Positions 1 to 64,000 of a stretch of DNA of 64,000 nt are shown one piece after another. Each line of letters opens with the position of its first letter. Within the stretch, counting starts at the first letter, position 1. The notes below the pieces were generated by a model that ran no database searches, had not been told where the DNA came from, and was given only the letters and a program-made list of their open reading frames with translations. This DNA comes from Rhodomicrobium sp. Lineage in GTDB: Bacteria > Pseudomonadota > Alphaproteobacteria > Rhizobiales > HXMU1428-3. A program made the position numbers and the translations under genes. The stretch lies in assembly GCA_021604665.1 (NCBI GenBank), contig BQJK01000001.1:1206419-1270418 (forward strand). The letters are read 5' to 3'.

Positions 1-262
1 CAGCCCAGCCAATAGGCCCCTCAGTCGCAATATGCACAGCGTCAGGCGAAAATTCATCAAGCAACTTATCTAGCTGCCATGCTGTAACAAGGGATAATCT
101 AATTTCAGGATAAGTCGGACAGGGCACAGTTCTATAGCGATCAGGCGTCGCAAAGAAAACCTCATGCCCTTCAGCTAATAAAGCCTCTTCGACGCGTTGA
201 TAAGTCCTCACAACCCCATTTACCTGTGGGGTCCAGGCATCTGTCGCAATAAGAATGCGCAT
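1..262 (-). CDS. Glycosyltransferase, GT4-like (N-terminal part only)
   Basis: The reading frame starts at the ATG at 262 and runs off the left edge, so only about 87 N-terminal residues are visible. It begins MRILIATDAWTPQVNGVVRT, the typical opening of GT-B-fold family 4 glycosyltransferases of the mannosyltransferase type, where the NGV(V/A)RT segment lies near the acceptor site. It continues with PDRYRTVPCPTYPEIRLSL and the end of the first Rossmann half (DAVHIATEGPIGWA). Members move sugars from nucleotide sugars onto lipids or polysaccharides at the inner face of the membrane. The next gene upstream, the LpxH-like phosphoesterase, stops 1 bp before this start, so the two are probably co-transcribed and linked to envelope synthesis. 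The exact substrate cannot be told. Confidence 0.85.
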   Translation of the reverse strand, partial: MRILIATDAWTPQVNGVVRTYQRVEEALLAEGHEVFFATPDRYRTVPCPTYPEIRLSLVTAWQLDKLLDEFSPDAVHIATEGPIGWA

Positions 263-263
263 A

Positions 264-1112
264 TCAAGCGGCATCCACCAGTGGCTCATCTACTTTAACT
301 ACAAGTTTTTCATCTTCACTCTGCACTATGGTCTCTCCATTTACCCAGTGCAAAATCTCAAATCGACCGTCCATTGTTTCAGCCACAGCCGTGCAGCTTT
401 CAACCCAATCACCGGTATTAATATAAAGCACATCACCAATTTGCTTCATCGCCACCTGATGGATATGGCCGCAAATAACGCCATTTACATCATGTTTATT
501 GGCTTCGAGAGACAGCGCATTTTCAAACTCTCCAATGAAGTTAACCGCCTTCTTAACCCGCTGCTTCAGATAAGCAGAAAGCGACCAATATTCGAGCCCT
601 GCCTTGCGTCGCACCCAGTTGAAATGTGTGTTCATCCACAAGGCCGCGTTATAAGCCCAGTCCCCCATATGGGCCAGCCATTTAGCATGGCGCACTACAA
701 TATCGAACTCATCTCCATGGATAATCAGAAAACGCCGCCCATCTGCCGTCACATGCACATCCCGGCGCTTAAGCTCAATGCCGCCAATCTGCATACCGCA
801 ATAAGTTCTTAAAATCTCATCATGATTGCCAGGGATATAAATCATCTCGGTGCCCTTACGCACCCGGCGCAACAGCTTCTGCACAACATCATTGTGAGAT
901 TGATACCATTGTGGTTTTTTTCTAATTCTCCAAAAATCAATCAGATCACCGACCAGATAGATTTTTTCGGCTTCAACCGTCTTGAAAAATTCAAGAAACA
1001 GCTCAGCCTGACAAGCCCCAAGCCCAAGATGCAGGTCAGAGACAAACAGCGTGCGGTATTTTTTTGTCGTCGATTTCAAGGCCCTATTCTCCTGAAAGGC
1101 TCTACCAATCAT
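264..1112 (-). CDS. UDP-2,3-diacylglucosamine diphosphatase-like metallophosphoesterase
   Basis: A calcineurin-type phosphoesterase of the LpxH group (COG2908). The metal-binding motifs are in order: DLHLG (about residue 26), GDLIDFW (about 55), GNHD (about 95), HGDEFD (about 130) and GHIH (about 216). LpxH-type enzymes hydrolyse UDP-2,3-diacylglucosamine to lipid X in lipid A synthesis. Many alphaproteobacteria use LpxI for that step, so this homologue may act on a related lipid or nucleotide substrate. It is 282 aa from the first ATG, longer than E. coli LpxH (240). A TTG at 1079 has a better ribosome site (AGGAG about 10 nt upstream) and would give 271 aa starting just before the first motif. 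It is probably in an operon with the downstream glycosyltransferase, 1 bp away. Confidence 0.85.
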   Translation of the reverse strand: MIGRAFQENRALKSTTKKYRTLFVSDLHLGLGACQAELFLEFFKTVEAEKIYLVGDLIDFWRIRKKPQWYQSHNDVVQKLLRRVRKGTEMIYIPGNHDEILRTYCGMQIGGIELKRRDVHVTADGRRFLIIHGDEFDIVVRHAKWLAHMGDWAYNAALWMNTHFNWVRRKAGLEYWSLSAYLKQRVKKAVNFIGEFENALSLEANKHDVNGVICGHIHQVAMKQIGDVLYINTGDWVESCTAVAETMDGRFEILHWVNGETIVQSEDEKLVVKVDEPLVDAA

Positions 1113-1336
1113 TCTTCAGTCATCTGCCATATTCAAAATATAGATTTATGACAAATATATATAATCACCAAAATCTTGCTGCACAAAACCATAACTTCAT
1201 GACACTTTATAGAAACGCATCAGGGCCTTATTTAGTTTAAACAATTAATTATGACCGCAATATAAGTGAATGATGTTCTTATAATTATCAAAACTAAGCT
1301 GCAATATGTTTTAAAGTTAAGGAGGGTCAATACATA

Positions 1337-2206
1337 GTGAATTTGCATGATCACCTTCTAGCAGCGTTTCAACTAAAGCTACTAGATGCATCCCCCCTAA
1401 ACACAGGCTTTGGTGTCGCCGGCTATAAGGCTCTCGTGACAGAAGTAGGCCAAATCAAGCCCTATACAATCGCGATTAAATCCCGCCTCAACGCCCCCTC
1501 ATCTGAATTTACCCTTGAAGCCAGAATGCTAGAAGATCTCAGATCAGCAGGCTGGCCCATGCCCAAACCCCTGGCAAGCGATGCCCACACCCTCCTAATG
1601 GAATGGCTGGAAACTGATGGCAGCCCCCTCAGCAAAAACGGTGAAGCAGAGTTGGGCCAACAGCTAGCTCAATTACATAGTCAAAATACCAAAAGCTTCG
1701 GTTATGATTACAGCACCAGAATAGGCTCACTAGACCAACCAAACCCGCACGCAGAAAGCTGGGTTCCCTTCTTCCGTGAGCAACGGCTAGACTATATGGC
1801 CACAAAAGCGCATCAGGAAAATAAGCTGCCCTTGGAGCTTTTCAAACGGCTACAGAAGTTTCAAAAACAGCTAGAGGAGTACCTCCCTGAACCAGGCCAT
1901 CCAAGCCTTATTCATGGCGATATTTGGGGCGGCAACATCATCACGAATGATAATAAACTAAGCGGCCTCATAGACCCCGCCCTCTACCATGCCCATCCTG
2001 AAATTGAGTTGGCATTTACCCAGATGTTCAGCTCACTGGGGCAAAGCTTTTTCGAAGGCTACCAAACCACCACCAAGATTGACCCGGAATTCTTTTCCGA
2101 GCGCATCGAGATCTACAACCTCTACCCCACCCTCGTCCATGTCCGCCTGTTCGGCAGCTCTTATCTTCCTCCCATCGAGCAATGCCTCACCCGCTTTGGT
2201 TTTTAA
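1337..2206 (+). CDS. Fructosamine kinase family / aminoglycoside phosphotransferase-like protein
   Basis: A 289-aa protein-kinase-like phosphotransferase. It shows the catalytic loop HGDIWGGN (193-200), typical of the fructosamine kinase family, a metal-binding Asp in LIDPALYHAHPEIELA (about 213), and a candidate ATP-anchoring Lys in the N-lobe (AIK, about 48). FN3K-type enzymes phosphorylate ketosamines on glycated proteins so that they can be repaired; bacterial members may act on free ketosamines or ribulosamines. The GTG at 1337 is chosen because a strong ribosome site (AAGGAGGG, about 1319-1326) lies about 10 nt upstream. The gene stands alone on the plus strand and converges with the FadL gene. 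Confidence 0.85.
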   Translation: MNLHDHLLAAFQLKLLDASPLNTGFGVAGYKALVTEVGQIKPYTIAIKSRLNAPSSEFTLEARMLEDLRSAGWPMPKPLASDAHTLLMEWLETDGSPLSKNGEAELGQQLAQLHSQNTKSFGYDYSTRIGSLDQPNPHAESWVPFFREQRLDYMATKAHQENKLPLELFKRLQKFQKQLEEYLPEPGHPSLIHGDIWGGNIITNDNKLSGLIDPALYHAHPEIELAFTQMFSSLGQSFFEGYQTTTKIDPEFFSERIEIYNLYPTLVHVRLFGSSYLPPIEQCLTRFGF

Positions 2207-2235
2207 CCCCTCCTTCAAATCAGTCACCACCCGAC

Positions 2236-2264
2236 AAAAAACCGGCCCGGGATCTCCGGGCCGG
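2236..2264 (-). terminator. Rho-independent terminator of the FadL-type gene
   Basis: A 9-bp perfect GC-rich stem (CCGGCCCGG at 2242-2250 with CCGGGCCGG at 2256-2264) with a 5-nt loop. Read on the minus strand it is followed by a T-run (2236-2241). It lies about 40 bp past the stop codon at 2305, so it ends transcription of the porin gene. The convergent kinase gene ends just on its other side, but there is no T-run on the plus strand. Confidence 0.85.
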
Positions 2265-2304
2265 CCTTGTCAGTATTGCTATTCAGGGAAGAGGCGATTT
2301 GCGC

Positions 2305-3579
2305 CTAGTTATTAAACCCGGACAACAGACCAAAGGGACCATCAGCGCCCCATTTGGTTTTCATGCTGACACCGATAATATCAACAGAGCTCTCAGCTTC
2401 GCCGACGTAAGGGGAGGCCCCGTCTTGCAAATTAATATCACCATCTTCAACAAAGATATGCGTGTAAGCTAGATCGATAGATGTTTGCTCATTCCACTTA
2501 TAGGTCGCACCAACGCTTAACCACACACGGTCAGAGTCCGGCACATAGGCCAGCCTCTGCTCGGCTTCCTGAACAGGCGACCATTCATAGGCAACACCGC
2601 CTCTAACGGTCAGCTTGTCGCTATAGTCATATTCAAGACCGCCGGAGAGAAAATAGCCATCGTCCCAATTCGCTATGATTTCCAAACCGCCCGATCCAAC
2701 AATCGGCACACGGTCAAGCCTGCTCCAATTCGTCCACTCAAAAGTGGCCAAGAAACGAGTGCGATCATTGATAGATTGCCGCAAACTTACCGTTGCAATC
2801 TCCGGCTGATCCAAATCGCCGGAAATGGGTAGTGTATTACCTGGCAAGGACAAACCACCTTCTAGCTCGACCTCTAACATAGACCGATAACCAATACCGA
2901 TAGACGTACCCTCGGCAGGTTGCCACAGCAAACCAGCGGTATAACCGAATGACCAGTCGTCACCCTTAAGCACCCCGGTAGCCGTGTTGGAGGGAGTAGG
3001 AGGAGGCACAAGTGACTGGGACAGGCGCAGATCGGTATATTGAACTTGCAATCCTAGGCCGATCGACAAAGTTGGCGATACCTGATACCCAACAACAGGA
3101 TTAAAGTTATAGGTAGTCAGTTCCGATTTCAGGAACTCAAGCTGACCGCCCCAGTTTTTATCGTCTGCTTCGGTGCCAAGTCCAAAAGGCGCATTAAAAC
3201 CATAGCCAATTGTCCACTTGTCATTAATCCGATACGCCGCATAGCTACCAGGAACCAATGCTATTTTTCCAATATCATTTGCACCATCAGCAAATGGCGC
3301 AAGCGACGTGAGTTCAGAATCCGGAATGATCAGCGCGGCATGACTTTCCGTCGTCACGCCGGGACCAGCAATCGCGACACCCGCCGGGTTCCAAAATATT
3401 GTTGAAAGATCATACCCAGCCGCATTGCCGGCAAAAGCCGCACCAAGCCCTGAGGTAGACTGCTCACGTACAGCAAAACCGCCAGAAAGGGCCGTGGTTG
3501 AAAGAGCGGTGCTTGTAACAGCACCAGCCAGTAATAGGGCACTTGCCCCAAAAGCTAATTTTTTCGAATTTTGACGCAT
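2305..3579 (-). CDS. FadL/OmpP1/TodX-family outer membrane transporter
   Basis: An outer-membrane beta-barrel of the long-chain fatty acid / aromatic hydrocarbon channel family, about 424 aa, the usual size. A signal peptide (hydrophobic FGASALLLAGAVTSTAL) is followed by SGGFAVREQSTSGLGAAFAG and a WNPAGVA segment, the conserved N-terminal hatch signature of FadL proteins. The rest alternates amphipathic strands and ends with the aromatic-rich barrel closure. It takes up hydrophobic substrates passively across the outer membrane. An upstream in-frame ATG at 3594 sits directly against AGGGG with no spacing. The ATG at 3579 has GGGGAT at proper spacing and gives a cleaner signal peptide, so it is preferred. 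The gene is monocistronic with its own terminator. Confidence 0.88.
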   Translation of the reverse strand: MRQNSKKLAFGASALLLAGAVTSTALSTTALSGGFAVREQSTSGLGAAFAGNAAGYDLSTIFWNPAGVAIAGPGVTTESHAALIIPDSELTSLAPFADGANDIGKIALVPGSYAAYRINDKWTIGYGFNAPFGLGTEADDKNWGGQLEFLKSELTTYNFNPVVGYQVSPTLSIGLGLQVQYTDLRLSQSLVPPPTPSNTATGVLKGDDWSFGYTAGLLWQPAEGTSIGIGYRSMLEVELEGGLSLPGNTLPISGDLDQPEIATVSLRQSINDRTRFLATFEWTNWSRLDRVPIVGSGGLEIIANWDDGYFLSGGLEYDYSDKLTVRGGVAYEWSPVQEAEQRLAYVPDSDRVWLSVGATYKWNEQTSIDLAYTHIFVEDGDINLQDGASPYVGEAESSVDIIGVSMKTKWGADGPFGLLSGFNN

Positions 3580-3935
3580 ACTAAAGATCCCCATCCCCTA
3601 GGTATCCTTCATCCAATGCATTAGCATAAGATGTTACCTATCTTCAAAAGCCTAACCAAACGCCACCTGTTAGGCAATCGGTAGAATTTTAGGCAGGGTG
3701 CGAATCAAAGCATTTAATAGAACCGGATAAAAACAACCATCGGTTTAAGTCAAGAGCAAATCAAACTGACACAGGGGAAATATCTTGAATTATTAACAAC
3801 TTATTCCACCCACCCAGAAATGCCCAAAACAGCCGATTTAAACAGCCACAACATAAAAAAGGGCCATCCACAGAGGATAGCCCTAAATTATACTGACGAT
3901 CTGTTGCTATGAAAGCACAGCTATTTCATGATTTA
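3580..3935. other. Intergenic region upstream of the FadL-type gene
   Basis: About 340 bp, AT-rich, without a credible reading frame on either strand. It must hold the promoter of the FadL-type gene, but I could not pick a convincing -35/-10 pair. Its left part contains the terminator of the small secreted protein gene (3855-3883). Confidence 0.5.
3855..3883 (-). terminator. Rho-independent terminator of the RND / secreted-protein operon
   Basis: On the minus strand the stem made by GGGCCATCC (3861-3869) and GGATAGCCC (3875-3883), with one mismatch, is followed by six T's (3855-3860). It sits about 50 bp after the stop codon at 3936 and closes the two-gene unit 6807-3936. Confidence 0.8.
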
Positions 3936-4430
3936 TTACCGCCGCAACGGAATAGACACCCTATTTCCGTTAGACCGAATGTAGATGGAGTGGCGTGACC
4001 GGCTGGAAAGGCGCAAGCTCATGCTGCCTTTTGTACTTGAGCCACCAAATGAAAGATTAGAGGATTTAGAACTGGCCCGGCCTGAAAGCCAACCGCTTTT
4101 GCCAAATTGAGACTCGCTCCATGAACCTTTCACCTTGCTGCCAATCACCCTGGCATCGACGCTAACATTCACGAAATAACCAGGCCCCGAACATTTCAGG
4201 CTCATGATCAATGAGCGCCCTGGTGTCGAATAGCTAGCCCGGCATTTAATTCTCTCTTTTTTGCCTTTAATAATCGCAGTCGCCCCGGCGCTACGCCATT
4301 TTCCAGCAACCTTCTTAAATGGATTAGCAGAGGCGGCATTAATGCTGCCCATTGTCAAAATCGCAAAAACAACGCCCATCGCTGTCGTTTTCACAAAAGA
4401 AGACCACGCATTTTGCAAGTCTGGTTTCAT
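3936..4430 (-). CDS. Small secreted Ser/Arg-rich protein, unknown function
   Basis: A 164-aa protein that I do not recognise. It has an N-terminal hydrophobic segment (VVFAILTMGSINAASA) with a likely signal-peptidase site near residue 36, followed by a basic, Ser/Gly-rich mature part (about 128 aa) with many short alternating strands and two Cys. Sequences such as GKWRSAGATAIIKG, GSWSES and GWLSGRAS look like a small beta-sheet domain. It lies 16 bp after the RND exporter gene and shares its terminator, so it is probably made with the exporter and works in the periplasm. The start has AGGGAC about 9 nt upstream. Whether it is a substrate or partner of the exporter is unknown. Confidence 0.7.
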   Translation of the reverse strand: MKPDLQNAWSSFVKTTAMGVVFAILTMGSINAASANPFKKVAGKWRSAGATAIIKGKKERIKCRASYSTPGRSLIMSLKCSGPGYFVNVSVDARVIGSKVKGSWSESQFGKSGWLSGRASSKSSNLSFGGSSTKGSMSLRLSSRSRHSIYIRSNGNRVSIPLRR

Positions 4431-4446
4431 AAAATTAAGTCCCTGT

Positions 4447-6807
4447 TTATGCAGCCGGTTTTTCTGGAGCAGTTATGTCACGCCCCAGTTTTTCACGGCA
4501 GGTCGATATAATGATAGCCGGCAAAATAAACAAATCAGCCAGCAAGGCAGCAATAAGAGTTGTCATCGCAAGGCTACCAAATTGGCGCATTGACGGCAAC
4601 TCACTAAGAATTGTAACCGCAAGCCCGCAAACCAGCACAGCAGTGGTCAGCATTAGCACGGGCCCAATATGTAAAAGCGTATTTTTCACAGCCTCTTGTT
4701 GGCTCTCAGTCCGCGAGCGCTCAAGATGCAGGCGGTTAAGAAAGTGAATGCTATCATCTACAGCGAGACCAAAGGCGACAGTCAGCCCAATCACGCTGGC
4801 ATATTCAAGCCCAAGATTTTGCAGATAAAGCCCCGCACCAGCCGCCGCAATGGGCAGCAAGTTCGGCACGATAGATAGAAACGCCACCTCTCGCGATCTA
4901 AAGGCAAAGCCAATAAGAATGATCACCATAACAATTGCCCCAAGCAGACCCCGGTTCAATTGATTTATCATGGTCGAGCTTTGAATAGCCGAGACAGAAG
5001 ATAGCCCGGTCACCCGTATTGACAGCTCATGCCCCTCAGGCAGGTTCTTATGTATCTCAGCTTTAATACCTTCGAGAATAGGCAGTGTATCTTTGGCATC
5101 AATATCAGGCACCCGCCCGGTAATGATCGCCGCATTATTCTTCTCATTGACAAACCTGGTCAGCAAATGCACTGGCATTTTATCCAGATATTCCCCAAGC
5201 GATTTAGGGCTGGCAGCTTCCGCGCCTTCATTATCTCTGAGCCATTTGCGAAGTGCCGCAACAGACCAGACATTCGCAACCCCCGCCTGTTCTTCCATAA
5301 TCCGGTGGGCTTCTTCAATGCCGTCCAAAATTTCAGGATCTTTCCGCAGCGATTTACCCTCAGGCCACTCAACCAGAATGTGCAGCGGTGTCGCCCCTTC
5401 AAGGAATTTGTCAATCCTGCTAGATGTTTCAATACTGTCCTTACCGGTCGGCACCTGGTCAGAAAGCCGATATTGCGCGTTCAATTGGCTATGCATAATA
5501 CTAAACAGCACGGCCATAGAGATGCCAATAATAGTCATGGCAAGATGGCGCGGTGTAATCCAGTTAGCTAGTTTGCCCGAAAGATCTTCCAGCCAATTGA
5601 GGGCCTTCGAATGTTTATGTTCTTCCGCTCGGAACTTATCCTCATTGCGCATCATCAGCGCTGTTAAGGTCGGCACCACCAGAATAACCGCCGTAAACGC
5701 CATCAGAGTAGAAAGCGCAGCCGCAAGGCCAAACTGGCGAATAAGCCCGGAATCTGTGTAGGCAAGGCTGGCCATAGCAAGTGAGGTCGTCAACGATGTC
5801 AGTACACAAGCCGGCCCCACATTAAGCACAGCCATTTTAGTGGCCTCAAATCGGTCTAGCCCCTTGGTGATATTTCGCCTGATCGAATAAACCATATGCA
5901 TGGCATCCGAAAGCGCAATCACCATCACCAGCGGCGGTATGACATTTACAAATGTATTCAGTTGAAAGCCCATATGGCCAAGCAGCCCAAGCGACCAAAG
6001 AACAGAAAGCGCCGGGCAAACAGAGGCAATAAATACCAATGTCGGACGGCGGAAAAACGCCAGACTAATCGCAAAGCCAACAATAAAGCCAATGGTGTTA
6101 AAGATCAGCCGGTCACGTTTGATAGCGGATTTAATTTCCTGTCTCATAACAGGAATGCCAGCCACATCAACGGAATAGCCTTTATAAGGCTCAAGCGCCT
6201 GCTCGGCAGCCAGCCTCACATCGCTCATCGCGCTCGACATATCCTTGCTGGATTTAATTTCATTTTTAATAGATAAAACCACAAGCGCAATCTGCTCGCC
6301 ATTCTTACCCGGCTCAGAGATCATCTTGCCATAAACAAGCGGATGCTCCTTGATCCCCTTAACAACAAGGTCAAACCCCTCCCCAAGTTTCGGGATCTCA
6401 CTCGGGATCATCGGCGGCGCGTAGCCTTCTTTATTAGGCGCACCGCGCATGGAAAAGAGGGAAAGTGCCCCATCAACAGAATCAACAAATTCCAGCTCCT
6501 GATGGACATCACGGATAGCAGCAAGTCCCGTTGGGCTTAAAAGCTCATTGCCTTCAATAACAACCAGAACATCGCGCTCGCTGGAGGGGAAAAGTTTACT
6601 CATCGCTTTATAGTCACTAAAGACTTCAGAGTCAGAGCGGAACAAATCGCTCAAAGCATCATCTGTTTCCAGCTTCATCACACCGGTTGCACAGAAGGCA
6701 GAAAAGATGCCAATGACCAGCAAAGCAATCCACGGGGAACGCAATGGCAGCAGCCCCACTCGCTCTATGCCAAATCCAAGCGATTTTAAAAAATTAAGCG
6801 ACATCAT
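4447..6807 (-). CDS. RND superfamily / MMPL-type exporter
   Basis: A 786-aa inner-membrane transporter with the two-fold RND layout: one TM helix, a large periplasmic loop, five to six TM helices, then the same again. The duplicated TM4 signatures are visible as IALSDAMHM in the first half and GLAVDDSIHF in the second; these acidic residues carry protons in RND pumps. At 786 aa it is the size of the COG1033 'predicted exporter' group, clearly shorter than the ~1050-aa tripartite drug pumps. Members move lipids, hopanoids or other hydrophobic molecules to the outer envelope. The substrate cannot be read from sequence. It forms an operon with the secreted protein gene at 3936. Start at ATG 6807 preceded by GAGAG. 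Confidence 0.88.
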   Translation of the reverse strand: MMSLNFLKSLGFGIERVGLLPLRSPWIALLVIGIFSAFCATGVMKLETDDALSDLFRSDSEVFSDYKAMSKLFPSSERDVLVVIEGNELLSPTGLAAIRDVHQELEFVDSVDGALSLFSMRGAPNKEGYAPPMIPSEIPKLGEGFDLVVKGIKEHPLVYGKMISEPGKNGEQIALVVLSIKNEIKSSKDMSSAMSDVRLAAEQALEPYKGYSVDVAGIPVMRQEIKSAIKRDRLIFNTIGFIVGFAISLAFFRRPTLVFIASVCPALSVLWSLGLLGHMGFQLNTFVNVIPPLVMVIALSDAMHMVYSIRRNITKGLDRFEATKMAVLNVGPACVLTSLTTSLAMASLAYTDSGLIRQFGLAAALSTLMAFTAVILVVPTLTALMMRNEDKFRAEEHKHSKALNWLEDLSGKLANWITPRHLAMTIIGISMAVLFSIMHSQLNAQYRLSDQVPTGKDSIETSSRIDKFLEGATPLHILVEWPEGKSLRKDPEILDGIEEAHRIMEEQAGVANVWSVAALRKWLRDNEGAEAASPKSLGEYLDKMPVHLLTRFVNEKNNAAIITGRVPDIDAKDTLPILEGIKAEIHKNLPEGHELSIRVTGLSSVSAIQSSTMINQLNRGLLGAIVMVIILIGFAFRSREVAFLSIVPNLLPIAAAGAGLYLQNLGLEYASVIGLTVAFGLAVDDSIHFLNRLHLERSRTESQQEAVKNTLLHIGPVLMLTTAVLVCGLAVTILSELPSMRQFGSLAMTTLIAALLADLFILPAIIISTCREKLGRDITAPEKPAA

Positions 6808-7072
6808 ACTCTCTAAAACACTCTAGTTTTGTAGGTTCAAGCCCCATAAAAAGCCAAACCAATCCAATTAAATACCCCGATTGTCATCAGAAAACCGGTT
6901 AAGAACTGCTATTAATGCGAGAAACAAGCCAAATTTATGAAGACTGTGCCCTCAAGGGCTTATTTCTATCGGTATTTTAAGTCAATGCACGTTTTTGCGT
7001 ATCTTATGGTTTACGCCAGCGCAGACCCCTGAATATACGAAACGTCTTAAACATTTATTGGCCAAAACTAAA

Positions 7073-7933
7073 TTAGGCATTTAGCAGCAGATTTACCGGC
7101 CCCGGCCCATGCCCAAAATTCATAGAATGAGAGCGTTTCAGCCCCTCGGTTAACCACACCTTAGCTAGCCTGATAGCGCTAGATAACCCCTCACCTTTAG
7201 CTAAATACGCGGCTATGGCCGAAGATAAGGCGCAACCGGTACCATGAGTGTTGACCGTATCAACAAAGGGAGCTTCAAACATATCGACGACATCCCCGGT
7301 CACGAACACGTCCACAGCAGACTGCGGCAAATCATCGCCCAGCTCACCAAGATGCCCCCCTTTTAATAAAACAGCAGAAGCCTCCATAGCCAAAAGTGCC
7401 TTAGCCTGACACACCATTTCATCAACACTGCTGACAGGTGGTTCATTTAGGAACATTCCAGCTTCAGCAAGATTAGGGGTAATGAGACTAGCTAACGGAA
7501 AGAGAGTATCCCGCACAGCATGGCGAACTTTGGCATTTCCCAAAGGCGAACCTGTGCCAGAAATTAGCGGCGTATCAAGCACCACATGCTCAATCCCCAC
7601 ATCCGCGAGACGAGAGGCAATCACCGCTGCATTCTCTTCTGAACCAACCATTCCAATCTTGACAGATTTAATCGGCAAATCCTCTAACACCGCATCAAGC
7701 TGGGCTGCCACAATCTCACTCGGAACAACATGAACAGCCTGTACGCCTGTGGTGTTCTGCGCTGTAACCGCCGTGATAACTGATGCCCCAAAGCAAGACA
7801 GCGAGGTAAAGCTCTTCAGATCAACCTGTATGCCAGCCCCGCCAGAACTATCAGAACCGGCAATGGTCAATACAACATCAACATTGGTATCGGCATCAGC
7901 GGTCGCAATTTGGTTATCTTCTAAAACTGTCAT
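7073..7933 (-). CDS. thiD: Hydroxymethylpyrimidine / phosphomethylpyrimidine kinase ThiD
   Basis: A 286-aa ribokinase-fold kinase for two steps of thiamin synthesis: HMP to HMP-P and HMP-P to HMP-PP. Visible features are the N-terminal substrate site VLTIAGSDSSGGAGIQVDLK, the LTPNLAEA-like segment (SLITPNLAEAGM), the VLLKGGHL motif and the anion hole/catalytic base motif DTVNTHGTGCALSSAIAA. Length is normal (about 265-285). It is the last gene of the long minus-strand block, 65 bp after the ccdA-like gene. Thiamin pyrophosphate is the cofactor of the transketolase made in the same block, which may explain the linkage but does not prove it. Start at ATG 7933 with GGAG 7 nt upstream. Confidence 0.93.
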   Translation of the reverse strand: MTVLEDNQIATADADTNVDVVLTIAGSDSSGGAGIQVDLKSFTSLSCFGASVITAVTAQNTTGVQAVHVVPSEIVAAQLDAVLEDLPIKSVKIGMVGSEENAAVIASRLADVGIEHVVLDTPLISGTGSPLGNAKVRHAVRDTLFPLASLITPNLAEAGMFLNEPPVSSVDEMVCQAKALLAMEASAVLLKGGHLGELGDDLPQSAVDVFVTGDVVDMFEAPFVDTVNTHGTGCALSSAIAAYLAKGEGLSSAIRLAKVWLTEGLKRSHSMNFGHGPGPVNLLLNA

Positions 7934-7997
7934 TCTTGCTCCAGGTTATTATCTTGCGAGCAGCATATTACCGCTGCGCTCACAATTTAGATCATCT

Positions 7998-8819
7998 TTA
8001 GTCCACCGGCGACAAAATCTTATCGGCCACATCATCAGGCACCAGTAACTTCTCAACAGATTGCATCCATTCAAAGTTTTCCAGCAACCAGGTCGAAAAG
8101 CCATTGAGAGAAATCCAGCTATAAGACCAATCCAGCGTGGCATTGATAAACAGCAGCCCCACAATGATAAGCAGGATCCCGGAGATTTTCTCCATCGTGC
8201 CGAGATGACGTTGGAATTTTTGTATAAAATTCAAAAATGGCTGTATCAGCACTGCCGCCAGAACAAAGGGAATGCCAAGGCCAAGCGAATAAAACATCAG
8301 CATTGTTATGCCCCGGCTAACAGTGCTGGAATCCGCTGCAATCGACATAACAGGGGAAAGAATAGGCCCGATGCAGGGCGTCCAACCAAAAGCAAATGCC
8401 AGCCCCATAACAAAGGCGCCGACGATGCTCACATTTGTAGAGGATGTTTGAAACCGTGTGTCACGGTATAAAAGACCAATTCGAAACACGCCCAGAAAAT
8501 GCAGTCCAAAGATAAGGATCACAACACCTGCGATACGGGTCAGCACTAATTTATAACCAAGCAGCAGCTGCCCAAAGGCTGATGCTCCCGCCCCCAGCGC
8601 TACAAATATCGTGGTGAAACCCAGCACAAAAAATACAGCTGCCAGAATAATCCGCCCATGCACATGGGGCGGAAGCTTCTTTTCAGTGCCCGAAAGCTCA
8701 TCAAAAGTCACACCACCAAGATAACAGAGATAAGGCGGCACCAATGGCAGCACGCAGGGCGAGAGAAAACTCAACAGCCCTGCAAGCATAATAAAGAAAT
8801 AGAGCAACAGATCAGCCAA
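7998..8819 (-). CDS. ccdA: CcdA/SoxV-like membrane thiol-disulfide transporter
   Basis: A 273-aa inner-membrane protein of the CcdA/DsbD-beta family with six predicted TM helices. The two conserved Cys that carry electrons are in FLSPCVLPLVPPYL (C22) and FGWTPCIGPIL (about 150). CcdA passes reducing power from cytoplasmic thioredoxin to the periplasm, for cytochrome c maturation. SoxV, a CcdA homologue found in sox clusters, keeps SoxYZ reduced. The place directly after soxXA (58 bp) argues for a SoxV-like role or for haem attachment to SoxX and SoxA; no soxW thioredoxin is present here. The start is a TTG at 8819, supported by GGAG 6 nt upstream. Confidence 0.88.
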   Translation of the reverse strand: MADLLLYFFIMLAGLLSFLSPCVLPLVPPYLCYLGGVTFDELSGTEKKLPPHVHGRIILAAVFFVLGFTTIFVALGAGASAFGQLLLGYKLVLTRIAGVVILIFGLHFLGVFRIGLLYRDTRFQTSSTNVSIVGAFVMGLAFAFGWTPCIGPILSPVMSIAADSSTVSRGITMLMFYSLGLGIPFVLAAVLIQPFLNFIQKFQRHLGTMEKISGILLIIVGLLFINATLDWSYSWISLNGFSTWLLENFEWMQSVEKLLVPDDVADKILSPVD

Positions 8820-8877
8820 TGTGAACTCCAGTAAAAAATTTGAAATTTAAAGATTTAAGGTGTGAAACGGTATTTAA

Positions 8878-9708
8878 TCAGTTTCTAACCGCCGGCGTCT
8901 CAACTTCAAGGCCGCCGCCACGCCAATTTAGATAAAGCTCAAGATTGACATAATTCTCAGAGCCAAACGCATAAGGCTTCGCCCGCACTTGTTTATTACA
9001 ACCGCGGAAGCGGCGATGAAGTGAGCCAAGCCCCTGCCATTTCAACCGATATGTCGGGAAGCCATTAGCCTGCCCCTGGCTCAATTGATTAGAACGGATC
9101 ATTTTGCCATAATTGCCTTCATGGCAATGGCTGCAAGCCATATCTAACTGGCCGCGGCGCTGATAGTAAAACGCCTTTCCCTTTTCAAAAAACGGTTCTG
9201 CAGCCCCATCAACCTTCACCCGCACCGGCACCCCCTTGGATTGGTGCCTCACATATGCGGTTAATGCCAAAAGTTCACGAGATTCATATTCAAGCCGCTC
9301 AGCTTTCTGAAACTCAGAGCGACAGAGATTGATGCGCTGCTCAAGATTTATCAGCCGTTTCAGCGGCGGATAATAAACCGGATACCGTGCGCCAGCCTCT
9401 TTCATAGAAACAGCAACATTGCCATGGCAAGACGCACAAGATTTATCAGCCTTGCCAGCAGTCTTGTTAAAGAGCGCCTCACCCTCTTCGACATAAAGCA
9501 TTCCCGGATTCTCAAAATCATCCAGCTGCATGTCTTTCGTCTCTGTCTTGGCATAGTAAAAACCCGACCACAGATTAGAGAGCGGGTTATCCTTCACCAA
9601 GGGCGCAACAGACTTTGTCCGCCCATCACCAGCAACACCCGTGCGTGTGGAGATAAGCGCGCCAAGAAAAGCAATAACAACCAATGTGAGAAAAAGGGTG
9701 CGTTTCAA
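8878..9708 (-). CDS. soxA: Sulfur-oxidising c-type cytochrome SoxA (dihaem type)
   Basis: SoxA, catalytic subunit of SoxXA, which joins thiosulfate to the carrier cysteine of SoxY and passes the electrons to cytochromes in the periplasm. The 276-aa precursor has a signal anchor (residues 1-26) and two haem c sites, CASCH (91-95) and CSHCH (192-196). The GCNKQVRAKPYAFGS segment (active-site Cys 237) holds the haem-ligating cysteine persulfide in characterised SoxA proteins. Two haem motifs place it with the dihaem (Paracoccus-like) group. It follows soxX by 11 bp, a clear operon. The start is a TTG at 9708 with AGGAG about 8 nt upstream; no in-frame ATG fits the signal peptide. Confidence 0.95.
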   Translation of the reverse strand: MKRTLFLTLVVIAFLGALISTRTGVAGDGRTKSVAPLVKDNPLSNLWSGFYYAKTETKDMQLDDFENPGMLYVEEGEALFNKTAGKADKSCASCHGNVAVSMKEAGARYPVYYPPLKRLINLEQRINLCRSEFQKAERLEYESRELLALTAYVRHQSKGVPVRVKVDGAAEPFFEKGKAFYYQRRGQLDMACSHCHEGNYGKMIRSNQLSQGQANGFPTYRLKWQGLGSLHRRFRGCNKQVRAKPYAFGSENYVNLELYLNWRGGGLEVETPAVRN

Positions 9709-9719
9709 CCTACCGGCTC

Positions 9720-10346
9720 CTATTTCAATGTCAGCAGAAAACTGAGAACATCCTCAATATCCTGCGGCTCAAGAATGGGTTTCCCCTCATAGTCAGGCAA
9801 TACCCTGTGCAAGCCTTTAACCTTGTAGAAGGCTGGCATTATGGTATCCGGGAAAACTTCTTTTGCATCCACCAACAACAATCTCAGCTGGCCAGCGTCA
9901 TAGCGCTCCGCCACTGCATCAAGCGGTGGCCCCACCTCACCCATATCACCATATTTATTCGGCAAGGCTTTGGCCTTTTCATCAAACCGAGAGAGATGAT
10001 GACAGGCAAGGCAATTCCCCAGCTTGCGGTTAATCATCACCACTTCACCGCGTTTCGGGTTGCCCTTTTTGCCGGTTAAAGACTTAGGGATAGCTTTAGA
10101 ATGGATATTATCAATAATCTCAAATGAGACCAAAGAGCTCTCCGCTTCACGGCTCTTATCACCACTGTCAGCGGCATATAATAGTGACGCGAAAGTGAGC
10201 GGAGTGACCAAAACAGCCACACTAAAAAGCCCGGCAGGCAGCCAGGCAAAAGCCTTGCCACGTCCAGAAAAAGGCGTGCACACATGCCCTAAAAAGCGGC
10301 AGACCGCGCGCAAATTTAAAAATGAAGCTATCACTCTAATCACCAC
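9720..10346 (-). CDS. soxX: Sulfur-oxidising c-type cytochrome SoxX
   Basis: SoxX, the small monohaem subunit of SoxXA that receives electrons from SoxA. The only haem motif is CLACH (112-116). The N-terminal hydrophobic stretch (about 34-58, ending YAAD) is a signal peptide. The late MPAFYKVKGL segment supplies the likely axial Met, and EPQDIEDVLSFLLTLK is the usual cytochrome c C-terminal helix. At 208 aa it is longer than many SoxX, because of about 30 residues before the signal peptide. The start is uncertain: GTG codons at 10346, 10343 and 10334 are possible and none has a strong ribosome site. It is 226-230 bp downstream of cbbY on the same strand and 11 bp before soxA. Confidence 0.93.
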   Translation of the reverse strand: MVIRVIASFLNLRAVCRFLGHVCTPFSGRGKAFAWLPAGLFSVAVLVTPLTFASLLYAADSGDKSREAESSLVSFEIIDNIHSKAIPKSLTGKKGNPKRGEVVMINRKLGNCLACHHLSRFDEKAKALPNKYGDMGEVGPPLDAVAERYDAGQLRLLLVDAKEVFPDTIMPAFYKVKGLHRVLPDYEGKPILEPQDIEDVLSFLLTLK

Positions 10347-10571
10347 TGCCAGTAATTTCTATGCCACAGGAAAGCATAGAGCCGCCGGAGGGGCAAGAAC
10401 ATATCCCCCTCGCCTCATCGCATCGTGATCAAAAGTGAAACATTCAGAAATCAGATCAGCTCATCAATTCAGCACATATTCTAGGCATTACATCAACAAG
10501 CGCCCAAATATCTAACTGCCTATAAGCAAGCCCCAGTTAACCGTTAGAGGCCCAGTAAACCCGAAAATGAG

Positions 10572-11282
10572 CTAAACCCCAACACCGCTGTACCAACGGC
10601 GAATATCCGCCAGAGTTGGGCGCGGGTCATTCATACCAATAACCTTCAGCGCCCCTTCAAAGTTCTTACCCTCAGAGTAAGAGCTTTCAGTCACGATTGT
10701 AGGAACACCAGCACCAAGCGATGAGACAAGCCCCTGCGGCGCATCCTCCACCGCAACACAAGCCTCACCAGGTAAATTCATATCAGACAAGGCCAGTTCA
10801 TATATTTCAGGGTCCGGCTTTTTATTGGTCACCCTGTCACCTGTCACAAAAACCTCAAACCACCCCATCGCCTCAGCGCCAAGCGTTGCCTTTATCAAGC
10901 GCTCAACATTGACCCGGCTGGTGGTCGTTGTAATGGCAAGCCGTATGCCATCAGCCATGGCCTCTCGCAGCAAAGCTTCAACCCCCGGCCGCAGCTCAAT
11001 CTCACCCGCTGCAACCATCTCCACGTAAAAATCGGTTTTAGAAAGGTGCAGCTCTTTAACTCTCTCAGGCGGAAAGGCAGATTTATCAAGCCCTTCCCGC
11101 TCCACATGATAAAGGATCCGCTCCTTGCCGCCCGTAACCCCCAATAGAATATGATACAAAGGCTGGTCCCAGACCCAATCAAGCCCGGCTTTTTCAAAGG
11201 CTTTATTAAAAGCAATACGGTGCACCTCTTCCGTCTCAGCAAGCGTGCCATCAACATCAAACAATAAAGCTTTTAACGTCAT
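10572..11282 (-). CDS. cbbY: CbbY-type HAD phosphatase (xylulose-1,5-bisphosphate phosphatase)
   Basis: A 236-aa HAD superfamily (subfamily IA) phosphatase. The nucleophile motif is FDVDGTLAETEEVHR at the N-terminus; motif II (TTTTSR), motif III Lys (TNKKPDPEIY) and motif IV (VEDAPQG) follow. CbbY removes xylulose-1,5-bisphosphate, a misfire product of RuBisCO that blocks the active site, yielding xylulose-5-phosphate. The place in a cbb cluster with CbbX supports this over a general sugar phosphatase. An in-frame TTG precedes the ATG; the ATG at 11282 is preferred (GGAG 7 nt upstream). It comes 105 bp after cbbZ on the same strand. Confidence 0.9.
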   Translation of the reverse strand: MTLKALLFDVDGTLAETEEVHRIAFNKAFEKAGLDWVWDQPLYHILLGVTGGKERILYHVEREGLDKSAFPPERVKELHLSKTDFYVEMVAAGEIELRPGVEALLREAMADGIRLAITTTTSRVNVERLIKATLGAEAMGWFEVFVTGDRVTNKKPDPEIYELALSDMNLPGEACVAVEDAPQGLVSSLGAGVPTIVTESSYSEGKNFEGALKVIGMNDPRPTLADIRRWYSGVGV

Positions 11283-11387
11283 CAATCTCTCCAGCGTTTA
11301 AGGGATAAATTTTGCTAAAGTGAAAAACCAGCCCCGGCGGTAAGAGGATATCGCGGGGAAATTGGCATCAGCATGAGAAGCTTAAGC

Positions 11388-12092
11388 TCAGCCGCGCACC
11401 TGCAGGGCGTCAGCTGGGAATAGCCGCTCAAGTAGATCGCTCATCTTAGGCAAGGTGCCATCGGGGTTCAGCTCAGAAACCGGTGTTTTGCAATAGCCAT
11501 ACTCAACAAGAAATACAGTCATGCCAAGCGCTTCAGCAGCCCCTTTATCCGCGCCGCTATCACCAACGAGCAAGCAATCATCAACCGGTGTGCCAAGCTG
11601 ATCTGCCGCCATTTTTAAGGTCAGCGGGTCAGGCTTACGCGGTGTATCAGCCGTGCCGCCAACAATCGCATCAAAATAAGCCGTCAACCCAAGCTCATTA
11701 AGCGCCTTTTCGGTAATGTTTTGTGGTTTATTAGTGCAAAGCCCAACTTTCAAACCCTTGGCGCGCAAAGTGGTCAATGTCTCCACAACCCCTTCATAAA
11801 TGGTCGTGTTCGCAGCCGGCACATCAATATAATAACTCATTACCCCAGCAATCACCGCCTGCATCTTATCGTCATGCGGCAGGCTGCGCGCATCAAAGGC
11901 CCGCTCAACCAGCTTCGGCACACCGCCGCCAATCATAAAGCGCACCTCTTCAAGCGAAAAGGTATCGATACCCTCGTCAGCAATCGCTTTATTCAGCGCA
12001 TTAGCGATATCCGGCGCGCTATCAATTAGCGTCCCATCGAGATCCATAATAACCGCGCGGGGCCACTCTTTAGCTTTTGAAGATTCAGTCAT
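11388..12092 (-). CDS. cbbZ: Phosphoglycolate phosphatase (CbbZ/Gph)
   Basis: A 234-aa HAD-IA phosphatase with MDLDGTLIDSAPDIANALN (nucleophile Asp and cap start typical of Gph), LCTNKPQ (motif II), PRKPDPLTL (motif III Lys) and LVGDSGADKGAAEA (motif IV). It hydrolyses 2-phosphoglycolate, the product of RuBisCO oxygenation, to glycolate. Length matches the family (220-250). It lies between rpe and cbbY on the same strand. The 165-bp gap before it contains a long inverted repeat (12171-12234). ATG at 12092. Confidence 0.92.
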   Translation of the reverse strand: MTESSKAKEWPRAVIMDLDGTLIDSAPDIANALNKAIADEGIDTFSLEEVRFMIGGGVPKLVERAFDARSLPHDDKMQAVIAGVMSYYIDVPAANTTIYEGVVETLTTLRAKGLKVGLCTNKPQNITEKALNELGLTAYFDAIVGGTADTPRKPDPLTLKMAADQLGTPVDDCLLVGDSGADKGAAEALGMTVFLVEYGYCKTPVSELNPDGTLPKMSDLLERLFPADALQVRG

Positions 12093-12170
12093 AAATCCAC
12101 GATCACCCTTTAGATTTGTTCAGCTTTTAGATGCAGAGGAGAATGCCTCCATCACTCAATCAAGATCCCT

Positions 12171-12234
12171 ATCAGCCATGCCCAAAAGACAAGCCCTTGG
12201 TCTGTCTTAAATCTGAGCTGTTAAAATGGCTGAT
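12171..12234. repeat. Inverted repeat between rpe and cbbZ
   Basis: ATCAGCCAT at 12171-12179 is matched perfectly by ATGGCTGAT at 12226-12234, with a shorter inner pairing (AAGAC... with GTCTT) between them. There is no T-run, so it is not a terminator. It could fold into a stem-loop in the transcript between the two cistrons. Confidence 0.55.
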
Positions 12235-12257
12235 AAGCTACTGCGAAATCAGCAAGA

Positions 12258-12941
12258 CTAACCCCGGGCAGCTAAAGCACCCTGGCGAATGGTTTTAATA
12301 TTTTCAGCATATTGGCCGCCCTTGAAAACACCGGAACCAGCCACAAGCGCATTGGCCCCGGCTTCAGCCACCATATGCACCGTGTCAGGGTTCACACCAC
12401 CATCAACTTCAAGATGAATAGGCCGGTCACCAATCATTTTCTTAATGTTGCGGATCTTCTGGCACTGGCTCTCAATAAAGCTTTGGCCGCCAAAGCCCGG
12501 GTTTACCGTCATCACCAAAATCAGGTCAACCTTATCTATCACATACTCAATCACGCTTTCAGGCGTTGATGGGTTCAGCGACACTCCGGCTTTTTTGCCC
12601 AGAGAGCGGATAAATTGCAGCGACCTGTCAAGATGCGCACCTGCTTCGGCATGCACGGTGATTATATCAGACCCAGCCTTGGCAAACGCTTCAAGGTAAG
12701 GATCAGCCGGCGCAATCATCAGATGCACATCAAGTATCTTTTGCGTATGCGGGCGAATGGCTTCAACCACGCAAGGGCCAAAAGTCAGGTTTGGAACAAA
12801 ATGCCCATCCATCACATCCACATGCACCCAATCACACCCCGCCTCATCAATGGCGCGCACTTCTTCGCCAAGCTTCGCAAAATCGGCAGAAAGAATAGAA
12901 GGAGCAATGATGATGTCTTCAGGCGTCATATAATTCGACAT
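12258..12941 (-). CDS. cbbE: Ribulose-phosphate 3-epimerase
   Basis: A 227-aa TIM-barrel epimerase that interconverts ribulose-5-phosphate and xylulose-5-phosphate, feeding phosphoribulokinase. Motifs: [15 protein letters not shown] (N-terminal Ser/Asp), [18 protein letters not shown] (metal His and catalytic Asp), LDVHLMI (second metal His), [11 protein letters not shown] and [11 protein letters not shown] (catalytic Asp and phosphate binding). Length is the family norm. Sequence alone cannot separate a cbb-dedicated copy from the housekeeping rpe; the location downstream of cbbX makes the cbbE role likely. ATG at 12941 with GGA about 7 nt upstream. Confidence 0.93.
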
Positions 12942-13086
12942 GTGGAAATCCGTTCTCTATTAATAAGCTATCAATTCAAAGAGAGGCATCCTCTCTCTAT
13001 TGCCAATGGGCGACAGGTTTAAGCTGACAACAACAATACCTGCCAGCCCAATTTGTTACATAACCAACTGCGGTGGGCTAATTAAA

Positions 13087-13239
13087 CAGTCTCAAGGCTT
13101 AATGGTCAGCATTTAAATTAAGCCCCCGCATAGTGGTGAGACTGCGGTAAATTCCACCAAAGGCAAAGCACAGCCAATGGGGAATTTACACGCAACTCAG
13201 GCAGGCCGGTCATGCCGGCGCGGCGCAATACCGGCCTGC
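13087..13239. promoter_or_regulatory. Structured spacer between cbbX and rpe (two strong stem-loops)
   Basis: The 305-bp spacer holds two foldable elements. First, nested inverted repeats: CAGTCTCA (13087-13094) with TGAGACTG (13137-13144), and inside it GGCTTAAT (13096-13103) with ATTAAGCC (13117-13124). Second, a perfect 10-bp GC-rich stem, GCAGGCCGGT (13201-13210) with ACCGGCCTGC (13230-13239), right after the cbbX stop. Neither has a U-tract on the minus strand, so they look like RNA-processing or stability elements rather than terminators. A start of an internal transcript for rpe within the spacer is also possible. Confidence 0.55.
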
Positions 13240-13246
13240 CATGAGA

Positions 13247-14227
13247 TTAATCTTCCTGTATCGGCATGCTATTCAAGATGCCATCAGCTGGATCACCATC
13301 TAACTTGCCATCAATAAATACCCGGCTCGCGCGGAAATCTTCTTCCGTCAAGGTGATCAGATCTTCTTTTTTCAAGGCTCTGTCCCGTGAGGCAAACAAA
13401 CGGTTCGCCTGGCGCAATCTCGCCCGGTCAAGCGCATTCCGTATAGAGCGCGCATTGGCAAAGTGAGTCATTTTCATACGCAGCGGGATATATTCGCTCA
13501 GCGCCTTGCGAGCGCTATCATCAAGCTGATAGCTCTGCTCTTTCAGCATCAAATCAGCAATCTGTTCAAGCTCACCAGCAGAGTAGTCAGGGAAATCAAG
13601 ATGGTGCGCAATCCGCGATCGCATGCCCGGGTTACTTTCAAAAAATTTATCCATCTTGTCTTTATAGCCGGCCAGAATAACAACCAGATCATCCCGGTGG
13701 TTTTCCATCACCTGCAACAAAATCTCTATAGACTCGCCGCCATAGTCGCGTTCATTTTCCGGCTTATAGAGATAATAAGCCTCATCAATAAACAGCACAC
13801 CGCCCATAGCCTTTTTAATAACAGCCTTTGTCTTAGGCGCAGTATGACCAATATATTGGCCAACAAGGTCATCCCGCGTCACAGAGACCAGATGCCCCTC
13901 CCGCACATAACCAAGCCGGTGGAGAATTTCAGCCATCCGCAAGGCAACAGTGGTTTTGCCGGTGCCCGGGTTACCGGTAAAATTCATATGAAGAGTTGGT
14001 GTCTCAGAAGTCAGGTTAAACCGACGGCGCAAACGATCAACAAGCAAGAGCGCAGCGATTTCTTTAATCCGTGTTTTAACAGGCACCAGGCCAACTAACT
14101 CACGGTCAAGTTTATCTAGCACTTCCTGCACCTGAGATCGCTCAAATTCGGCTTGAAGATCCACAGGGGCATCATCAGGCAACATTTCTAACTCTTGGTC
14201 ACTATCAGTGTTTTCTGTTTCGCTCAT
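13247..14227 (-). CDS. cbbX: Red-type RuBisCO activase CbbX
   Basis: An AAA+ ATPase that uses ATP to pull on the C-terminus of red-type RuBisCO large subunits and release inhibitory sugar phosphates. Walker A is [20 protein letters not shown], Walker [11 protein letters not shown], then sensor 1 in VILAGY and the arginine-finger region [17 protein letters not shown]. The frame stays open to 14314, but the ATG at 14227 ([10 protein letters not shown]...) is preferred. It has GGAAG 6 nt upstream and gives 326 aa, close to known CbbX, whereas the extra 29 codons translate a GC-rich hairpin (14282-14305) into Arg/Pro-rich nonsense. It follows cbbS, as usual for this RuBisCO class. Confidence 0.95.
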
Positions 14228-14281
14228 ATCTTCCACACAAAGGGGTTCATGTTTAAAAAGGGTCGAGACGTTAAGAGAGCT

Positions 14282-14305
14282 CGGTGGCGGCCGACACCGC
14301 CACCG
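14282..14305. promoter_or_regulatory. Intercistronic hairpin between cbbS and cbbX
   Basis: A 9-bp perfect stem, CGGTGGCGG (14282-14290) with CCGCCACCG (14297-14305), and a 6-nt loop. It lies 36 bp past the cbbS stop and 55 bp before the cbbX start. On the minus strand it is followed by mixed sequence, not a T-run. It is probably a 3' stability/processing element that keeps cbbLS mRNA more abundant than cbbX mRNA, or an attenuator. Confidence 0.6.
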
Positions 14306-14340
14306 AATAATCATCTGTTTTAAATAACCTTCAGCAGCAA

Positions 14341-14778
14341 TTAAGACCGCTCACCTTCAGGTTTGTCTGTCGCGTAAGGCTCAATCGTGTAGCCCATGCT
14401 GCGACCATCACGTTCCTGGCGGTGAAGCTTAAAGCCAGGCTCAGATGGCGGACGATTGACGATATAAGACATCCGAGGCGCTTCCCAACCATGCGTATTG
14501 TCAAACGCTGTGACGCGAATATACATATCTGGGAAGGTCTTCCGGCATTCATTGATTTCCATCAGGATGCCAGCAGGGTCTTTCAGATCAAACATCGGCT
14601 GACCATACATTTCCCAGTATGTGTTCCGGGGATGCGGATCGTCGGTATATTCGACATTCACCGCCCAGTCATTGTTGATCGCATATTTAAGTTGAGCAGT
14701 GATCTGCTCGTCGGTCAGGTCAGGGAGAAATGAAAACTGCCCCTGTGTCACCTTATTTCCGGGGTTTGTCATAGCCAT
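14341..14778 (-). CDS. cbbS: RuBisCO small subunit, red-type form I
   Basis: A 145-aa small subunit of L8S8 RuBisCO. It shows [15 protein letters not shown], the [20 protein letters not shown] segment and a C-terminal extension ([20 protein letters not shown]). That extension forms the beta-hairpin lining the central channel in red-type (form IC/ID) enzymes and is absent from green-type small subunits. It caps the large-subunit octamer and raises catalysis. It lies 20 bp after cbbL with AGGAG upstream of ATG 14778. A strong hairpin follows it. Confidence 0.96.
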
Positions 14779-14798
14779 AATAATAGATCTCCTATTTC

Positions 14799-16277
<1,479 letters not shown>

Positions 16278-16370
16278 TCAAATTCTGGTCACGGCAAGCG
16301 CATGCCGTAACTTTTAGTGGGGTCGTCTAGTCGCAAGTCGCAACCTAAGCGGCCTGGCATCCCTAAAGCC

Positions 16371-16392
16371 CCCGGTGGCATTCACCACCGGG
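16371..16392. promoter_or_regulatory. Intercistronic hairpin between fba and cbbL
   Basis: An 8-bp perfect stem, CCCGGTGG (16371-16378) with CCACCGGG (16385-16392), and a 6-nt loop, 12 bp past the fba stop and 112 bp before the cbbL start. On the minus strand it is followed by GGGCTTTAGG, only a weak T-run. It could partly stop transcription, or protect the 3' end of fba mRNA, leaving room downstream for a separate cbbL 5' end. Confidence 0.6.
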
Positions 16393-16404
16393 AGTTCAGC
16401 GTCA

Positions 16405-17472
16405 TTAGGATGCCGTCACCGGGTCAAGTTCACCCGTTTCATAACGCTTGGCCATATCTGCCATCGGGATGACTTTGATTTTCGAGGCATGTCCGGATGT
16501 ACCGAAAGCCTCAAAACGGTCTTCACAAACTTTCTGCATCGCATCACGTGCAGGAAGCAGGAATTTACGAGGGTCAAACTGCGCTTTGTCTGTCATCGCA
16601 ACCTTTCTCATAGCGCCTGTGGCAGCCATTCTAAGGTCGGTATCGATGTTGACTTTGCGCACACCATGCTTGATGCCTTTAGCAATCTCTTCAACAGGCA
16701 CACCGTAAGTTTGCGGCATCTCGCCACCAAACTCATTGATGATATCCTGCAGATCCTGCGGCACAGAAGAAGAGCCATGCATAACAATATGCGTATTCGG
16801 TAGCCGTTTGTGGATCTCGGCAATCGTATCAATTGAAAGAATGTCGCCGGTCGGTGGGCGTGTGAATTTATAAGCACCGTGAGACGTACCAATGGCAACG
16901 GCAAGCGCGTCAACCTTGGTTTCCTTCACAAACTGCACAGCTTCATCAGGGTCAGTAAGCAGCATGTCTTTGCTCATCTCACCTTCAAAGCCATGGCCAT
17001 CTTCAGCTTCGCCCTTGCCGGTCTCAAGTGAGCCAAGGCAGCCAAGCTCGCCTTCAACAGAGGCGCCAACCATGTGAGCAAATTCAGCAACGCGGCGCGT
17101 GATGCCAGCGTTATAATCATAATCAGCTGGCGTTTTCGCATCAGCTTCCAAAGAGCCATCCATCATCACAGATGTGAAGCCATTTTGTATGGCAGAAAGG
17201 CAAGTCGCTTCATTGTTACCATGGTCCTGGTGCATACAAAGCGGCACATCAGGGTAGATTTTTTCCAAAGCCTCAATCATCGCAGCCAGCATCGTGTCAT
17301 GGGCATAACCGCGGGCACCGCGGCTGGCCTGAATAATCACCGGCGCATCACATTTTTGCGCGGCATCCATGATCGACTGACCCTGCTCCATATTATTGAT
17401 ATTAAAGGCCGGAACGCCAAAATCATGCTCGGCTGCGTAATCCAGCAACTGTCTAAGAGTAATTCTCGCCAT
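16405..17472 (-). CDS. cbbA: Class II fructose-1,6-bisphosphate aldolase
   Basis: A 355-aa zinc-dependent aldolase of the Calvin-cycle (CbbA/FbaA type B) subgroup. It joins dihydroxyacetone phosphate with glyceraldehyde-3-phosphate or erythrose-4-phosphate. Motifs: [15 protein letters not shown], the first zinc His in CMHQDHGNN (with catalytic Asp), [17 protein letters not shown] (Glu ligand), the His in [19 protein letters not shown] (third zinc His) and [11 protein letters not shown] for phosphate binding. Length and motifs match cbb-cluster enzymes such as those of Rhodobacter and Xanthobacter. It starts at ATG 17472 with AGGAG. It lies between pgk and cbbL. Confidence 0.96.
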
Positions 17473-17565
17473 TTATAACTCCTGTAGATAATCTTTTTTC
17501 ATTCGGGGCGCTTCACTGACCAAAGAGGTCAAAGCCTTAAGCGGCAGCAAAGCCAACACCGCCAT

Positions 17566-18780
17566 TTAATTGCGTGTTAGTGCCACAACACCAGGCAAAG
17601 CACGACCTTCCAACCATTCAAGGAAAGCGCCTCCTGCAGTCGAAACATAAGTGAAATCTCCGGTAACACCAGCAGAATTCAAAGCAGAAACCGTGTCACC
17701 GCCACCAGCTATTGTTGCAAGCTGCCCTTCTCTCGTTCCACGCGCCGCTGCCCGGGCCAATGCAAAGGTGCCTTCCCCAAAGGGAGAGATCTCAAAAGCA
17801 CCAAGCGGACCATTCCAAACAAGGGTGTTACATTCAGAAAGTTTATCAACAAGCATGGCAACAGATTGTGGGCCAGCATCCAGGATCATCATGTCATCAG
17901 GCACCTGATTAACATCAACAACCTGGTTTTCAGCCCCTTCGGCAAATTCCCTGGAGACAACAACATCCACAGGCAAAACAATCCGGCAGCCCGTTTCTGC
18001 TGCCCGATCAAGAATAGAGCCAACAGTTTCAGTAAAGTCAGGTTCACAAAGTGATTTGCCTACCTTTACGCCTTGAGCATAAAGGAAAGTGTTGGCCATG
18101 CCACCGCCGACAATAATCATGTCAACTTTAGAGACAAGATTGGTCAACAGCTCAATCTTGGTGGAAACTTTCGCCCCGCCAACAACAGCTGCAACCGGCC
18201 GCTTAGGAGCTTCAAGCGCCGCTTTCAGCGCATTCACTTCCATCATCATCAAAGGTCCAGCATAAGAAGGCAGCTTCAAAGCCAGCCCTTCTGTTGAGGC
18301 ATGCGCTCTATGTGATGTTGAAAAAGCATCACTCACATAAATATCCCCAAGCTCGGCAAGAGCTGAAACAAATTCCGGGTCGTTATCAGTCTCGCCCTTG
18401 TGAAAGCGAAGATTTTCCAATACCAGCACATCACCATTATTCAGGGCATTGACGGCCGCTTTAGCACCATCACCAATGCAATCATCTACAAAGGCAACTG
18501 AAACACCATCAAGCAACTCACCAAGCCGGGCCGCCACTGGCGCCAGAGACATCTCCGGCACCCGTTGGCCTTTTGGCCGGCCAAAATGAGACATGACCAC
18601 AACTTTAGCCCCGCGAGACACAAGCTCTTTCACCGTTGGTAAAAACCGCTCAATCCGTGTTGCATCTGTAATAGCCCCGCCCTGGAACGGCACATTAAGA
18701 TCAGCGCGAACAAGAACACATTTGCCGGCCACATCCGCATCGCTGATCTCTTTTAGCGCGCTTAAATTCATATCAGTCAT
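17566..18780 (-). CDS. pgk: Phosphoglycerate kinase
   Basis: A 404-aa two-domain kinase that phosphorylates 3-phosphoglycerate, the RuBisCO product, with ATP. Motifs: VRADLNVPFQ (substrate Asp/Asn), VVMSHFGRPKG (substrate His/Arg), LENLRFHKGET, SDAFSTSHRAHAS, AVVGGAKVSTKIELL (hinge and nucleotide Lys), VWNGPLGAFE and IAGGGDTVSALNSAG (nucleotide loop). Full length. The start is ATG 18780 with GGGAGGAT upstream. It follows tkt by 22 bp, so the two are co-transcribed. Glyceraldehyde-3-phosphate dehydrogenase, often next to pgk, is not in the window. Confidence 0.97.
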   Translation of the reverse strand: MTDMNLSALKEISDADVAGKCVLVRADLNVPFQGGAITDATRIERFLPTVKELVSRGAKVVVMSHFGRPKGQRVPEMSLAPVAARLGELLDGVSVAFVDDCIGDGAKAAVNALNNGDVLVLENLRFHKGETDNDPEFVSALAELGDIYVSDAFSTSHRAHASTEGLALKLPSYAGPLMMMEVNALKAALEAPKRPVAAVVGGAKVSTKIELLTNLVSKVDMIIVGGGMANTFLYAQGVKVGKSLCEPDFTETVGSILDRAAETGCRIVLPVDVVVSREFAEGAENQVVDVNQVPDDMMILDAGPQSVAMLVDKLSECNTLVWNGPLGAFEISPFGEGTFALARAAARGTREGQLATIAGGGDTVSALNSAGVTGDFTYVSTAGGAFLEWLEGRALPGVVALTRN

Positions 18781-18802
18781 TGGCTATCCTCCCGAAAAGC
18801 GG

Positions 18803-20818
18803 TTACGCATTGCCCGTTACACGGCGCGCCGCATCTGCCACATTTTCAGCCGTAATACCGAAATGCTCATAAAGTTCACCAGCCGGGCCAGAAGCACCAA
18901 AGCCAGCCATGCCAACAAACTGACCATTGCTGCCAAGCCATTTATTCCAGCCAAAATCAACAGCCGCTTCAACACCAATGCGCGGTGCATCTCCAAGCAC
19001 TTCCCACTGATAATCAGAGGATTGCTCTTCAAACAGCTCCCAGCATGGCAGTGAAACAACAGCAACCTTAAGGCCGTCAGCTTCAAGCAATTTGGCCGCT
19101 TCTATCGCAAGGGAAACCTCAGACCCGGTGCCAATCAGCGTTACATCACGCTCACCGCCCGGCTCCTTAATAATGTAGCCGCCTTTAGCGCATTTATTCT
19201 CAGCCGTGGCATCTGTCCGCATCAATGGCACACCCTGGCGGGTCAGCGTCATGATCGCCGGCGTTTTAGGGGCTGTGCAGGCAAGTTCCCAGCACTCAGC
19301 CACTTCAACACTATCCGCCGGGCGGAAAACATTAATATTAGGCATCGCCCGAAGAGACGCCAAATGCTCAACCGGCTGGTGCGTCGGCCCATCTTCACCA
19401 AGACCAATGGAATCATGGGTCATCACATAAATTACTGGAATTTCCATCAGGGCAGAAAGGCGAATGGCCCCCCGTGCATAATCAGAAAACACCAGAAACG
19501 TGCCGCTATAGGGTAAGAAGCCACCATGCAGATAAAGGCCGTTCATTACCGCGCCCATCGCATGCTCGCGCACACCATAGTGAACGTAATTGCCATCAAA
19601 CATGTCGCGGTTTATTTGTTTATATTGCTTGGTCTTCGTACCGTTAGACCCAGTCAGGTCAGCAGAACCGCCGATCATCCCAGGGATAGCAGGCAAAATC
19701 TCATCCAGCGCTTCCTTGGAAGAAACCCGCGTCGCAAGGCTTTTGCCGCCTTCTACAAATTTGCGTTTCGCTTCAATTACAGCCGCAGCAAGCGCTACTT
19801 TCACATCACCGCCAAGCGGTTTCACTAGCGTGTCCTGCATAGCTTGATCAAGACCAGACACCCGGCCCAACCAGGCTTTGTGAGTGTTAGCACCTTTTGA
19901 ACCAACAGAGCGCCATGCATCAAGCACATCTTGTGGCATTTCAAACGGGGCAGCATCCCAGCCAATAGCTTCCCGTGTCAGCGCGATTTCTTCATCACCA
20001 AGCGGAGCTCCATGGGTCGCAGATGTACCTTGCTTGTTTGGCGCACCAAAACCAATAATTGTCTTACAAGCAATCATCGTTGGTTTATCGCTGGCTTTTG
20101 CATCAGAGATCGCCGCAGAAATTGCCGACATATCATGTCCATCAACACGGATGGTGTTCCAGCCAGAAGCTTCAAAACGCTTAACCTGATCATCAGAGCA
20201 AGCCATATCCAGCGTGCCATCAATAGAGATGTTGTTATCATCCCACAGAACAATCAGCTTATTCAGGCGAAGATGACCAGCCAGAGAAATGGCTTCATGC
20301 GAAATGCCTTCCATCAGGCAACCATCACCGCAAATAACATAGGTGTAATGGTCAATCACATCACTGCCGAGTTTTTCAGCCTGCAACCGCTCACCCAGCG
20401 CCATACCAACAGCTGTTGTAATCCCCTGGCCAAGCGGGCCAGTTGTTGTTTCAATGCCCGGCGCATGCCCATATTCAGGGTGACCCGCAGTTGGGCTGCC
20501 AAGCTGGCGGAAATTTTTAAGGGTCTCCATCTCCATCCCCGGATAGCCGGTTAGGTATAAAAGCGAATAAACCAGCATCGAACCATGGCCCGCAGACATG
20601 ATAAAACGGTCTCTGTCATGCCATTCAGGGTCTGCAGCATCAAATTTCATATGGTCCGTAAAAAGAACCGTCGCCACATCAGCAAGGCCCATTGGGGCAC
20701 CTGGGTGGCCTGAATTAGCCTTCTGAACGGCATCCATAGATAACGCGCGAATTGCACTTGCCATCTTTTTCTTCATATTCATATCAATCTGTAGTTCGCT
20801 TGCTAGTGCTTCTCCCAT
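18803..20818 (-). CDS. cbbT: Transketolase
   Basis: A 671-aa thiamin-diphosphate enzyme that moves two-carbon units between sugar phosphates in Calvin-cycle regeneration. Motifs: ANSGHPGAPMGLADVA (N-terminal His), GHGSMLVYSLL, GPLGQGITTAVGMA, the ThDP/Mg site YVICGDGCLMEGISHEA...LIVLWDDNNISIDG, and in the Pyr domain GVREHAMGAVMNG (catalytic Glu), DSIGLGEDGPTHQPVEHL and GTGSEVSLA. Full length. Start at ATG 20818 with AAGGAG about 10 nt upstream; a later ATG at 20776 is less likely. It is 93 bp after prk and 22 bp before pgk. Confidence 0.96.
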   Translation of the reverse strand: MGEALASELQIDMNMKKKMASAIRALSMDAVQKANSGHPGAPMGLADVATVLFTDHMKFDAADPEWHDRDRFIMSAGHGSMLVYSLLYLTGYPGMEMETLKNFRQLGSPTAGHPEYGHAPGIETTTGPLGQGITTAVGMALGERLQAEKLGSDVIDHYTYVICGDGCLMEGISHEAISLAGHLRLNKLIVLWDDNNISIDGTLDMACSDDQVKRFEASGWNTIRVDGHDMSAISAAISDAKASDKPTMIACKTIIGFGAPNKQGTSATHGAPLGDEEIALTREAIGWDAAPFEMPQDVLDAWRSVGSKGANTHKAWLGRVSGLDQAMQDTLVKPLGGDVKVALAAAVIEAKRKFVEGGKSLATRVSSKEALDEILPAIPGMIGGSADLTGSNGTKTKQYKQINRDMFDGNYVHYGVREHAMGAVMNGLYLHGGFLPYSGTFLVFSDYARGAIRLSALMEIPVIYVMTHDSIGLGEDGPTHQPVEHLASLRAMPNINVFRPADSVEVAECWELACTAPKTPAIMTLTRQGVPLMRTDATAENKCAKGGYIIKEPGGERDVTLIGTGSEVSLAIEAAKLLEADGLKVAVVSLPCWELFEEQSSDYQWEVLGDAPRIGVEAAVDFGWNKWLGSNGQFVGMAGFGASGPAGELYEHFGITAENVADAARRVTGNA

Positions 20819-20910
20819 GAGGAGGTCTCCTTAAAAATTCAAATGAAGTCGCCTGAGTTCCTGTTCTGGCACGAAAGAGATGGCATATGTAACCCCTCTC
20901 AGACAACAGG

Positions 20911-21831
20911 TTAGATGGCGTGAACCCCAAGTCCGGCTTTAACCATGTGGTAAGCAACCAGCAATTGCGTCAATGCTAACGGGTGACTCATAGCAGTCGC
21001 CCCATCAACCTGGCCAAGCTGCGAGCGCAGGTGGCTGGCCTCAGGGATCAGATCCCATAGCAGATTTTGGATTTTTCCAGCATGTTCATCAGTGATACCG
21101 CCATCAATTTCAAGCACATCAACAGGCTTGCCATCAACATCGCGGGCCAATTCAAGATGCAAGCCATTATTGCTGGCAGACTCGAATAGTGGTGAAAAGT
21201 CAGGATGCGGCAAGGTTGGGCGCAGAATATGGCGCACATCAAGATGCGCATCATCACCACCCGTCTCAGGCTTTTGAAAACGAATAACAATATCAGCAAA
21301 GGTCCGCTGCGGCTGAATAAACGCCGGGCTATCTGCTTTGCGCTTCTCAAGTGAAGCCATAACCTGCTCTTCAGTATAACCGCGCTTTGTGGTGTCGCGG
21401 TGAACCTTCCATTTCACCCGGAGATCTTCTTCAGGATCAAGATAGATCTTCACATCATAGCAATTACGCATTTCACGTGTTGTGTAGCCTAACAGCCCTT
21501 CCATGATCACAAAATCACGAGGCTTTACATACTCTGGCCGGTCAAGTGTGCCACTATTATGATTATAGATCGGCTTCAGAATAGCCTCACCCCGGCGCAG
21601 CGCCTCAAGGTGCTGCTGAAGAATGTCAATATAGTTACCACGTGGGTCAAGTGCGGAAATACCATTTCCAGAGCGCTCAACACGGTCATAAGCGTGATAA
21701 TCGTCGGTACAAATCACAGTACAGCGATCTTCACCCAAAATTTTTGCAACACCTTTTGAAAGTGTCGTCTTACCTGTCGCGGAGTCCCCAACGACGCCCA
21801 AGATAATGGGACGATCAATGATCTTTGGCAT
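20911..21831 (-). CDS. cbbP: Phosphoribulokinase, proteobacterial form I
   Basis: Makes ribulose-1,5-bisphosphate, the RuBisCO substrate, from ribulose-5-phosphate and ATP. Walker A is GVVGDSATGKTTLSKGV. Other features are TDDYHAYDR (catalytic Asp region), LDPRGNYIDIL, KPIYNHNSGTLDRPEY, FVIMEGLLGYTT (Walker B Glu) and a segment with VKWKVHRDTTKRGYT. The ~305-aa octameric proteobacterial type is allosterically controlled by NADH, unlike the longer plant/cyanobacterial enzyme. The ATG at 21831 is chosen; the frame also has a TTG 9 bp upstream, but GAGAG precedes the ATG at proper distance. It lies between the FBPase gene and tkt. Confidence 0.96.
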   Translation of the reverse strand: MPKIIDRPIILGVVGDSATGKTTLSKGVAKILGEDRCTVICTDDYHAYDRVERSGNGISALDPRGNYIDILQQHLEALRRGEAILKPIYNHNSGTLDRPEYVKPRDFVIMEGLLGYTTREMRNCYDVKIYLDPEEDLRVKWKVHRDTTKRGYTEEQVMASLEKRKADSPAFIQPQRTFADIVIRFQKPETGGDDAHLDVRHILRPTLPHPDFSPLFESASNNGLHLELARDVDGKPVDVLEIDGGITDEHAGKIQNLLWDLIPEASHLRSQLGQVDGATAMSHPLALTQLLVAYHMVKAGLGVHAI

Positions 21832-22001
21832 TTCTCTCAAATCCCCAGTTCAGGGAAGCCTGCTAATCTGCTTCCGGTTTGTTTCTTTTCCCCCTCTCAA
21901 ATGAGGGCCCCTCTCTAGCGGAGGGTTGTGCTTTTCTTGAAAATTCTGGCAATGGGCCATCATTTCAGGCTCGCCCGGCCAGTAACGGCCAGGAAATCTC
22001 G

Positions 22002-22964
22002 TTATTCCTGCGTGTAAGTGGTCAGAACCTGCCGCTCAGATGTGGAGCCGGTTACCATCAATGTTTGCAGCTTAAAACCTTGCCGTGTCCGCTCGACACC
22101 CTCCAGCATCAACCCGGTTGTGATACCGGTTGCACAGAAATAAAGGTCGTCAGATTTAACCAGCTCATCAACCTTGTACCAACGGCTGGTATCCAGGCCT
22201 GCGGCTTTAACAGCCAGCGCTTCAGTTTGTAGTTGCGGGTCAAGCCGGGCTAAAAATTCACCGCCCAGCGCGCGGATCGCAACAGCAGACATAATCCCTT
22301 CAGGCGTACCGCCGGTGCCCATCAGCGCATCAACGCCGCTATCGGGAATGGCCGCGAGCAATGCGCCCGCCACATCGCCAGCCGGGTACAATAGCACCCG
22401 CGCACCAGCATCATGAATATCCTGCACTAATTTTCTGTGCCGCGGCTTCTCAAGCACATAAACGGCAACTTCAGACACATCCTTTTTCAGGATGTCAGCC
22501 AGTGTTTCAATCTTCTTTTTTGTCGTCCAGTTGGGGTCAATCTTGCCGCGCGCTTCAGGGGGAGCCGCAAATTTCTCCATATAAAAAGCCGGTCCCGGGT
22601 CCATCATCGTGCCGCGCGGCGCAATCGCAATCACAGCTAATGCGTTGGTTTGCCCCTTCGCCAGATAGCTGGTGCCCTCAACAGGATCGACAGCAATATC
22701 AGCTTTAAAAGCGGCACCTGGCTGGCCAACAATTTCACCATTGAAAAGCTGCGGGGCTTCATCTTTTTCCCCTTCACCAATGACAACAAGACCTTCAAGC
22801 TCAATCTCTTGCAGAGCACTGCGCATCGCATCAACAGCCGCGCCATCACCGCGCTCTTTATCGCCCCTGCCAATCCAGACATAGGCAGCCCGCGCCGCGT
22901 CTTCAGTTACTTTCCTCAGCCCATAGATAAGTTCGGGCTTAACGCCGCCAGCGCTGGTCATCAT
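22002..22964 (-). CDS. glpX: Class II fructose-1,6-bisphosphatase (GlpX type)
   Basis: A 320-aa lithium-sensitive-fold phosphatase of the GlpX family. Motifs: GRGDKERGDGAAVDAMR, VVIGEGEKDEAPQLFNGE (metal-binding), DIAVDPVEGTSYLAKGQ, GDVAGALLAAIPDSGVDALMGTGGTPEG and TGITTGLMLEGV. It removes the 1-phosphate from fructose-1,6-bisphosphate; cyanobacterial GlpX homologues also act on sedoheptulose-1,7-bisphosphate. As the only FBPase in this cbb block it may do both jobs. Most proteobacterial cbb operons instead carry class I cbbF. It is the first enzyme gene of the block, 422 bp after the regulator. Start at ATG 22964 with GGGGAG. Confidence 0.95.
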   Translation of the reverse strand: MMTSAGGVKPELIYGLRKVTEDAARAAYVWIGRGDKERGDGAAVDAMRSALQEIELEGLVVIGEGEKDEAPQLFNGEIVGQPGAAFKADIAVDPVEGTSYLAKGQTNALAVIAIAPRGTMMDPGPAFYMEKFAAPPEARGKIDPNWTTKKKIETLADILKKDVSEVAVYVLEKPRHRKLVQDIHDAGARVLLYPAGDVAGALLAAIPDSGVDALMGTGGTPEGIMSAVAIRALGGEFLARLDPQLQTEALAVKAAGLDTSRWYKVDELVKSDDLYFCATGITTGLMLEGVERTRQGFKLQTLMVTGSTSERQVLTTYTQE

Positions 22965-23080
22965 CGCGAATATCTCCCCAAGCGGTTAACCGCCTTATTG
23001 TTGCGGCATTACCGCCGAATTGGGTCAAAGGTAGGAGGTTTCAAAGCCGGCAGAAACATGCCAAGAGGTGGGGAGGGCCC

Positions 23081-23201
23081 ACCCATAAGGGTAGGTTTTG
23101 AGGGTAAAATGTGATAATTTCTTGGTCAAATCAATGCTGCACTGCAAAAAATACAAGCATTCGTTAATTTTCAGGCAAAAACCTTTACCCTTAGTACCAA
23201 C
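23081..23201. promoter_or_regulatory. Candidate promoter/operator of the cbb block: heptamer-like TACCCTY sites
   Basis: In the 422-bp gap between the regulator and glpX, TACCCTT-like heptamers recur. On the minus strand they are at 23087-23093 and 23100-23106 (centres 13 bp apart); on the plus strand TACCCTT is at 23186-23192 and a weaker TACCAAC at 23195-23201. NarL/FixJ-family proteins with a LuxR-type HTH often bind such 7-bp sites (the NarL consensus is TACYYMT), and the neighbouring gene encodes one. A minus-strand -35-like TTGACC (23124-23129) lies 17 bp from the 23101-23106 site, which would then overlap the -10. This is inference from sequence alone. Confidence 0.4.
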
Positions 23202-23386
23202 CCCTCACACATCCACTTGACGCCCGAAAAACCGCCATATTCAGCAAAAAATCCAGCGGAGCTTTCCAAATAAAAGACATGACTGCACTCGCGATAAGGG
23301 GGGCCTTATAACGGGGTAAGGTCAGCTATCAAAAACCATGATTTAAGGGGAGTGGAGGAAGAAAGGTAAAAACAGACCAGCCCAGA

Positions 23387-24022
23387 TCAGGAGGCCATAT
23401 TCCCCTCATTGAAATAGAGCGCCACGGCCTCAGCCCGGTTGCGTACATTCAATTTGGAGTAGATATTTCTCAAATGAAATTTCACCGTATTCGGTGACAC
23501 TTTCAGCGCGGCCGCAAGCTCCTGATTGGTCATCCCCAAACAAAGCTTTTCCAGCATTAAAGCTTCTTTTTGTGTAAGCTGCTTTAAGACGCTCACTTCA
23601 AGTCGCTTGCTCATAAACGGAAACACCATTGAGCCCCGCGCCACACTATCAAGAACATTCAACAATCGCTCAGGCGGTTCCGTTTTTGAGAAAAAGGCAT
23701 AAGCCCCAAGCTCCATCGCCTCACGGGGCACCATCTCATCAACATGCCCTGTATAGACAACAACCTTAGGGCTATCAGTACGAGTGGCCAGCGCTTCCAA
23801 AAGCTCACGCCCATTGCAATAGGGCATCAACCACCCTGTAATCACAATATCAAGAGAGAGCATGGAAAGCCCATCCAGCAACCGCGCCCCATCATGAGCT
23901 GAGGCCACCAGATCAAACCGGCCATCCTCATCAAACAAAGACCGAAGCCCCCTGACGACCAGCTGGTTTTTATCAACCACGCCAACCCGCACGGGATAAT
24001 GAATTTTCTGCGCTATTACCAA
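23387..24022 (-). CDS. NarL/LuxR-family regulator with degenerate receiver domain
   Basis: A 211-aa protein with a receiver-like domain (about 12-125) and a C-terminal LuxR-type HTH (about 149-200: LTQKEALMLEKLCLGMTNQE..., SPNTVKFHLRNIYSKL). The receiver keeps the Thr (VVVYTGH, T91) and Lys (AFFSKTEPP, K113), but the phosphoacceptor position reads DIVITGWLMP, with Gly63 (codon GGG) where Asp is expected. The second acidic residue near the N-terminus is Lys (VVDK). It therefore probably cannot be phosphorylated normally. It is encoded at the head of the cbb block in the same direction and is the best local candidate for its regulator, as no cbbR is present. The start is a TTG at 24022 with AAGGA upstream, somewhat uncertain. 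Confidence 0.88.
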   Translation of the reverse strand: MVIAQKIHYPVRVGVVDKNQLVVRGLRSLFDEDGRFDLVASAHDGARLLDGLSMLSLDIVITGWLMPYCNGRELLEALATRTDSPKVVVYTGHVDEMVPREAMELGAYAFFSKTEPPERLLNVLDSVARGSMVFPFMSKRLEVSVLKQLTQKEALMLEKLCLGMTNQELAAALKVSPNTVKFHLRNIYSKLNVRNRAEAVALYFNEGNMAS

Positions 24023-24448
24023 AGCTGCATCAGTCCTTCAGCCAGTTATACCTATGGAAATTGTTCGGAGACGATAAAGCCCTATTCCTAAAAATCAGAT
24101 CTCAAAACCAAGAGTATCATAAGACCAATTGCTAAAGAATTCACTCAGAAACTAAGCCCTGATTATGTGAGGTCATTCAAAATCATGCAAAGCGGCACAC
24201 TGTCACCCACCGCCTCAGCAGAAAATAGAGACAGCAAAAACCCCGCATAAGCCATTGAAGAGAAACACTAAAAAGGCATGAAGCACAAAAAAAGATCAGC
24301 CCTTCGCTTTTGCGATGGGCTGATCTCAGCAGGAATATAATCCCTGCAAAACAAATCATGTTGTCATAACAAGTTATAAAATAGATAGAGGCATCAGGGC
24401 GTTCAGACAAAGTTGACAAACACTGACCATCTTAGAACCCGAGCTGAA
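24023..24448. other. Intergenic region upstream of the cbb regulator
   Basis: About 425 bp without a credible gene. It holds the terminator of the Cys/Trp protein gene (24287-24325) and must hold the promoter of the regulator. A 78-codon open frame at 24183-24419 runs through the terminator hairpin and has no ribosome site, so I do not accept it. Confidence 0.5.
24287..24325 (-). terminator. Rho-independent terminator after the two-repeat Cys/Trp protein gene
   Basis: A 9-bp perfect stem, GATCAGCCC (24294-24302) with GGGCTGATC (24317-24325), followed on the minus strand by seven T's (24287-24293). It ends the transcript of the gene at 24449-25003 about 125 bp past its stop and shields the cbb regulator from readthrough. 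Confidence 0.85.
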
Positions 24449-25003
24449 TTACTTCTGACAAGCATAGGCCTGCGCGATACACTGATATTGCCAGGAATTT
24501 TTACGGCGACAGTCAAATGAGCTTTTATCAGCGTTGTCCCATTCGGCCCATTCTTCACCAAATAGCTCAATCACCTTAACTTTCCAGCCTGCCCGCGCCT
24601 GCGCTTTCGCCGCAACAATTGTCCCCCGCCGGGCGCCATAAGCGCTGGTCGCTGTCTCCTTGCAGCGCTCGGCAGCCGGCGTCACAATCACCTTGGCAGG
24701 GCATGGGCGCGCACTGCGCGTGCATTCCCATTTTCCTTTATTTTCACCGCTCATCAGATCAACACAAACAAGCTTACGCTCCGTCGCCTTCGACCAGTTT
24801 TGAAACTCAGTGCCAAACTTTTCCCGCGCCACAGCTTTCCAGGTGAAAAAAGCATTCGCCCGCGCCAACTCACCAATAGAAGATGGCTTACCAGTTGCGC
24901 TCACCGTTTCGCTTTTGCAGCCATCCTCAGCTGCCATCGCCGCAGTACTAACCGCCACGCCTCCTAGCAAAACAACCAGGATAGCTAAAACCATTCCCCT
25001 CAT
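24449..25003 (-). CDS. Secreted Cys/Trp protein with an internal duplication, unknown function
   Basis: A 184-aa precursor with a signal peptide (residues 1-24, ending AMAAED). The mature part contains two copies of one module. Copy 1 (about 45-105) reads W-x7-FGTEFQNWSKA...C-x13-C-x6-C. Copy 2 (about 130-183) reads W-x7-FGEEWAEWDNA...C-x9-C-x6-C. Each module thus has a fixed Trp/Phe-Gly core and three Cys suited to disulfides. A single diverged module is encoded nearby at 28615-28914. I recognise no named domain. A periplasmic or extracellular role is likely. Strong ribosome site GGAGGGAG before ATG 25003, own terminator downstream. Confidence 0.75.
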   Translation of the reverse strand: MRGMVLAILVVLLGGVAVSTAAMAAEDGCKSETVSATGKPSSIGELARANAFFTWKAVAREKFGTEFQNWSKATERKLVCVDLMSGENKGKWECTRSARPCPAKVIVTPAAERCKETATSAYGARRGTIVAAKAQARAGWKVKVIELFGEEWAEWDNADKSSFDCRRKNSWQYQCIAQAYACQK

Positions 25004-25163
25004 AGTAACTCCCTCCAGCCTTTATATTAATCGCAAGCGCGGCGAACGCCTTCGCGGCCTCATAATATGGGCAGCCAGACCTTGATACCAGCGATTTTTA
25101 GTCAGCGCCCCCATCTCTCCATAACTAAATGACAAACAAGACATAAAATAGCTGGCAAGACAT

Positions 25164-25195
25164 AAAAAAGCAGGCATCCCCGAAAGAATGCCTGC
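25164..25195 (-). terminator. Rho-independent terminator of leuA
   Basis: A perfect stem, GCAGGCAT (25170-25177) with ATGCCTGC (25188-25195), followed on the minus strand by six T's (25164-25169), about 60 bp after the leuA stop codon. Confidence 0.87.
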
Positions 25196-25256
25196 TATAT
25201 CAAATTTTACGTGTGAGCGATAAACCAGAGGGCCCTTAAATCATAAGGGCCAATAG

Positions 25257-26837
25257 CTATATCGCCTGCAATGAAATATCAGAGGCTTTTTCACGCCGGG
25301 CAATCAGCCCATTCAAGGCGCTAATATAAGCTCGGGCAGACGCAACCATAGTGTCAGTGTCTGCGCTGCGCCCTGTGGCTGTCAGCCCATCATGCTCCAA
25401 CCGCACCATCACCTCAGCTTGTGCATCCGTGCCTTCAGTCACCGCCATCACCTGATAAAGCGGCAGGCGCGCCTCATGCGGCACAATCGCTCGAATGGCA
25501 TTAAAGGTGGCATCAACCGGCCCATCACCACTGGCTTCCCGGGTTTCATCTTTGCCATTAACCTCAAGTGTCACAGTGGCTTTTTGCGGCCCGCCCGTGC
25601 CGGCATAAACGGTCAAAGAAGTCAGCTTGATCAGATCATTCACACTAGAGACCTCATCATCAACCAGCGCGATCAGGTCTTCATCGAACACTTGCTTCTT
25701 CTTGTCCGCCAAGTCTTTGAACCGCTGAAACGCTTCCTGAAAGGCATTATCACCCAGCTCATAGCCAAGGTCTTTCAACTTTTCTTTGAAGGCGTGGCGA
25801 CCAGAATGCTTGCCCATTACCAACGAGCTTTCGCGAAGCCCAACCGATTCAGGGGTCATGATTTCATAGGTCTGGTTATTCTTCAGCATGCCATCCTGGT
25901 GAATGCCGGATTCATGCGCAAAGGCATTTTGGCCCACAATCGCCTTGTTATACTGCACCGGAAACCCGGACACAGCAGAGACAAGCCGTGAAGCTTTCGT
26001 GATAAAAACAGGGTCAACATCAGTCCAGTAAGGCAAAACATCCTGCCTGGTATCCATGCCCATCACAACTTCTTCCAAAGCTGCATTGCCAGCCCGCTCA
26101 CCCATGCCATTAATCGTGCATTCAATCTGCCGCGCACCAGCCCGAACCCCGGCCAATGAGTTCGCAACCGCCAACCCAAGGTCGTTATGACAATGGGTCG
26201 AGAAGGTAACATCTTCACCGCCCGGCACTTTTTCAATCAGCATTTTAAACAGGTCATGATATTCCTCCGGTACGGTATATCCCACCGTATCGGGAATATT
26301 AATGGTCGTTGCGCCAGCTTTAATCGCCGCTTCAACACAACGACAAAGAAAATCATGATCCGTCCGCGTTGCATCTTCCGCAGACCACTCCACATCATCC
26401 GTATAGCGCCGCGCCCGCTCAACGCTGGCAGTTACAGCCTCCAACACAGCGCCCGGCTCCATCTGCAATTTATATTTCATATGCAGCGGACTGGTTGAAA
26501 TGAAGGTATGAATACGGCTTCGATGCGCCGGGGCAAGCGCTTCACCCGCCCGGTCAATATCTTTGAATTGCGCCCGGGAAAGCCCGCACACAACCGCATT
26601 TTTCATTAACTTTGAAATCTCATGCACCGCTTCAAAGTCACCATTTGACGCGATAGGAAAGCCCGCCTCAATGATGTTAACGCCCATCTGGTCCAGCACT
26701 TCAGCAACCTGAAGCTTTTCAGAAAGCGTCATAGACGCGCCGGGGCTTTGCTCCCCATCGCGCAAGGTGGTGTCAAATATAACGACATGGTCTTGAGAAT
26801 TGCGCCGTGCAGCGCTCTCATTCGATTGGTCAGCCAT
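25257..26837 (-). CDS. leuA: 2-isopropylmalate synthase
   Basis: The first committed step of leucine synthesis: acetyl-CoA + 2-oxoisovalerate to 2-isopropylmalate. The TIM-barrel motifs are FDTTLRDGEQSPGASM, GVNIIEAGFP, STHCHNDLGLAVANSLAG (metal HxH) and INGMGERAGNAALEEVVM. These are followed by the linker, FAHESGIHQDGMLKN, and the C-terminal LeuA dimer/regulatory domain that binds leucine for feedback inhibition. From the ATG at 26837 (AGGAT about 9 nt upstream) the product is 526 aa, the usual length. The frame extends to 26876 but that extension lacks a ribosome site. It is transcribed alone or with the small membrane protein gene just upstream. Confidence 0.96.
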   Translation of the reverse strand: MADQSNESAARRNSQDHVVIFDTTLRDGEQSPGASMTLSEKLQVAEVLDQMGVNIIEAGFPIASNGDFEAVHEISKLMKNAVVCGLSRAQFKDIDRAGEALAPAHRSRIHTFISTSPLHMKYKLQMEPGAVLEAVTASVERARRYTDDVEWSAEDATRTDHDFLCRCVEAAIKAGATTINIPDTVGYTVPEEYHDLFKMLIEKVPGGEDVTFSTHCHNDLGLAVANSLAGVRAGARQIECTINGMGERAGNAALEEVVMGMDTRQDVLPYWTDVDPVFITKASRLVSAVSGFPVQYNKAIVGQNAFAHESGIHQDGMLKNNQTYEIMTPESVGLRESSLVMGKHSGRHAFKEKLKDLGYELGDNAFQEAFQRFKDLADKKKQVFDEDLIALVDDEVSSVNDLIKLTSLTVYAGTGGPQKATVTLEVNGKDETREASGDGPVDATFNAIRAIVPHEARLPLYQVMAVTEGTDAQAEVMVRLEHDGLTATGRSADTDTMVASARAYISALNGLIARREKASDISLQAI

Positions 26838-26966
26838 GGTAAAATCCTGAAATTTATCAAAGAGCCTAAAGCTCAATAAGGTTCATCTCTTAAGCCACAT
26901 TCACTAATGTGCGCTCAACTCCGTTAAAAAATCCCCTAAGGCAATGTCACTGAAAATATTTATAAG

Positions 26967-27257
26967 TCAGCGGCGGGATGCCCAGGGGCCGCTAAGATGC
27001 GCCGGCACGAGCCTGGAGTGCCCAAGAAGGAGATGACTAATAAGAAGAGTGAGAGACAGGCCAAAAGACAACAAAGCCAAAAACAAAGCTTTAATGCTCA
27101 AGGCAAAGGACCCAATAAAAATTGAACCTTCAAATTGTCCTGCAACTGGCAACGGTGAGAGCACAAACCAGAAAAGGCCGGCCAAAATTGGCCAGCTTTC
27201 CAAATGCGCTTGCTCTAATGCGCTTGATTTTTGGGACTGTTTGGCAACAGCTTTCAT
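26967..27257 (-). CDS. Possible small membrane protein, unknown
   Basis: An open frame of 96 codons from ATG 27257, which has GGAG about 9 nt upstream. A hydrophilic N-terminus of about 20 residues is followed by two hydrophobic stretches (WPILAGLFWFVLSPLPVAG and IKALFLALLSFGLSLTLLIS), so a two-TM protein is plausible. The frame also extends upstream to 27320. It lies 129 bp before leuA in the same direction. I do not recognise it, and chance is possible for a frame of this size. Confidence 0.4.
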   Translation of the reverse strand: MKAVAKQSQKSSALEQAHLESWPILAGLFWFVLSPLPVAGQFEGSIFIGSFALSIKALFLALLSFGLSLTLLISHLLLGHSRLVPAHLSGPWASRR

Positions 27258-27632
27258 CAAATCAAACTCCGTTAAATCAGTTACCACAATATAAGGCAGC
27301 CCCCGCCCGATTACTAGCAACTTTTCATCAAACCGCCAAAATTCAGACCAAAATCATCAGCAAAAACGGCAATTCATTCACCAGGCATGGCAATTTGAGG
27401 GAAAAGCTAACAGCCAAAAAAGAAAACCACGCCATCATCAGTTTAAATCATGGCGCATAAATCAATGCCGCATTCATAGCCATAAATAGTAAAAAGCAAC
27501 AACCGATAAAGCCCACCACGACAGCATGCGAGGGCAATTTCAAATAAGCAGGCTTATTGCCATAGTGAATTTTGTCATTTATCAAATTTACTATTCAAGT
27601 ACGGCGTAACAATTAACCAAAGGGTGCAACAT
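27258..27632. other. Intergenic region before the single-TM protein gene
   Basis: About 375 bp between divergent genes, AT-rich toward 27550. Competing open frames on the plus strand (27122-27460) have low-complexity content and no ribosome site. It must contain promoters for the flanking genes, but I could not assign them. Confidence 0.45.
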
Positions 27633-28445
27633 ATGTCTCCACAACCAGGGAGCGGCACAAGAAAGCTATCGGAGCTCCTCCATAGTCTGATTGATTTTAA
27701 CAGTCACAGCAGCACAGCCAACGAGGAATATGTTTCAAACCACCCAGCAGAGGAAAACCGCCCAATGCAAGACCCGCAAACAACACAAGGTAGAAAAAAA
27801 AGCCACAGTGAAAAATCCGGCCTGGGTCTAAGCGGCGTCGTCACAACCCTCGTCTCAGCAATCGCGTTACTTTTCTCTGGCTTCAGCTTTTATGAAACGG
27901 TCCTCAAACAACCGCAAATTAAGCTCTACCCGCCAGCCTTGGTTCACCTATACAGGAAAGACTATAAAGACATTCTCGCCTTCCCCATCACCCTCTCAAA
28001 TGATGGCGCCCAGCGCGGCACCGTGCTTTCCTTTAATATGGAAGTGAAAAACCCTGCCACAGGTGAAAAGCGCATCTTTGAAAATCTCTATTTCGGCAAC
28101 GACCCCAAAGACACCAGCCGTATCTTCACCCCCATGACCTTAGCTGGCCGCAGCAGCAAGGGCGATGTTGTCATGTTTTTCGCAACAACCTCTGGTGCCT
28201 TTTTTGAAACCACAGGCGGCGTGCCACTAACCCTCGATATTTCCTTAAAAATCAATCTTGACCAATCGGAATATTGGCAAAAACAAAAATCAGCACCACA
28301 GCTGAAATTCTCTGTATCAACCCGCTTTATTCAGTCATTTAGGAATATGGAACAAGGCAAACCAACAGTGCTGCGCCTCAATACCCTCAAAGCGATATCC
28401 CCTCCAGCTGAAAAAGAACAACCAGCCCCAGCCGACAAGACTTAA
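27633..28445 (+). CDS. Single-TM protein with a C-terminal soluble domain, unknown
   Basis: A 270-aa protein that I do not recognise. Residues 1-65 are hydrophilic and low-complexity (many Ser, His, Asn, Gln). A TM segment follows (LGLSGVVTTLVSAIALLFSG, about 63-83), then about 180 residues predicted as beta-rich soluble domain (AFPITLSNDGAQRGTVLSFNM, LYFGNDPKDTSRIFTPMTLAG), probably in the periplasm. The ATG at 27633 has AAAGGG about 8 nt upstream; a GTG at 27624 and an internal ATG at 27765 (MQDPQTT) are alternatives. The gene stands alone and ends at the bidirectional terminator at 28504-28546. Confidence 0.65.
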   Translation: MSPQPGSGTRKLSELLHSLIDFNSHSSTANEEYVSNHPAEENRPMQDPQTTQGRKKSHSEKSGLGLSGVVTTLVSAIALLFSGFSFYETVLKQPQIKLYPPALVHLYRKDYKDILAFPITLSNDGAQRGTVLSFNMEVKNPATGEKRIFENLYFGNDPKDTSRIFTPMTLAGRSSKGDVVMFFATTSGAFFETTGGVPLTLDISLKINLDQSEYWQKQKSAPQLKFSVSTRFIQSFRNMEQGKPTVLRLNTLKAISPPAEKEQPAPADKT

Positions 28446-28503
28446 TTATAAAGAAAATTCACAAACATCAGATCGTCTTCAGCGAAAAATGACCTGAAGC
28501 CAC

Positions 28504-28546
28504 AAAAAAGCCTGCCCCTCTCACTGTCGAGAAAAGGCAGGCTTTT
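28504..28546. terminator. Bidirectional Rho-independent terminator
   Basis: The stem GCCTGCC (28510-28516) with GGCAGGC (28536-28542) is flanked by a T-run on both strands (TTTT at 28543-28546 on plus, six T's at 28504-28509 on minus). It serves the plus-strand gene ending at 28445 and the convergent minus-strand gene ending at 28615. Confidence 0.85.
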
Positions 28547-28614
28547 AAATTCATTACCCCATAGTAGATGAAAAATCCTCAACGCCAAGGGGGTAAACGC
28601 AAATGAGGATAAAC

Positions 28615-28914
28615 CTATTTCTGACAGAAGGTCGCCCAGCTAATGCAGGTATATGAGCCACCATCAGCACTGCATTTGTAGCGCTCTTTCTTGACAGTAT
28701 AGCCAGAGACTTCCCCAGTTGCGACCCAGCCTGGCCATAAACCCCAGCTAACCGCTTGCACCATAGTCTCCATAGCAAACCATTTAGCAGAAGATTCTGA
28801 ACCGGATGTAGCCTGAGCAGATTTTTTAACGCAGGCGGCAGAGGCCGCACCACTCATTGAAAAGGCAAGAGCCACAGCAAAAACGCCGCCAGCAACTTTT
28901 GAGCGAATAGACAT
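28615..28914 (-). CDS. Secreted single-module Cys/Trp protein, unknown function
   Basis: A 99-aa precursor with a clear signal peptide (VFAVALAFSMSGAASAA, cleavage near residue 26). The mature part has W-rich core residues (AKWFAMETM, SWGLWPGWVATG) and a Cys tail KC-x8-C-x6-C ending in CQK. This matches the Cys tails of the two modules in the protein at 24449-25003 (C-x9/13-C-x6-C, same ending CQK), so it looks like a diverged single-module relative. An overlapping frame (28554-28853) lacks a signal peptide and ribosome site. The excellent AAGGAG before ATG 28914 supports a real gene. Confidence 0.75.
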   Translation of the reverse strand: MSIRSKVAGGVFAVALAFSMSGAASAACVKKSAQATSGSESSAKWFAMETMVQAVSWGLWPGWVATGEVSGYTVKKERYKCSADGGSYTCISWATFCQK

Positions 28915-29216
28915 TGAACCACTCCTTAACTATTCGTTGATTGTAAGCAGAGGACGACAACCCGGAACATATCCATCAGGATCATTCAAGGCACCCCCGC
29001 CCCGCACCACAAAATACGCCAGATCACCCTGGGCTGCAATTAACTATAAACACCACCCCATTCCTCAAACTCATAGCTCACCCCGCCACAACCAAAATGC
29101 TGCACTTGCACTTCATGCCAAAATGTCGCACCAGCGGTCTGCAGGTCCCTACTGAGGCAATATTACGTCAAATCAGGTCATGCACCCAGCGCATAGCTGC
29201 TTTGCGAAAAAAGGGA

Positions 29217-29245
29217 TTGCTGCAACTGCAAAAAGTCGGCATATT
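29217..29245 (+). promoter_or_regulatory. Sigma-70-like promoter of the candidate sRNA
   Basis: A -35-like TTGCTG (29217-29222) and -10-like CATATT (29240-29245) with the ideal 17-bp spacer. Transcription would start near 29252, about 130 nt before the strong terminator at 29353-29383. Confidence 0.5.
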
Positions 29246-29251
29246 CTAAGC

Positions 29252-29383
29252 ATAGAGATTGAGAAACAGTTCTTCTGCTCTTGATCTTGAAGGTTTCTTC
29301 CCTCCCCAGAACACCTTCTAATCGCTTCTTTTTTTAAGAGGTCGTCTATCTAGCCGGGTCATTTATGACCCGGCATTTTTTTT
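29252..29383 (+). ncRNA. Candidate trans-acting small RNA with CCUCCCC loop
   Basis: About 130 nt with no reading frame, bounded by a promoter-like sequence (29217-29245) and a strong intrinsic terminator (29353-29383). An internal hairpin pairs GAAGGT (29289-29294) with ACCTTC (29313-29318). Its 18-nt loop exposes CCCTCCCC, complementary to Shine-Dalgarno sequences. Single-stranded CU-rich anti-SD loops plus a terminator hairpin are the hallmark of Hfq-dependent alphaproteobacterial sRNAs of the AbcR/NfeR-like type. The nearest gene downstream (tupB) starts 175 bp past the terminator, so this is not a leader. The family cannot be named from sequence alone. Confidence 0.6.
29353..29383 (+). 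terminator. Strong Rho-independent terminator of the candidate sRNA
   Basis: A 9-bp perfect stem (GCCGGGTCA at 29353-29361 with TGACCCGGC at 29366-29374), a 4-nt loop, then A and eight T's (29376-29383). No protein gene lies upstream on the plus strand within 900 bp, so it implies a non-coding transcript. Confidence 0.9.
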
Positions 29384-29557
29384 GCCAAAATTCCAAGCCC
29401 CCCACCATTAAAGAAAACCAAATTTCCCACTAGGCGCCGCCCTTCCCTTATGTAAAAATAGGCAAAACTGGTAATTTTTGCGCTATTACCGTAAAAACAA
29501 CCAATTGCCGACAATAATACTGACCAATCCCGCTCACATGAGGAAAGCCAAGCCCGC

Positions 29558-30265
29558 ATGACAGACCTCTCCGAGGCATTTCTGACAGCCATAAGGCTGA
29601 TGACCAGCGCTGATCGCGATCTGATAGAAATTGTGCTGCTCTCCTTTAAGGTTAATGGCTTAGCGGTCTTCATTGCCTGCCTCATCGGGTTATCCACAGG
29701 TGCCCTACTCGCCGTTTATAGATTCAAAGGCCGCACAACCATCCTGGTGTGCATCAACGCGCTAATGGGCCTGCCCCCTGTTGTTGTAGGCCTTATGGTT
29801 TATATGACACTCTCCAATGCCGGGCCATTAGGTGTCCTTGGGCTGCTATACACGCCGACCGCCATGATCATCGCCCAGACAATTTTAATCACACCAATCA
29901 TTGCGGCTCTTACCAGGCAAAGTCTTGAGCTGATTTACAGAGAATATAAAGAGCAGCTCACCTCACTTGGCGTTGGCGGCATCGCTATGGCCAAAACCCT
30001 CCTGTGGGATGGGCGCTACCAACTGACAACTGTCATTCTGGCCGGCTTTGGCCGCGCCGTTGCAGAGGTTGGAGCGGTGATGATCGTCGGCGGTAATATC
30101 AATCACCTCACCCGCATCATGACGACCGCCATCGCGCTCGAAACCTCAAAAGGCGATCTTGCCCTCGCCATGGCTCTCGGCATAATCCTCATCACCATCG
30201 CATTCATCATCAATGCGCTGGTTTATGCCATCAATTCAGCAGCGGAGCATCGCGCCTATGCTTGA
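29558..30265 (+). CDS. tupB: ABC transporter permease, tungstate type (TupB-like)
   Basis: A 235-aa inner-membrane permease of the molybdate/tungstate/sulfate family with about five to six TM helices. The EAA-type cytoplasmic loop that docks the ATPase is YKEQLTSLGVGGIAMAKTLLWDG...AGFGRAVAEVGAVMIVGGN. The segment GFGRAVAEVGAVMIVGGNI is typical of TupB-type tungstate permeases rather than ModB. It would import oxyanions (tungstate or molybdate) for cofactor synthesis. It overlaps the ATPase gene by 8 bp, so translation is coupled. No TupA binding-protein gene is next to it. ATG at 29558, with AGGAAAG about 11 nt upstream. Confidence 0.87.
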   Translation: MTDLSEAFLTAIRLMTSADRDLIEIVLLSFKVNGLAVFIACLIGLSTGALLAVYRFKGRTTILVCINALMGLPPVVVGLMVYMTLSNAGPLGVLGLLYTPTAMIIAQTILITPIIAALTRQSLELIYREYKEQLTSLGVGGIAMAKTLLWDGRYQLTTVILAGFGRAVAEVGAVMIVGGNINHLTRIMTTAIALETSKGDLALAMALGIILITIAFIINALVYAINSAAEHRAYA

Positions 30266-31067
30266 TGTTAGCAACAGACCCGGCTTCAAGTCTCTCACTG
30301 TTGAGAACCTTAGCTACAACATCAATGAAAGCATGTTGATAGATCAGCTGAGCTTCACCATCAAAAGCCCCGGCATCACAGCCATCATGGGGCCAAACGG
30401 CGCCGGCAAAAGCCTGACCCTGCGCCTGCTTCACGGCCTGATAAAACCAAAAGGCGGCCGCATTACCTGGCAAATAAATGAAGGCACCACCTCCCCAACC
30501 ACGCCGCCCAGGGCTCACAACAAACCTGAGACTTATGATGAGAAGCAAAACAAAGCGCTGGCCACATCTCAGGCCATGGTCTTCCAAAAACCCGTTCTAC
30601 TGCGCCGTTCAGTCATTGATAATTTGCGCTACGCCCTTAAAGTCAAAGGCATCAAAGACCGCGCCGCCCAGCAGCCTCTGCTAAACGCTGCCCTCAAAAT
30701 GGCCAACCTGCAGGACAGGCAAAAAAGCCCGGCCCGCCGCCTCTCTGGCGGTGAGCAGCAGCGCCTTGCCATGGCCCGCGCCCTCATGCTCCGCCCCGCT
30801 ATCTTGCTGCTGGATGAACCAACCTCCAGCCTCGACCCTGCCTCCACCGCAGCGGTTGAAGCGCTGATAAGTAAGGCCAGCAACGACGGCACCAAAGTCA
30901 TTCTGATCAGCCACGACATCGGCCAGGCCAAACGACTGGCAGATGACATAATCTTTCTCAATGACGGCAAATTGGCAGAGCAGGCTCCGGCAATAGAGTT
31001 GATTAACACCCCCCAATCCCGCCCCGCGCAGCAATATTTTACCGGTCAGTTAGTCCTGGCTAGTTAA
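30258..31067 (+). CDS. tupC: ABC transporter ATP-binding protein, tungstate type (TupC-like)
   Basis: A 269-aa ATPase that powers the permease encoded just upstream. Walker A GPNGAGKS (45-52), Q-loop AMVFQKPVLLRRSV, signature RRLSGGEQQRLAMARAL, Walker B ILLLDEPTSSLDP and switch His VILISHDIGQ are all intact. The segment between Walker A and Q-loop has a roughly 20-residue Thr/Pro-rich insertion (NEGTTSPTTPPRAHNK). The ATG at 30258 is chosen because it gives the usual family length and an 8-bp overlap with tupB. An upstream in-frame ATG at 30213 lies deep inside tupB. Confidence 0.9.
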   Translation: MLDVSNRPGFKSLTVENLSYNINESMLIDQLSFTIKSPGITAIMGPNGAGKSLTLRLLHGLIKPKGGRITWQINEGTTSPTTPPRAHNKPETYDEKQNKALATSQAMVFQKPVLLRRSVIDNLRYALKVKGIKDRAAQQPLLNAALKMANLQDRQKSPARRLSGGEQQRLAMARALMLRPAILLLDEPTSSLDPASTAAVEALISKASNDGTKVILISHDIGQAKRLADDIIFLNDGKLAEQAPAIELINTPQSRPAQQYFTGQLVLAS

Positions 31068-31221
31068 TCAATCACACATTAACCAAAACCCTTCATAACA
31101 ATCAGAAAATCCGCCGCGACCCTCTAAAAGCCATGATACCCTGTCAGCAACAGGTGAAGTACCAGACCCGGCCCATATGTCAGTGGCCAATGCAAAAAAC
31201 CAATTGAGAGGGGAAACCACC

Positions 31222-31722
31222 ATGAAACGAACCACTATCAAGCTACTGGTTTTAGCGCTGTTTTTAGCCATTACAACCAGCGCCAAAGCCCAAGAAAATT
31301 TCATCAAAACTGGCGTCCTTGAATGCAATGGCGAAGGCGGTTGGGGCATGATCCTGGGCTCGCAAAAAACCATGCGCTGCACTTTCTCTGATGCAACAGG
31401 CAAAGCCATCGGCACCTATGACGCTAAGATCATCAAATATGGGCTGGATATCGGCCAAACCGGCAAAACAACAATGGTTTGGGCCGTCTTCGCGCCGCCA
31501 GCACAATCAGGCGGCAATTACCGAGCTGGCTCACTAGCCGGCCAATATACCGGCGTCACAGCTGAAGCCTCCGTCGGTGTCGGTGTCGGCGCAGAAGCCC
31601 TTGTCGGCGGCGGCGCTAAATCCTTCGCCCTGCAACCTGTTAGCGTGAAAACACAAACCGGCTTGAATTTAGCCGTTGGTGTTGGCACGCTCTCCCTCAC
31701 CTATGCTGGCCCGGCAAAATAG
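31222..31722 (+). CDS. DUF992 family secreted protein
   Basis: A 166-aa precursor with a signal peptide (LLVLALFLAITTSAKAQ). The mature protein matches the alphaproteobacterial DUF992 pattern: an early GVLECNGEGGWGMILGSQKTMRCTF segment with two Cys likely in a disulfide, TYDAKIIKYGLDIG, and a Gly/Val-rich end (ASVGVGVGAEALVGGGAKS, LSLTYAG). The function is unknown; members are exported and common in Rhizobiales. GAGGGG lies about 9 nt before ATG 31222; an upstream in-frame ATG at 31177 has no ribosome site. The DM13 gene follows 90 bp later. Confidence 0.83.
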   Translation: MKRTTIKLLVLALFLAITTSAKAQENFIKTGVLECNGEGGWGMILGSQKTMRCTFSDATGKAIGTYDAKIIKYGLDIGQTGKTTMVWAVFAPPAQSGGNYRAGSLAGQYTGVTAEASVGVGVGAEALVGGGAKSFALQPVSVKTQTGLNLAVGVGTLSLTYAGPAK

Positions 31723-31812
31723 CATAAGCTCTATAACAGATTGAGCTCAATAAAACTGGCAACAATCAAGGCTAAGCAAATACAATCGGAGTGAATAAGG
31801 GGAGAGACTTAA

Positions 31813-32280
31813 ATGCGCAAACTCATTTTATTGGTAAGCCACCTGGCCATGCTGGCCTTTGGCTTTTCCCTCGGCATTTATGCTCTCCCCATCCTCACGG
31901 CGCCGCCAGCGCCAGACCTGGCAATGCTGGAGCAAACAGCCAAAGCCGCGCTTTACAACACAGAATTTAAACGTGATCTAAAGGGAAGTGACTTTCTGCA
32001 TTGGGGCGAAGGCAAAGTCAGCGTCACAGCGGATAAAATCGTCCATATGGGCAAGCTCGCCCCGGGGCCCGATTACAAACTCTACCTCACCAAAACCTTC
32101 GTTGAGGATGAAGCAGAGTTCGAAAAAATCAAACAGCAAGCCCTCCGCCTCGGCGACATAAAAACCTTCGACGGCTTCATAACCCCCATCCCAGAAGGCA
32201 CAGATCTAGAAGCCTACACCACCCTCGTCATCTGGTGCGAAGCCTTTGGCGAGTTCATAACAGCCGCGAAGTATAGGTGA
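31813..32280 (+). CDS. DM13-domain protein
   Basis: A 155-aa protein with an N-terminal signal anchor (LVSHLAMLAFGFSLGIYALPIL) and one DM13 domain (about 50-155). The domain has GSDFLHWGEGKVSVTADKI, LAPGPDYKLYLTKTF and a C-terminal VIWCEAFGEFITAAKY. DM13 domains have been proposed, in animals and bacteria, to act in electron transfer or redox chemistry through the conserved Cys (here in VIWCEAF), but the function is not settled. It is anchored to the inner membrane, facing the periplasm. Good ribosome site GGAGAG before ATG 31813. It is convergent with parE. Confidence 0.85.
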   Translation: MRKLILLVSHLAMLAFGFSLGIYALPILTAPPAPDLAMLEQTAKAALYNTEFKRDLKGSDFLHWGEGKVSVTADKIVHMGKLAPGPDYKLYLTKTFVEDEAEFEKIKQQALRLGDIKTFDGFITPIPEGTDLEAYTTLVIWCEAFGEFITAAKYR

Positions 32281-32342
32281 GAGTCAAACACCACACTCAG
32301 AACCTTAAGATATAGCCGCACTGCTTCAACACCCCCAATCGA

Positions 32343-32496
32343 ATTTCCCGCCAAGGGAAATACAAATCAGAAAAATATCTCGCAGAACCGCTTCAAGAGA
32401 TATTTTCCCTTATTGCCCCGGGGAAAAGTACACTGAGCCAGGGCGGATGCGTAGTGGGCATCAGAAGCCCATAAATCTGCGAGGGACTTTTCCCCG
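32343..32496. repeat. Cluster of three inverted repeats between convergent genes
   Basis: Three palindromes in a row: ATTTCCC (32343-32349) with GGGAAAT (32355-32361); AAAATATCTC (32372-32381) with GAGATATTTT (32397-32406), whose minus-strand side ends in T's and may terminate parE; and CGGGGAAAAGT (32419-32429) with ACTTTTCCCCG (32486-32496). The last is an 11-bp perfect pair enclosing further pairings (TGGGC 32455-32459 with GCCCA 32467-32471). That 78-nt element has no T-run and resembles a small palindromic repeat unit. Confidence 0.6.
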
Positions 32497-32500
32497 ACCT

Positions 32501-34600
32501 CTATATGTCTAAATCCTCTGCATAAACCGCATTTTCAGAGATAAACTCAAACCGCGCCTCCGGCTTAGAGCCCATCAGCTTTTCAACCGTTTGCAGCGTA
32601 ATCTCTTCATCTTCCGTAATCTCAACCCGCAAAAGAATGCGGCTATCACGGTTCATGGTGGTCTCTTTCAGCTGGGCTGCCATCATCTCACCAAGGCCCT
32701 TAAAGCGTGAGATTTCAATCTTACCCCGGCTATTAAATTCATCCGCCAACAGCTGGTCTTTATGGGCATCATCCCGGGCGTAAACTGTCTTTGCCCCTTG
32801 GGCAATTTTATAAAGTGGCGGCACCGCGAGATAAAGATAGCCCTGGCGTACAAGCTCCGGCATCTGCCGGTAAAAGAAGGTGATGAGCAACGAGGCAATA
32901 TGCGCCCCGTCCACATCAGCATCAGTCATGATGATCACTTTTTCATAGCGAAGATCATCAAGCTTAAATTGCCGCCCCATGCCGCAGCCAAGCGCTTGCA
33001 CCAGATCTTGCAACAATTGGTTCTGCGCCAGCTTGGTCGCGCTGGCATTGGCAACGTTGAGTATTTTTCCGCGAAGCGGCAACACAGCCTGGGTTTTCCG
33101 GTCTCTTGCCTGTTTAGCCGAGCCGCCCGCACTGTCACCTTCCACGATGAAAATTTCAGTGCCCTCACGAGAATTGGCAGAACAATCCGCCAACTTTCCC
33201 GGCAGGCGCAGCTTCCGCGTTGCCGTTTTGCGGTTTATTTCTTTCTCCCGCTTGCGGCGCAAACGCTCTTCAGCCCGGTCGATCACCCAATCCAGAAGCT
33301 TCTGGCTCTCAGCTGTATTTGTACTCAGCCAATGGTCAAACTGGTCACGCACCGCCGTTTCCACAATCCGTGCGGCTTCGACAGTCGCTAGCTTATCTTT
33401 CGTCTGGCCCTGAAATTCAGGCTCCCGAATAAATACAGAGAGCATGCCCCCAATCGCCACCAGCACATCATCAGCCGTAATCTGAGCGGCCTTTTTATTG
33501 CTCACCCGTTCACCATGGGCGCGAAGCCCTTTGGTCAGCGCGGCGCGCATGCCATTTTCGTGGGTGCCGCCCTCAAGTGTTGGCACGGTGTTACAATAGG
33601 AGTTAAAAAAACCATCCCGATTAATGATCCAGGTCAACGCCCATTCAAGGGAGCCATGCCCCTCTTTCGTCTCGACCTTACCCGAAAAAATCTCATTGGT
33701 GACAAGCGCCGCCCCCTCGATACGATTTTTGAGAAAGTCACTCAGTCCGCCAGGAAAGTGGAACACCGCCTCTGTCGGTACACCGTCTTTTTCAGTCACC
33801 AGCTCAGGCGCGCAGAACCAACGGATCTCAACACCGCCGAAAAGATAGGCCTTAGAGCGCGCCATTTTCATCAAAGTCAGCGGCTTGAATTTCGCACCTT
33901 TGCCAAAAATCTGTTCATCTGGAATAAAGCGAATTTTCGTGCCGCGCCGGTTCTTGATCGCACCGAGTTTTTCAAGCTTGCCTTGCGCAACACCGCGCGA
34001 AAAAGTCTGGCGATAAAGCTTTTGCCCCCGCGCCACTTCTACTTCCAGCGTTGACGAGAGCGCATTGACAACAGACACACCCACACCATGCAAGCCGCCA
34101 GAAGTTGCGTAAACTTTAGAGTCAAACTTACCGCCGGCGTGAAGGGTCGTCATAATCACTTCAAGCGCTGATTTATCCTTGAACTTCGGATGAGGATCAA
34201 CCGGAATGCCCCGCCCATTATCAACAACACATAGCGCGCCATCAGCCTCCAACCGCACTTCAATCCAGTTGGCATGGCCAGCAACGGCCTCATCCATTGA
34301 GTTATCAATGACTTCAGCAAACAGATGATGCAGCGCTTTTTCATCCGTGCCGCCAATATACATCCCCGGCCGCCGGCGCACCGGCTCCAGCCCTTCAAGC
34401 ACTTCGATATCAGCAGCGGTATAATTCGCTTCACCGCGCTCCAGCGCAGACTCTTTCGTTTTCACATCAACCCCTTTACCAGGCTTCGTTTTCTTTAAAG
34501 GCACAGTTTCACCGTCAGCGGTCGCCTCACCGCTCAGTTTATTTGACGGGGAGACCGATTTTACCACGGCCCCCAATTTCGCAAACAGATCTCGTGCCAT
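32501..34600 (-). CDS. parE: DNA topoisomerase IV subunit B
   Basis: The ATPase subunit of topoisomerase IV, which separates linked daughter chromosomes. It is 699 aa. The GHKL ATPase motifs are LHHLFAEVIDNSMDEAVAGHA, VVDNGRGIPVDPHPK and GGLHGVGVSVVNALS. The TOPRIM domain has EIFIVEGDSAGGSAKQARDR and IIMTDADVDGAHIASLL, and the end has FKGLGEMMAAQLKETTM. The N-terminus has about 50 extra polar residues (about 15-60) before the ATPase core. Residues EGVEIRWF and the spacing favour ParE over GyrB: the ~170-aa GyrB insert is absent. The ATG at 34600 is preceded by an in-frame GTG at 34603. Confidence 0.94.
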   Translation of the reverse strand: MARDLFAKLGAVVKSVSPSNKLSGEATADGETVPLKKTKPGKGVDVKTKESALERGEANYTAADIEVLEGLEPVRRRPGMYIGGTDEKALHHLFAEVIDNSMDEAVAGHANWIEVRLEADGALCVVDNGRGIPVDPHPKFKDKSALEVIMTTLHAGGKFDSKVYATSGGLHGVGVSVVNALSSTLEVEVARGQKLYRQTFSRGVAQGKLEKLGAIKNRRGTKIRFIPDEQIFGKGAKFKPLTLMKMARSKAYLFGGVEIRWFCAPELVTEKDGVPTEAVFHFPGGLSDFLKNRIEGAALVTNEIFSGKVETKEGHGSLEWALTWIINRDGFFNSYCNTVPTLEGGTHENGMRAALTKGLRAHGERVSNKKAAQITADDVLVAIGGMLSVFIREPEFQGQTKDKLATVEAARIVETAVRDQFDHWLSTNTAESQKLLDWVIDRAEERLRRKREKEINRKTATRKLRLPGKLADCSANSREGTEIFIVEGDSAGGSAKQARDRKTQAVLPLRGKILNVANASATKLAQNQLLQDLVQALGCGMGRQFKLDDLRYEKVIIMTDADVDGAHIASLLITFFYRQMPELVRQGYLYLAVPPLYKIAQGAKTVYARDDAHKDQLLADEFNSRGKIEISRFKGLGEMMAAQLKETTMNRDSRILLRVEITEDEEITLQTVEKLMGSKPEARFEFISENAVYAEDLDI

Positions 34601-35697
34601 CACGCCCAGCCTGTCACAATAAAAAAATTCGGTAAGCGGGCTTATTACAAAAACCGCCCCCCTCGAATCAACTTATTTTACGCCATTTAATAGGCCGGGA
34701 GCGAGAGCTCATTCTCATCAGTCAGTGATTTTTGCCCAAATGCCACATCGGTCACTGTATCTCTCTCACAATCACCATGCATAATAAAGGCAGTTTAGTG
34801 ATGATCTAAGATTTGTGGATCAGTTTAAGGGAGGCAGAGGGGGAGTGATGATTGGCGGTGAATCACGAGACGAAAAATAGCAAAAATACGTTAAGCCCAA
34901 GCGGGTGAACTGCATCATTTTCCATCAGAGACTAAAATTTAAGCGCCAAAACCGTCAAGAAGCTGCAATGAAACACTAAATTCTCCTAAAAACGGCTCTG
35001 TTCCCCAGTTTTCAGCCCTATTTCACATAGATTTCCATTGTATTTAACAGCAAAACACGCCATACCACGAGGTATAAACCAACCCTTTAGCAGCTGATAT
35101 CAGTATGTAAAACCACGCTATAGAAGCTAACAGGCAAGAGGGCAATTATTACGTCTTCACCGACAAGCCATGAAGACGAGAGAAGCAATCAAGGGAGATT
35201 GCTAATTTAATTTAGACATTTGTGAAAAGACGGCCATTTAATTAAAACGGGTGCATGGCCTCATAATATCTTCGCAAAAGGGATGCATAGAGACTGTTTC
35301 CAAAGCAAAAGCTTTGTAGAGCCATTCTCATAAACGCCGCAAAACTGAGACATTGTTGTGAGATCAGCAACTCAGAAAGAGGTAAGCGTCTTAGATAATC
35401 AATGCCCCGTTACGAAATGAAAATAGCCACAATATTCAACATGGTCATTTTCTGAAAACAAAACGAGCGGATTGCAAAGATAGTTAGAGACAGCTTCTAT
35501 AGCGTATAGTTTAATTCAACAACAGAAATCAGGGATGATAATTAAATCTGATAACTGTTTTGTCTGCCCAGGCTGCGGAACCCGGCAACCATATCTATTA
35601 AAACAAAAGCCCCCGTACTGAAGACAAATTAAACTGAATGACATCAACAATATAAGAAGTGATCACTCACTTGCTCCGCGCAAGGATCGACTAACAA
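34601..35697. other. 1.1-kb gene-free, hairpin-rich region upstream of the helicase gene
   Basis: The longest gap in the window, and AT-richer than its surroundings. No frame on either strand has a plausible protein. It contains a run of perfect hairpins: CGTCTTCA/TGAAGACG (35152-35159/35171-35178), AGCAATC/GATTGCT (35184-35190/35197-35203), GGCCAT/ATGGCC (35232-35237/35255-35260) and CAAAGC/GCTTTG (35301-35306/35311-35316). Just before the helicase start, CTTGC/GCAAG (35670-35674/35680-35684) overlaps the AAGGA ribosome site. A long structured 5' leader of a cold-shock-type helicase, or a separate ncRNA, would fit. The promoter was not located. Confidence 0.5.
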
Positions 35698-37293
35698 ATG
35701 AAATTCAAAGAACTGAATTTAAGTCCGAAAATTTTGTCAGCAATTGAAAAAGCTGGCTATGATGAAGCAACCCCCATCCAGGAAGCCGCCATCCCCGCCG
35801 GTATAGAAGGCAAGGATGTCCTCGGCATCGCCCAAACAGGCACAGGCAAAACAGCCTCCTTCGTGATACCGATGCTAACCCGCCTGGAGCGCGGTCGCGC
35901 CAGAGCCCGCATGCCCCGGTCACTCATCCTCGCCCCAACAAGGGAGCTAGCAGCCCAGGTAGAAGAAGCACTGGAGCAGCTGGGAACGAACCACAAACTG
36001 ACCATAGCCCTGCTTATTGGCGGTGTATCATTTGATGAGCAATTCAAAAAACTTGACCGCGGCGCAGATGTTTTAATCGCCACACCAGGCCGTCTGCTAG
36101 ACCATTTCAGCCGCGGCAAGATCCTTCTCACCGGCGTCGAAATTCTGGTTATTGACGAAGCTGATCGCATGCTTGACATGGGCTTCATTGACGACATCAA
36201 AAAGATTTGCAGCCTGCTGCCGCCGAAAAAGCAAACTATGTTTTTCTCCGCGACAATGCCGGAAGAAATCAACAAATTTACAAAAAAATTCCTGAAAGAC
36301 CCGGTAAAGATCGAAGTGGCCCGACAAAGTCAGACAGCCAGCACGATCACCCAGCGTTTTGAATTTTGCAGCAGTGAGGGCCGTGAAAAACGAGCCGCTT
36401 TCCGCGAAGCCATCAAAGGCATGGAAATTGATAACGCCATAATCTTCTGCAATAGAAAACGCGATGTCGCGATCATGCAGAAATCGATGGAGAAACACGG
36501 CTATAGCGTTGCCGCACTCCATGGTGATCTGGAACAACGCCAGCGCATGGCAACCTTAGACAGCTTCAGAAATAACGAAATAACATTTCTCGTCGCCAGT
36601 GATGTCGCCGCCCGGGGCCTCGATATCCCCAATGTTGGCCATGTATTTAACTACGACATTCCAACTCAAGCTGAAGATTACGTCCACCGTATTGGCCGCA
36701 CGGGCCGAGCAGGCCGTGAAGGTTATGCCGCAACCTTCGTCACACCAGAAGATAAAAAATATCTCGATGCCATTCTGAAACTCTGCGAAATAGACCCTGA
36801 GTGGCTCGGCAATGAACCTGGCGACGATGAATTTTCTTCAAAACGCGGCCGTGGTCGTGGCTCAGATCGTAACAAGAGCAAAGGTCAGAGCCGGGGCCGG
36901 ACAACGCGCAGCAATGATGACCGCAACAAAGATGACGGTGATAAACGCACGCGTAATCGCCGTGAAACACCTAAAGAAAAACCAGAGCAACCATCAAACT
37001 CTGATAAAGCGGCCCCAGATGAGCAGCCCGCAGCGGCGCAAAACGCCCCCGCAGTAGAGAAACAAGCTAAAAAAACAGCCCGCTCAAATACAGATAAGCC
37101 AGCGCCAACAAGCAAGAGCCGGCCCAAAGCGCGTGATCGCAATCAAAACGACAATAATAAAAAACGCGATGATAATAATAACGATCGACAGAACCGTAAA
37201 AACCGCAATAGGAACTCCAAAGAACCAATTATTGGTATGGGAGATCATGTTCCTGCATTTATGAAAAGAGACGTGGTCAAGAACAAGGATTAA
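35698..37293 (+). CDS. rhlE: DEAD-box ATP-dependent RNA helicase (RhlE-like)
   Basis: A 531-aa RNA helicase that unwinds RNA duplexes, usually in ribosome assembly or mRNA decay at low temperature. Full motif set: Q motif (GYDEATPIQEAAIP), AQTGTGKT (I), PTRELA (Ia), TPGRLLDH (Ib), DEADRMLDMGF (II), SATMP (III), HGDLEQRQR (IV region), ASDVAARGLDIPNVGHVFNY (V) and HRIGRTGRAGREG (VI). The core ends near residue 375. A 155-residue tail rich in Arg, Asn, Asp, Lys and Gly is a disordered RNA-binding extension like that of RhlE proteins. The start ATG 35698 has AAGGA 11 nt upstream within a small hairpin, which could allow temperature- or self-dependent control. Confidence 0.93.
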   Translation: MKFKELNLSPKILSAIEKAGYDEATPIQEAAIPAGIEGKDVLGIAQTGTGKTASFVIPMLTRLERGRARARMPRSLILAPTRELAAQVEEALEQLGTNHKLTIALLIGGVSFDEQFKKLDRGADVLIATPGRLLDHFSRGKILLTGVEILVIDEADRMLDMGFIDDIKKICSLLPPKKQTMFFSATMPEEINKFTKKFLKDPVKIEVARQSQTASTITQRFEFCSSEGREKRAAFREAIKGMEIDNAIIFCNRKRDVAIMQKSMEKHGYSVAALHGDLEQRQRMATLDSFRNNEITFLVASDVAARGLDIPNVGHVFNYDIPTQAEDYVHRIGRTGRAGREGYAATFVTPEDKKYLDAILKLCEIDPEWLGNEPGDDEFSSKRGRGRGSDRNKSKGQSRGRTTRSNDDRNKDDGDKRTRNRRETPKEKPEQPSNSDKAAPDEQPAAAQNAPAVEKQAKKTARSNTDKPAPTSKSRPKARDRNQNDNNKKRDDNNNDRQNRKNRNRNSKEPIIGMGDHVPAFMKRDVVKNKD

Positions 37294-37529
37294 ATCCGCC
37301 CACCCAAACACCGCGAATACTACTCAGTACTTAGTCGGATCATTATTTATATGAGCTTATTCATATATCTAATACAATTTTCTATTTATTATTATGCTCC
37401 AACGAGTAAAGTTAATTTTGTATGTAGGTTTTGCACAAAGCATTTTTAGATAATTTTTACCGATTTTGTGTATAAGCCAATAGATACCTCAATGAACTTA
37501 TCTGCCTTAGATTAAAATTGGAAAGTTTC

Positions 37530-38630
37530 GTGGAAGAAAAATATAAGAATAGTGATATGCACCGTAGCGTTGAGCTTGGTGAAAAAGCACTGGGTTATAT
37601 CAAATATAACCAAACCTCTGCCACACCAGATGGTTATGAACTCTGGTTTAACTTTGCCAGCGGCATGAAACCAGAATTAAACGAGCGCATAAAAACGCTC
37701 CTTTCCGATAATCCACGAATTACACAAGAGCAATTAGATGATATCTACGCCCAGTATTTTCTAGGCGGAGAAGTTGACCAGCGCATGGAAGAAATCAGCA
37801 ATCAGGTTTCTGTTGAGTTAAACGATATCATCGATATGGTTGGCAATTCACTTGCAAACACAGAAAGCTATTCAGAAAGCCTCGAAGTTTTCACCAGCGA
37901 ACTAGCTGACATTAAAGACGAAGGCTCACTGCGCATGATGATCTCATCAATGGCAGCAGCCACATTTGAAATGGCCAAAAACTCCAAAGAGCTGGAGACC
38001 AACCTTGCCCGCTCTAAAGATCAGATAGATCAACTGAATAACAGCATCGAAACCATTCGCGCTGAAACAATGACAGACGCGCTTACTGGCATCGCCAACC
38101 GCAAAAAATTCGATAGTACGATGGACCGGGAAACAGAAAACACCCGCACATCAGGTGAAAATCTCTGTCTGCTTCTATGCGACATCGACTTTTTCAAAAA
38201 ATTCAATGACACCCACGGACACCAAACGGGTGACCAGGTACTCCGCCTTGTGGCTGGCATTTTGAACAGCAATGTAAAGGGGCGCGATCTGGCGGCTCGT
38301 TACGGCGGCGAAGAATTTGCGGTTATCCTGCCCAACACCTCTCTGATCGATGCCAGCATAGTGGCAGATCAAATCAGGCGCGCTGTCGCCATGAAAGAGC
38401 TGGTGAAAAAATCTACAGGTGAAAAACTAGGGCGCATCACACTGTCAATTGGTGTTGCCACCCTGCATGATGATGACACAATAGAAACAATTATAGACCG
38501 CGCAGATAAATGCCTCTACGCCGCAAAGGATGCCGGCCGTAATAATGTGCAAACAGAAATCAATGGCCAGCCACCTGTTATTAAAGAGAATGAACAAGCC
38601 ATTGAAAGTGAAAGCCACAACGCTGCATAA
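37530..38630 (+). CDS. Diguanylate cyclase (GGDEF domain)
   Basis: Makes the second messenger cyclic di-GMP from two GTP. The C-terminal GGDEF domain (about 185-345) has DALTGIANRKKFD, LLLCDIDFFKKFNDTHGHQTGDQVL and the active loop RYGGEEFAVILP, all catalytic residues intact. The usual inhibitory RxxD site before the loop reads KGRD, so product inhibition is probably weak or absent. The N-terminal part (1-180) is alpha-helical with a probable coiled coil (about 140-180) and no TM, so the enzyme is cytoplasmic with an unrecognised sensory region. The GTG at 37530 (GGAAAG just upstream) is preferred over a TTG at 37518; the first ATG is at 37557. Confidence 0.9.
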   Translation: MEEKYKNSDMHRSVELGEKALGYIKYNQTSATPDGYELWFNFASGMKPELNERIKTLLSDNPRITQEQLDDIYAQYFLGGEVDQRMEEISNQVSVELNDIIDMVGNSLANTESYSESLEVFTSELADIKDEGSLRMMISSMAAATFEMAKNSKELETNLARSKDQIDQLNNSIETIRAETMTDALTGIANRKKFDSTMDRETENTRTSGENLCLLLCDIDFFKKFNDTHGHQTGDQVLRLVAGILNSNVKGRDLAARYGGEEFAVILPNTSLIDASIVADQIRRAVAMKELVKKSTGEKLGRITLSIGVATLHDDDTIETIIDRADKCLYAAKDAGRNNVQTEINGQPPVIKENEQAIESESHNAA

Positions 38631-38682
38631 AACATAGCGCTAAACATTCTCACACCTTCTTCAACAGAATTGTCTACAGCAA

Positions 38683-38718
38683 AATAAAAGGGCGCCTGAT
38701 CATCTCAATCAGACGCCC
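38683..38718 (-). terminator. Rho-independent terminator of the suf operon
   Basis: The stem GGGCGCCTGAT (38690-38700) with ATCAGACGCCC (38708-38718), one mismatch and a 7-nt loop, is followed on the minus strand by TTTTATTTT. It lies about 120 bp past the sufA stop, and the convergent cyclase gene ends on its other side. Confidence 0.83.
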
Positions 38719-38836
38719 TAAATAAATTTTCTCACTCAAACTATCTCTAAGCGTGTGGCTAACTCATCTCTCTAAACATGCCGGCGACACGCTGATGCCC
38801 AAAACAGCAGACAAAGCGGCTCACCTGAGTAACAAG

Positions 38837-39238
38837 TTAGTCAGCGCTATCACTTTGGCCATAATCAGCCATAGTTGAGGCGCTCACGGGCGTAATCGCC
38901 ACAGACTCGCCGCAGCCACAAGCACTGGTTTGGTTAGGGTTGTTAAACACAAACCCAGAGGAAAGCTTCGTCACCTCATAATCCATTTCAGTCCCGAGAA
39001 GAAATAGCACAGCACTCGGCTCTATAAAGATTTTCAAACCTTTATCTTCCACAACATCAGCGCCAGCTGTCGCTTCTTTTGCGTAATCCAGCGTATATTC
39101 CATGCCAGCGCAGCCGCCATTTTTCACGCCGACTTTTAATCCCAATATAGGCTCTTCAGAGTTCGCAATAATTTCGCGCACCCGTTCAGCCGCCCGCTCA
39201 GAGAGCGTCATAACTTTTGGTAAGTCTCTAACAGCCAT
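38837..39238 (-). CDS. sufA: SufA-type A-type Fe-S carrier protein
   Basis: A HesB/IscA-family carrier that takes Fe-S clusters from SufBCD and passes them to apoproteins. It is 133 aa. The three cluster-ligand Cys are in NGGCAGMEYTLDY (C43) and TSACGCGESV (C107 and C109). The C-terminal 18 residues after the CGCGES motif are extra compared with the ~110-aa family norm. Last gene of the suf operon, 17 bp after sufT and ended by the terminator at 38683-38718. ATG at 39238 with AGG upstream. Confidence 0.93.
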   Translation of the reverse strand: MAVRDLPKVMTLSERAAERVREIIANSEEPILGLKVGVKNGGCAGMEYTLDYAKEATAGADVVEDKGLKIFIEPSAVLFLLGTEMDYEVTKLSSGFVFNNPNQTSACGCGESVAITPVSASTMADYGQSDSAD

Positions 39239-39255
39239 ATCGATACCTATCAGTT

Positions 39256-39780
39256 TTAAAACATATTCAGCGCAAATCGCGCCTCTTCAGACATCATGCT
39301 CATATCCCAGGGCGGGTCGAATGTCAGGGTCACTTTCGCCTTGCGAATACCCTCAACACCAACAACCGCATTCACCACCCATTCCGGCATTTCACCAGCC
39401 ACAGGGCAGCCAGGCGAAGTGAGTGTCATCGCCACATGGGCTGAATAATCATTATTGATATCTACAGTATAGATAAGACCAAGTTCATAAATATCAACCG
39501 GGATCTCCGGGTCATATACTGTCTTAAGAGCCGCAACAATATCATCGCGAAGCCGCGTTAGCTCATCTTCAGGAATAGGCGGAAAACCATCAGCTTCAGC
39601 ACCATCACTAGCCTCACCCGCCTCATTAGCATCAGCAGCTCCAGCTGCGGTCTTCTCAACGCTCTCAGGCAACGCAGGCATAAGTGTCGGCATATCTTCC
39701 GCAGGGTGCGCTGAAGGCGATGCGTGTTCAGGCGCCATCATATCATCCATGATTTTACCGGTTTTTGTTTCGTCATTCAT
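39256..39780 (-). CDS. sufT: SufT / MIP18-family (DUF59) Fe-S maturation protein
   Basis: A DUF59 (MIP18-like) protein that helps mature Fe-S proteins. The conserved core starts about residue 85: VYDPEIPVDIYELGLIYTVDI, then TLTSPGCPVAGEMPEWV (a Cys in the TxPGC motif) and VTLTFDPPWDMSMMSEEAR. The first ~75 residues are a low-complexity acidic/Ala-rich extension (many Glu, Ala and Pro), absent from minimal family members. The ATG at 39780 has AAGGG about 9 nt upstream and is preferred to a TTG at 39786. It lies between sufS and sufA with short gaps. Confidence 0.92.
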   Translation of the reverse strand: MNDETKTGKIMDDMMAPEHASPSAHPAEDMPTLMPALPESVEKTAAGAADANEAGEASDGAEADGFPPIPEDELTRLRDDIVAALKTVYDPEIPVDIYELGLIYTVDINNDYSAHVAMTLTSPGCPVAGEMPEWVVNAVVGVEGIRKAKVTLTFDPPWDMSMMSEEARFALNMF

Positions 39781-39792
39781 AACCAAAACCCT

Positions 39793-41031
39793 TTAGCCAA
39801 AAAATTCTTCAGCTTTTCTAAGTGCTGCGACCAGCACATCAATATCAGTCTTCACATTATACATAGCCAGTGAGGCCCGGCAGGTGGAAGTCACACCAAA
39901 CCGCGCCATCAATGGTTCCGCGCAGTGGGTGCCAGCCCTAACCGCAACACCAGAGCGGTCAATCAAGGTGCTAACATCATGCGCATGCACCCCCTCTAGA
40001 GCAAAGGAGAATATCCCTCCCTTCTCTTTCGCATTTCCAATCAACCGAAGTGATTTAACCTCACTTAAGGCCTCATGCGCATAAGCCGCTAATTCAGCCT
40101 CATAAGCCGCAATAGCCTCTCGCCCAATAGAGGTAACATAATCAATCGCCGCACCAAGCCCAATGGCTTGCACAATCGGCGGCGTGCCAGCTTCAAAACG
40201 ATGCGGCGGCACACCATACGTGACAGTTTCAGTCGTCACAGTGTCAATCATTTCACCGCCACCAAGAAACGGCGGCAATTGTGAAAGCAATTCCTTCTTG
40301 CCGTAAAGCACTCCAATGCCTGAAGGGCCATAAAGCTTGTGCCCTGTAAATATGTAGTAATCAGCATCGAGATCTACAACATCAACCGGCATATGAACCG
40401 CCGCCTGGCTGCCATCCACAAGCACTTTAATGCCGCGAGCATGCGCCAGTTCAATCACCTTTTTCACCGGCACTACAGTGCCCAGAACATTCGACATATG
40501 CGTAATGGCAACAAGCTTGGTCTTCTCGGTTAAAAGCGCTTCAAACTCTTCAAGCAGAAAATTACCGTCATCATCAACCGGCGCCCATTTCAAGACAGCG
40601 CCTTTGCGCTCCCGCAGAAAATGCCACGGCACGATGTTAGAATGATGCTCCATAATCGAGAGCACAATCTCATCACCAGCCTCAATTCCATCAAGCCCCA
40701 TCCCATAAGCAACAAGATTAAACGCCTCAGTCGCATTTTTCGTAAAGATAATCTCATCTTCACTCGAGGCTGCAAGAAAAGCCTGCACCTTGCGCCGCGC
40801 TTCCTCAAACTTATCTGTTGAGGTGTTAGAGAGAAAATGTAAACCCCGATGCACATTGGCATAGGTCTCAGCATACGCAGACTCGATAGCTTTTAAAACC
40901 TGCGTCGGCTTCTGCGCCGAAGCGCCATTATCAAGATAGACAAGCGGCTTGCCATAAACCTCCCGCGATAAAATCGGGAAGTCCCGGCGCACAGCCTCAA
41001 CGTCATATCCTTTGGGTGCAGTATCAAGCAC
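39793..41031 (-). CDS. sufS: SufS-type cysteine desulfurase (group II)
   Basis: A PLP-dependent enzyme that takes sulfur from L-cysteine for Fe-S assembly. It has 412 aa. Features: YLDNGASAQKP near the N-terminus, MEHHSNIVPWHFL, DGSQAAVHMPVDV, YYIFTGHKLYGPSGIGVLYG (PLP-binding Lys), and the active Cys in VRAGTHCAEPLMARFG, typical of group II SufS. The start is a GTG at 41031 (AGGA about 11 nt upstream); no ATG fits. It lies 150 bp after sufD, the widest gap in the suf operon, and 12 bp before sufT. A second, group I desulfurase is encoded at the head of the same operon. Confidence 0.95.
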   Translation of the reverse strand: MLDTAPKGYDVEAVRRDFPILSREVYGKPLVYLDNGASAQKPTQVLKAIESAYAETYANVHRGLHFLSNTSTDKFEEARRKVQAFLAASSEDEIIFTKNATEAFNLVAYGMGLDGIEAGDEIVLSIMEHHSNIVPWHFLRERKGAVLKWAPVDDDGNFLLEEFEALLTEKTKLVAITHMSNVLGTVVPVKKVIELAHARGIKVLVDGSQAAVHMPVDVVDLDADYYIFTGHKLYGPSGIGVLYGKKELLSQLPPFLGGGEMIDTVTTETVTYGVPPHRFEAGTPPIVQAIGLGAAIDYVTSIGREAIAAYEAELAAYAHEALSEVKSLRLIGNAKEKGGIFSFALEGVHAHDVSTLIDRSGVAVRAGTHCAEPLMARFGVTSTCRASLAMYNVKTDIDVLVAALRKAEEFFG

Positions 41032-41181
41032 GAGGTCATATATCCTAATAATTTAATTCGCTCAGATGAGGGCAACCAGCAACAGGCAACCACCACCCAA
41101 AAACGAGGGTCTTCAGAGTAAATAATCAACTTGGGCGAGTGATGCGATAAGAACAAACATCCACCGCCCAAGCCTGATAAA

Positions 41182-42501
41182 TTAGCGCGTTTTACTATAC
41201 CAGTTGACGGCTTGCTCAATCATAACATCACGAACAGCTTCATCTTCAACCAGTTCAAGTGCTTCGCCAAAAAACGCCTGAATCAAAAGCGCTCTAGCCT
41301 CCTTTTCCGGGATGCCGCGAGCCCGCAAATAGAAGAGAAGATCCTCATCAATCTGTCCGGTCGTGGCACCATGGCCGCAAAGCACATCATCAGCATAAAT
41401 CTCAAGCTCAGGCTTAGAGTCGAACTCAGCATCATCGGAAAGCAACAGCGCTTTACTCATCATCTCGCCATCAGTTTTCTGCGCACCAGGTTGTACAATC
41501 ACCTTGCCCTGGAACACCGCCCGCGCCTGATCATCAAGCACAGTTTTAAAAAGCTCACGGCTTACGCATCCGGTCGCCGCATGGTCCATAACCAGAGTTA
41601 AGTCAGCATGGGATTTGCCTTGCAGCAAAGCTGCACCCGAAATATTAGCGATGGCATCATTACCATCATAGCGCATTTCAAACTGGTTGCGGCTAATGCC
41701 ACCATCTAGCACCAGTTGGAAAAAACCATAGTCAGTTTCTTCGCCAAGCCGGCCAACAAAATTTGCCAGATGAACACTGTCATTATGGTCCATAGTCATT
41801 TTCATATGGCGAAACTTCGCCCGGCTACCAACTATAAATTCACCCGCAACATTGCTCTCAACCGGTGCATCTTCTAACGACACATGGCTTTCAATCAATT
41901 GAACATCAGCCTCGCGGCCAATATCAAAAAACAACCGTGAGGCAACGGCCCGCGGGCCAGCCCCCGTTGTCACGAAAATAACATGCAGCGGTTTATCAAG
42001 CTTTGCACCTTCAGGCACACGCACACAAACACCGCCCTGCATTGTCGCAAGGTTCAACGCCTGAATGGCATCACGGTCAGCTTGTTGCACAGCACCCAAA
42101 GGCTTAATCCACTCAGCATTGGCCAACAGCGCATCCTTAAGGGAGAGCACTTCAACACCGCCGGAAATTTCCGTTTCTGAAAGCCCTTGGTTTAAAACCC
42201 CATTGACCACAATCAGGTGATACGCCTCACGTTCAGCCAGTCCATCAGGCAACTTGGCCATGACCGCATCGGCAGAGACATCAACAGCGCCCCCGGCATC
42301 AGCAAGATCAAAGGCCGTTCTCATGCCCGATTTCAGGTCAGTATATTTCCATTCCTCAACCCGGCGATGCGGCAAGCCAAGCGATTGAAATTCATCGCGC
42401 GCGGCATCCTGCAAATCTTTAAGCCACTCAGGCCCCTCGATCTGATTATCAGAAGCCCGCGCAATAAGAGCGCTTTCAGCTTCAGTTCTAACGATATCCA
42501 T
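41182..42501 (-). CDS. sufD: SufD, Fe-S scaffold subunit
   Basis: SufD, partner of SufB in the SufBC2D scaffold that builds clusters in the cytoplasm. It has 439 aa. Recognisable parts: the N-terminal helical region (LPHRRVEEWKYTDLKSGMR), the central beta-helix with VQLIESHVSLEDAPVESN, and the C-terminal LCGHGATTGQIDEDLLFYLRARGIPEKEARALLI, which contains the His and C-terminal helices that contact SufC. Strong AAGGAG before ATG 42501, and 11 bp after sufC. Confidence 0.95.
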   Translation of the reverse strand: MDIVRTEAESALIARASDNQIEGPEWLKDLQDAARDEFQSLGLPHRRVEEWKYTDLKSGMRTAFDLADAGGAVDVSADAVMAKLPDGLAEREAYHLIVVNGVLNQGLSETEISGGVEVLSLKDALLANAEWIKPLGAVQQADRDAIQALNLATMQGGVCVRVPEGAKLDKPLHVIFVTTGAGPRAVASRLFFDIGREADVQLIESHVSLEDAPVESNVAGEFIVGSRAKFRHMKMTMDHNDSVHLANFVGRLGEETDYGFFQLVLDGGISRNQFEMRYDGNDAIANISGAALLQGKSHADLTLVMDHAATGCVSRELFKTVLDDQARAVFQGKVIVQPGAQKTDGEMMSKALLLSDDAEFDSKPELEIYADDVLCGHGATTGQIDEDLLFYLRARGIPEKEARALLIQAFFGEALELVEDEAVRDVMIEQAVNWYSKTR

Positions 42502-42512
42502 AAGAGATCTCC

Positions 42513-43262
42513 TTAAGCAGCGTCTTCGCCATATTCAGCATAGCCAGAAGCCTCAAGCTCAAGCGCCAATTCTTTATCGCCAGTTTTCACAATCCGGCCA
42601 TCACTCATCACATGCACTTTGTCCGGCACGATATAATCCAATAACCGCTGATAGTGAGTGATCACAAGCATCGAGCGCTCAGCACCGCGCAGCGCATTCA
42701 CGCCTTCAGAGACAACACGCAGCGCATCAATATCCAGCCCGCTATCTGTTTCATCAAGAATACAAAGCCCCGGCTCAAGAAGCGCCATTTGAAGAATTTC
42801 CATGCGCTTCTTCTCACCGCCAGAGAAGCCAACATTCAGGCCCCGCTTTAGCATATCAGGCTTCACAGCAAGGTCTTTTGCTTTGCCCTGTATAAGCTTC
42901 ATCATGTCAGGGATAGCCAGTTCATCCTGGCCGCGTGCTTTGCGAACCGCATTAATCGCTGTGCGCATAAAGGTCATGGTCGCAACACCCGGAATTTCGA
43001 TCGGATATTGAAAGGCAAGAAACACACCGGACGCAACCCGCTCATCAGGGTCCATCTCAAGAATGCTCTCACCATTCCAGAGAATGTCACCCTCAGTGAT
43101 CTCATAATCATCTTTACCGGCAACCACATAAGAGAGCGTCGATTTACCAGAACCATTCGGCCCCATTATCGCATGCACTTCACCTTTAGGCACCTGAAGG
43201 TCAATGCCCTTCAGAATTTTCTGGCCTTCAACTTCAACATGTAAATTTTTAATCTCTAACAT
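42513..43262 (-). CDS. sufC: SufC, ABC-type ATPase of the SUF complex
   Basis: A soluble ATPase that drives shape changes of SufBD during cluster assembly. It has 249 aa. Walker A is GPNGSGKST, the Q-loop [14 protein letters not shown], the signature [14 protein letters not shown], Walker [16 protein letters not shown] and the switch His VITHYQRLL, all normal for SufC. It lies between sufB and sufD. A two-level hairpin (43282-43324) sits just before it. Confidence 0.96.
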
Positions 43263-43281
43263 TTTATTCAGTCCATTCTAT

Positions 43282-43324
43282 CGGCCAGTCATCTGGCAGG
43301 CTCATAGTGCTGCCGCCTTGGCCG
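43282..43324. promoter_or_regulatory. Intercistronic hairpin between sufB and sufC
   Basis: The outer stem CGGCCA (43282-43287) with TGGCCG (43319-43324) encloses the inner stem GGCAG (43295-43299) with CTGCC (43310-43314). On the minus strand the fold is followed by mixed sequence, so it is not a terminator for the suf transcript. It may set sufB versus sufCD mRNA levels. (On the plus strand it is followed by TTTTT.). Confidence 0.5.
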
Positions 43325-43367
43325 TTTTTCATCTTTTATTCGATCAACTACACTGTCTTAGGCAGGC

Positions 43368-44837
43368 TTAGCCCACAGAACCCTCAAGTGAGATGCCAAT
43401 CAGCTTCTGTGTTTCCGCCATGAATTCCATCGGTAGTTTCTGGATAACTTCACGAGCAAAGCCATTTACAATCAGCGCCACAGCTTCCTCTTCATTGAGG
43501 CCTCGTGCCTGAGCATAAAACATCTGATCATCAGAAATTTTCGAGGTTGTCGCCTCATGCTCAAAAGTTGCAGAGGAATTTTTAGCTTCAATATAAGGCA
43601 CCGTATGCGCCGAACATTGATCACCAATCAAAAGGCTATCGCACTGAGTAAAATTCCGTGCATTGCTGGCCTTTTTATGGGCCGAAACAAGCCCGCGATA
43701 GGTGTTCGAAGACTTACCAGCAGAGATACCCTTAGAGATAATACGGCTTGATGTATTCTTACCAAGATGAACCATCTTGGTGCCACTATCCACCTGTTGC
43801 ATGCCGTTTGAAATAGCAATGGAGTAAAACTCACCCTGGCTATTATCCCCGCGCAGAATGCAGCTCGGATATTTCCATGTGACAGCAGAACCGGTCTCAA
43901 CCTGTGTCCATGAGATCTTGGAATTATCTCCCCGGCAATCGCCGCGCTTGGTCACGAAGTTATAAACCCCGCCCTTGCCCTCTTTGTTACCCGGGTACCA
44001 GTTTTGCACTGTCGAATATTTGATTTCAGCATCTTCAAGAGCAACAAGTTCAACCACCGCCGCATGCAGCTGGTTCTCATCACGCATCGGCGCTGTGCAG
44101 CCTTCAAGATAGCTCACATAAGAGCCTTTATCTGCAATCACCAGCGTGCGCTCAAACTGGCCAGTGTTCATCTCATTAATACGGAAATAGGTAGACAACT
44201 CCATCGGGCAACGCACCCCAGGCGGGATGTAAACAAACGACCCATCAGAGAAAACAGCAGAGTTAAGCGTCGCATAAAAATTATCCGACTTAGGCACAAC
44301 AGTCCCAAGATATTTCTTTACAAGCTCCGGATGCTCTTTCAAAGCTTCAGAGATTGAGCAGAAAATAACGCCAGCTTCAGCCAGCTCTTTCTTGAAAGTG
44401 GTGACAACAGAAACACTATCGAAAACCGCATCAACAGCAACTCTAGCGCCCTCTACACCAGCCAGCACTTCCTGCTCTTTCAGAGGAATACCAAGCTTGG
44501 CATAAGTCTCCAGAAGTTCAGGGTCCACCTCATCAAGGCTCTTCGGCCCTTCTGTCGATTTTGGCGCCGCGTAATAATAAAGATCCTGAAAGTCAGGCTT
44601 TTTATAAGATACCTTGGCCCAGTCAGGTTCGCTCATGGTTTTCCAGCGCTCAAACGCATCAAGCCGCCACTCAAGCATCCACTCCGGTTCACCCTTCTTT
44701 TCAGAAATGAAACGAACAATATCCTCATTCAACCCCTTCGGGGCCTTCACCATTTCTATATCAGTGGAGAAACCATATTTATATTTATCAACGTCGATTT
44801 CTTTAACATGTTCGATCGTTTCTTTAACTGCTGCCAT
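43368..44837 (-). CDS. sufB: SufB, Fe-S scaffold core subunit
   Basis: The scaffold on which the nascent Fe-S cluster forms, in SufBC2D. It is 489 aa from the ATG at 44837, which has GGAGG 5 nt upstream (the frame also extends 12 bp to a TTG). Recognisable: [78 protein letters not shown] (conserved Cys), [27 protein letters not shown], and the C-terminal [31 protein letters not shown]. Highly conserved and complete. It is preceded by the group I desulfurase. Confidence 0.96.
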
Positions 44838-44911
44838 TACTGCCTCCAACAGGCCAATTTAAAATTATTTTAGTTACATTCATTAAGCTATTACCGCGGG
44901 TCATGTCATTC

Positions 44912-46114
44912 TCATGCAGCCCGTCCATTCTTCTTTGCGCGCTCATAAATCGCGCGCCAGCCCTCAAGGAAGGCGTCCACATCCCCCTGGCTGGTCTCAG
45001 CACCGAGAGAAAGTCTCAGCGCTGCAAAACTCAAATCATCATCAACCCCCATGGCCTTCAGCACATGGGATTGCTCCACTTTGCCAGATGAGCAGGCAGA
45101 GCCAGAGCTGATACAAATATCCATCAAATCAAACTGGATCACCTGCGTCTCAGCAGAAAAGCCCGGCACAGCAAAACAGCAGACAGAAGCAAGCCTGTCC
45201 GCACCAGCGCCAAACACCACAGCCTCTGGTGAAATCTCTTTTATGCCCGCTTCAAGCGAATTACGCAGCTCAGCAACCCGGCTTAAATCATCTGTCATGC
45301 GATGAGCCAGAACAGCAGCTGCGGCGCCAAATCCAACAATACCGATTAAATTCTCGGTCCCGCCGCGGCGCTTCAGCTCCTGCCCGCCGCCAGCCACCAT
45401 CGGCTCGCGCAACACAACAGCTTCATCACGCAACACAAGCGCACCAGCCCCTTGCGGACCACCAATCTTATGAGCTGAAAGACTAATCAGGTCAGCGCCA
45501 AGCGACTTGAGATCAAGCGGCATTTTGCCCAAAGCCTGCACGCAATCAGAATGCAATAGCCCGCCAGCCTTATGCACAATCCCGGCAATGGCTTCTATCG
45601 GTTGCTTAATGCCGGTTTCATTATTCGCCGCCATAACAGAAACCAAAATCGGCCGGCTGCCTGGGAGTAAGGCCTCATTATCGCCGCTCTCATCAAGCTC
45701 ATTCGTTAGCAATTCATGGGTCAGCCAATCGAGATCAATCACCCCCTCAGAAGTAACCGGGATAACTGTGATCTGCGCTTTATTAAACCGCATACCGTTG
45801 AGAACAGCCGGGTGCTCAATCGCTGAAACATAAAGCCGCGCTTGCGCCTGCAGCGGTTTTGCAAACAAGCCAGGGCTAAGCGCCAGATTATTCGCCTCAG
45901 TCCCGCCAGAAGTAAAAATAACATCCTGCGGCCGCGCGCCAACTAGCGCCGCCACACTTTCCCGGGCTTCCTCAATCGCCTGGCGCACGGCCCGCCCCTG
46001 GCGGTGAACAGAGGATGCATTGCCAAAGAAAGACATAGCACTAACCATCGCGTCCTTCGCTTCAGTCAGCAATGGCGCAGAAGCATTATAATCAAGATAG
46101 ATAAGCCCACTCAT
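44912..46114 (-). CDS. NifS/IscS-type cysteine desulfurase (group I)
   Basis: A PLP enzyme of the NifS/IscS group, 400 aa. Features: YLDYNASAPLLTEA, FTSGGTEANNLAL, AIEHPAVLN, SVMAANNETGIKQPIEA, DCVQALGKMPLDLKSLGADLISLSAHKIGGPQGAGALVLR (PLP Lys) and the active loop GSACSSGKVEQSHVLKAMG with the catalytic Cys of group I enzymes. It starts with an ATGA overlap on the iscR stop, so it is translationally coupled to iscR. The presence of both this and SufS in one operon is common in Rhizobiales-type suf clusters. Confidence 0.93.
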   Translation of the reverse strand: MSGLIYLDYNASAPLLTEAKDAMVSAMSFFGNASSVHRQGRAVRQAIEEARESVAALVGARPQDVIFTSGGTEANNLALSPGLFAKPLQAQARLYVSAIEHPAVLNGMRFNKAQITVIPVTSEGVIDLDWLTHELLTNELDESGDNEALLPGSRPILVSVMAANNETGIKQPIEAIAGIVHKAGGLLHSDCVQALGKMPLDLKSLGADLISLSAHKIGGPQGAGALVLRDEAVVLREPMVAGGGQELKRRGGTENLIGIVGFGAAAAVLAHRMTDDLSRVAELRNSLEAGIKEISPEAVVFGAGADRLASVCCFAVPGFSAETQVIQFDLMDICISSGSACSSGKVEQSHVLKAMGVDDDLSFAALRLSLGAETSQGDVDAFLEGWRAIYERAKKNGRAA

Positions 46115-46683
46115 GGCCGCACCTCCCCGCCAGAAGACGCTTCAAACGTAAACTGAGAAATAGGCCCGGCAATCACATCAGCCAGTGAAGTGCGCCGCAG
46201 AAATTCAATAATATGCTCGCTAAGGTCCTGCCATAACCCATGGGTTAAACAGCGGTCCCCTGCGACACAGCCACCAACATCATCTAACGAACAGCGCGTC
46301 ATCTGCACCGGCTCATCGACCGCTTGCATAACTTCAAATATGGAAATTTCATCCGGCTTGCGGGCCAAAACATAACCACCACCCGGCCCCCGGCTGCTGG
46401 TCACCAGCCCACCGCGGCGCAATTGCATAAAGATCTGCTCAAGAAAAGTCTGTGAGATATGCTGTCGCTCAGAAACGGCGGCAATCGGCACGGGAGAAAT
46501 ACGAACAGCAACAGCCTCATTATCGCCGCCAGCCACTGCCTGCACTTTAGAATTCCCAGCCTGCACTTCAGAACACAGCGCCTGCACCTCAGAACTCAGC
46601 GCCTGACAGTCCGTGCTAAGCGAATGACGGGCTAAATCAGCCATCGCCATCACAGCATATCGTCCCTTAGAGCTTAGTTGCAT
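46111..46683 (-). CDS. iscR: Rrf2-family Fe-S sensing regulator (IscR-like) with repeat insertion
   Basis: A 190-aa regulator that heads the suf operon and probably controls it. The Rrf2 winged helix is present (LSSKGRYAVMAMADLARHS ... HISQTFLEQIFMQLRRGGLV, GPGGGYVLARKPDEISI). The cluster ligands are C131, C139 and C145 with H148 in DRCLTHGLW; spacing C-x7-C-x5-C is two residues longer than E. coli IscR. Between helix 1 and the HTH there is an extra stretch of roughly 40 residues (about 25-60) made of three 7-residue repeats (QALSSEV-like). ATG 46683 has only a weak ribosome site. The stop overlaps the desulfurase start. Confidence 0.92.
   Translation of the reverse strand: MQLSSKGRYAVMAMADLARHSLSTDCQALSSEVQALCSEVQAGNSKVQAVAGGDNEAVAVRISPVPIAAVSERQHISQTFLEQIFMQLRRGGLVTSSRGPGGGYVLARKPDEISIFEVMQAVDEPVQMTRCSLDDVGGCVAGDRCLTHGLWQDLSEHIIEFLRRTSLADVIAGPISQFTFEASSGGEVRP
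46543..46605 (-). repeat. Three tandem 21-bp repeats inside iscR
   Basis: Three consecutive 21-bp units at 46585-46605, 46564-46584 and 46543-46563, each starting CAGGC on the minus strand and ending in GTG. They encode QALSSEV, QALCSEV and QAGNSKV in frame. Units 1 and 2 differ at two positions; unit 3 is more diverged. Confidence 0.85.
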
Positions 46684-47107
46684 GTGTTTTTCTGCTTCAC
46701 TTAAATCTTCTGTTACAGTTCTGAGGCAGCGCCAGCCTTAAATTCTGCCAATCCGGCTCAAACCGCGCTGAACCAAGTCAAACCGCTTCAAATGAGGGCA
46801 AAAAGCCCTATCCACACTGATATCAGGGGGCAAAGCACCAAAAATGAGGAATTTGCTTGTTTCGCTTATTCCTGGCGATTATTCAGTCTTAGCGCTTATT
46901 TCAGGGCTTAATCCTTCGGTAACCATGTTTGCCAAATACCAGAAGGACCGCTAATTTGAAATCATTCTAAACTAGAAATAGAATTCCTGAGCCAGAGAGT
47001 CAAGTATTCTATTCTTTACGCGATATCAAAATTTCTTTGGCTTTATCAGTTGAACTTGCTAGGAATGCAGCAACCCGTCTTCAACCAGGACAGAAATCAC
47101 CACTATT
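46684..47107. other. Divergent intergenic region iscR / hydrolase
   Basis: About 425 bp between divergent genes, with promoters expected for the suf operon (minus) and the hydrolase (plus). It carries two direct copies of TCAAACCGC near 46758-46786 and several short palindromes, but I could not assign an IscR-type or iron-control site with confidence. Confidence 0.45.
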
Positions 47108-47779
47108 ATGCCTGAAGTCATCATAAATGGCCCCGCGGGTCGGCTGGAAGCCCGCTATCATCACAACACAGCAACAGATTCGCCAATTGCGATATTGCTG
47201 CACCCACATCCGCAATTTGGCGGCACAATGAACAACCAGATTATCTATAATCTCTACTACACCTATGTAGAGCGTGGATTTTCTGTACTGCGCTTTAATT
47301 TCCGCAGCGTTGGCCGCTCACAAGGGGTGTTTGACAATGGCCCTGGCGAGCTGGCAGATGCTGCCGGTTGCCTTGACTGGCTGCAAACGCAAAACCCGGA
47401 CAGCCACACCTGCTGGATAGCTGGCGCAAGCTTTGGCGCGTGGATCGCGATGCAGCTTCTGATGCGCCGCCCGGAAATAGACGGCTTCATCTCTGTCGCG
47501 CCGCCTGCAAATCTATATGATTTCTCATTCCTCGCCCCCTGCCCCTCATCCGGGCTTATCGTCAATGGCGAAACAGACCGCGTCGCACCAGCTCAATCGG
47601 TGACAGACCTGGTCAGCCGCCTGAAGACCCAAAAAGGCATCGTCATTACTCATGATGTGATTGAAGGGGCCAACCATTTCTTTGAAGGCAAGATGGACGG
47701 GCTGATGGGCTCTATCAACGACTACCTAGACCTCCGCCTCGGCGCCTCCCCGCGCATGCTGATCGAGAGCGATGACTAG
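47108..47779 (+). CDS. Alpha/beta hydrolase
   Basis: A 223-aa alpha/beta hydrolase of the COG2945 type. An early ILLHPHPQFGGTMNN (oxyanion region), LRFNFRSVGRSQG, nucleophile elbow GASFGAW (Ser about 117), the Asp in VNGETDRVAP and the His in EGANHFFEGK make up the triad. It is a cytoplasmic esterase/acylhydrolase of unknown substrate. Homologues sit beside iscR/suf genes in many alphaproteobacteria, so a link to that locus is possible but unproven. Own bidirectional terminator downstream. Confidence 0.87.
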   Translation: MPEVIINGPAGRLEARYHHNTATDSPIAILLHPHPQFGGTMNNQIIYNLYYTYVERGFSVLRFNFRSVGRSQGVFDNGPGELADAAGCLDWLQTQNPDSHTCWIAGASFGAWIAMQLLMRRPEIDGFISVAPPANLYDFSFLAPCPSSGLIVNGETDRVAPAQSVTDLVSRLKTQKGIVITHDVIEGANHFFEGKMDGLMGSINDYLDLRLGASPRMLIESDD

Positions 47780-47814
47780 GGATTATGAATTACAGTCAGC
47801 AATGAAACACAAAA

Positions 47815-47842
47815 CGGCGCTCAAAAGGGCGCCGTTTTTTTT
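47815..47842. terminator. Bidirectional Rho-independent terminator
   Basis: The stem CGGCGC (47815-47820) with GCGCCG (47829-47834) is followed by eight T's on the plus strand (47835-47842) and by TTTT on the minus strand. It serves the hydrolase gene and the convergent SulP gene. Confidence 0.9.
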
Positions 47843-47852
47843 CACCACTCCC

Positions 47853-49118
47853 CTACCGCTCTGGCACATCCCAATCATCGGGCGTCATCGCTTCATTCCG
47901 TATCTTAATGATCAGCCCCAGCGCCACACCCGCGCCAATGGCCACGGTTAAATCAATCAGCACGGTCAGCACCAGCGTCATAATAAGCAGGAATTTGTCA
48001 GAGGGCGGGGCCGCCATGTATGAGCGCCATTTATGCGGCTCGCTCATATTATAGGCCGTCACCATCAACAAAGCCGCCAGCGCCGGCATCGCCAGATAAC
48101 CGGCAAGCGGGCTAGCAACCATCATCACAACCAGAATAACCAGCGCATGCACAATCCCCGCCATAGGCGTTTTACCGCCGGCATTAATGTTAGTGGCTGT
48201 GCGGGCAATGGCCCCCGTCACCGGCATACCGCCAAAAAGAGCTGAGGCCAGATTGCCAAAGCCCTGCGCCGTCACCTCCGCATTCGGCCGATGCGCGCCG
48301 CCAATCATCCTATCTGCCACCATGGCCGAAAGCAGCGATTCAACGCCTGCCAGAAACGCTATAACAAGCGCTGAGGGAAACAGCGCCACCAGCCGGTCAT
48401 AGCTCACCTCTGGCAACTGCGGGAATGGCAATTGGTTCGGCAACGCGCCATAGCGCGAGGCAATCGTATCCACCTCAAGCCCGAGAATGGCAACAAGCGC
48501 TGAGCCAAGCCCCACCGCAAATATCAACCCCGGAAATTTCGGCGCCAATTTGCGCAGCCCGATAATCAGAATTATCGAGAACACCGCCACCAGCACCGCC
48601 CCGCCGCTCACGCTATCGCGCGCCTGCCAGAGCACCGGCAGCTTTTCTATAAAATGCGCCGGAACATTAGAGAGCGAAAGCCCTAGAAAATCCTTCAATT
48701 GGCTGATGGCAATAATAATCGCAATGCCGATGGTAAACCCGTTCACAACCGCCTCAGGGATATAGGCAATCAACCGCCCGGCTCTAAAATACCCGGCAAT
48801 CAACAATATAACCCCGGCCATAAGCGTCGCGATCACCAGCCCGTCATAGCCATGCTCGGCGATAACCCCGTAAACAACGACGATAAACGCCCCCGTCGGC
48901 CCGCCAATCTGTACCCGGCTGCCACCAAGCAGCGAGATAAAAAACCCGCCGATTATCGCTGTGACAAGCCCTTGCGCCGGGCTGGCACCTGAGGCAATGG
49001 CAATCGCAATACTCAGCGGCAAGGCAACCATCGCCACCGTCACCCCAGCCAGGAGGTCAGCGCCAAAAAGCTGCAGAGAATATGTCTTGAGTGTTGTAAG
49101 AATTTTAGGCTGGCGCAT
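47853..49118 (-). CDS. SulP/SLC26-family anion transporter without STAS domain
   Basis: A 421-aa inner-membrane transporter with the whole SulP membrane core of some 10-14 TM segments. It has DLLAGVTVAMVALPLSIAIA, GGPTGAFIVVV, IPEAVVNGFTIGIAIIIAIS and AVESLLS-like (AGVESLLSAMVADRM...GQGF). SulP proteins carry sulfate, bicarbonate or other anions. The protein ends about 15 residues past the last TM (NEAMTPDDWDVPER), so the cytoplasmic STAS domain of many SulP proteins is missing. In an autotroph, bicarbonate uptake is an attractive role, but the substrate is not readable. ATG 49118 (AGG upstream) is preferred over a TTG at 49124. The patatin gene lies 72 bp upstream on the same strand. Confidence 0.88.
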   Translation of the reverse strand: MRQPKILTTLKTYSLQLFGADLLAGVTVAMVALPLSIAIAIASGASPAQGLVTAIIGGFFISLLGGSRVQIGGPTGAFIVVVYGVIAEHGYDGLVIATLMAGVILLIAGYFRAGRLIAYIPEAVVNGFTIGIAIIIAISQLKDFLGLSLSNVPAHFIEKLPVLWQARDSVSGGAVLVAVFSIILIIGLRKLAPKFPGLIFAVGLGSALVAILGLEVDTIASRYGALPNQLPFPQLPEVSYDRLVALFPSALVIAFLAGVESLLSAMVADRMIGGAHRPNAEVTAQGFGNLASALFGGMPVTGAIARTATNINAGGKTPMAGIVHALVILVVMMVASPLAGYLAMPALAALLMVTAYNMSEPHKWRSYMAAPPSDKFLLIMTLVLTVLIDLTVAIGAGVALGLIIKIRNEAMTPDDWDVPER

Positions 49119-49189
49119 AAGCAACCTGTATCAGTAAATTTTGAAGAACCGGTAAGGACAAATTAAACCGGACAAAGCGATAATACCAG

Positions 49190-50083
49190 TCACGCCGCTA
49201 TGCTGGCAACTTCATTCACAGGCGAATGAAGCGGGCCGTCAGTTAGCTTGTCTTTTGCTGTGTTATAGCCTGCAAGAATGGCCTCCTCCGCCCGGTGAAA
49301 ATCAAACATCCCTATCTCCCCAACAGAAGGGGAAAGGATCACATCCGGCTGTTCATGCGCCAACCTTGTTTGCGTAATGGTCTCAAGCGTCGCGTTAAAC
49401 GCCTCCATCATAACATTGAACATGCCCGGCATCGCTGGTGCACGCACGCCATCATCCGCGCTAGAAAGCCCGACCTCAGCAATCTCCCCGGCCGAATTTG
49501 CACGAGAGCCATTCACAGTCACCGCAATCACAATATCTGCTCCAAGCGCCCGGCAGGCGGAAACAGGCACCGGGTTCACACAGGCCCCGTCCATAAACCA
49601 CCGCCCGCCAATCTCAACAGGTTGAAACACACCGGGAATTGCAAAAGACGCATGCATCGCCTCCACCAGCCCACCTTCAGACAGCCAGACCTCCTGGCCC
49701 GTGCCAAGCTCGGTCGCCACCGCTGTAAAACGCCGCTTAATCTCCTCGATTTTTACATCTTTTAAATATTTATTCAGCTCAAGCCGGATTTTGCGACCGG
49801 ACATCAGCCCGGCACCGGAAAAGCTAAGATCAAGACAACCAAGGATCCGGCTAAGGCTCATCCCCCGGGCAAACGCTTCAAGCGCGTCAAGATGATCCGC
49901 CACATAACAGCCCCCAACCACCGCGCCAATGGAGGTGCCAACAATAATATCCGGCCTGATACCAAGCTCATCTAGCGCCCGGAGCACACCAATATGCGCC
50001 CAGCCCCGTGCCGCACCGCCACCAAGCGCGAGCGCAATTCGCGGGCTCGTCTCAGGCGGGTTTATGCAAGGGGGGCGTTTCAT
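49190..50083 (-). CDS. Patatin-like phospholipase
   Basis: A 297-aa serine acyl hydrolase of the bacterial patatin (RssA/YchK-like) family. The oxyanion loop GGGAARGWAHIGVL, the nucleophile elbow GTSIGAVVGG (Ser of the Ser-Asp dyad) and MDGACVNPVPVSACR (Asp in DGA) are intact. It cleaves acyl esters of phospholipids, in the cytoplasm or at the membrane. The ATG at 50083 is used; an upstream TTG at 50125 has no ribosome site. It is in tandem with the SulP gene. A relic of a second SulP gene lies just upstream in the same direction. Confidence 0.9.
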   Translation of the reverse strand: MKRPPCINPPETSPRIALALGGGAARGWAHIGVLRALDELGIRPDIIVGTSIGAVVGGCYVADHLDALEAFARGMSLSRILGCLDLSFSGAGLMSGRKIRLELNKYLKDVKIEEIKRRFTAVATELGTGQEVWLSEGGLVEAMHASFAIPGVFQPVEIGGRWFMDGACVNPVPVSACRALGADIVIAVTVNGSRANSAGEIAEVGLSSADDGVRAPAMPGMFNVMMEAFNATLETITQTRLAHEQPDVILSPSVGEIGMFDFHRAEEAILAGYNTAKDKLTDGPLHSPVNEVASIAA

Positions 50084-50330
50084 ATCCTTATTACTCTCAA
50101 TCAGCGTTACTCTTAAGTCGTGCAAAGCAAGGACTTTTACTATTCATGGCATCAACGATTGCCAGTAATAGATTAGTCGCACGAGAGGGTGGTCAGGTTC
50201 AGTGATAATTCTCACAAAGGGTCAGTGAAATTCCACTGTAAGGGCAAGCCCGCACAATTGTATCGACGTACCAAATCGCGTAAAGGCCACAACACTTGCC
50301 CAAAAAACTCACTCAACAGGCTGATATATC

Positions 50331-50378
50331 ACCAGCCAGATAACACCAGCCAGAAAACACCAGCCAGATAACACCAGC
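50331..50378. repeat. 14-bp tandem repeat, 3.4 copies
   Basis: Units ACCAGCCAGATAAC (50331-50344), ACCAGCCAGAAAAC (50345-50358) and ACCAGCCAGATAAC (50359-50372), then a partial ACCAGC (50373-50378). The array directly abuts the SulP relic at 50369-50476 and is absent from the intact SulP gene. Confidence 0.85.
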
Positions 50379-50476
50379 AAGTCACGTATCACCGCCAGAA
50401 CCACCGCGCCGCTTAAGCTCTCTCGCGCCGCCCACAACACCGGTAGTTTTTCGATAAAGTGGGCCGGCACATCCTT
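50369..50476 (-). pseudogene. Remnant of a second SulP transporter gene
   Basis: The minus strand encodes DVPAHFIEKLPVLWAARESL in a short frame. This is nearly identical to NVPAHFIEKLPVLWQARDSV of the intact SulP protein at 47853-49118, and the similarity continues for a few residues (SGAVVLAV against SGGAVLVAV). No other part of a SulP gene is present: the similarity stops at the tandem repeats on one side and near KD/LLL on the other. It is therefore a ~110-bp relic of a duplicated or deleted SulP gene, in the same orientation as the intact copy. Confidence 0.8.
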
Positions 50477-50552
50477 AAGCAAAAGCCCGACTAAACAACT
50501 ACACAAACCCCAATCAACTCTATAAGCTCACCCAGAACACCACTAACCCCAC

Positions 50553-51794
50553 ATGGAAGCCCCTCTCGTGAGCGACAAACCCGCCAACCACGCCACCTCT
50601 TTAAAGCGCGGCCTCACCCTGCCGCTGCTCACCCTATATGGCCTCGGCGTCACCATTGGCGCAGGCATCTATGTGTTGGTTGGTATCACCGCCGCTGAAG
50701 CCGGGCTCTATGCCCCCATCTCATTTATCATCGCGGCAGGCACGGTTGCTTTCACAGGCTTTACCTATGCTGAGCTATGCACACGCTACCCCGTTAGCGC
50801 CGGGGAAGCCGCCTTTGTAGAAAAAGGCTTTAACTCAAACTCACTGGCGCTTGTTGTTGGTTTGCTGGTCATCGCCTCGGGCGTTGTGTCATCGGCTGCC
50901 ATCTCCATCGGCGCAACAGGGTATCTGAACAGCTTCATCCCCCTCTCCCCCATGGTCTTAACGGCGCTAATCATCATGCTTCTCGGCCTTGTTGCCGTCT
51001 GGGGCATTGTCGAATCTGTCACCATAGCTGCCATCTTCACACTTATAGAGCTAGCCGGCCTCGCCCTAGTTCTCTATTACGGCGTCTCTCTCAAGCCTGA
51101 TCTAGTCGGGGAATTGGGCAGCCTCATCCCACCGGCCACCGGCGCCGCCTGGGCCGGCATCACCTCAGCCGGGCTGCTCGCTTTTTTTGCTTTTGTTGGC
51201 TTTGAAGACATCGCCAATGTCGCTGAGGAAGTAAAAGACCCAGGCAAAACTCTGCCCCCAGCCATCATCCTCACCCTGCTTATCGCAACCCTGCTCTATG
51301 TTGCAGTGGTCTCTGTCATTGTGCTCGCCGTGCCGATGGAAACTTTAACAAAATCTGCCGCCCCCCTCGCTCTCGTGTTTGAAAAAGCCGGCAGTGGTAC
51401 CAGCAAACTATTTGACGCCATCGCCAGTATCGCAACAATCAATGGCCTGCTGATCCAGATGATTATGGCCTCACGGGTGCTCTACGGCATGGCCTCCCGC
51501 GGCACAATGCCGGCTATCTTTGCCCCTGTTAACTCCGTCACCAGAACGCCGTTAAACGCCACACTCATGATCGTCGTTATCGTCCTCGCCCTTGCCCTCT
51601 TCTTCCCTATTGCGGAACTGGCAAAAGCAACCTCAACCCTGGTGTTGTTTGTTTTTGTGCTGGTTAATCTCGCCTTACTAAGCCTTAAATGGCGCGGTGA
51701 ACCCGCCGCACCCGGCGCCTTCGAAGTGCCCCTATGGGTGCCGGTGATGGGCTGCATCACCAGCAGCCTGCTTCTGCTCTCAGGGTTATTTTAA
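50553..51794 (+). CDS. APC-family amino acid permease
   Basis: A 413-aa inner-membrane transporter with about 11-12 TM helices. TM1 has the family signature LYGLGVTIGAGIYVLVG (substrate-binding GAGIY), followed by PVSAGEAAFVEKGF, and TM6 has AFFAFVGFEDIANVAEEVKDPGKTLPPAI, the most conserved APC motif. It imports or exchanges amino acids or polyamines, probably with protons. The ATG at 50553 has no clear ribosome site; a GTG at 50568 has GGAAG about 8 nt upstream and may be the real start. It overlaps the convergent TRIC-type gene by 4 bp. Confidence 0.88.
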   Translation: MEAPLVSDKPANHATSLKRGLTLPLLTLYGLGVTIGAGIYVLVGITAAEAGLYAPISFIIAAGTVAFTGFTYAELCTRYPVSAGEAAFVEKGFNSNSLALVVGLLVIASGVVSSAAISIGATGYLNSFIPLSPMVLTALIIMLLGLVAVWGIVESVTIAAIFTLIELAGLALVLYYGVSLKPDLVGELGSLIPPATGAAWAGITSAGLLAFFAFVGFEDIANVAEEVKDPGKTLPPAIILTLLIATLLYVAVVSVIVLAVPMETLTKSAAPLALVFEKAGSGTSKLFDAIASIATINGLLIQMIMASRVLYGMASRGTMPAIFAPVNSVTRTPLNATLMIVVIVLALALFFPIAELAKATSTLVLFVFVLVNLALLSLKWRGEPAAPGAFEVPLWVPVMGCITSSLLLLSGLF

Positions 51795-52417
51795 GGTTTT
51801 TTTTTCCCCATATTCATCGGCCGGAACACAAGCCACACTCTGACCAATAGAATAAACAAAAAAGCGATCAGCAAGCTCATCTGCTCTTCCATAGTGCCGC
51901 GCAGCAGGAGATAAAGCCCCCCGCCTGCCAGTGAGAGCGTCGCATAAATATCTGTCTTGAGCACCAGCGGCGTTTCCCCGCAAATAATATCCCTGAGGAT
52001 ACCGCCGCCAATCCCCGTGATACAGCCAAGAAAAACCGCCATCACCGGCGAGATGCCAGCCGTAAGCGCAATGCGCATACCGATGAGCGTAAAGAGCGCC
52101 AGCCCAACCGCGTCGGTCAGGTTTAATAGCAGTTTGCGCCGCCCAAGCCCCGCCTCCAGCTTTTCCGCCAGAAAAAACGCAACCATCCCCACCGGCACAG
52201 CCGTGAACACATAGATCTGATCCTGAAGCCAGAATACTGGCTGATTGCCGATAAGTAGATCCCGCATAGTGCCGCCGCCCACCGCTGTGATGACAGCAAG
52301 AAAGGCCGCGCCAAACAAATCAAAATCATTGCGTGCCGCCTGAATAGCCGCAGAAACAGCCATCGCCGTCGTCGCCAGCACTGTCAGCACAAGAAGTAAG
52401 GTCACATTCTCAAACAT
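51791..52417 (-). CDS. TRIC-type (UPF0126/YicG-like) channel protein
   Basis: A 208-aa inner-membrane protein with seven TM helices in two similar halves. Each half has a Gly-rich motif: AVGGGTMRDLLIG and ITGIGGGILRDIICGETPLVL. These GxGG(x)xRD motifs are typical of the bacterial TRIC / UPF0126 family, whose characterised members form trimeric cation channels (some bacterial homologues are proposed glycine transporters). Full length, ending in a Lys-rich tail. It converges with the APC permease gene (4-bp overlap of the stop codons). Confidence 0.87.
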   Translation of the reverse strand: MFENVTLLLVLTVLATTAMAVSAAIQAARNDFDLFGAAFLAVITAVGGGTMRDLLIGNQPVFWLQDQIYVFTAVPVGMVAFFLAEKLEAGLGRRKLLLNLTDAVGLALFTLIGMRIALTAGISPVMAVFLGCITGIGGGILRDIICGETPLVLKTDIYATLSLAGGGLYLLLRGTMEEQMSLLIAFLFILLVRVWLVFRPMNMGKKKP

Positions 52418-52494
52418 CGCGTTTGGTATCCCGGTCGAATAGCATCAAACTACAGCACAATAAAAAAACCAGATAGCGTCAAAAACAGGAAGCA

Positions 52495-53073
52495 TCAATC
52501 CCTGTCAATCGTACCATCAATTTGTTCTGAAAGGAGCAAGGTGGCCGCCCGCTTCGCATCACCCGCCGGATCTTGTTCATGATCAAAATGCGCCATAACG
52601 GTGGCGCCGTCTTTTAAAAGCAACAAACCGCGCGCAAGTACAGCCGGATCTTTCGCGCCAGCCTCGCTGGCTATGCGCTCTATCTCGCGAAACAATAATC
52701 TTTTGTGTTCGCTCGCCTGGCTATGAATTGGGTGCGTGCTATCTGGATACTCGCAAGAGGCCTTAATAAAAAGGCAGGAGCTAAATTCTTCGGTTGCAAA
52801 CCATTCAGAAAGCGCATCAAAGATCGCAAGCAGTTGCGCTTGAGGCGCCCCCGCCTCCTTGATGCGGCGAAACAACCAGCCCCTGAACTCCTCATCCCGT
52901 AACCGCAACACAGCAAGGATCAGATCTTCCTTGGTACGAAAATGCTTGAACATTGTCGTTTTTGAAATACCCGTTTCCGCGGCAAGCATATCCATGCCTG
53001 CCGTATGAAACCCCTCCCGGTAAAAAATTTTAAGGGCCTTGCGGACCAATTCATCACGCTTATTAGGGCGCAT
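52495..53073 (-). CDS. TetR-family repressor
   Basis: A 192-aa TetR regulator. The N-terminal HTH is plain (LVRKALKIFYREGFHTAGMD, TGISKTTMFKHFRTKEDLILAVL); the C-terminal ligand/dimer domain is of the group often set beside redox or detoxification genes. The ATG at 53073 has GGAG 6 nt upstream; the frame extends to 53094 without support. It is divergent from the YHS / AhpD-like / PNPOx-like genes, and the gap between them has an 11-bp inverted repeat (53221-53264) that is a likely operator. It probably controls these genes and itself. Confidence 0.9.
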   Translation of the reverse strand: MRPNKRDELVRKALKIFYREGFHTAGMDMLAAETGISKTTMFKHFRTKEDLILAVLRLRDEEFRGWLFRRIKEAGAPQAQLLAIFDALSEWFATEEFSSCLFIKASCEYPDSTHPIHSQASEHKRLLFREIERIASEAGAKDPAVLARGLLLLKDGATVMAHFDHEQDPAGDAKRAATLLLSEQIDGTIDRD

Positions 53074-53220
53074 ACCATCTCCAGTGCGTACCATTCTGTT
53101 AATTTAAGTCAGTTGTAAAAACCGCCAAATCTATCACTAAAATCATTAATAAACTGAAATTTAAGTTATTAAAAGGCAAAGCACCAGCCAGGATCACAAA
53201 AACGTTACTAGCAATTCTGT

Positions 53221-53264
53221 ACCGATCTGTTAATTAAAAAGCAAGCGAAGATGAACAGATCGGT
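53221..53264. promoter_or_regulatory. Candidate operator of the TetR regulator
   Basis: A perfect inverted repeat: ACCGATCTGTT (53221-53231) and AACAGATCGGT (53254-53264), 22 bp apart, in the 396-bp gap between the divergent TetR and YHS genes. Half-sites of this spacing suit two repressor dimers or one site per promoter. The rest of the gap shows nothing I can assign. Confidence 0.6.
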
Positions 53265-53469
53265 TCATGCTTAAAAATTCCAGCCATAAGCCCAATCACG
53301 GCTCTTCGGACAAGGCTGGTTGAAACAACAACGCGCCTGATAAGTCAGCACTTATCTAACGGCATCACAAACCCGGGTGGCTGTCTCACCAAAGACCCAC
53401 CCCCCGTTAATCGCCGCATGAAGTGAGCATCACCTCTCTTCAACGGCACAATGAAAAAGGATTATTAAA

Positions 53470-53964
53470 ATGAAATATATCGAACTCCTCATCGCCTCCA
53501 CAGCGCTTTTTGGCCTTATTGCAGATAGTACAATCGCCAAAGCCGCCGATGAATATAACGTCACAAAAGGCACAACAACCACAGGCCATAGCCTCGCGCT
53601 TCGCGGCAATGATCTTGTAGCTTTGACAAAACAGAACAATGTCACACCCGGCTTGGCTAAATTCACCCAGATACATGATGGGGTGGCCTACTACTTCGCT
53701 TCTGAAGAAACAAAACGCCAGTTCGCCGCCAATCCAGAAAAATACCTGCCACAGTTTGGCGGCTACTGCGCCCTCGGCATTGCCCTAAACAAAAAGCTCG
53801 ATGGCAGCCCCCGTTATGCAGACATCGTAGATGGCAAGCTTTACCTCTTGTTAAACGCCGCAGTTTTCGAAGCTTATAAAAAAGACAAAGCCGGCACCAT
53901 CGCCAAAGCAAATAAGCTCTGGCCGACAATCAAACATCTGACGGTGCAGGAAGCAAACAGCTAA
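53470..53964 (+). CDS. YHS-domain secreted protein
   Basis: A 164-aa precursor with a signal peptide (IASTALFGLIADSTIAKAAD). A YHS-like domain follows (about 40-125): GHSLALRGNDLVALTK, DGVAYYFASEETKRQFAANPEKYLPQFGGYCALGIALNKK with one conserved Cys, then a short helical end. YHS domains bind metals in some proteins (MerP/ATPase neighbours). This periplasmic type is common in proteobacteria and of unknown function. It is first in the divergent group and has a strong AAAGGA before ATG 53470. Confidence 0.85.
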   Translation: MKYIELLIASTALFGLIADSTIAKAADEYNVTKGTTTTGHSLALRGNDLVALTKQNNVTPGLAKFTQIHDGVAYYFASEETKRQFAANPEKYLPQFGGYCALGIALNKKLDGSPRYADIVDGKLYLLLNAAVFEAYKKDKAGTIAKANKLWPTIKHLTVQEANS

Positions 53965-54071
53965 TCCAACCATAACCCCAGCAATGATTATGATTGGCGG
54001 TCATCATTGAAGTTACGCCATCAGGTCAAACATCGCTCAGTTAAACAATTCAAAAATTTAAGGATAATATC

Positions 54072-54623
54072 ATGTCGCGTATACCAACCCCCGCATCAAT
54101 CAACGAAGCCCCCACCGCCTCACAACCAATCCTGGAGGCCGTGAACAAGCAGCTTGGCTCGGTGCCAAATATATTCCGCATGGTCTCAAATAGCCCCGCC
54201 GCTCTAGAGGGCTACGCCAGCCTTAACGGTGCCCTTGGCAAAGGCAAACTCGACCCCCAAACCAGAGAGCGCATCGCTCTAGCTGTGGCAGAGGTAAACG
54301 GCTGTAATTACTGCCTCTCGGCCCACACTTATCTCGGCAAAAATCTGGCCAAGCTTGATGATGTTGAAATCGCCGCAAACAGAGGCGGCACCTCAACAGA
54401 CCCCAAAGCTGTGGCAGCCGTTCGTTTTGCCATCACTGTCCTTAATGAGCGCGGCCATATCAACAATGAGGACCTAAATGAAGTCCGGGCTGCCGGTTAC
54501 AGCAATGAGGAAATCATAGAGATTGTCCAGCATGTCGCTCTCAATGTATGGACAAACTTTATCAATGAAGTTGCTCAAACAGAAATCGACTTCCCCGTAG
54601 TGGATGCTGAAAAAGCGGCGTAA
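54072..54623 (+). CDS. AhpD-like / carboxymuconolactone decarboxylase family peroxidase-type protein
   Basis: A 183-aa all-helical protein of the AhpD-like CMD family. The CxxC-H active motif is NGCNYCLSAHT (C78, C81, H85), preceded by the acid ERIALAVAEVNG, as in alkylhydroperoxidase AhpD. It is likely a cytoplasmic peroxide or peroxynitrite reductase working with thioredoxin-like donors. The flanking YHS and PNPOx-like genes and the TetR repressor suggest a stress-response unit. It lies 107 bp after the YHS gene and is followed by a strong intrinsic terminator. Confidence 0.9.
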   Translation: MSRIPTPASINEAPTASQPILEAVNKQLGSVPNIFRMVSNSPAALEGYASLNGALGKGKLDPQTRERIALAVAEVNGCNYCLSAHTYLGKNLAKLDDVEIAANRGGTSTDPKAVAAVRFAITVLNERGHINNEDLNEVRAAGYSNEEIIEIVQHVALNVWTNFINEVAQTEIDFPVVDAEKAA

Positions 54624-54665
54624 CCCTCCCCCGCCCCTCCCCTGCCGTTATGGCATCCACAAACT

Positions 54666-54698
54666 TCCGCTGGCGCTTCAAGCGTCAGCGGATTTTTT
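54666..54698 (+). terminator. Rho-independent terminator inside the stress gene group
   Basis: The stem TCCGCTG-G-CGCTT (54666-54678) with AAGCG-T-CAGCGGA (54680-54692), one internal mismatch, is followed by six T's (54693-54698). It lies 43 bp past the AhpD-like gene and 18 bp before the PNPOx-like start, so it would cut expression of the last gene. Confidence 0.85.
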
Positions 54699-54715
54699 AA
54701 AAGAGGATCTCAATT

Positions 54716-55348
54716 ATGAATAAAGATCAGAGTGAAGAAACCAGTGGCTATTCAAGCGATATCGCCTTTACAAACAGTGTGAAATCCATCCAGCAGCGCA
54801 AGGGCTCCCGCCAGATCTATATGAAAATGGAAGAAAGAGGCGGCTGGCAAACCAAAATAACAGACGAGTTGAAAAACTTCATAGAGGCTCAAATCAGCGT
54901 TTTTTTCGCGACAGCCAATGCTGAAGGCCAACCCTATATCCAGCACAGGGGCGGACCAGCAGGCTTTCTGAAAGTGATCGATGAAACCACAATCGCTTTT
55001 GCAGATTTCACCGGTAACAAACAATATATCACCATGGGAAATCTTGCAGAAAATGACAAAGCCAATCTCTTTCTCATCGACTATGCCGCCAAACGGCGCA
55101 TTAAAATATGGGGAACATCCCGAGTGGTTGAAGGGCATGAAGAATTGGTCGAGCAACTTATGCCATCTGGTTACAAAGCCCGGCCAGAGCAGGTGATTCT
55201 GTTCACTGTCTCCGCTTGGGATGTCAATTGCCCCCAGCACATCCCCCAGCGCTTTGAAGCAAGCGATGTCGAAAAATTGCTGGCAGAGCGCGACGAAAAA
55301 ATAAAAAATCTTGAGATGAAATTAGAAAAACTCAAGGGCAATTCGTAA
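54716..55348 (+). CDS. Pyridoxamine 5'-phosphate oxidase family (flavin-binding) protein
   Basis: A 210-aa split-barrel flavoprotein of the PNPOx-like class. The barrel runs from about 45 to 170 (FIEAQISVFFATANAEGQPYIQHRGGPAGFL, IAFADFTGNKQYITMGNLAENDKANLFLID, IKIWGTSRVVEG) and is followed by AWDVNCPQHIPQRF, a segment shared by this subgroup. The last 35 residues are a charged helix likely to form a coiled coil. It probably binds FMN or F420-like cofactors and reduces small molecules; substrate unknown. Good ribosome site AGAGGAT before ATG 54716. An intrinsic terminator lies only 18 bp upstream, so expression may depend on readthrough. Confidence 0.85.
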   Translation: MNKDQSEETSGYSSDIAFTNSVKSIQQRKGSRQIYMKMEERGGWQTKITDELKNFIEAQISVFFATANAEGQPYIQHRGGPAGFLKVIDETTIAFADFTGNKQYITMGNLAENDKANLFLIDYAAKRRIKIWGTSRVVEGHEELVEQLMPSGYKARPEQVILFTVSAWDVNCPQHIPQRFEASDVEKLLAERDEKIKNLEMKLEKLKGNS

Positions 55349-55418
55349 CATATCAACTTATTGGCCGTTTGTATCTGCTCCAGCGGTGAAGCGAGATTGA
55401 TAAATGTAGAGACAAAAG

Positions 55419-55459
55419 GAAAAGCCCGGCCCTGCTTAAATTGATAAGCAGAACCGGGC
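55419..55459 (-). terminator. Terminator of the cytochrome P460 gene
   Basis: A two-part stem, GCCCGG (55424-55429) with CCGGGC (55454-55459) and inside it CTGCTT (55432-55437) with AAGCAG (55446-55451). On the minus strand it is followed by TTTTCCTTTT. It lies about 40 bp past the stop codon at 55496. Confidence 0.75.
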
Positions 55460-55495
55460 CCATAAAATCTTCAAACAAGCCACTAATAGCTGGCT

Positions 55496-56008
55496 TTATT
55501 TCATATGTTCATAAGAAAACACATGCTTCGTATCAGTCAGCGGTGCATGGCATTTTCTGCAATCATTTAAATTCTTTTTAGCAACCGAGCCATCCGGTTT
55601 GAAGGCTGCAAAATCCCAGTCACCATTGCGAAATTCTTCTGAAAACTGCTCACCCCAGCCTTTCCGTTTTTCCATCACAGCAACCAGTGCAAATTTATCG
55701 CGAATGCGTCTGCTAAGGTCACTTTCAATAACCTCGCCGTCTTCATCTTTTTTCGCTTTATATATTTCACCAACGATAACAGCCCCATCAGGAAATTCAC
55801 CCGTGGCCTTCACAGCTTTCAGCACCTCTTCACTCGCAAATAAACGAATAATCTGGTCATCATTTTGCGTGCGATCAAGACTGAGATAATTCACAAAATC
55901 AGTTTTGTAGTTTTCCGGAAATTTAATCTTGGATTGAGGCTCTTCAGCAAACACCTTGCCGCAAAAAGCAAGCAATAGAAGTGAAACAAGTGCAACCGTT
56001 CTAATCAT
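55496..56008 (-). CDS. Cytochrome P460-family monohaem c cytochrome
   Basis: A 170-aa periplasmic cytochrome with a signal peptide (VALVSLLLLAFCGKVFAE) and one haem c site at the very C-terminal end, CRKCH (150-154), the layout of cytochrome P460 and cytochrome c'-beta. P460 proteins in ammonia and methane oxidisers oxidise hydroxylamine or NO; c'-beta proteins bind NO. Whether the haem-crosslinking Lys of true P460 is present cannot be judged without alignment. The ATG at 56008 has GGGAG about 8 nt upstream; the frame continues upstream through an AT-rich non-coding stretch. It is divergent from a Cys-rich regulator. Confidence 0.9.
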   Translation of the reverse strand: MIRTVALVSLLLLAFCGKVFAEEPQSKIKFPENYKTDFVNYLSLDRTQNDDQIIRLFASEEVLKAVKATGEFPDGAVIVGEIYKAKKDEDGEVIESDLSRRIRDKFALVAVMEKRKGWGEQFSEEFRNGDWDFAAFKPDGSVAKKNLNDCRKCHAPLTDTKHVFSYEHMK

Positions 56009-56066
56009 CTTCGTCTCCCACATTGTGCATCCCATCAGTTTTTTGCCACCCGATAAAAGATGCAAT

Positions 56067-56130
56067 TTATAGCAATGTTTTAATGCTATGCTATAAAAAC
56101 AATTATAACAATAATTAATGTCGTAATTGT
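56067..56130. promoter_or_regulatory. Palindromes between the P460 gene and its divergent regulator
   Basis: Two inverted repeats in the 185-bp divergent gap: TTATAGCA (56067-56074) with TGCTATAA (56089-56096), and ACAATTA (56099-56105) with TAATTGT (56124-56130). They are candidate binding sites for the adjacent winged-helix regulator, but such AT-rich palindromes also arise by chance. Confidence 0.4.
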
Positions 56131-56193
56131 ATGATTTGACATTCAAGTTATTTATATCTACCTAGACTAAAGTTGACGAAGGGCATTTTTTGA

Positions 56194-56805
56194 ATGGCAA
56201 CAAGAGACCAAATCACCGCTTTGCTGAGAGAAACGCCAAAAACCATCTCAGAACTGGCCGCAGAGTTAGGCGTCGCAAGAAATGCTATCTCCTTTCAGCT
56301 GCACCGGCTAATCGCTGAGGGCATTGTGGAAAAAGGCACCATCCGCCGCAAAAGCCGGGCCGGTAAACCCGCTCAGGAATATAAGATCACCCCGGGCAAG
56401 GAAGATCTCGGCTCCCATGCCTACACCCCCTTTGTGAAAAGCCTGCTGGTACAACTCCCCAAACATTTAAGCCCCGCCAAGAGAAAATCACTCCTGGAGC
56501 AGGTCGGCAAACATATGGCTGTAGAGGCAGGATTATCAAATAATGAGGATTTTCAAACAAACCTGCGCGCGGCGATAAATCTCGTGAACAAGCTTGGCGC
56601 TACCGCTGAATGGTATGATGATGATGACCAGGTCATCGTGAGAAACATCAGCTGTCCTTTAGCCGGCGCTGTACGGGTGGAACCTTGCGTCTGCGATGCG
56701 GTGGCCGCCTTTTTCACAGAAGCCACCGGCGCAAAAACCACCGCCAGCTGCCAACATGATGAGAATCTTGTTTGCCGCTACATCATTGAGAAACAATCAG
56801 CCTAA
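56194..56805 (+). CDS. Winged-helix regulator with five conserved-looking Cys (SufR-like)
   Basis: A 203-aa regulator. The N-terminal winged helix (about 1-70) has TPKTISELAAELGVARNAIS for the recognition helix. The C-terminal part carries C154 (NISCPLAG), C165 and C167 (EPCVCDAV), C186 (ASCQHDE) and C194 (LVCRYI). The layout, with a short end domain closing on CRYI, resembles the Fe-S repressor SufR and related DeoR/ArsR-like sensors, so a cluster or metal sensor is likely. It is divergent from cytochrome P460 and probably controls it, perhaps in response to NO or oxidants. Its stop overlaps that of anmK by 4 bp. Confidence 0.8.
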   Translation: MATRDQITALLRETPKTISELAAELGVARNAISFQLHRLIAEGIVEKGTIRRKSRAGKPAQEYKITPGKEDLGSHAYTPFVKSLLVQLPKHLSPAKRKSLLEQVGKHMAVEAGLSNNEDFQTNLRAAINLVNKLGATAEWYDDDDQVIVRNISCPLAGAVRVEPCVCDAVAAFFTEATGAKTTASCQHDENLVCRYIIEKQSA

Positions 56806-57959
56806 ACCTCAGCTAACTGCCCGCCAACTTGCGGCGCCATAACCCCCGTTGTTCCGGGGAATGTCAACGGTAAACCCGCAAGATGGCGCACAGCAAGAAA
56901 ACCAAAAGCTTCCGCCTCGACAAAATTTCCCTGCCATCCAAACTCATCAGCCCCGCAAACAGGCGCTGAAACAACCGCCGCCAATCGTTGCATCATATGC
57001 TCATTCTTAGCGCCGCCGCCAACCACAACCCAGCGCTTTGGCCGCGCCGCCATATAAGCTTCAGCGACGGCAATGCTGCGCACAGTCATCTCAACCAAAG
57101 TCGCCGCGCCATCTTCAAGGGTTAACCCCGCAGCTGTAACAGCGCGAAGCGCATCTGTAGAAAACTCATGCCGGTCCAGTGATTTGGGCGGTGCCTTCTT
57201 AAAATAAGCACCCTCCAAAAAGTCAGCTACAATCCGCTCATCAACAGCGCCGCGCCGGGCATAAGCACCGCCCGCATCCATCGGCTCTCCACACTTTCCA
57301 AACACCCAATCATTTAGCAATCCATTCCCCGGCCCCGTATCAAACGCCAACAATTCATTACTTCCAGCACCATCCCCTGAAGGACCGATATATGTAACAT
57401 TCGCCACACCGCCAATATTGACAATGACCACAGGCAGCTCAAGTCCAGCCTCGGTCGCCAGCGCCTGATGATAAACCGGCACCAAGGGAGCCCCCTGCCC
57501 CCCCGCCTGCAAATCGCTTTGGCGCAGCTCATGCACCACAGGCATCCCAAGCGCGCAGGCAAGCTCCGGCCCACTACCCGCTTGTAAGGTCACATGTTGC
57601 GCCGCATCATGAAACAGCGTCTGCCCATGAAATCCAATCACATCAATATCCATAGGGCCAAAGCCAGAAACCGACATCAGCCGCCGCACCGCATCAATAT
57701 GCCGGGCAGTTACCAGAGGGCTCACCCTGTCAACAATTGCCCGCCGCGCTGCTAATTCAGAGGTTCCCCCATGAGAAAGCCCTGCCATTTCACGCATCTG
57801 CTCCTGCAGTAAACTTTGCTCACTCGCATTATATGCCACAAATTCATATGGCCCCCGCGCTAGAATAGAGACGCCATCCGTCTCTATAATTGCCGCATCA
57901 ACCCCATCGGCAGAAGTACCGCTCATTAACCCGATCGCACGTTTAACAGCTAAATTCAT
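56802..57959 (-). CDS. anmK: Anhydro-N-acetylmuramic acid kinase
   Basis: A cell-wall recycling enzyme that opens and phosphorylates 1,6-anhydroMurNAc with ATP to MurNAc-6-phosphate. Motifs: AIGLMSGTSADGVDAAIIETDG at the N-terminus (phosphate loop), IGFHGQTLFHDA (catalytic region), VNIGGVANVTYI, AFDTGPGNGLLNDWV and VVGGGAKNEHMMQRL. From ATG 57959 it is 385 aa, close to the family norm (~370). The frame extends to 58025, but the extra residues lack the family pattern. It lies between the regulator (convergent) and tyrS (divergent), matching the anmK-tyrS order of Rhizobiales. Confidence 0.94.
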   Translation of the reverse strand: MNLAVKRAIGLMSGTSADGVDAAIIETDGVSILARGPYEFVAYNASEQSLLQEQMREMAGLSHGGTSELAARRAIVDRVSPLVTARHIDAVRRLMSVSGFGPMDIDVIGFHGQTLFHDAAQHVTLQAGSGPELACALGMPVVHELRQSDLQAGGQGAPLVPVYHQALATEAGLELPVVIVNIGGVANVTYIGPSGDGAGSNELLAFDTGPGNGLLNDWVFGKCGEPMDAGGAYARRGAVDERIVADFLEGAYFKKAPPKSLDRHEFSTDALRAVTAAGLTLEDGAATLVEMTVRSIAVAEAYMAARPKRWVVVGGGAKNEHMMQRLAAVVSAPVCGADEFGWQGNFVEAEAFGFLAVRHLAGLPLTFPGTTGVMAPQVGGQLAEV

Positions 57960-58214
57960 GACCAACCCCATTGACAAATGGTGACATAATTTTAGAAAGC
58001 CACTAACACATAATAGCAGTGACATGAAACAGCCGCCATTCAGAGCTTAATGAAAACCAATTCTCATATAAAAATGGTAGCGCAATAACTGTAACGAAAT
58101 AACTATGGCAATATTCCTGTCCATTTAAAAATAGAACACCAACAGGCAGCCTTAAACCATCTAAACCACCACTGCACTAGCAACCACCGCGCCGTTCAGG
58201 CTAAAGAGAAAAAA

Positions 58215-59465
58215 ATGCAAAATTACAAGTCAGACTTCCTCAACATCCTCGAAAGCCGCGGATATATTCACCAATGCTCTGACGCCGCCGCGCTGGATAG
58301 CAAACTAAAAGATGGTCCCATTACAGCCTATATCGGCTTTGACTGCACAGCCCCAAGCCTGCATGTTGGCAGCCTCCTGCCCATAATGATGCTCTATTGG
58401 CTACAACAAACCGGCTCAAAACCCATTGTCCTTATGGGCGGCGGCACCACAAGAATTGGCGATCCTTCCGGCAAAGACAGCGCCCGCCAAATCCTGACCG
58501 ATGAAATTATAGAAACCAATAAAGCCGGTATCCGCCAGGTCTTCGCAAAATTCCTCACCTTTGGCGATGGAAAATCAGATGCCATCATGACCGACAATGC
58601 CGACTGGCTGATGGATATTAACTACGTCGATTTTCTCCGCCAGGTTGGTCGTCATTTCTCCATCAATCGCATGCTGACTTTCGACAGCGTCAAACTACGG
58701 TTAGAGCGTGAACAACCGCTATCATTCCTCGAATTTAATTACATGATCCTGCAAGCCTATGATTTTGCAGAACTGAGCCAAAAGCTGGGCTGCACCCTGC
58801 AAATGGGTGGTTCGGACCAATGGGGCAACATCGTCAATGGCATTGATCTTGGCCGCCGCCTTTATAATGCAGAGCTATTTGGCCTCACAGCGCCGTTGCT
58901 CACAACCTCAAGCGGCGCCAAAATGGGCAAAACCGCTGATGGTGCCGTCTGGCTCAATGCCGAGCAGCTCACCCCTTATGATTATTGGCAATATTGGCGC
59001 AACACGGAAGATGCGGATGTTGGCCGTTTCCTCAAACTCTTCACCACTCTACCGCTCGATGAAATTGCCCGGCTGGAAGCTTTAGAAGGCGCAGAGATAA
59101 ACGAAGCCAAAAAGACCCTCGCCTATGAAGCCACAAAATTACTACACGGCGAAGCCGCGGCAGCAAAGGCCAATGAAACGGCACGCAGCACGTTTGAAGA
59201 GGGGGCGATAAGTGAAAACCTACCAAGCTTCCCCGTCTCTAAATCTGATCTCGAAGCCGGGTTACCAATCATTCAAGCCATAACCCTATCAGGCCTGGCC
59301 GCTTCCAATGGTGAAGCCCGCCGCCATATTAAGGGCAATGCTATAAAATTAAATGATCAGCGCGTCGCTGATGACAGCGTCAAAATCACAGGTGATGATT
59401 TTAATAAGGACGGCGTCGCCAAACTCTCATTCGGCAAAAAGCGTCATATCCTGCTGACATTGTAA
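58215..59465 (+). CDS. tyrS: Tyrosyl-tRNA synthetase
   Basis: Charges tRNA-Tyr. It has 416 aa. The Rossmann core has [20 protein letters not shown] (HIGH-equivalent HVGSL), [45 protein letters not shown] and the KMSKS-equivalent GAKMGKT. A C-terminal S4-like RNA-binding domain (about 345-416) reads [20 protein letters not shown]. This is the usual bacterial TyrRS type. ATG 58215 is preceded by AAGAGA. It converges with the AsmA-like gene. Confidence 0.97.
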
Positions 59466-59478
59466 AGAAATAGGGGGC

Positions 59479-59501
59479 AAGCCTATTGTTCCAATAGGCT
59501 T
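59479..59501. terminator. Hairpin between convergent tyrS and AsmA-like genes
   Basis: A perfect 10-bp stem, AAGCCTATTG (59479-59488) with CAATAGGCTT (59492-59501), and a 3-nt loop, in the 35-bp gap between the two stop codons. The T-runs are weak on both strands, so it may be a modest bidirectional terminator or a decay barrier. Confidence 0.55.
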
Positions 59502-62500
59502 TAATTGGCCGAGCGCCGAATGACGGTAGAAGCACTTGTCTCAGGTGTTTTGCTTTTGCGTTTTTTATTCAGCTGGCTTTTCCGCTGCGGTTTTGATGCG
59601 CTAGAATCCCGCTTGATTTTCTCATTGCGCTTACTGTCTGGCCGCGCCCTGATCTGCTGTTTGCCCTGTTCAAACTCGAAGATTTGACGGAACACACCAG
59701 GCGCCACAAGAGACATCGGGTTTACAAGCACCTCAGGCTTATTGATATTACCGTAAATACCAAAGGTAATACCAAGCATACCTTCACCGCGGCGACCAAC
59801 AAGAATATCACCCAGTACCGGCACCGCGCCCACAGCGGCGTTCAAACCGTATAGCGGAATATAAGTACCGCCAAGCCGCACCCTTTCTTTTTGAAAATCA
59901 ATACTGCCCCGCATGGTCGCCCCCAGCAATTCACCAGAGACATAACTTTCATGCAGCACAAACTGCTCATGACCGATAGAAAACGGCGCAACCAGTCGCT
60001 TAAACGGAATAATATCCTGGCCAGCGACCGTCTTGTTCTTTTTACCGCTGGCAATATTAGAGAGCACTTCCTTTACCACCGGGTCAGAGGCAATGGAAAA
60101 ACGGGTAATCACCAGCTCACCTGTTTTTGAGGCCAACTGCCGTTTTTTCACATTATAGCGCACGGTCAATTCGCCAGTGCCGCCTAACATATTCGGATAA
60201 AAACCAACAAAGCGCAGCGCTTCTCCAGCGTCACTGGTTTCAACTTGTATGATAGGATCTTGACCGCTGCTACTCACCTGGCGCGCTTTCAACAAGCCGC
60301 CATTGCGCAGCCTCCCATCAACTGCAAAGCTGATCATCTTATCACCGCGGCGCTTCATATTGATCTGAAAATCGGAAAGTTTAGATTGCTGCCAGCCAAT
60401 TACAGTATCAAATTTAGAAATAAGATTGAGCCCACCAACAGCCTTACCTTTACCGCCATCACCAACTTGGCCAGTGCGCAAAAGAGATTTCAAAACACCC
60501 CGCCCATCATAGGTAGCGCCAGTGGCCATCACATTCCAAATTCCATCACCACCGCGCTCACCCTTAAGCGTAATGTTGGAGACAATCTGGTATGAGATTT
60601 TAGGAAAATAGAATGAACGAACCGCAGACTGATCATCAAGGACAATGCGCCCTTTCGCTGTCAGGTCCTGGCCTTTAATTTCAAAATCCTCCAGCACCAC
60701 GTCATCATCACCAGGCACAATTTTAAAATCCAAACTGGCAGAAACGCCGGCCTCTTTACGCCACCCCAAAGCAGAGGATTTTAAAACAGCTTTTGTCAGA
60801 TCCGCCGAGACAGACATATAAAACTTATCATTCTGGCTTTCCCTAAGCACCACTTCCATCGGCATAGGCCCCTGCACCAGATGGTTCACATCAAGCCCAA
60901 GCTGGTTGCGGTCAGCCTCATCATAAACACCACGAATAAGCAGCGGTGGTGGCACATATCCGGCCTTTGTCACTATCTGGCGGCGCCACTCAAGATCAGC
61001 AGAGACCCCATTAATAAGTGACGTGCCTTTCGCCTCAATATAATTAGGCCCCAGCAGAAAATTAATCGCACCATCATTAAAGTTGAATTTGCCTACATCC
61101 GCCTTGCCATTCAAAAGCACCAGCTTGCCTTCTACACGCACATCCTCTTGATTAACCTCATCGCTTAACGGCGTAGAGATCGTCAGGTCACCACTCACCT
61201 TACCTTCAATATTTTCAGCTGTTTCACTCATCATCGAGTGATGGTCAAAGGGGTCACGCTTCAAAAGCGCCAACAAACTAGCAGCGTCGCTCTCAAGTTT
61301 TAACGAAATAACCCCATCAGGGATTTTCGGCTCGTAATCCGCAATAGAGAGAATGCCATCTTTAAAGGTAACTTTTTTGCCCTTACCAAGATTCGCCCCG
61401 CCTTCATCCATCGTAGTTGTAAGCTGGCTACCACTAATACGAACAACAGCCGCCTTCCCTTCAACCAGAAGCGGATTATCAAAAACAGTAAAGGCCGGGT
61501 CAGCAATCTCTAAAACAATAGCCGGTAGCTTAAGCGACTTATCATCCGCTTTCCGCGCCGGCTGGTTTTCAGAAAAGCTAAAGCTTTCAAGGGCAAATTC
61601 TCCATTTCTAATCACACCGCGGCGGGCTTCATCAAAAACCCAGTCCCGGCTGTCTTGCCGGTACCCCTCCGGCCAAATCGCCTTAACAAGATCAAGCGGT
61701 ACATTAGAAACCCGCCCCCGCAAAATAGCTGGATAGCCACTAGAGCCATCATGCGCCATAATCAAGTTGCTATCACCGATCTGCGCGCGCAATTCATCGA
61801 TTGAAATCGGCGCATCAACTTTAAACAGCTGACCGGAAAAATTAAATTCACGAATAGGATATCGCATGCCAGCGACCTGGGAGGTCAAGGACCCCTCGGT
61901 AGAATAAAGCTGGAAGCGCCAATCCTTAGGCCCCGCGCCTGTCGCATCTCGCCAGATATCACCTTTAAGAGAAATATGCCCATTCGGGTAAAATAGATCA
62001 CCCCGCTCCATTACAATATGCTTCGCGTCACCCTTCATCGTGAAGTCAAACGCACCGCGTGTAATTTCAAAGCTCGGCCCCTCTTTGCTCAGGAGCCCAA
62101 TATGCCCCTCAGATAATGAGACTTTGACCTTGCCAGATAACAGCCCCTCAACAAGATGGATCCGGGCTTCCATATCACCAGAAACCCCAACATGAACTGG
62201 CTTAAGAGCTTGCAAAACAGGCACAAGTGATGACAACTCAGAAGGAACGATATTCTCAAGCTGGGTTTTTACGTCGACAAATTTCTCACCTTCACGGTGG
62301 CGAATAGAGACCCACATTCCAGCGCCTGGTGATTGCTCATGCTGAATAATACCGCGCCCAATCAATTGCTTTTCACCAGAAGGGTCATACTGAATAGCAA
62401 ATGATGGAATATACCAGATATCACCTTTATCTTTTTGGCTGGCATGCAGCACAACACGCGCTTTTAGCACACCGATATCGGCAAGATTAATAGACTTTTG

Positions 62501-63451
62501 CAGCCGGCTATGCACTTTCGCTAGTGCCCCTTCAACCGCATCACCAAGCTGCGAAACGGGCCTTGAACCGGCATCACCTAATTCAGCAATGGTCGCATCA
62601 GCCAAACCGCTATCAGCTAGCGCCCCTTCACTGCGCCGCTCCAGCATGCCGCTTGGGTCACCCCATAAACTCCATTCCCCATTCTGATCACGTACCAGAT
62701 GAATCTCAGGCCCAATCAGGCTCAAGCTATCAGGCTCAACACTACCAACTAGAAGAGGGAAAAATTTAAGACCAATCGCCGTCTCAGGGCTCGCCGCAAT
62801 CGGCTCCTGCTGTTGACTACGTATGGTCATATTCGTCAAACGCAGGAATAGCCCACCCAACTCACGGTCCCGCTGCAAAAGCACATTATCGATGCGCACA
62901 TCAGCGCCGCCAAAACTATCAGCGAGGGCGGCTTCAATCTGCGGCTTAAGGAAAGAAACGGAAAGCGCCCGCCACCCCATAGAATAATAAAACACAGAGA
63001 GAGCAACAGCCAATATCAAGGCGGCCCCAGCACCATAATTAATAAACCGACCACGCCCCTCGCGGCGCTTGAAAAAGAGACCAACAAACCGCTCAAACGC
63101 CACCACGCCATAATGGCCGATATAAGAAACACCGTGATAGCAACCATCAGCTATACCGTGTCGCTCTGATCTGGATCTGCCTAAGTCTGAACTGCGCCCG
63201 GCGGCAAAATTCCGCTCACCAGTAAGCTGAGAGGCACGAACGTCATCATGATTAGAAGAGTGAGTAATATCGTAGCCACTCTCATGTGGCCTAGTCTCAT
63301 ACGGCCCACTCTCATGCGGCGCAGTATTTTGCCCAGCACTCAGCTGCGGCTGGCCATTAGGCCCCCGGCTTTCCTCATGCGATTTATTTGCAGCATGAGG
63401 GCTATGAGGGCGCACCCATTGCGGTTTATTTGGTTTATTATCGTCGTTCAT
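59501..63451 (-). CDS. AsmA-like protein with DUF3971 (intermembrane lipid transport type)
   Basis: A very large envelope protein of 1316 aa. Residues 1-135 are hydrophilic and low-complexity (many His, Ser and Gly, with 5-residue repeats), followed by a TM anchor (FINYGAGAALILAVALSVFYYSMG, about 140-160). Then come ~1100 residues of repeated beta-rich segments of the DUF3971/AsmA type (PEIHLVRDQNGEWSLWGDP, LKARVVLHASQKD, PEVLVNPMSLVAPGVFRQIFEF at the end). The family is related to YhdP/TamB/AsmA bridge proteins that move phospholipids between inner and outer membranes. A basic tail (last 50 residues) follows. Its order between tyrS and bcp is typical of Rhizobiales. Confidence 0.85.
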   Translation of the reverse strand: MNDDNKPNKPQWVRPHSPHAANKSHEESRGPNGQPQLSAGQNTAPHESGPYETRPHESGYDITHSSNHDDVRASQLTGERNFAAGRSSDLGRSRSERHGIADGCYHGVSYIGHYGVVAFERFVGLFFKRREGRGRFINYGAGAALILAVALSVFYYSMGWRALSVSFLKPQIEAALADSFGGADVRIDNVLLQRDRELGGLFLRLTNMTIRSQQQEPIAASPETAIGLKFFPLLVGSVEPDSLSLIGPEIHLVRDQNGEWSLWGDPSGMLERRSEGALADSGLADATIAELGDAGSRPVSQLGDAVEGALAKVHSRLQKSINLADIGVLKARVVLHASQKDKGDIWYIPSFAIQYDPSGEKQLIGRGIIQHEQSPGAGMWVSIRHREGEKFVDVKTQLENIVPSELSSLVPVLQALKPVHVGVSGDMEARIHLVEGLLSGKVKVSLSEGHIGLLSKEGPSFEITRGAFDFTMKGDAKHIVMERGDLFYPNGHISLKGDIWRDATGAGPKDWRFQLYSTEGSLTSQVAGMRYPIREFNFSGQLFKVDAPISIDELRAQIGDSNLIMAHDGSSGYPAILRGRVSNVPLDLVKAIWPEGYRQDSRDWVFDEARRGVIRNGEFALESFSFSENQPARKADDKSLKLPAIVLEIADPAFTVFDNPLLVEGKAAVVRISGSQLTTTMDEGGANLGKGKKVTFKDGILSIADYEPKIPDGVISLKLESDAASLLALLKRDPFDHHSMMSETAENIEGKVSGDLTISTPLSDEVNQEDVRVEGKLVLLNGKADVGKFNFNDGAINFLLGPNYIEAKGTSLINGVSADLEWRRQIVTKAGYVPPPLLIRGVYDEADRNQLGLDVNHLVQGPMPMEVVLRESQNDKFYMSVSADLTKAVLKSSALGWRKEAGVSASLDFKIVPGDDDVVLEDFEIKGQDLTAKGRIVLDDQSAVRSFYFPKISYQIVSNITLKGERGGDGIWNVMATGATYDGRGVLKSLLRTGQVGDGGKGKAVGGLNLISKFDTVIGWQQSKLSDFQINMKRRGDKMISFAVDGRLRNGGLLKARQVSSSGQDPIIQVETSDAGEALRFVGFYPNMLGGTGELTVRYNVKKRQLASKTGELVITRFSIASDPVVKEVLSNIASGKKNKTVAGQDIIPFKRLVAPFSIGHEQFVLHESYVSGELLGATMRGSIDFQKERVRLGGTYIPLYGLNAAVGAVPVLGDILVGRRGEGMLGITFGIYGNINKPEVLVNPMSLVAPGVFRQIFEFEQGKQQIRARPDSKRNEKIKRDSSASKPQRKSQLNKKRKSKTPETSASTVIRRSAN
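63278..63322 (-). repeat. Three 15-bp repeats in the AsmA-like gene
   Basis: Three tandem 15-bp units (63308-63322, 63293-63307 and 63278-63292, in coding order) in the low-complexity N-terminus, encoding PHESG, PYETR and PHESG in frame. Each contains CTCATRYGG on the plus strand. Confidence 0.75.
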
Positions 63452-63940
63452 ACTGGCTTAGTTATGAGTTTCAATCCCCGCTTATGCACGGGCTGTAAGA
63501 AAGTAATTATTCAGCTACACAAGCACCTGTTAACATTTAATCACGCTGCGACAACAAAAGAATTTTTATATCTGAAAAGTCAGTCTTAACTTTAAAGACC
63601 GAGCCACTTGAATTTAAGAGGCTGTTGACTGTGATAACCAAAACCACCGCCTCCCCTAAACCACTTAACGTAACAGAGCCATCATTGAGTTAAGCAAGGC
63701 ACCTTTGCATTTCTGAGATACCATCACGCAAGAATGGAACAATCACATAACATAATTTGAGACGATTTAAACTGACAGCTCTCACCATTTACACGCAGTA
63801 CCCGAAGCGGTATCAACAAATCTAGTCCAAAGCATGACTTAAAATGGTTGAGACAACCAAAACAATCGCCACAACCAGGCATGAGACTAGAGCCTTGGCA
63901 CAATAAGACGGCATATAAAATTAAAGGAAAGCAACACCCT
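63452..63940. other. Divergent intergenic region AsmA-like / bcp
   Basis: About 490 bp with no plausible gene. It must contain promoters for the two divergent genes; I see no terminator, tRNA or clear operator. Open frames here (such as 63248-63589) run antisense into the AsmA-like gene and lack a ribosome site. Confidence 0.5.
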
Positions 63941-64000
63941 ATGCTTCAGGTAAATGATAAAGCACCCACCTTCACCCTCCCCAGAGATGGCGGCGGCGAT
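63941..64000 (+). CDS. bcp: Bcp-type peroxiredoxin (N-terminal part only)
   Basis: The gene starts at ATG 63941 with AAAGGAAAG upstream and runs off the right edge. The 20 visible residues, MLQVNDKAPTFTLPRDGGGD, match the opening of thioredoxin-dependent peroxiredoxins of the BCP/PrxQ type (xGDKAPDFTLPxxGG). The peroxidatic Cys lies beyond the edge. The position after the AsmA-like gene agrees with Rhizobiales gene order. It would remove peroxides in the cytoplasm. Confidence 0.75.
   Translation, partial: MLQVNDKAPTFTLPRDGGGD

Follow-up and report, generated by a model that had tools for sequence, protein, structure and literature searches.

Gene organization of the locus

The window analysed here (64,000 nucleotides of the Rhodomicrobium genome G000, which is 2.9 Mb in size and 98.2% complete; positions without a locus label refer to this stretch) carries on its minus strand a gene for a NarL-type regulator that lacks the phospho-acceptor Asp (23387..24022; 211 amino acids, TTG start and TGA stop). 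Downstream of this gene, and likewise on the minus strand, follows the operon cbbF-cbbP-cbbT-pgk-cbbA-cbbL-cbbS-cbbX; the two are separated by a gap of 422 bp (22965..23386), the presumed cbb promoter region. The first gene of the operon, cbbF (22002..22964), encodes a GlpX-type class II fructose bisphosphatase and is followed by cbbP (20911..21840, phosphoribulokinase), cbbT (18803..20818, transketolase), pgk (17566..18780, phosphoglycerate kinase), cbbA (16405..17472, class II aldolase), cbbL (14799..16259, RuBisCO large subunit), cbbS (14341..14778, RuBisCO small subunit) and cbbX (13247..14314), all on the minus strand. CbbL shares 85% identity with large subunits annotated as form I; cbbT, pgk, cbbA, cbbS and cbbX were named by sequence and context, and the order of the first three of these is the same in relatives.

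On its other side the regulator is flanked by a gene for a 184-residue protein without a Pfam match and then by a gene read as leuA; a histidine kinase gene was not present among the neighbours of the regulator at this locus. The 184-residue protein (24449-25003) contains Cys and has a signal-like N-terminus, and its position next to the regulator is the same in each of the seven other copies of the genus (51-55% identity); a 99-residue protein encoded at 28615-28914, likewise without a Pfam match, resembles it by eye. Genes beyond the cbb operon (7998-10346) hint at the oxidation of sulfur compounds as an energy source: one for a membrane protein resembling CcdA by eye, one for a SoxA/TsdA-type cytochrome and one for another cytochrome c.

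Six other genomes of the genus contain the regulator, in seven copies that are 75-80% identical to that of the window and that each directly precede cbbF. In G001, the only genome of the genus without a copy, cbbP begins at base 1046 of its contig and the expected position of the gene is thus cut off by the contig end. Genome G007 has two cbb clusters (L043 and L044), both of which come with a regulator copy and an operator-like site of their own, and the RuBisCO large subunit of one of them is only 56% identical to that of the window.

The regulator and its receiver domain

Pfam assigned residues 14-124 of the regulator to Response_reg (64.2 bits, above the cut-off of 30.2) and residues 148-201 to the GerE helix-turn-helix (65.4 bits, above its cut-off), the combination that defines NarL/FixJ-type transcription regulators and that sets the protein apart from the LysR-type CbbR. 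Sigma70_r4_2 was matched as well, below its cut-off, NCBIfam equivalog cut-offs were missed by far (best 89.7 versus 343 bits), and a weak match of the helix-turn-helix to CARF3 models of PADLOC was judged irrelevant. The position of the phospho-acceptor, aligned with the Asp of DVVVTD in ChrA (4yn8), is occupied by Gly63 (GGG), next to Trp64 (TGG), and the second acidic residue is replaced by Lys18 (AAA); the first acidic site, Asp17 (GAT), is retained, as are Thr91 (ACA) and Lys113 (AAA) at the switch positions. The original prediction had read Gly63, Lys18 and the preserved Thr and Lys directly from the sequence, a reading borne out by the codons and by the ChrA alignment. The protein thus departs from the canonical two-component pocket (D17 and K113 are retained, K18 and G63 take the place of acids) and classifies as an Aspartate-less receiver (ALR), having a Response_reg match with Asp absent at the phospho-acceptor.

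An isolated mutation or a sequencing error at Gly63 was ruled out, as the residue is identical in all seven other copies of the genus; DKN and GW occupy the pocket positions in each of them (L038-L044). The dN relative to these copies was 0.15-0.19, with values of 0.175-0.186 in the four of seven pairs that had a dS of 1.6-2.6 (dS was not computable in the other three), a pattern that suggests purifying selection on the gene.

A regulator family linked to two C1-assimilation routes

A family profile built from 22 members separated the family clearly from other regulators at the level of the class, where eight of 289 genomes (that of the window included) scored at least 247.9 bits and the next match 129.4 bits; at the level of the order, 56 of 397 genomes carry the family (E up to 1e-45). 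We read 68 gene neighbourhoods: the window, 19 from the first relatives, four plasmid records (five matches were opened out of 1162 records), seven more of the class and 37 of the order. L135 and L136 (128.6-129.4 bits) lie outside the score gap of the family and were left out, and the fragments L055 and L056 were left out of the tree, as were their gap cells out of the residue counts.

Seventeen of the 68 copies adjoin cbbF, cbbP, cbbT or cbbL (for L129, counted among these, the stretch read reveals no more than transketolase, aldolase and rpe) and 44 lie with mtkA, mtkB or mcl of the serine cycle. Another five were classed as likely serine, on the basis of ftfL and folD (L067), glyA (L160 and L161), glyA at a distance of 8 kb (L157) or an aminotransferase that is 27% identical to sgaA (L132). 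The remaining two were found elsewhere, L047 on a contig with a pyrophosphate-PFK gene and L134 directly before a glyceraldehyde-3-phosphate dehydrogenase gene, both of these genes being identified by eye.

In the tree the family forms a single branch (support 100/99 against nine outgroup rows), in which the window copy falls together with a copy from Paracoccus aminovorans and outside the other NarL-type regulators. The branch comprises two serine-cycle groups and one Calvin group, with two exceptions: L134 branches first and L157 pairs with the Calvin-linked L131. The window copy itself is linked to cbb genes and not to the serine cycle, and the best mtkA match of its genome is sucC-like (434.7 bits versus at least 515 for mtkA). 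The window gene represents the Calvin-cycle branch within a family of C1-assimilation regulators that share a candidate operator. The original prediction had pictured an Asp-less regulator beside a cbb operon as an unusual control system; the receiver without a phosphorylation site stands, but the protein is no lone oddity of a single cbb operon, the family being mostly serine-cycle-linked, so that the earlier interpretation largely holds but understates the breadth of the phenomenon.

The link with the two routes is also apparent from gene content. All 56 family-positive genomes of the order encode mtkA (malate-CoA ligase, 44 genomes) or cbbP of this type (13 genomes, one of them having both), genes that are present in 110 of the 397 genomes (Fisher p about 1e-37, uncorrected for relatedness; the mtkA cut-off of 515 bits was set by us at a score gap and the cbbP cut-off was E up to 1e-80). 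The family is missing in 48 of 92 mtkA genomes and in 17 of 30 cbbP genomes and is therefore required for neither pathway. G001 aside, the 16 genomes with this cbbP but without the regulator are all members of family f32; serine-cycle mtkA occurs as well in 11 of the 16, and some other regulator must act there. The presence of the regulator family at serine-cycle genes as well implies that one type of regulator may govern two assimilation routes, both of which are targets of C1 biotechnology.

Conservation of the altered pocket

Across the family, position 63 is Gly in 51 of 67 copies, Asp in 14 and Ser in two, and the adjacent Trp64 is invariant (67/67). None of 66 copies has an acidic residue at position 18 (Lys 34, Arg 13, Pro 7, Gln 5, Ser 4, Gly 3). 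The Calvin-linked copies (n=17) are more uniform, with 16 Gly, one Ser and no Asp at position 63, 16 Lys and one Arg at position 18, and 16 Lys and one Asn at position 113. The Gly on which the original prediction was built is thus conserved among cbb-linked homologues, and the objection it had raised against itself, that homologues in the same position might carry Asp, therefore does not apply.

Asp63 does occur in some serine-cycle copies, probably including ScyR (discussed below). All 14 copies with Asp63 are serine-cycle-linked, with Arg at position 113 in 13 of them and Pro, Ser or Gly in place of the second acidic residue where readable (13/14). Thirteen fall in the tree group of the P. 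aminovorans copy, the 14th being the fragment L055, which is not in the tree. This group joins the Calvin group with weak support (84/70), for which reason Asp63 may be a return there. As no copy was read with a full acidic pocket, ordinary phosphotransfer seems unlikely anywhere in the family. Loss of the site, its conservation and the linkage can all be seen by sequence, as can the conserved palindrome and the failure to find a CbbR that are described below. The receiver domain is probably no longer a phosphorylation switch.

Two readings of such a pseudo-receiver were considered. It may be a regulator locked in the active state, in which Lys18 mimics the metal and positive charge of that state, DNA binding is constant and only the amount of protein is regulated. 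In line with this, position 18 is Lys or Arg in 47 of 66 copies and in all 17 Calvin-linked ones, the equivalent D13K exchange gives a constitutively active CheY (excerpt of PMC4671073), and RitR, the ALR archetype, likewise has a Lys at the second acidic site (excerpt of PMC4395418). However, D13K in EpsW was not constitutively active (same excerpt of PMC4671073), position 18 is occupied by Pro, Ser or Gly in copies of the ScyR type, and the retention of Thr or Ser at position 91 (56 of 68 copies) and of Phe or Tyr at position 110 (66 of 68) suggests a domain that can still move. We therefore hold a permanently active regulator to be possible but somewhat doubtful.

Alternatively, the altered pocket may sense an intermediate shared by the Calvin and serine routes, or else bind a partner protein. 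That one family is linked to two C1 routes and that Trp64 is invariant beside the lost Asp would fit such a role, as would the precedent of CbbR, itself a metabolite-sensing protein. On the other hand, any ligand is a candidate only, and the pocket model, a structure prediction from a two-sequence alignment, was too poor (mean pLDDT 54) and was set aside. Because the receiver domain and its switch residues have been kept, we place sensing slightly ahead of a locked state and regard it as quite possible, if short of an even chance.

A candidate operator upstream of cbbF

Alignment of the regulator-cbbF gap of the eight copies of the genus revealed one well-conserved block in an otherwise poorly conserved region. 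The block consists of three 7-bp half-sites, CCTACCC / GGGTAGG / CCTACC, which alternate in direction at 11-bp steps (23089-23095, 23078-23084 and 23067-23073) and are followed by a GGCATG-like block. The first two form an 18-bp palindromic candidate operator, CCCACCCATAAGGGTAGG (23078..23095; consensus CCYACCC-N4-GGGTRGG), about 113 bp before the start codon of cbbF. The third (23067..23073), which reads CCCCACC on the minus strand of the window and lies 11 bp from the near half-site of the palindrome, was aligned as CCTACC/CCCACC in all eight copies. A sigma-70 scan gave no site inside the gap (22965-23386), and a sigma-54 promoter in the GGCATG-like block was dropped, as the spacing, judged by eye, does not fit.

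With at most one mismatch the palindrome has a single match in the window genome and one match each in G002-G006, in every case before cbbF, and a reversed control pattern has none in these six genomes. In G007 it was found at both cbb clusters and once more inside an ORF, and in G001 it was not found. Among the 68 loci, 21 have the palindrome (at most one mismatch) within 600 bp of the regulator (11 of the 17 Calvin-linked and 10 of the 44 serine-linked loci), compared with 0.2 loci on average and a maximum of three for base-shuffled flanks (50 rounds), and only two matches occur in the remaining 1.05 Mb of these loci. The palindrome also turns up next to some members of the regulator family from other taxonomic families and orders; in the other 47 loci it is not near the gene.

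A weight matrix built from 19 sites of family loci gave a significant site (p < 0.05) next to the gene in 40 of the 68 loci, and in 45 of 68 the site next to the gene was the best of the locus. Since the matrix derives from the same loci (the site of L046 not being near its gene), 18 of the 40 significant loci pass by construction; 22 of the 49 loci that contributed no site were significant at p < 0.05, several of them close kin of contributors. A looser pattern, CCYACC-N6-GGTRGG, was found 27 times in whole loci versus 30 times in base-shuffled loci and hence showed no excess. The palindrome was not found in six of 30 genomes searched, and in several GC-rich genomes the control pattern equalled or outnumbered the real one (8 versus 1 in G361, 10 versus 3 in G403 and 11 versus 4 in G103). 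What suggests an operator is therefore the position of the sites, not their count.

Several sites lie at related genes away from the regulator. In G050, for instance, a second cbbF-cbbP cluster located 250 kb from the regulator is preceded, at about 200 bp, by a zero-mismatch site. G052 has a site that does not share a contig with the regulator, in the interval separating cbbP from a second phosphoribulokinase-type gene; L046 has a site in the same setting, with weaker ones in L048 and L137. In G021 a site precedes cbb genes further down the cluster, not adjoining the regulator. Most other extra sites inspected fall within ORFs or lack a neighbour of this kind. In G486, whose regulator is serine-cycle-linked, a one-mismatch site was found about 160 bp upstream of the gene for methylene-tetrahydromethanopterin dehydrogenase (L237, 3603-4679), where it overlaps the end of the preceding gene. 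A wider regulon is possible there, but with three sites versus two control matches in this genome the site may be due to chance.

The palindrome might instead act in the RNA, as an attenuator or terminator hairpin in a transcript running from the regulator into cbb, and the minus strand can indeed fold a 7-bp hairpin at this position. Such a hairpin would have no U run behind it, though, and the terminator scan, whose total was at chance level, does not list the palindrome; it does list a terminator-like site at the end of the regulator gene (23397-23378, minus strand). The half-sites, moreover, follow each other at 11-bp steps, and in L064, L066, L138, L144, L147 and L154 the palindrome precedes the aligned regulator start by 22-60 bp and does not fall between the regulator and the operon. 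We consider an RNA hairpin very improbable and retain the reading as a candidate operator.

Other candidate regulators of the cbb operon

Accounts of how proteobacteria control CO2 fixation usually centre on CbbR and, for some species, on RegAB. The original prediction had claimed the absence of CbbR from the window alone, a claim that can now be extended to the whole genome. We used as queries a LysR-type protein encoded divergently from a cbb operon of Phyllobacterium and its Nitrobacter counterpart, two cbb-linked proteins from different families that match each other at 218 bits and 40% identity (tblastn). The window genome has six LysR-type genes, and CbbR was not found among its proteins (best match to the Phyllobacterium query 52.5 bits, 31% identity) nor by local tblastn (best 67.8 bits with the Phyllobacterium query and 74.7 bits, 27% identity, with the Nitrobacter query). 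A CbbR elsewhere in the genome was therefore rejected, as the search and the listing of LysR genes gave none at CbbR level. Within the genus, G007 reached 105 bits (29%), G002-G006 reached 42.7-52.7 bits and G001 gave no match. LysR-type matches of 184-241 bits were obtained in G021, G052, G355 and G103 among the 20 genomes searched, so that both regulators may coexist in these species. In L230 (3643-5780) a second cbbF-cbbP cluster has a zero-mismatch candidate operator upstream and a LysR-type gene running divergently from it, and double control of this cluster is possible.

A gene of the RegA/ActR/PrrA family is present on a different contig of the window genome (G000:C4:184773-185288; 306.7 bits, cut-off 250 bits), and the cbb operon may therefore have a second control. 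RegA controls cbb in Rhodobacter, and the redox system RegA/RegB or another regulator could be the main control here as well, with the window protein as an accessory. We find this unlikely, as it is the window regulator that adjoins the operon, with RegA encoded on another contig, and as the one well-conserved block of the gap holds a palindrome that is also found beside other copies of the family. The NarL-type regulator may stand in for CbbR in this genome.

Proposed role of the regulator

It is probable, in our view, that the protein is a phosphorylation-independent regulator of C1-assimilation genes, which in the window would be the cbb operon, acting via the candidate operator. A dimer would bind CCYACCC-N4-GGGTRGG with its GerE domains (and in this genus the third half-site as well), and the bound regulator would control the genes from cbbF to cbbX, as CbbR does elsewhere. 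With the phospho-acceptor lost and the second metal-binding acid replaced, the input is not expected to be Asp phosphorylation by a histidine kinase; it could be a ligand or a partner protein at the altered pocket, or there could be no input, the protein being always on and controlled by its amount. Related copies would do likewise for serine-cycle genes. Activation seems more likely than repression, by analogy with ScyR, which according to Czarnecki et al. (2017) reportedly induces serine-cycle genes on C1 compounds.

A more far-reaching scheme would take this family of regulators without a kinase and an ancestral operator as a shared module of both main alphaproteobacterial C1 routes, moved between the serine and Calvin cycles, with a pocket that senses a common intermediate and with CbbR wholly replaced in the window genome. 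We put this forward tentatively, the scheme as a whole being conceivable more than probable.

Comparison with known systems

The two-domain architecture of the window protein is that of NarL, NarP, VraR, FixJ and ChrA; in canonical NarL/FixJ members the acidic pocket is complete and a kinase is the partner. Replacement of the phospho-Asp is shared with the ALRs RitR, ChxR, HP1043 and FrzS (excerpt of PMC4395418). RitR also has Lys for the second acid and retains the pocket Lys, but its DNA-binding domain is of the OmpR type (same excerpt), in contrast to the GerE domain found here. According to the same source, Gly accounts for 11% of Asp-less receivers, and as of 2015 this type was without a characterised representative; a link between ALRs and carbon fixation was not seen in the excerpted text.

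The closest known relative is probably ScyR. The name scyR, 'serine cycle regulator', appears in the legend of a serine-cycle figure in an excerpt of PMC8235418, which also cites the methylotrophy island of P. aminovorans on pAMV1. An 18.6-kb stretch of this 185-kb plasmid has one annotated regulator (JCM7685_RS16080), between sga-mtkAB-hpr-ppc-glyA and mcl, and since this regulator belongs to the family it is most likely ScyR. It is 37% identical to the window protein over 198 amino acids and lies inside the 100/99 branch, and the best palindrome match of the 18.6-kb locus, with two mismatches, is 62 bp upstream of its gene. Unlike the window protein, which has Gly63, Lys18 and Lys113 and adjoins a cbb operon, it has Asp at the phospho-site, Ser at the second acid and Arg for Lys113, and it serves the serine cycle. 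In the literature searched, scyR, as a name (PMC8235418, in excerpt), was the only trace of this control system, a weak negative given that most subscription papers lay outside the search; the excerpts of PMC4543880, PMC12403871 and PMC6209633 contained nothing on this family, the LuxR passage of PMC4543880 concerning DmfR.

With CbbR, finally, the window regulator would share its job, the control of a cbb operon from an adjacent gene, but the two belong to different protein families. A complete cbb operon, in a genome where CbbR was not found, under a phosphorylation-dead NarL-type regulator with a candidate operator would represent a separate solution to the control of CO2 fixation.
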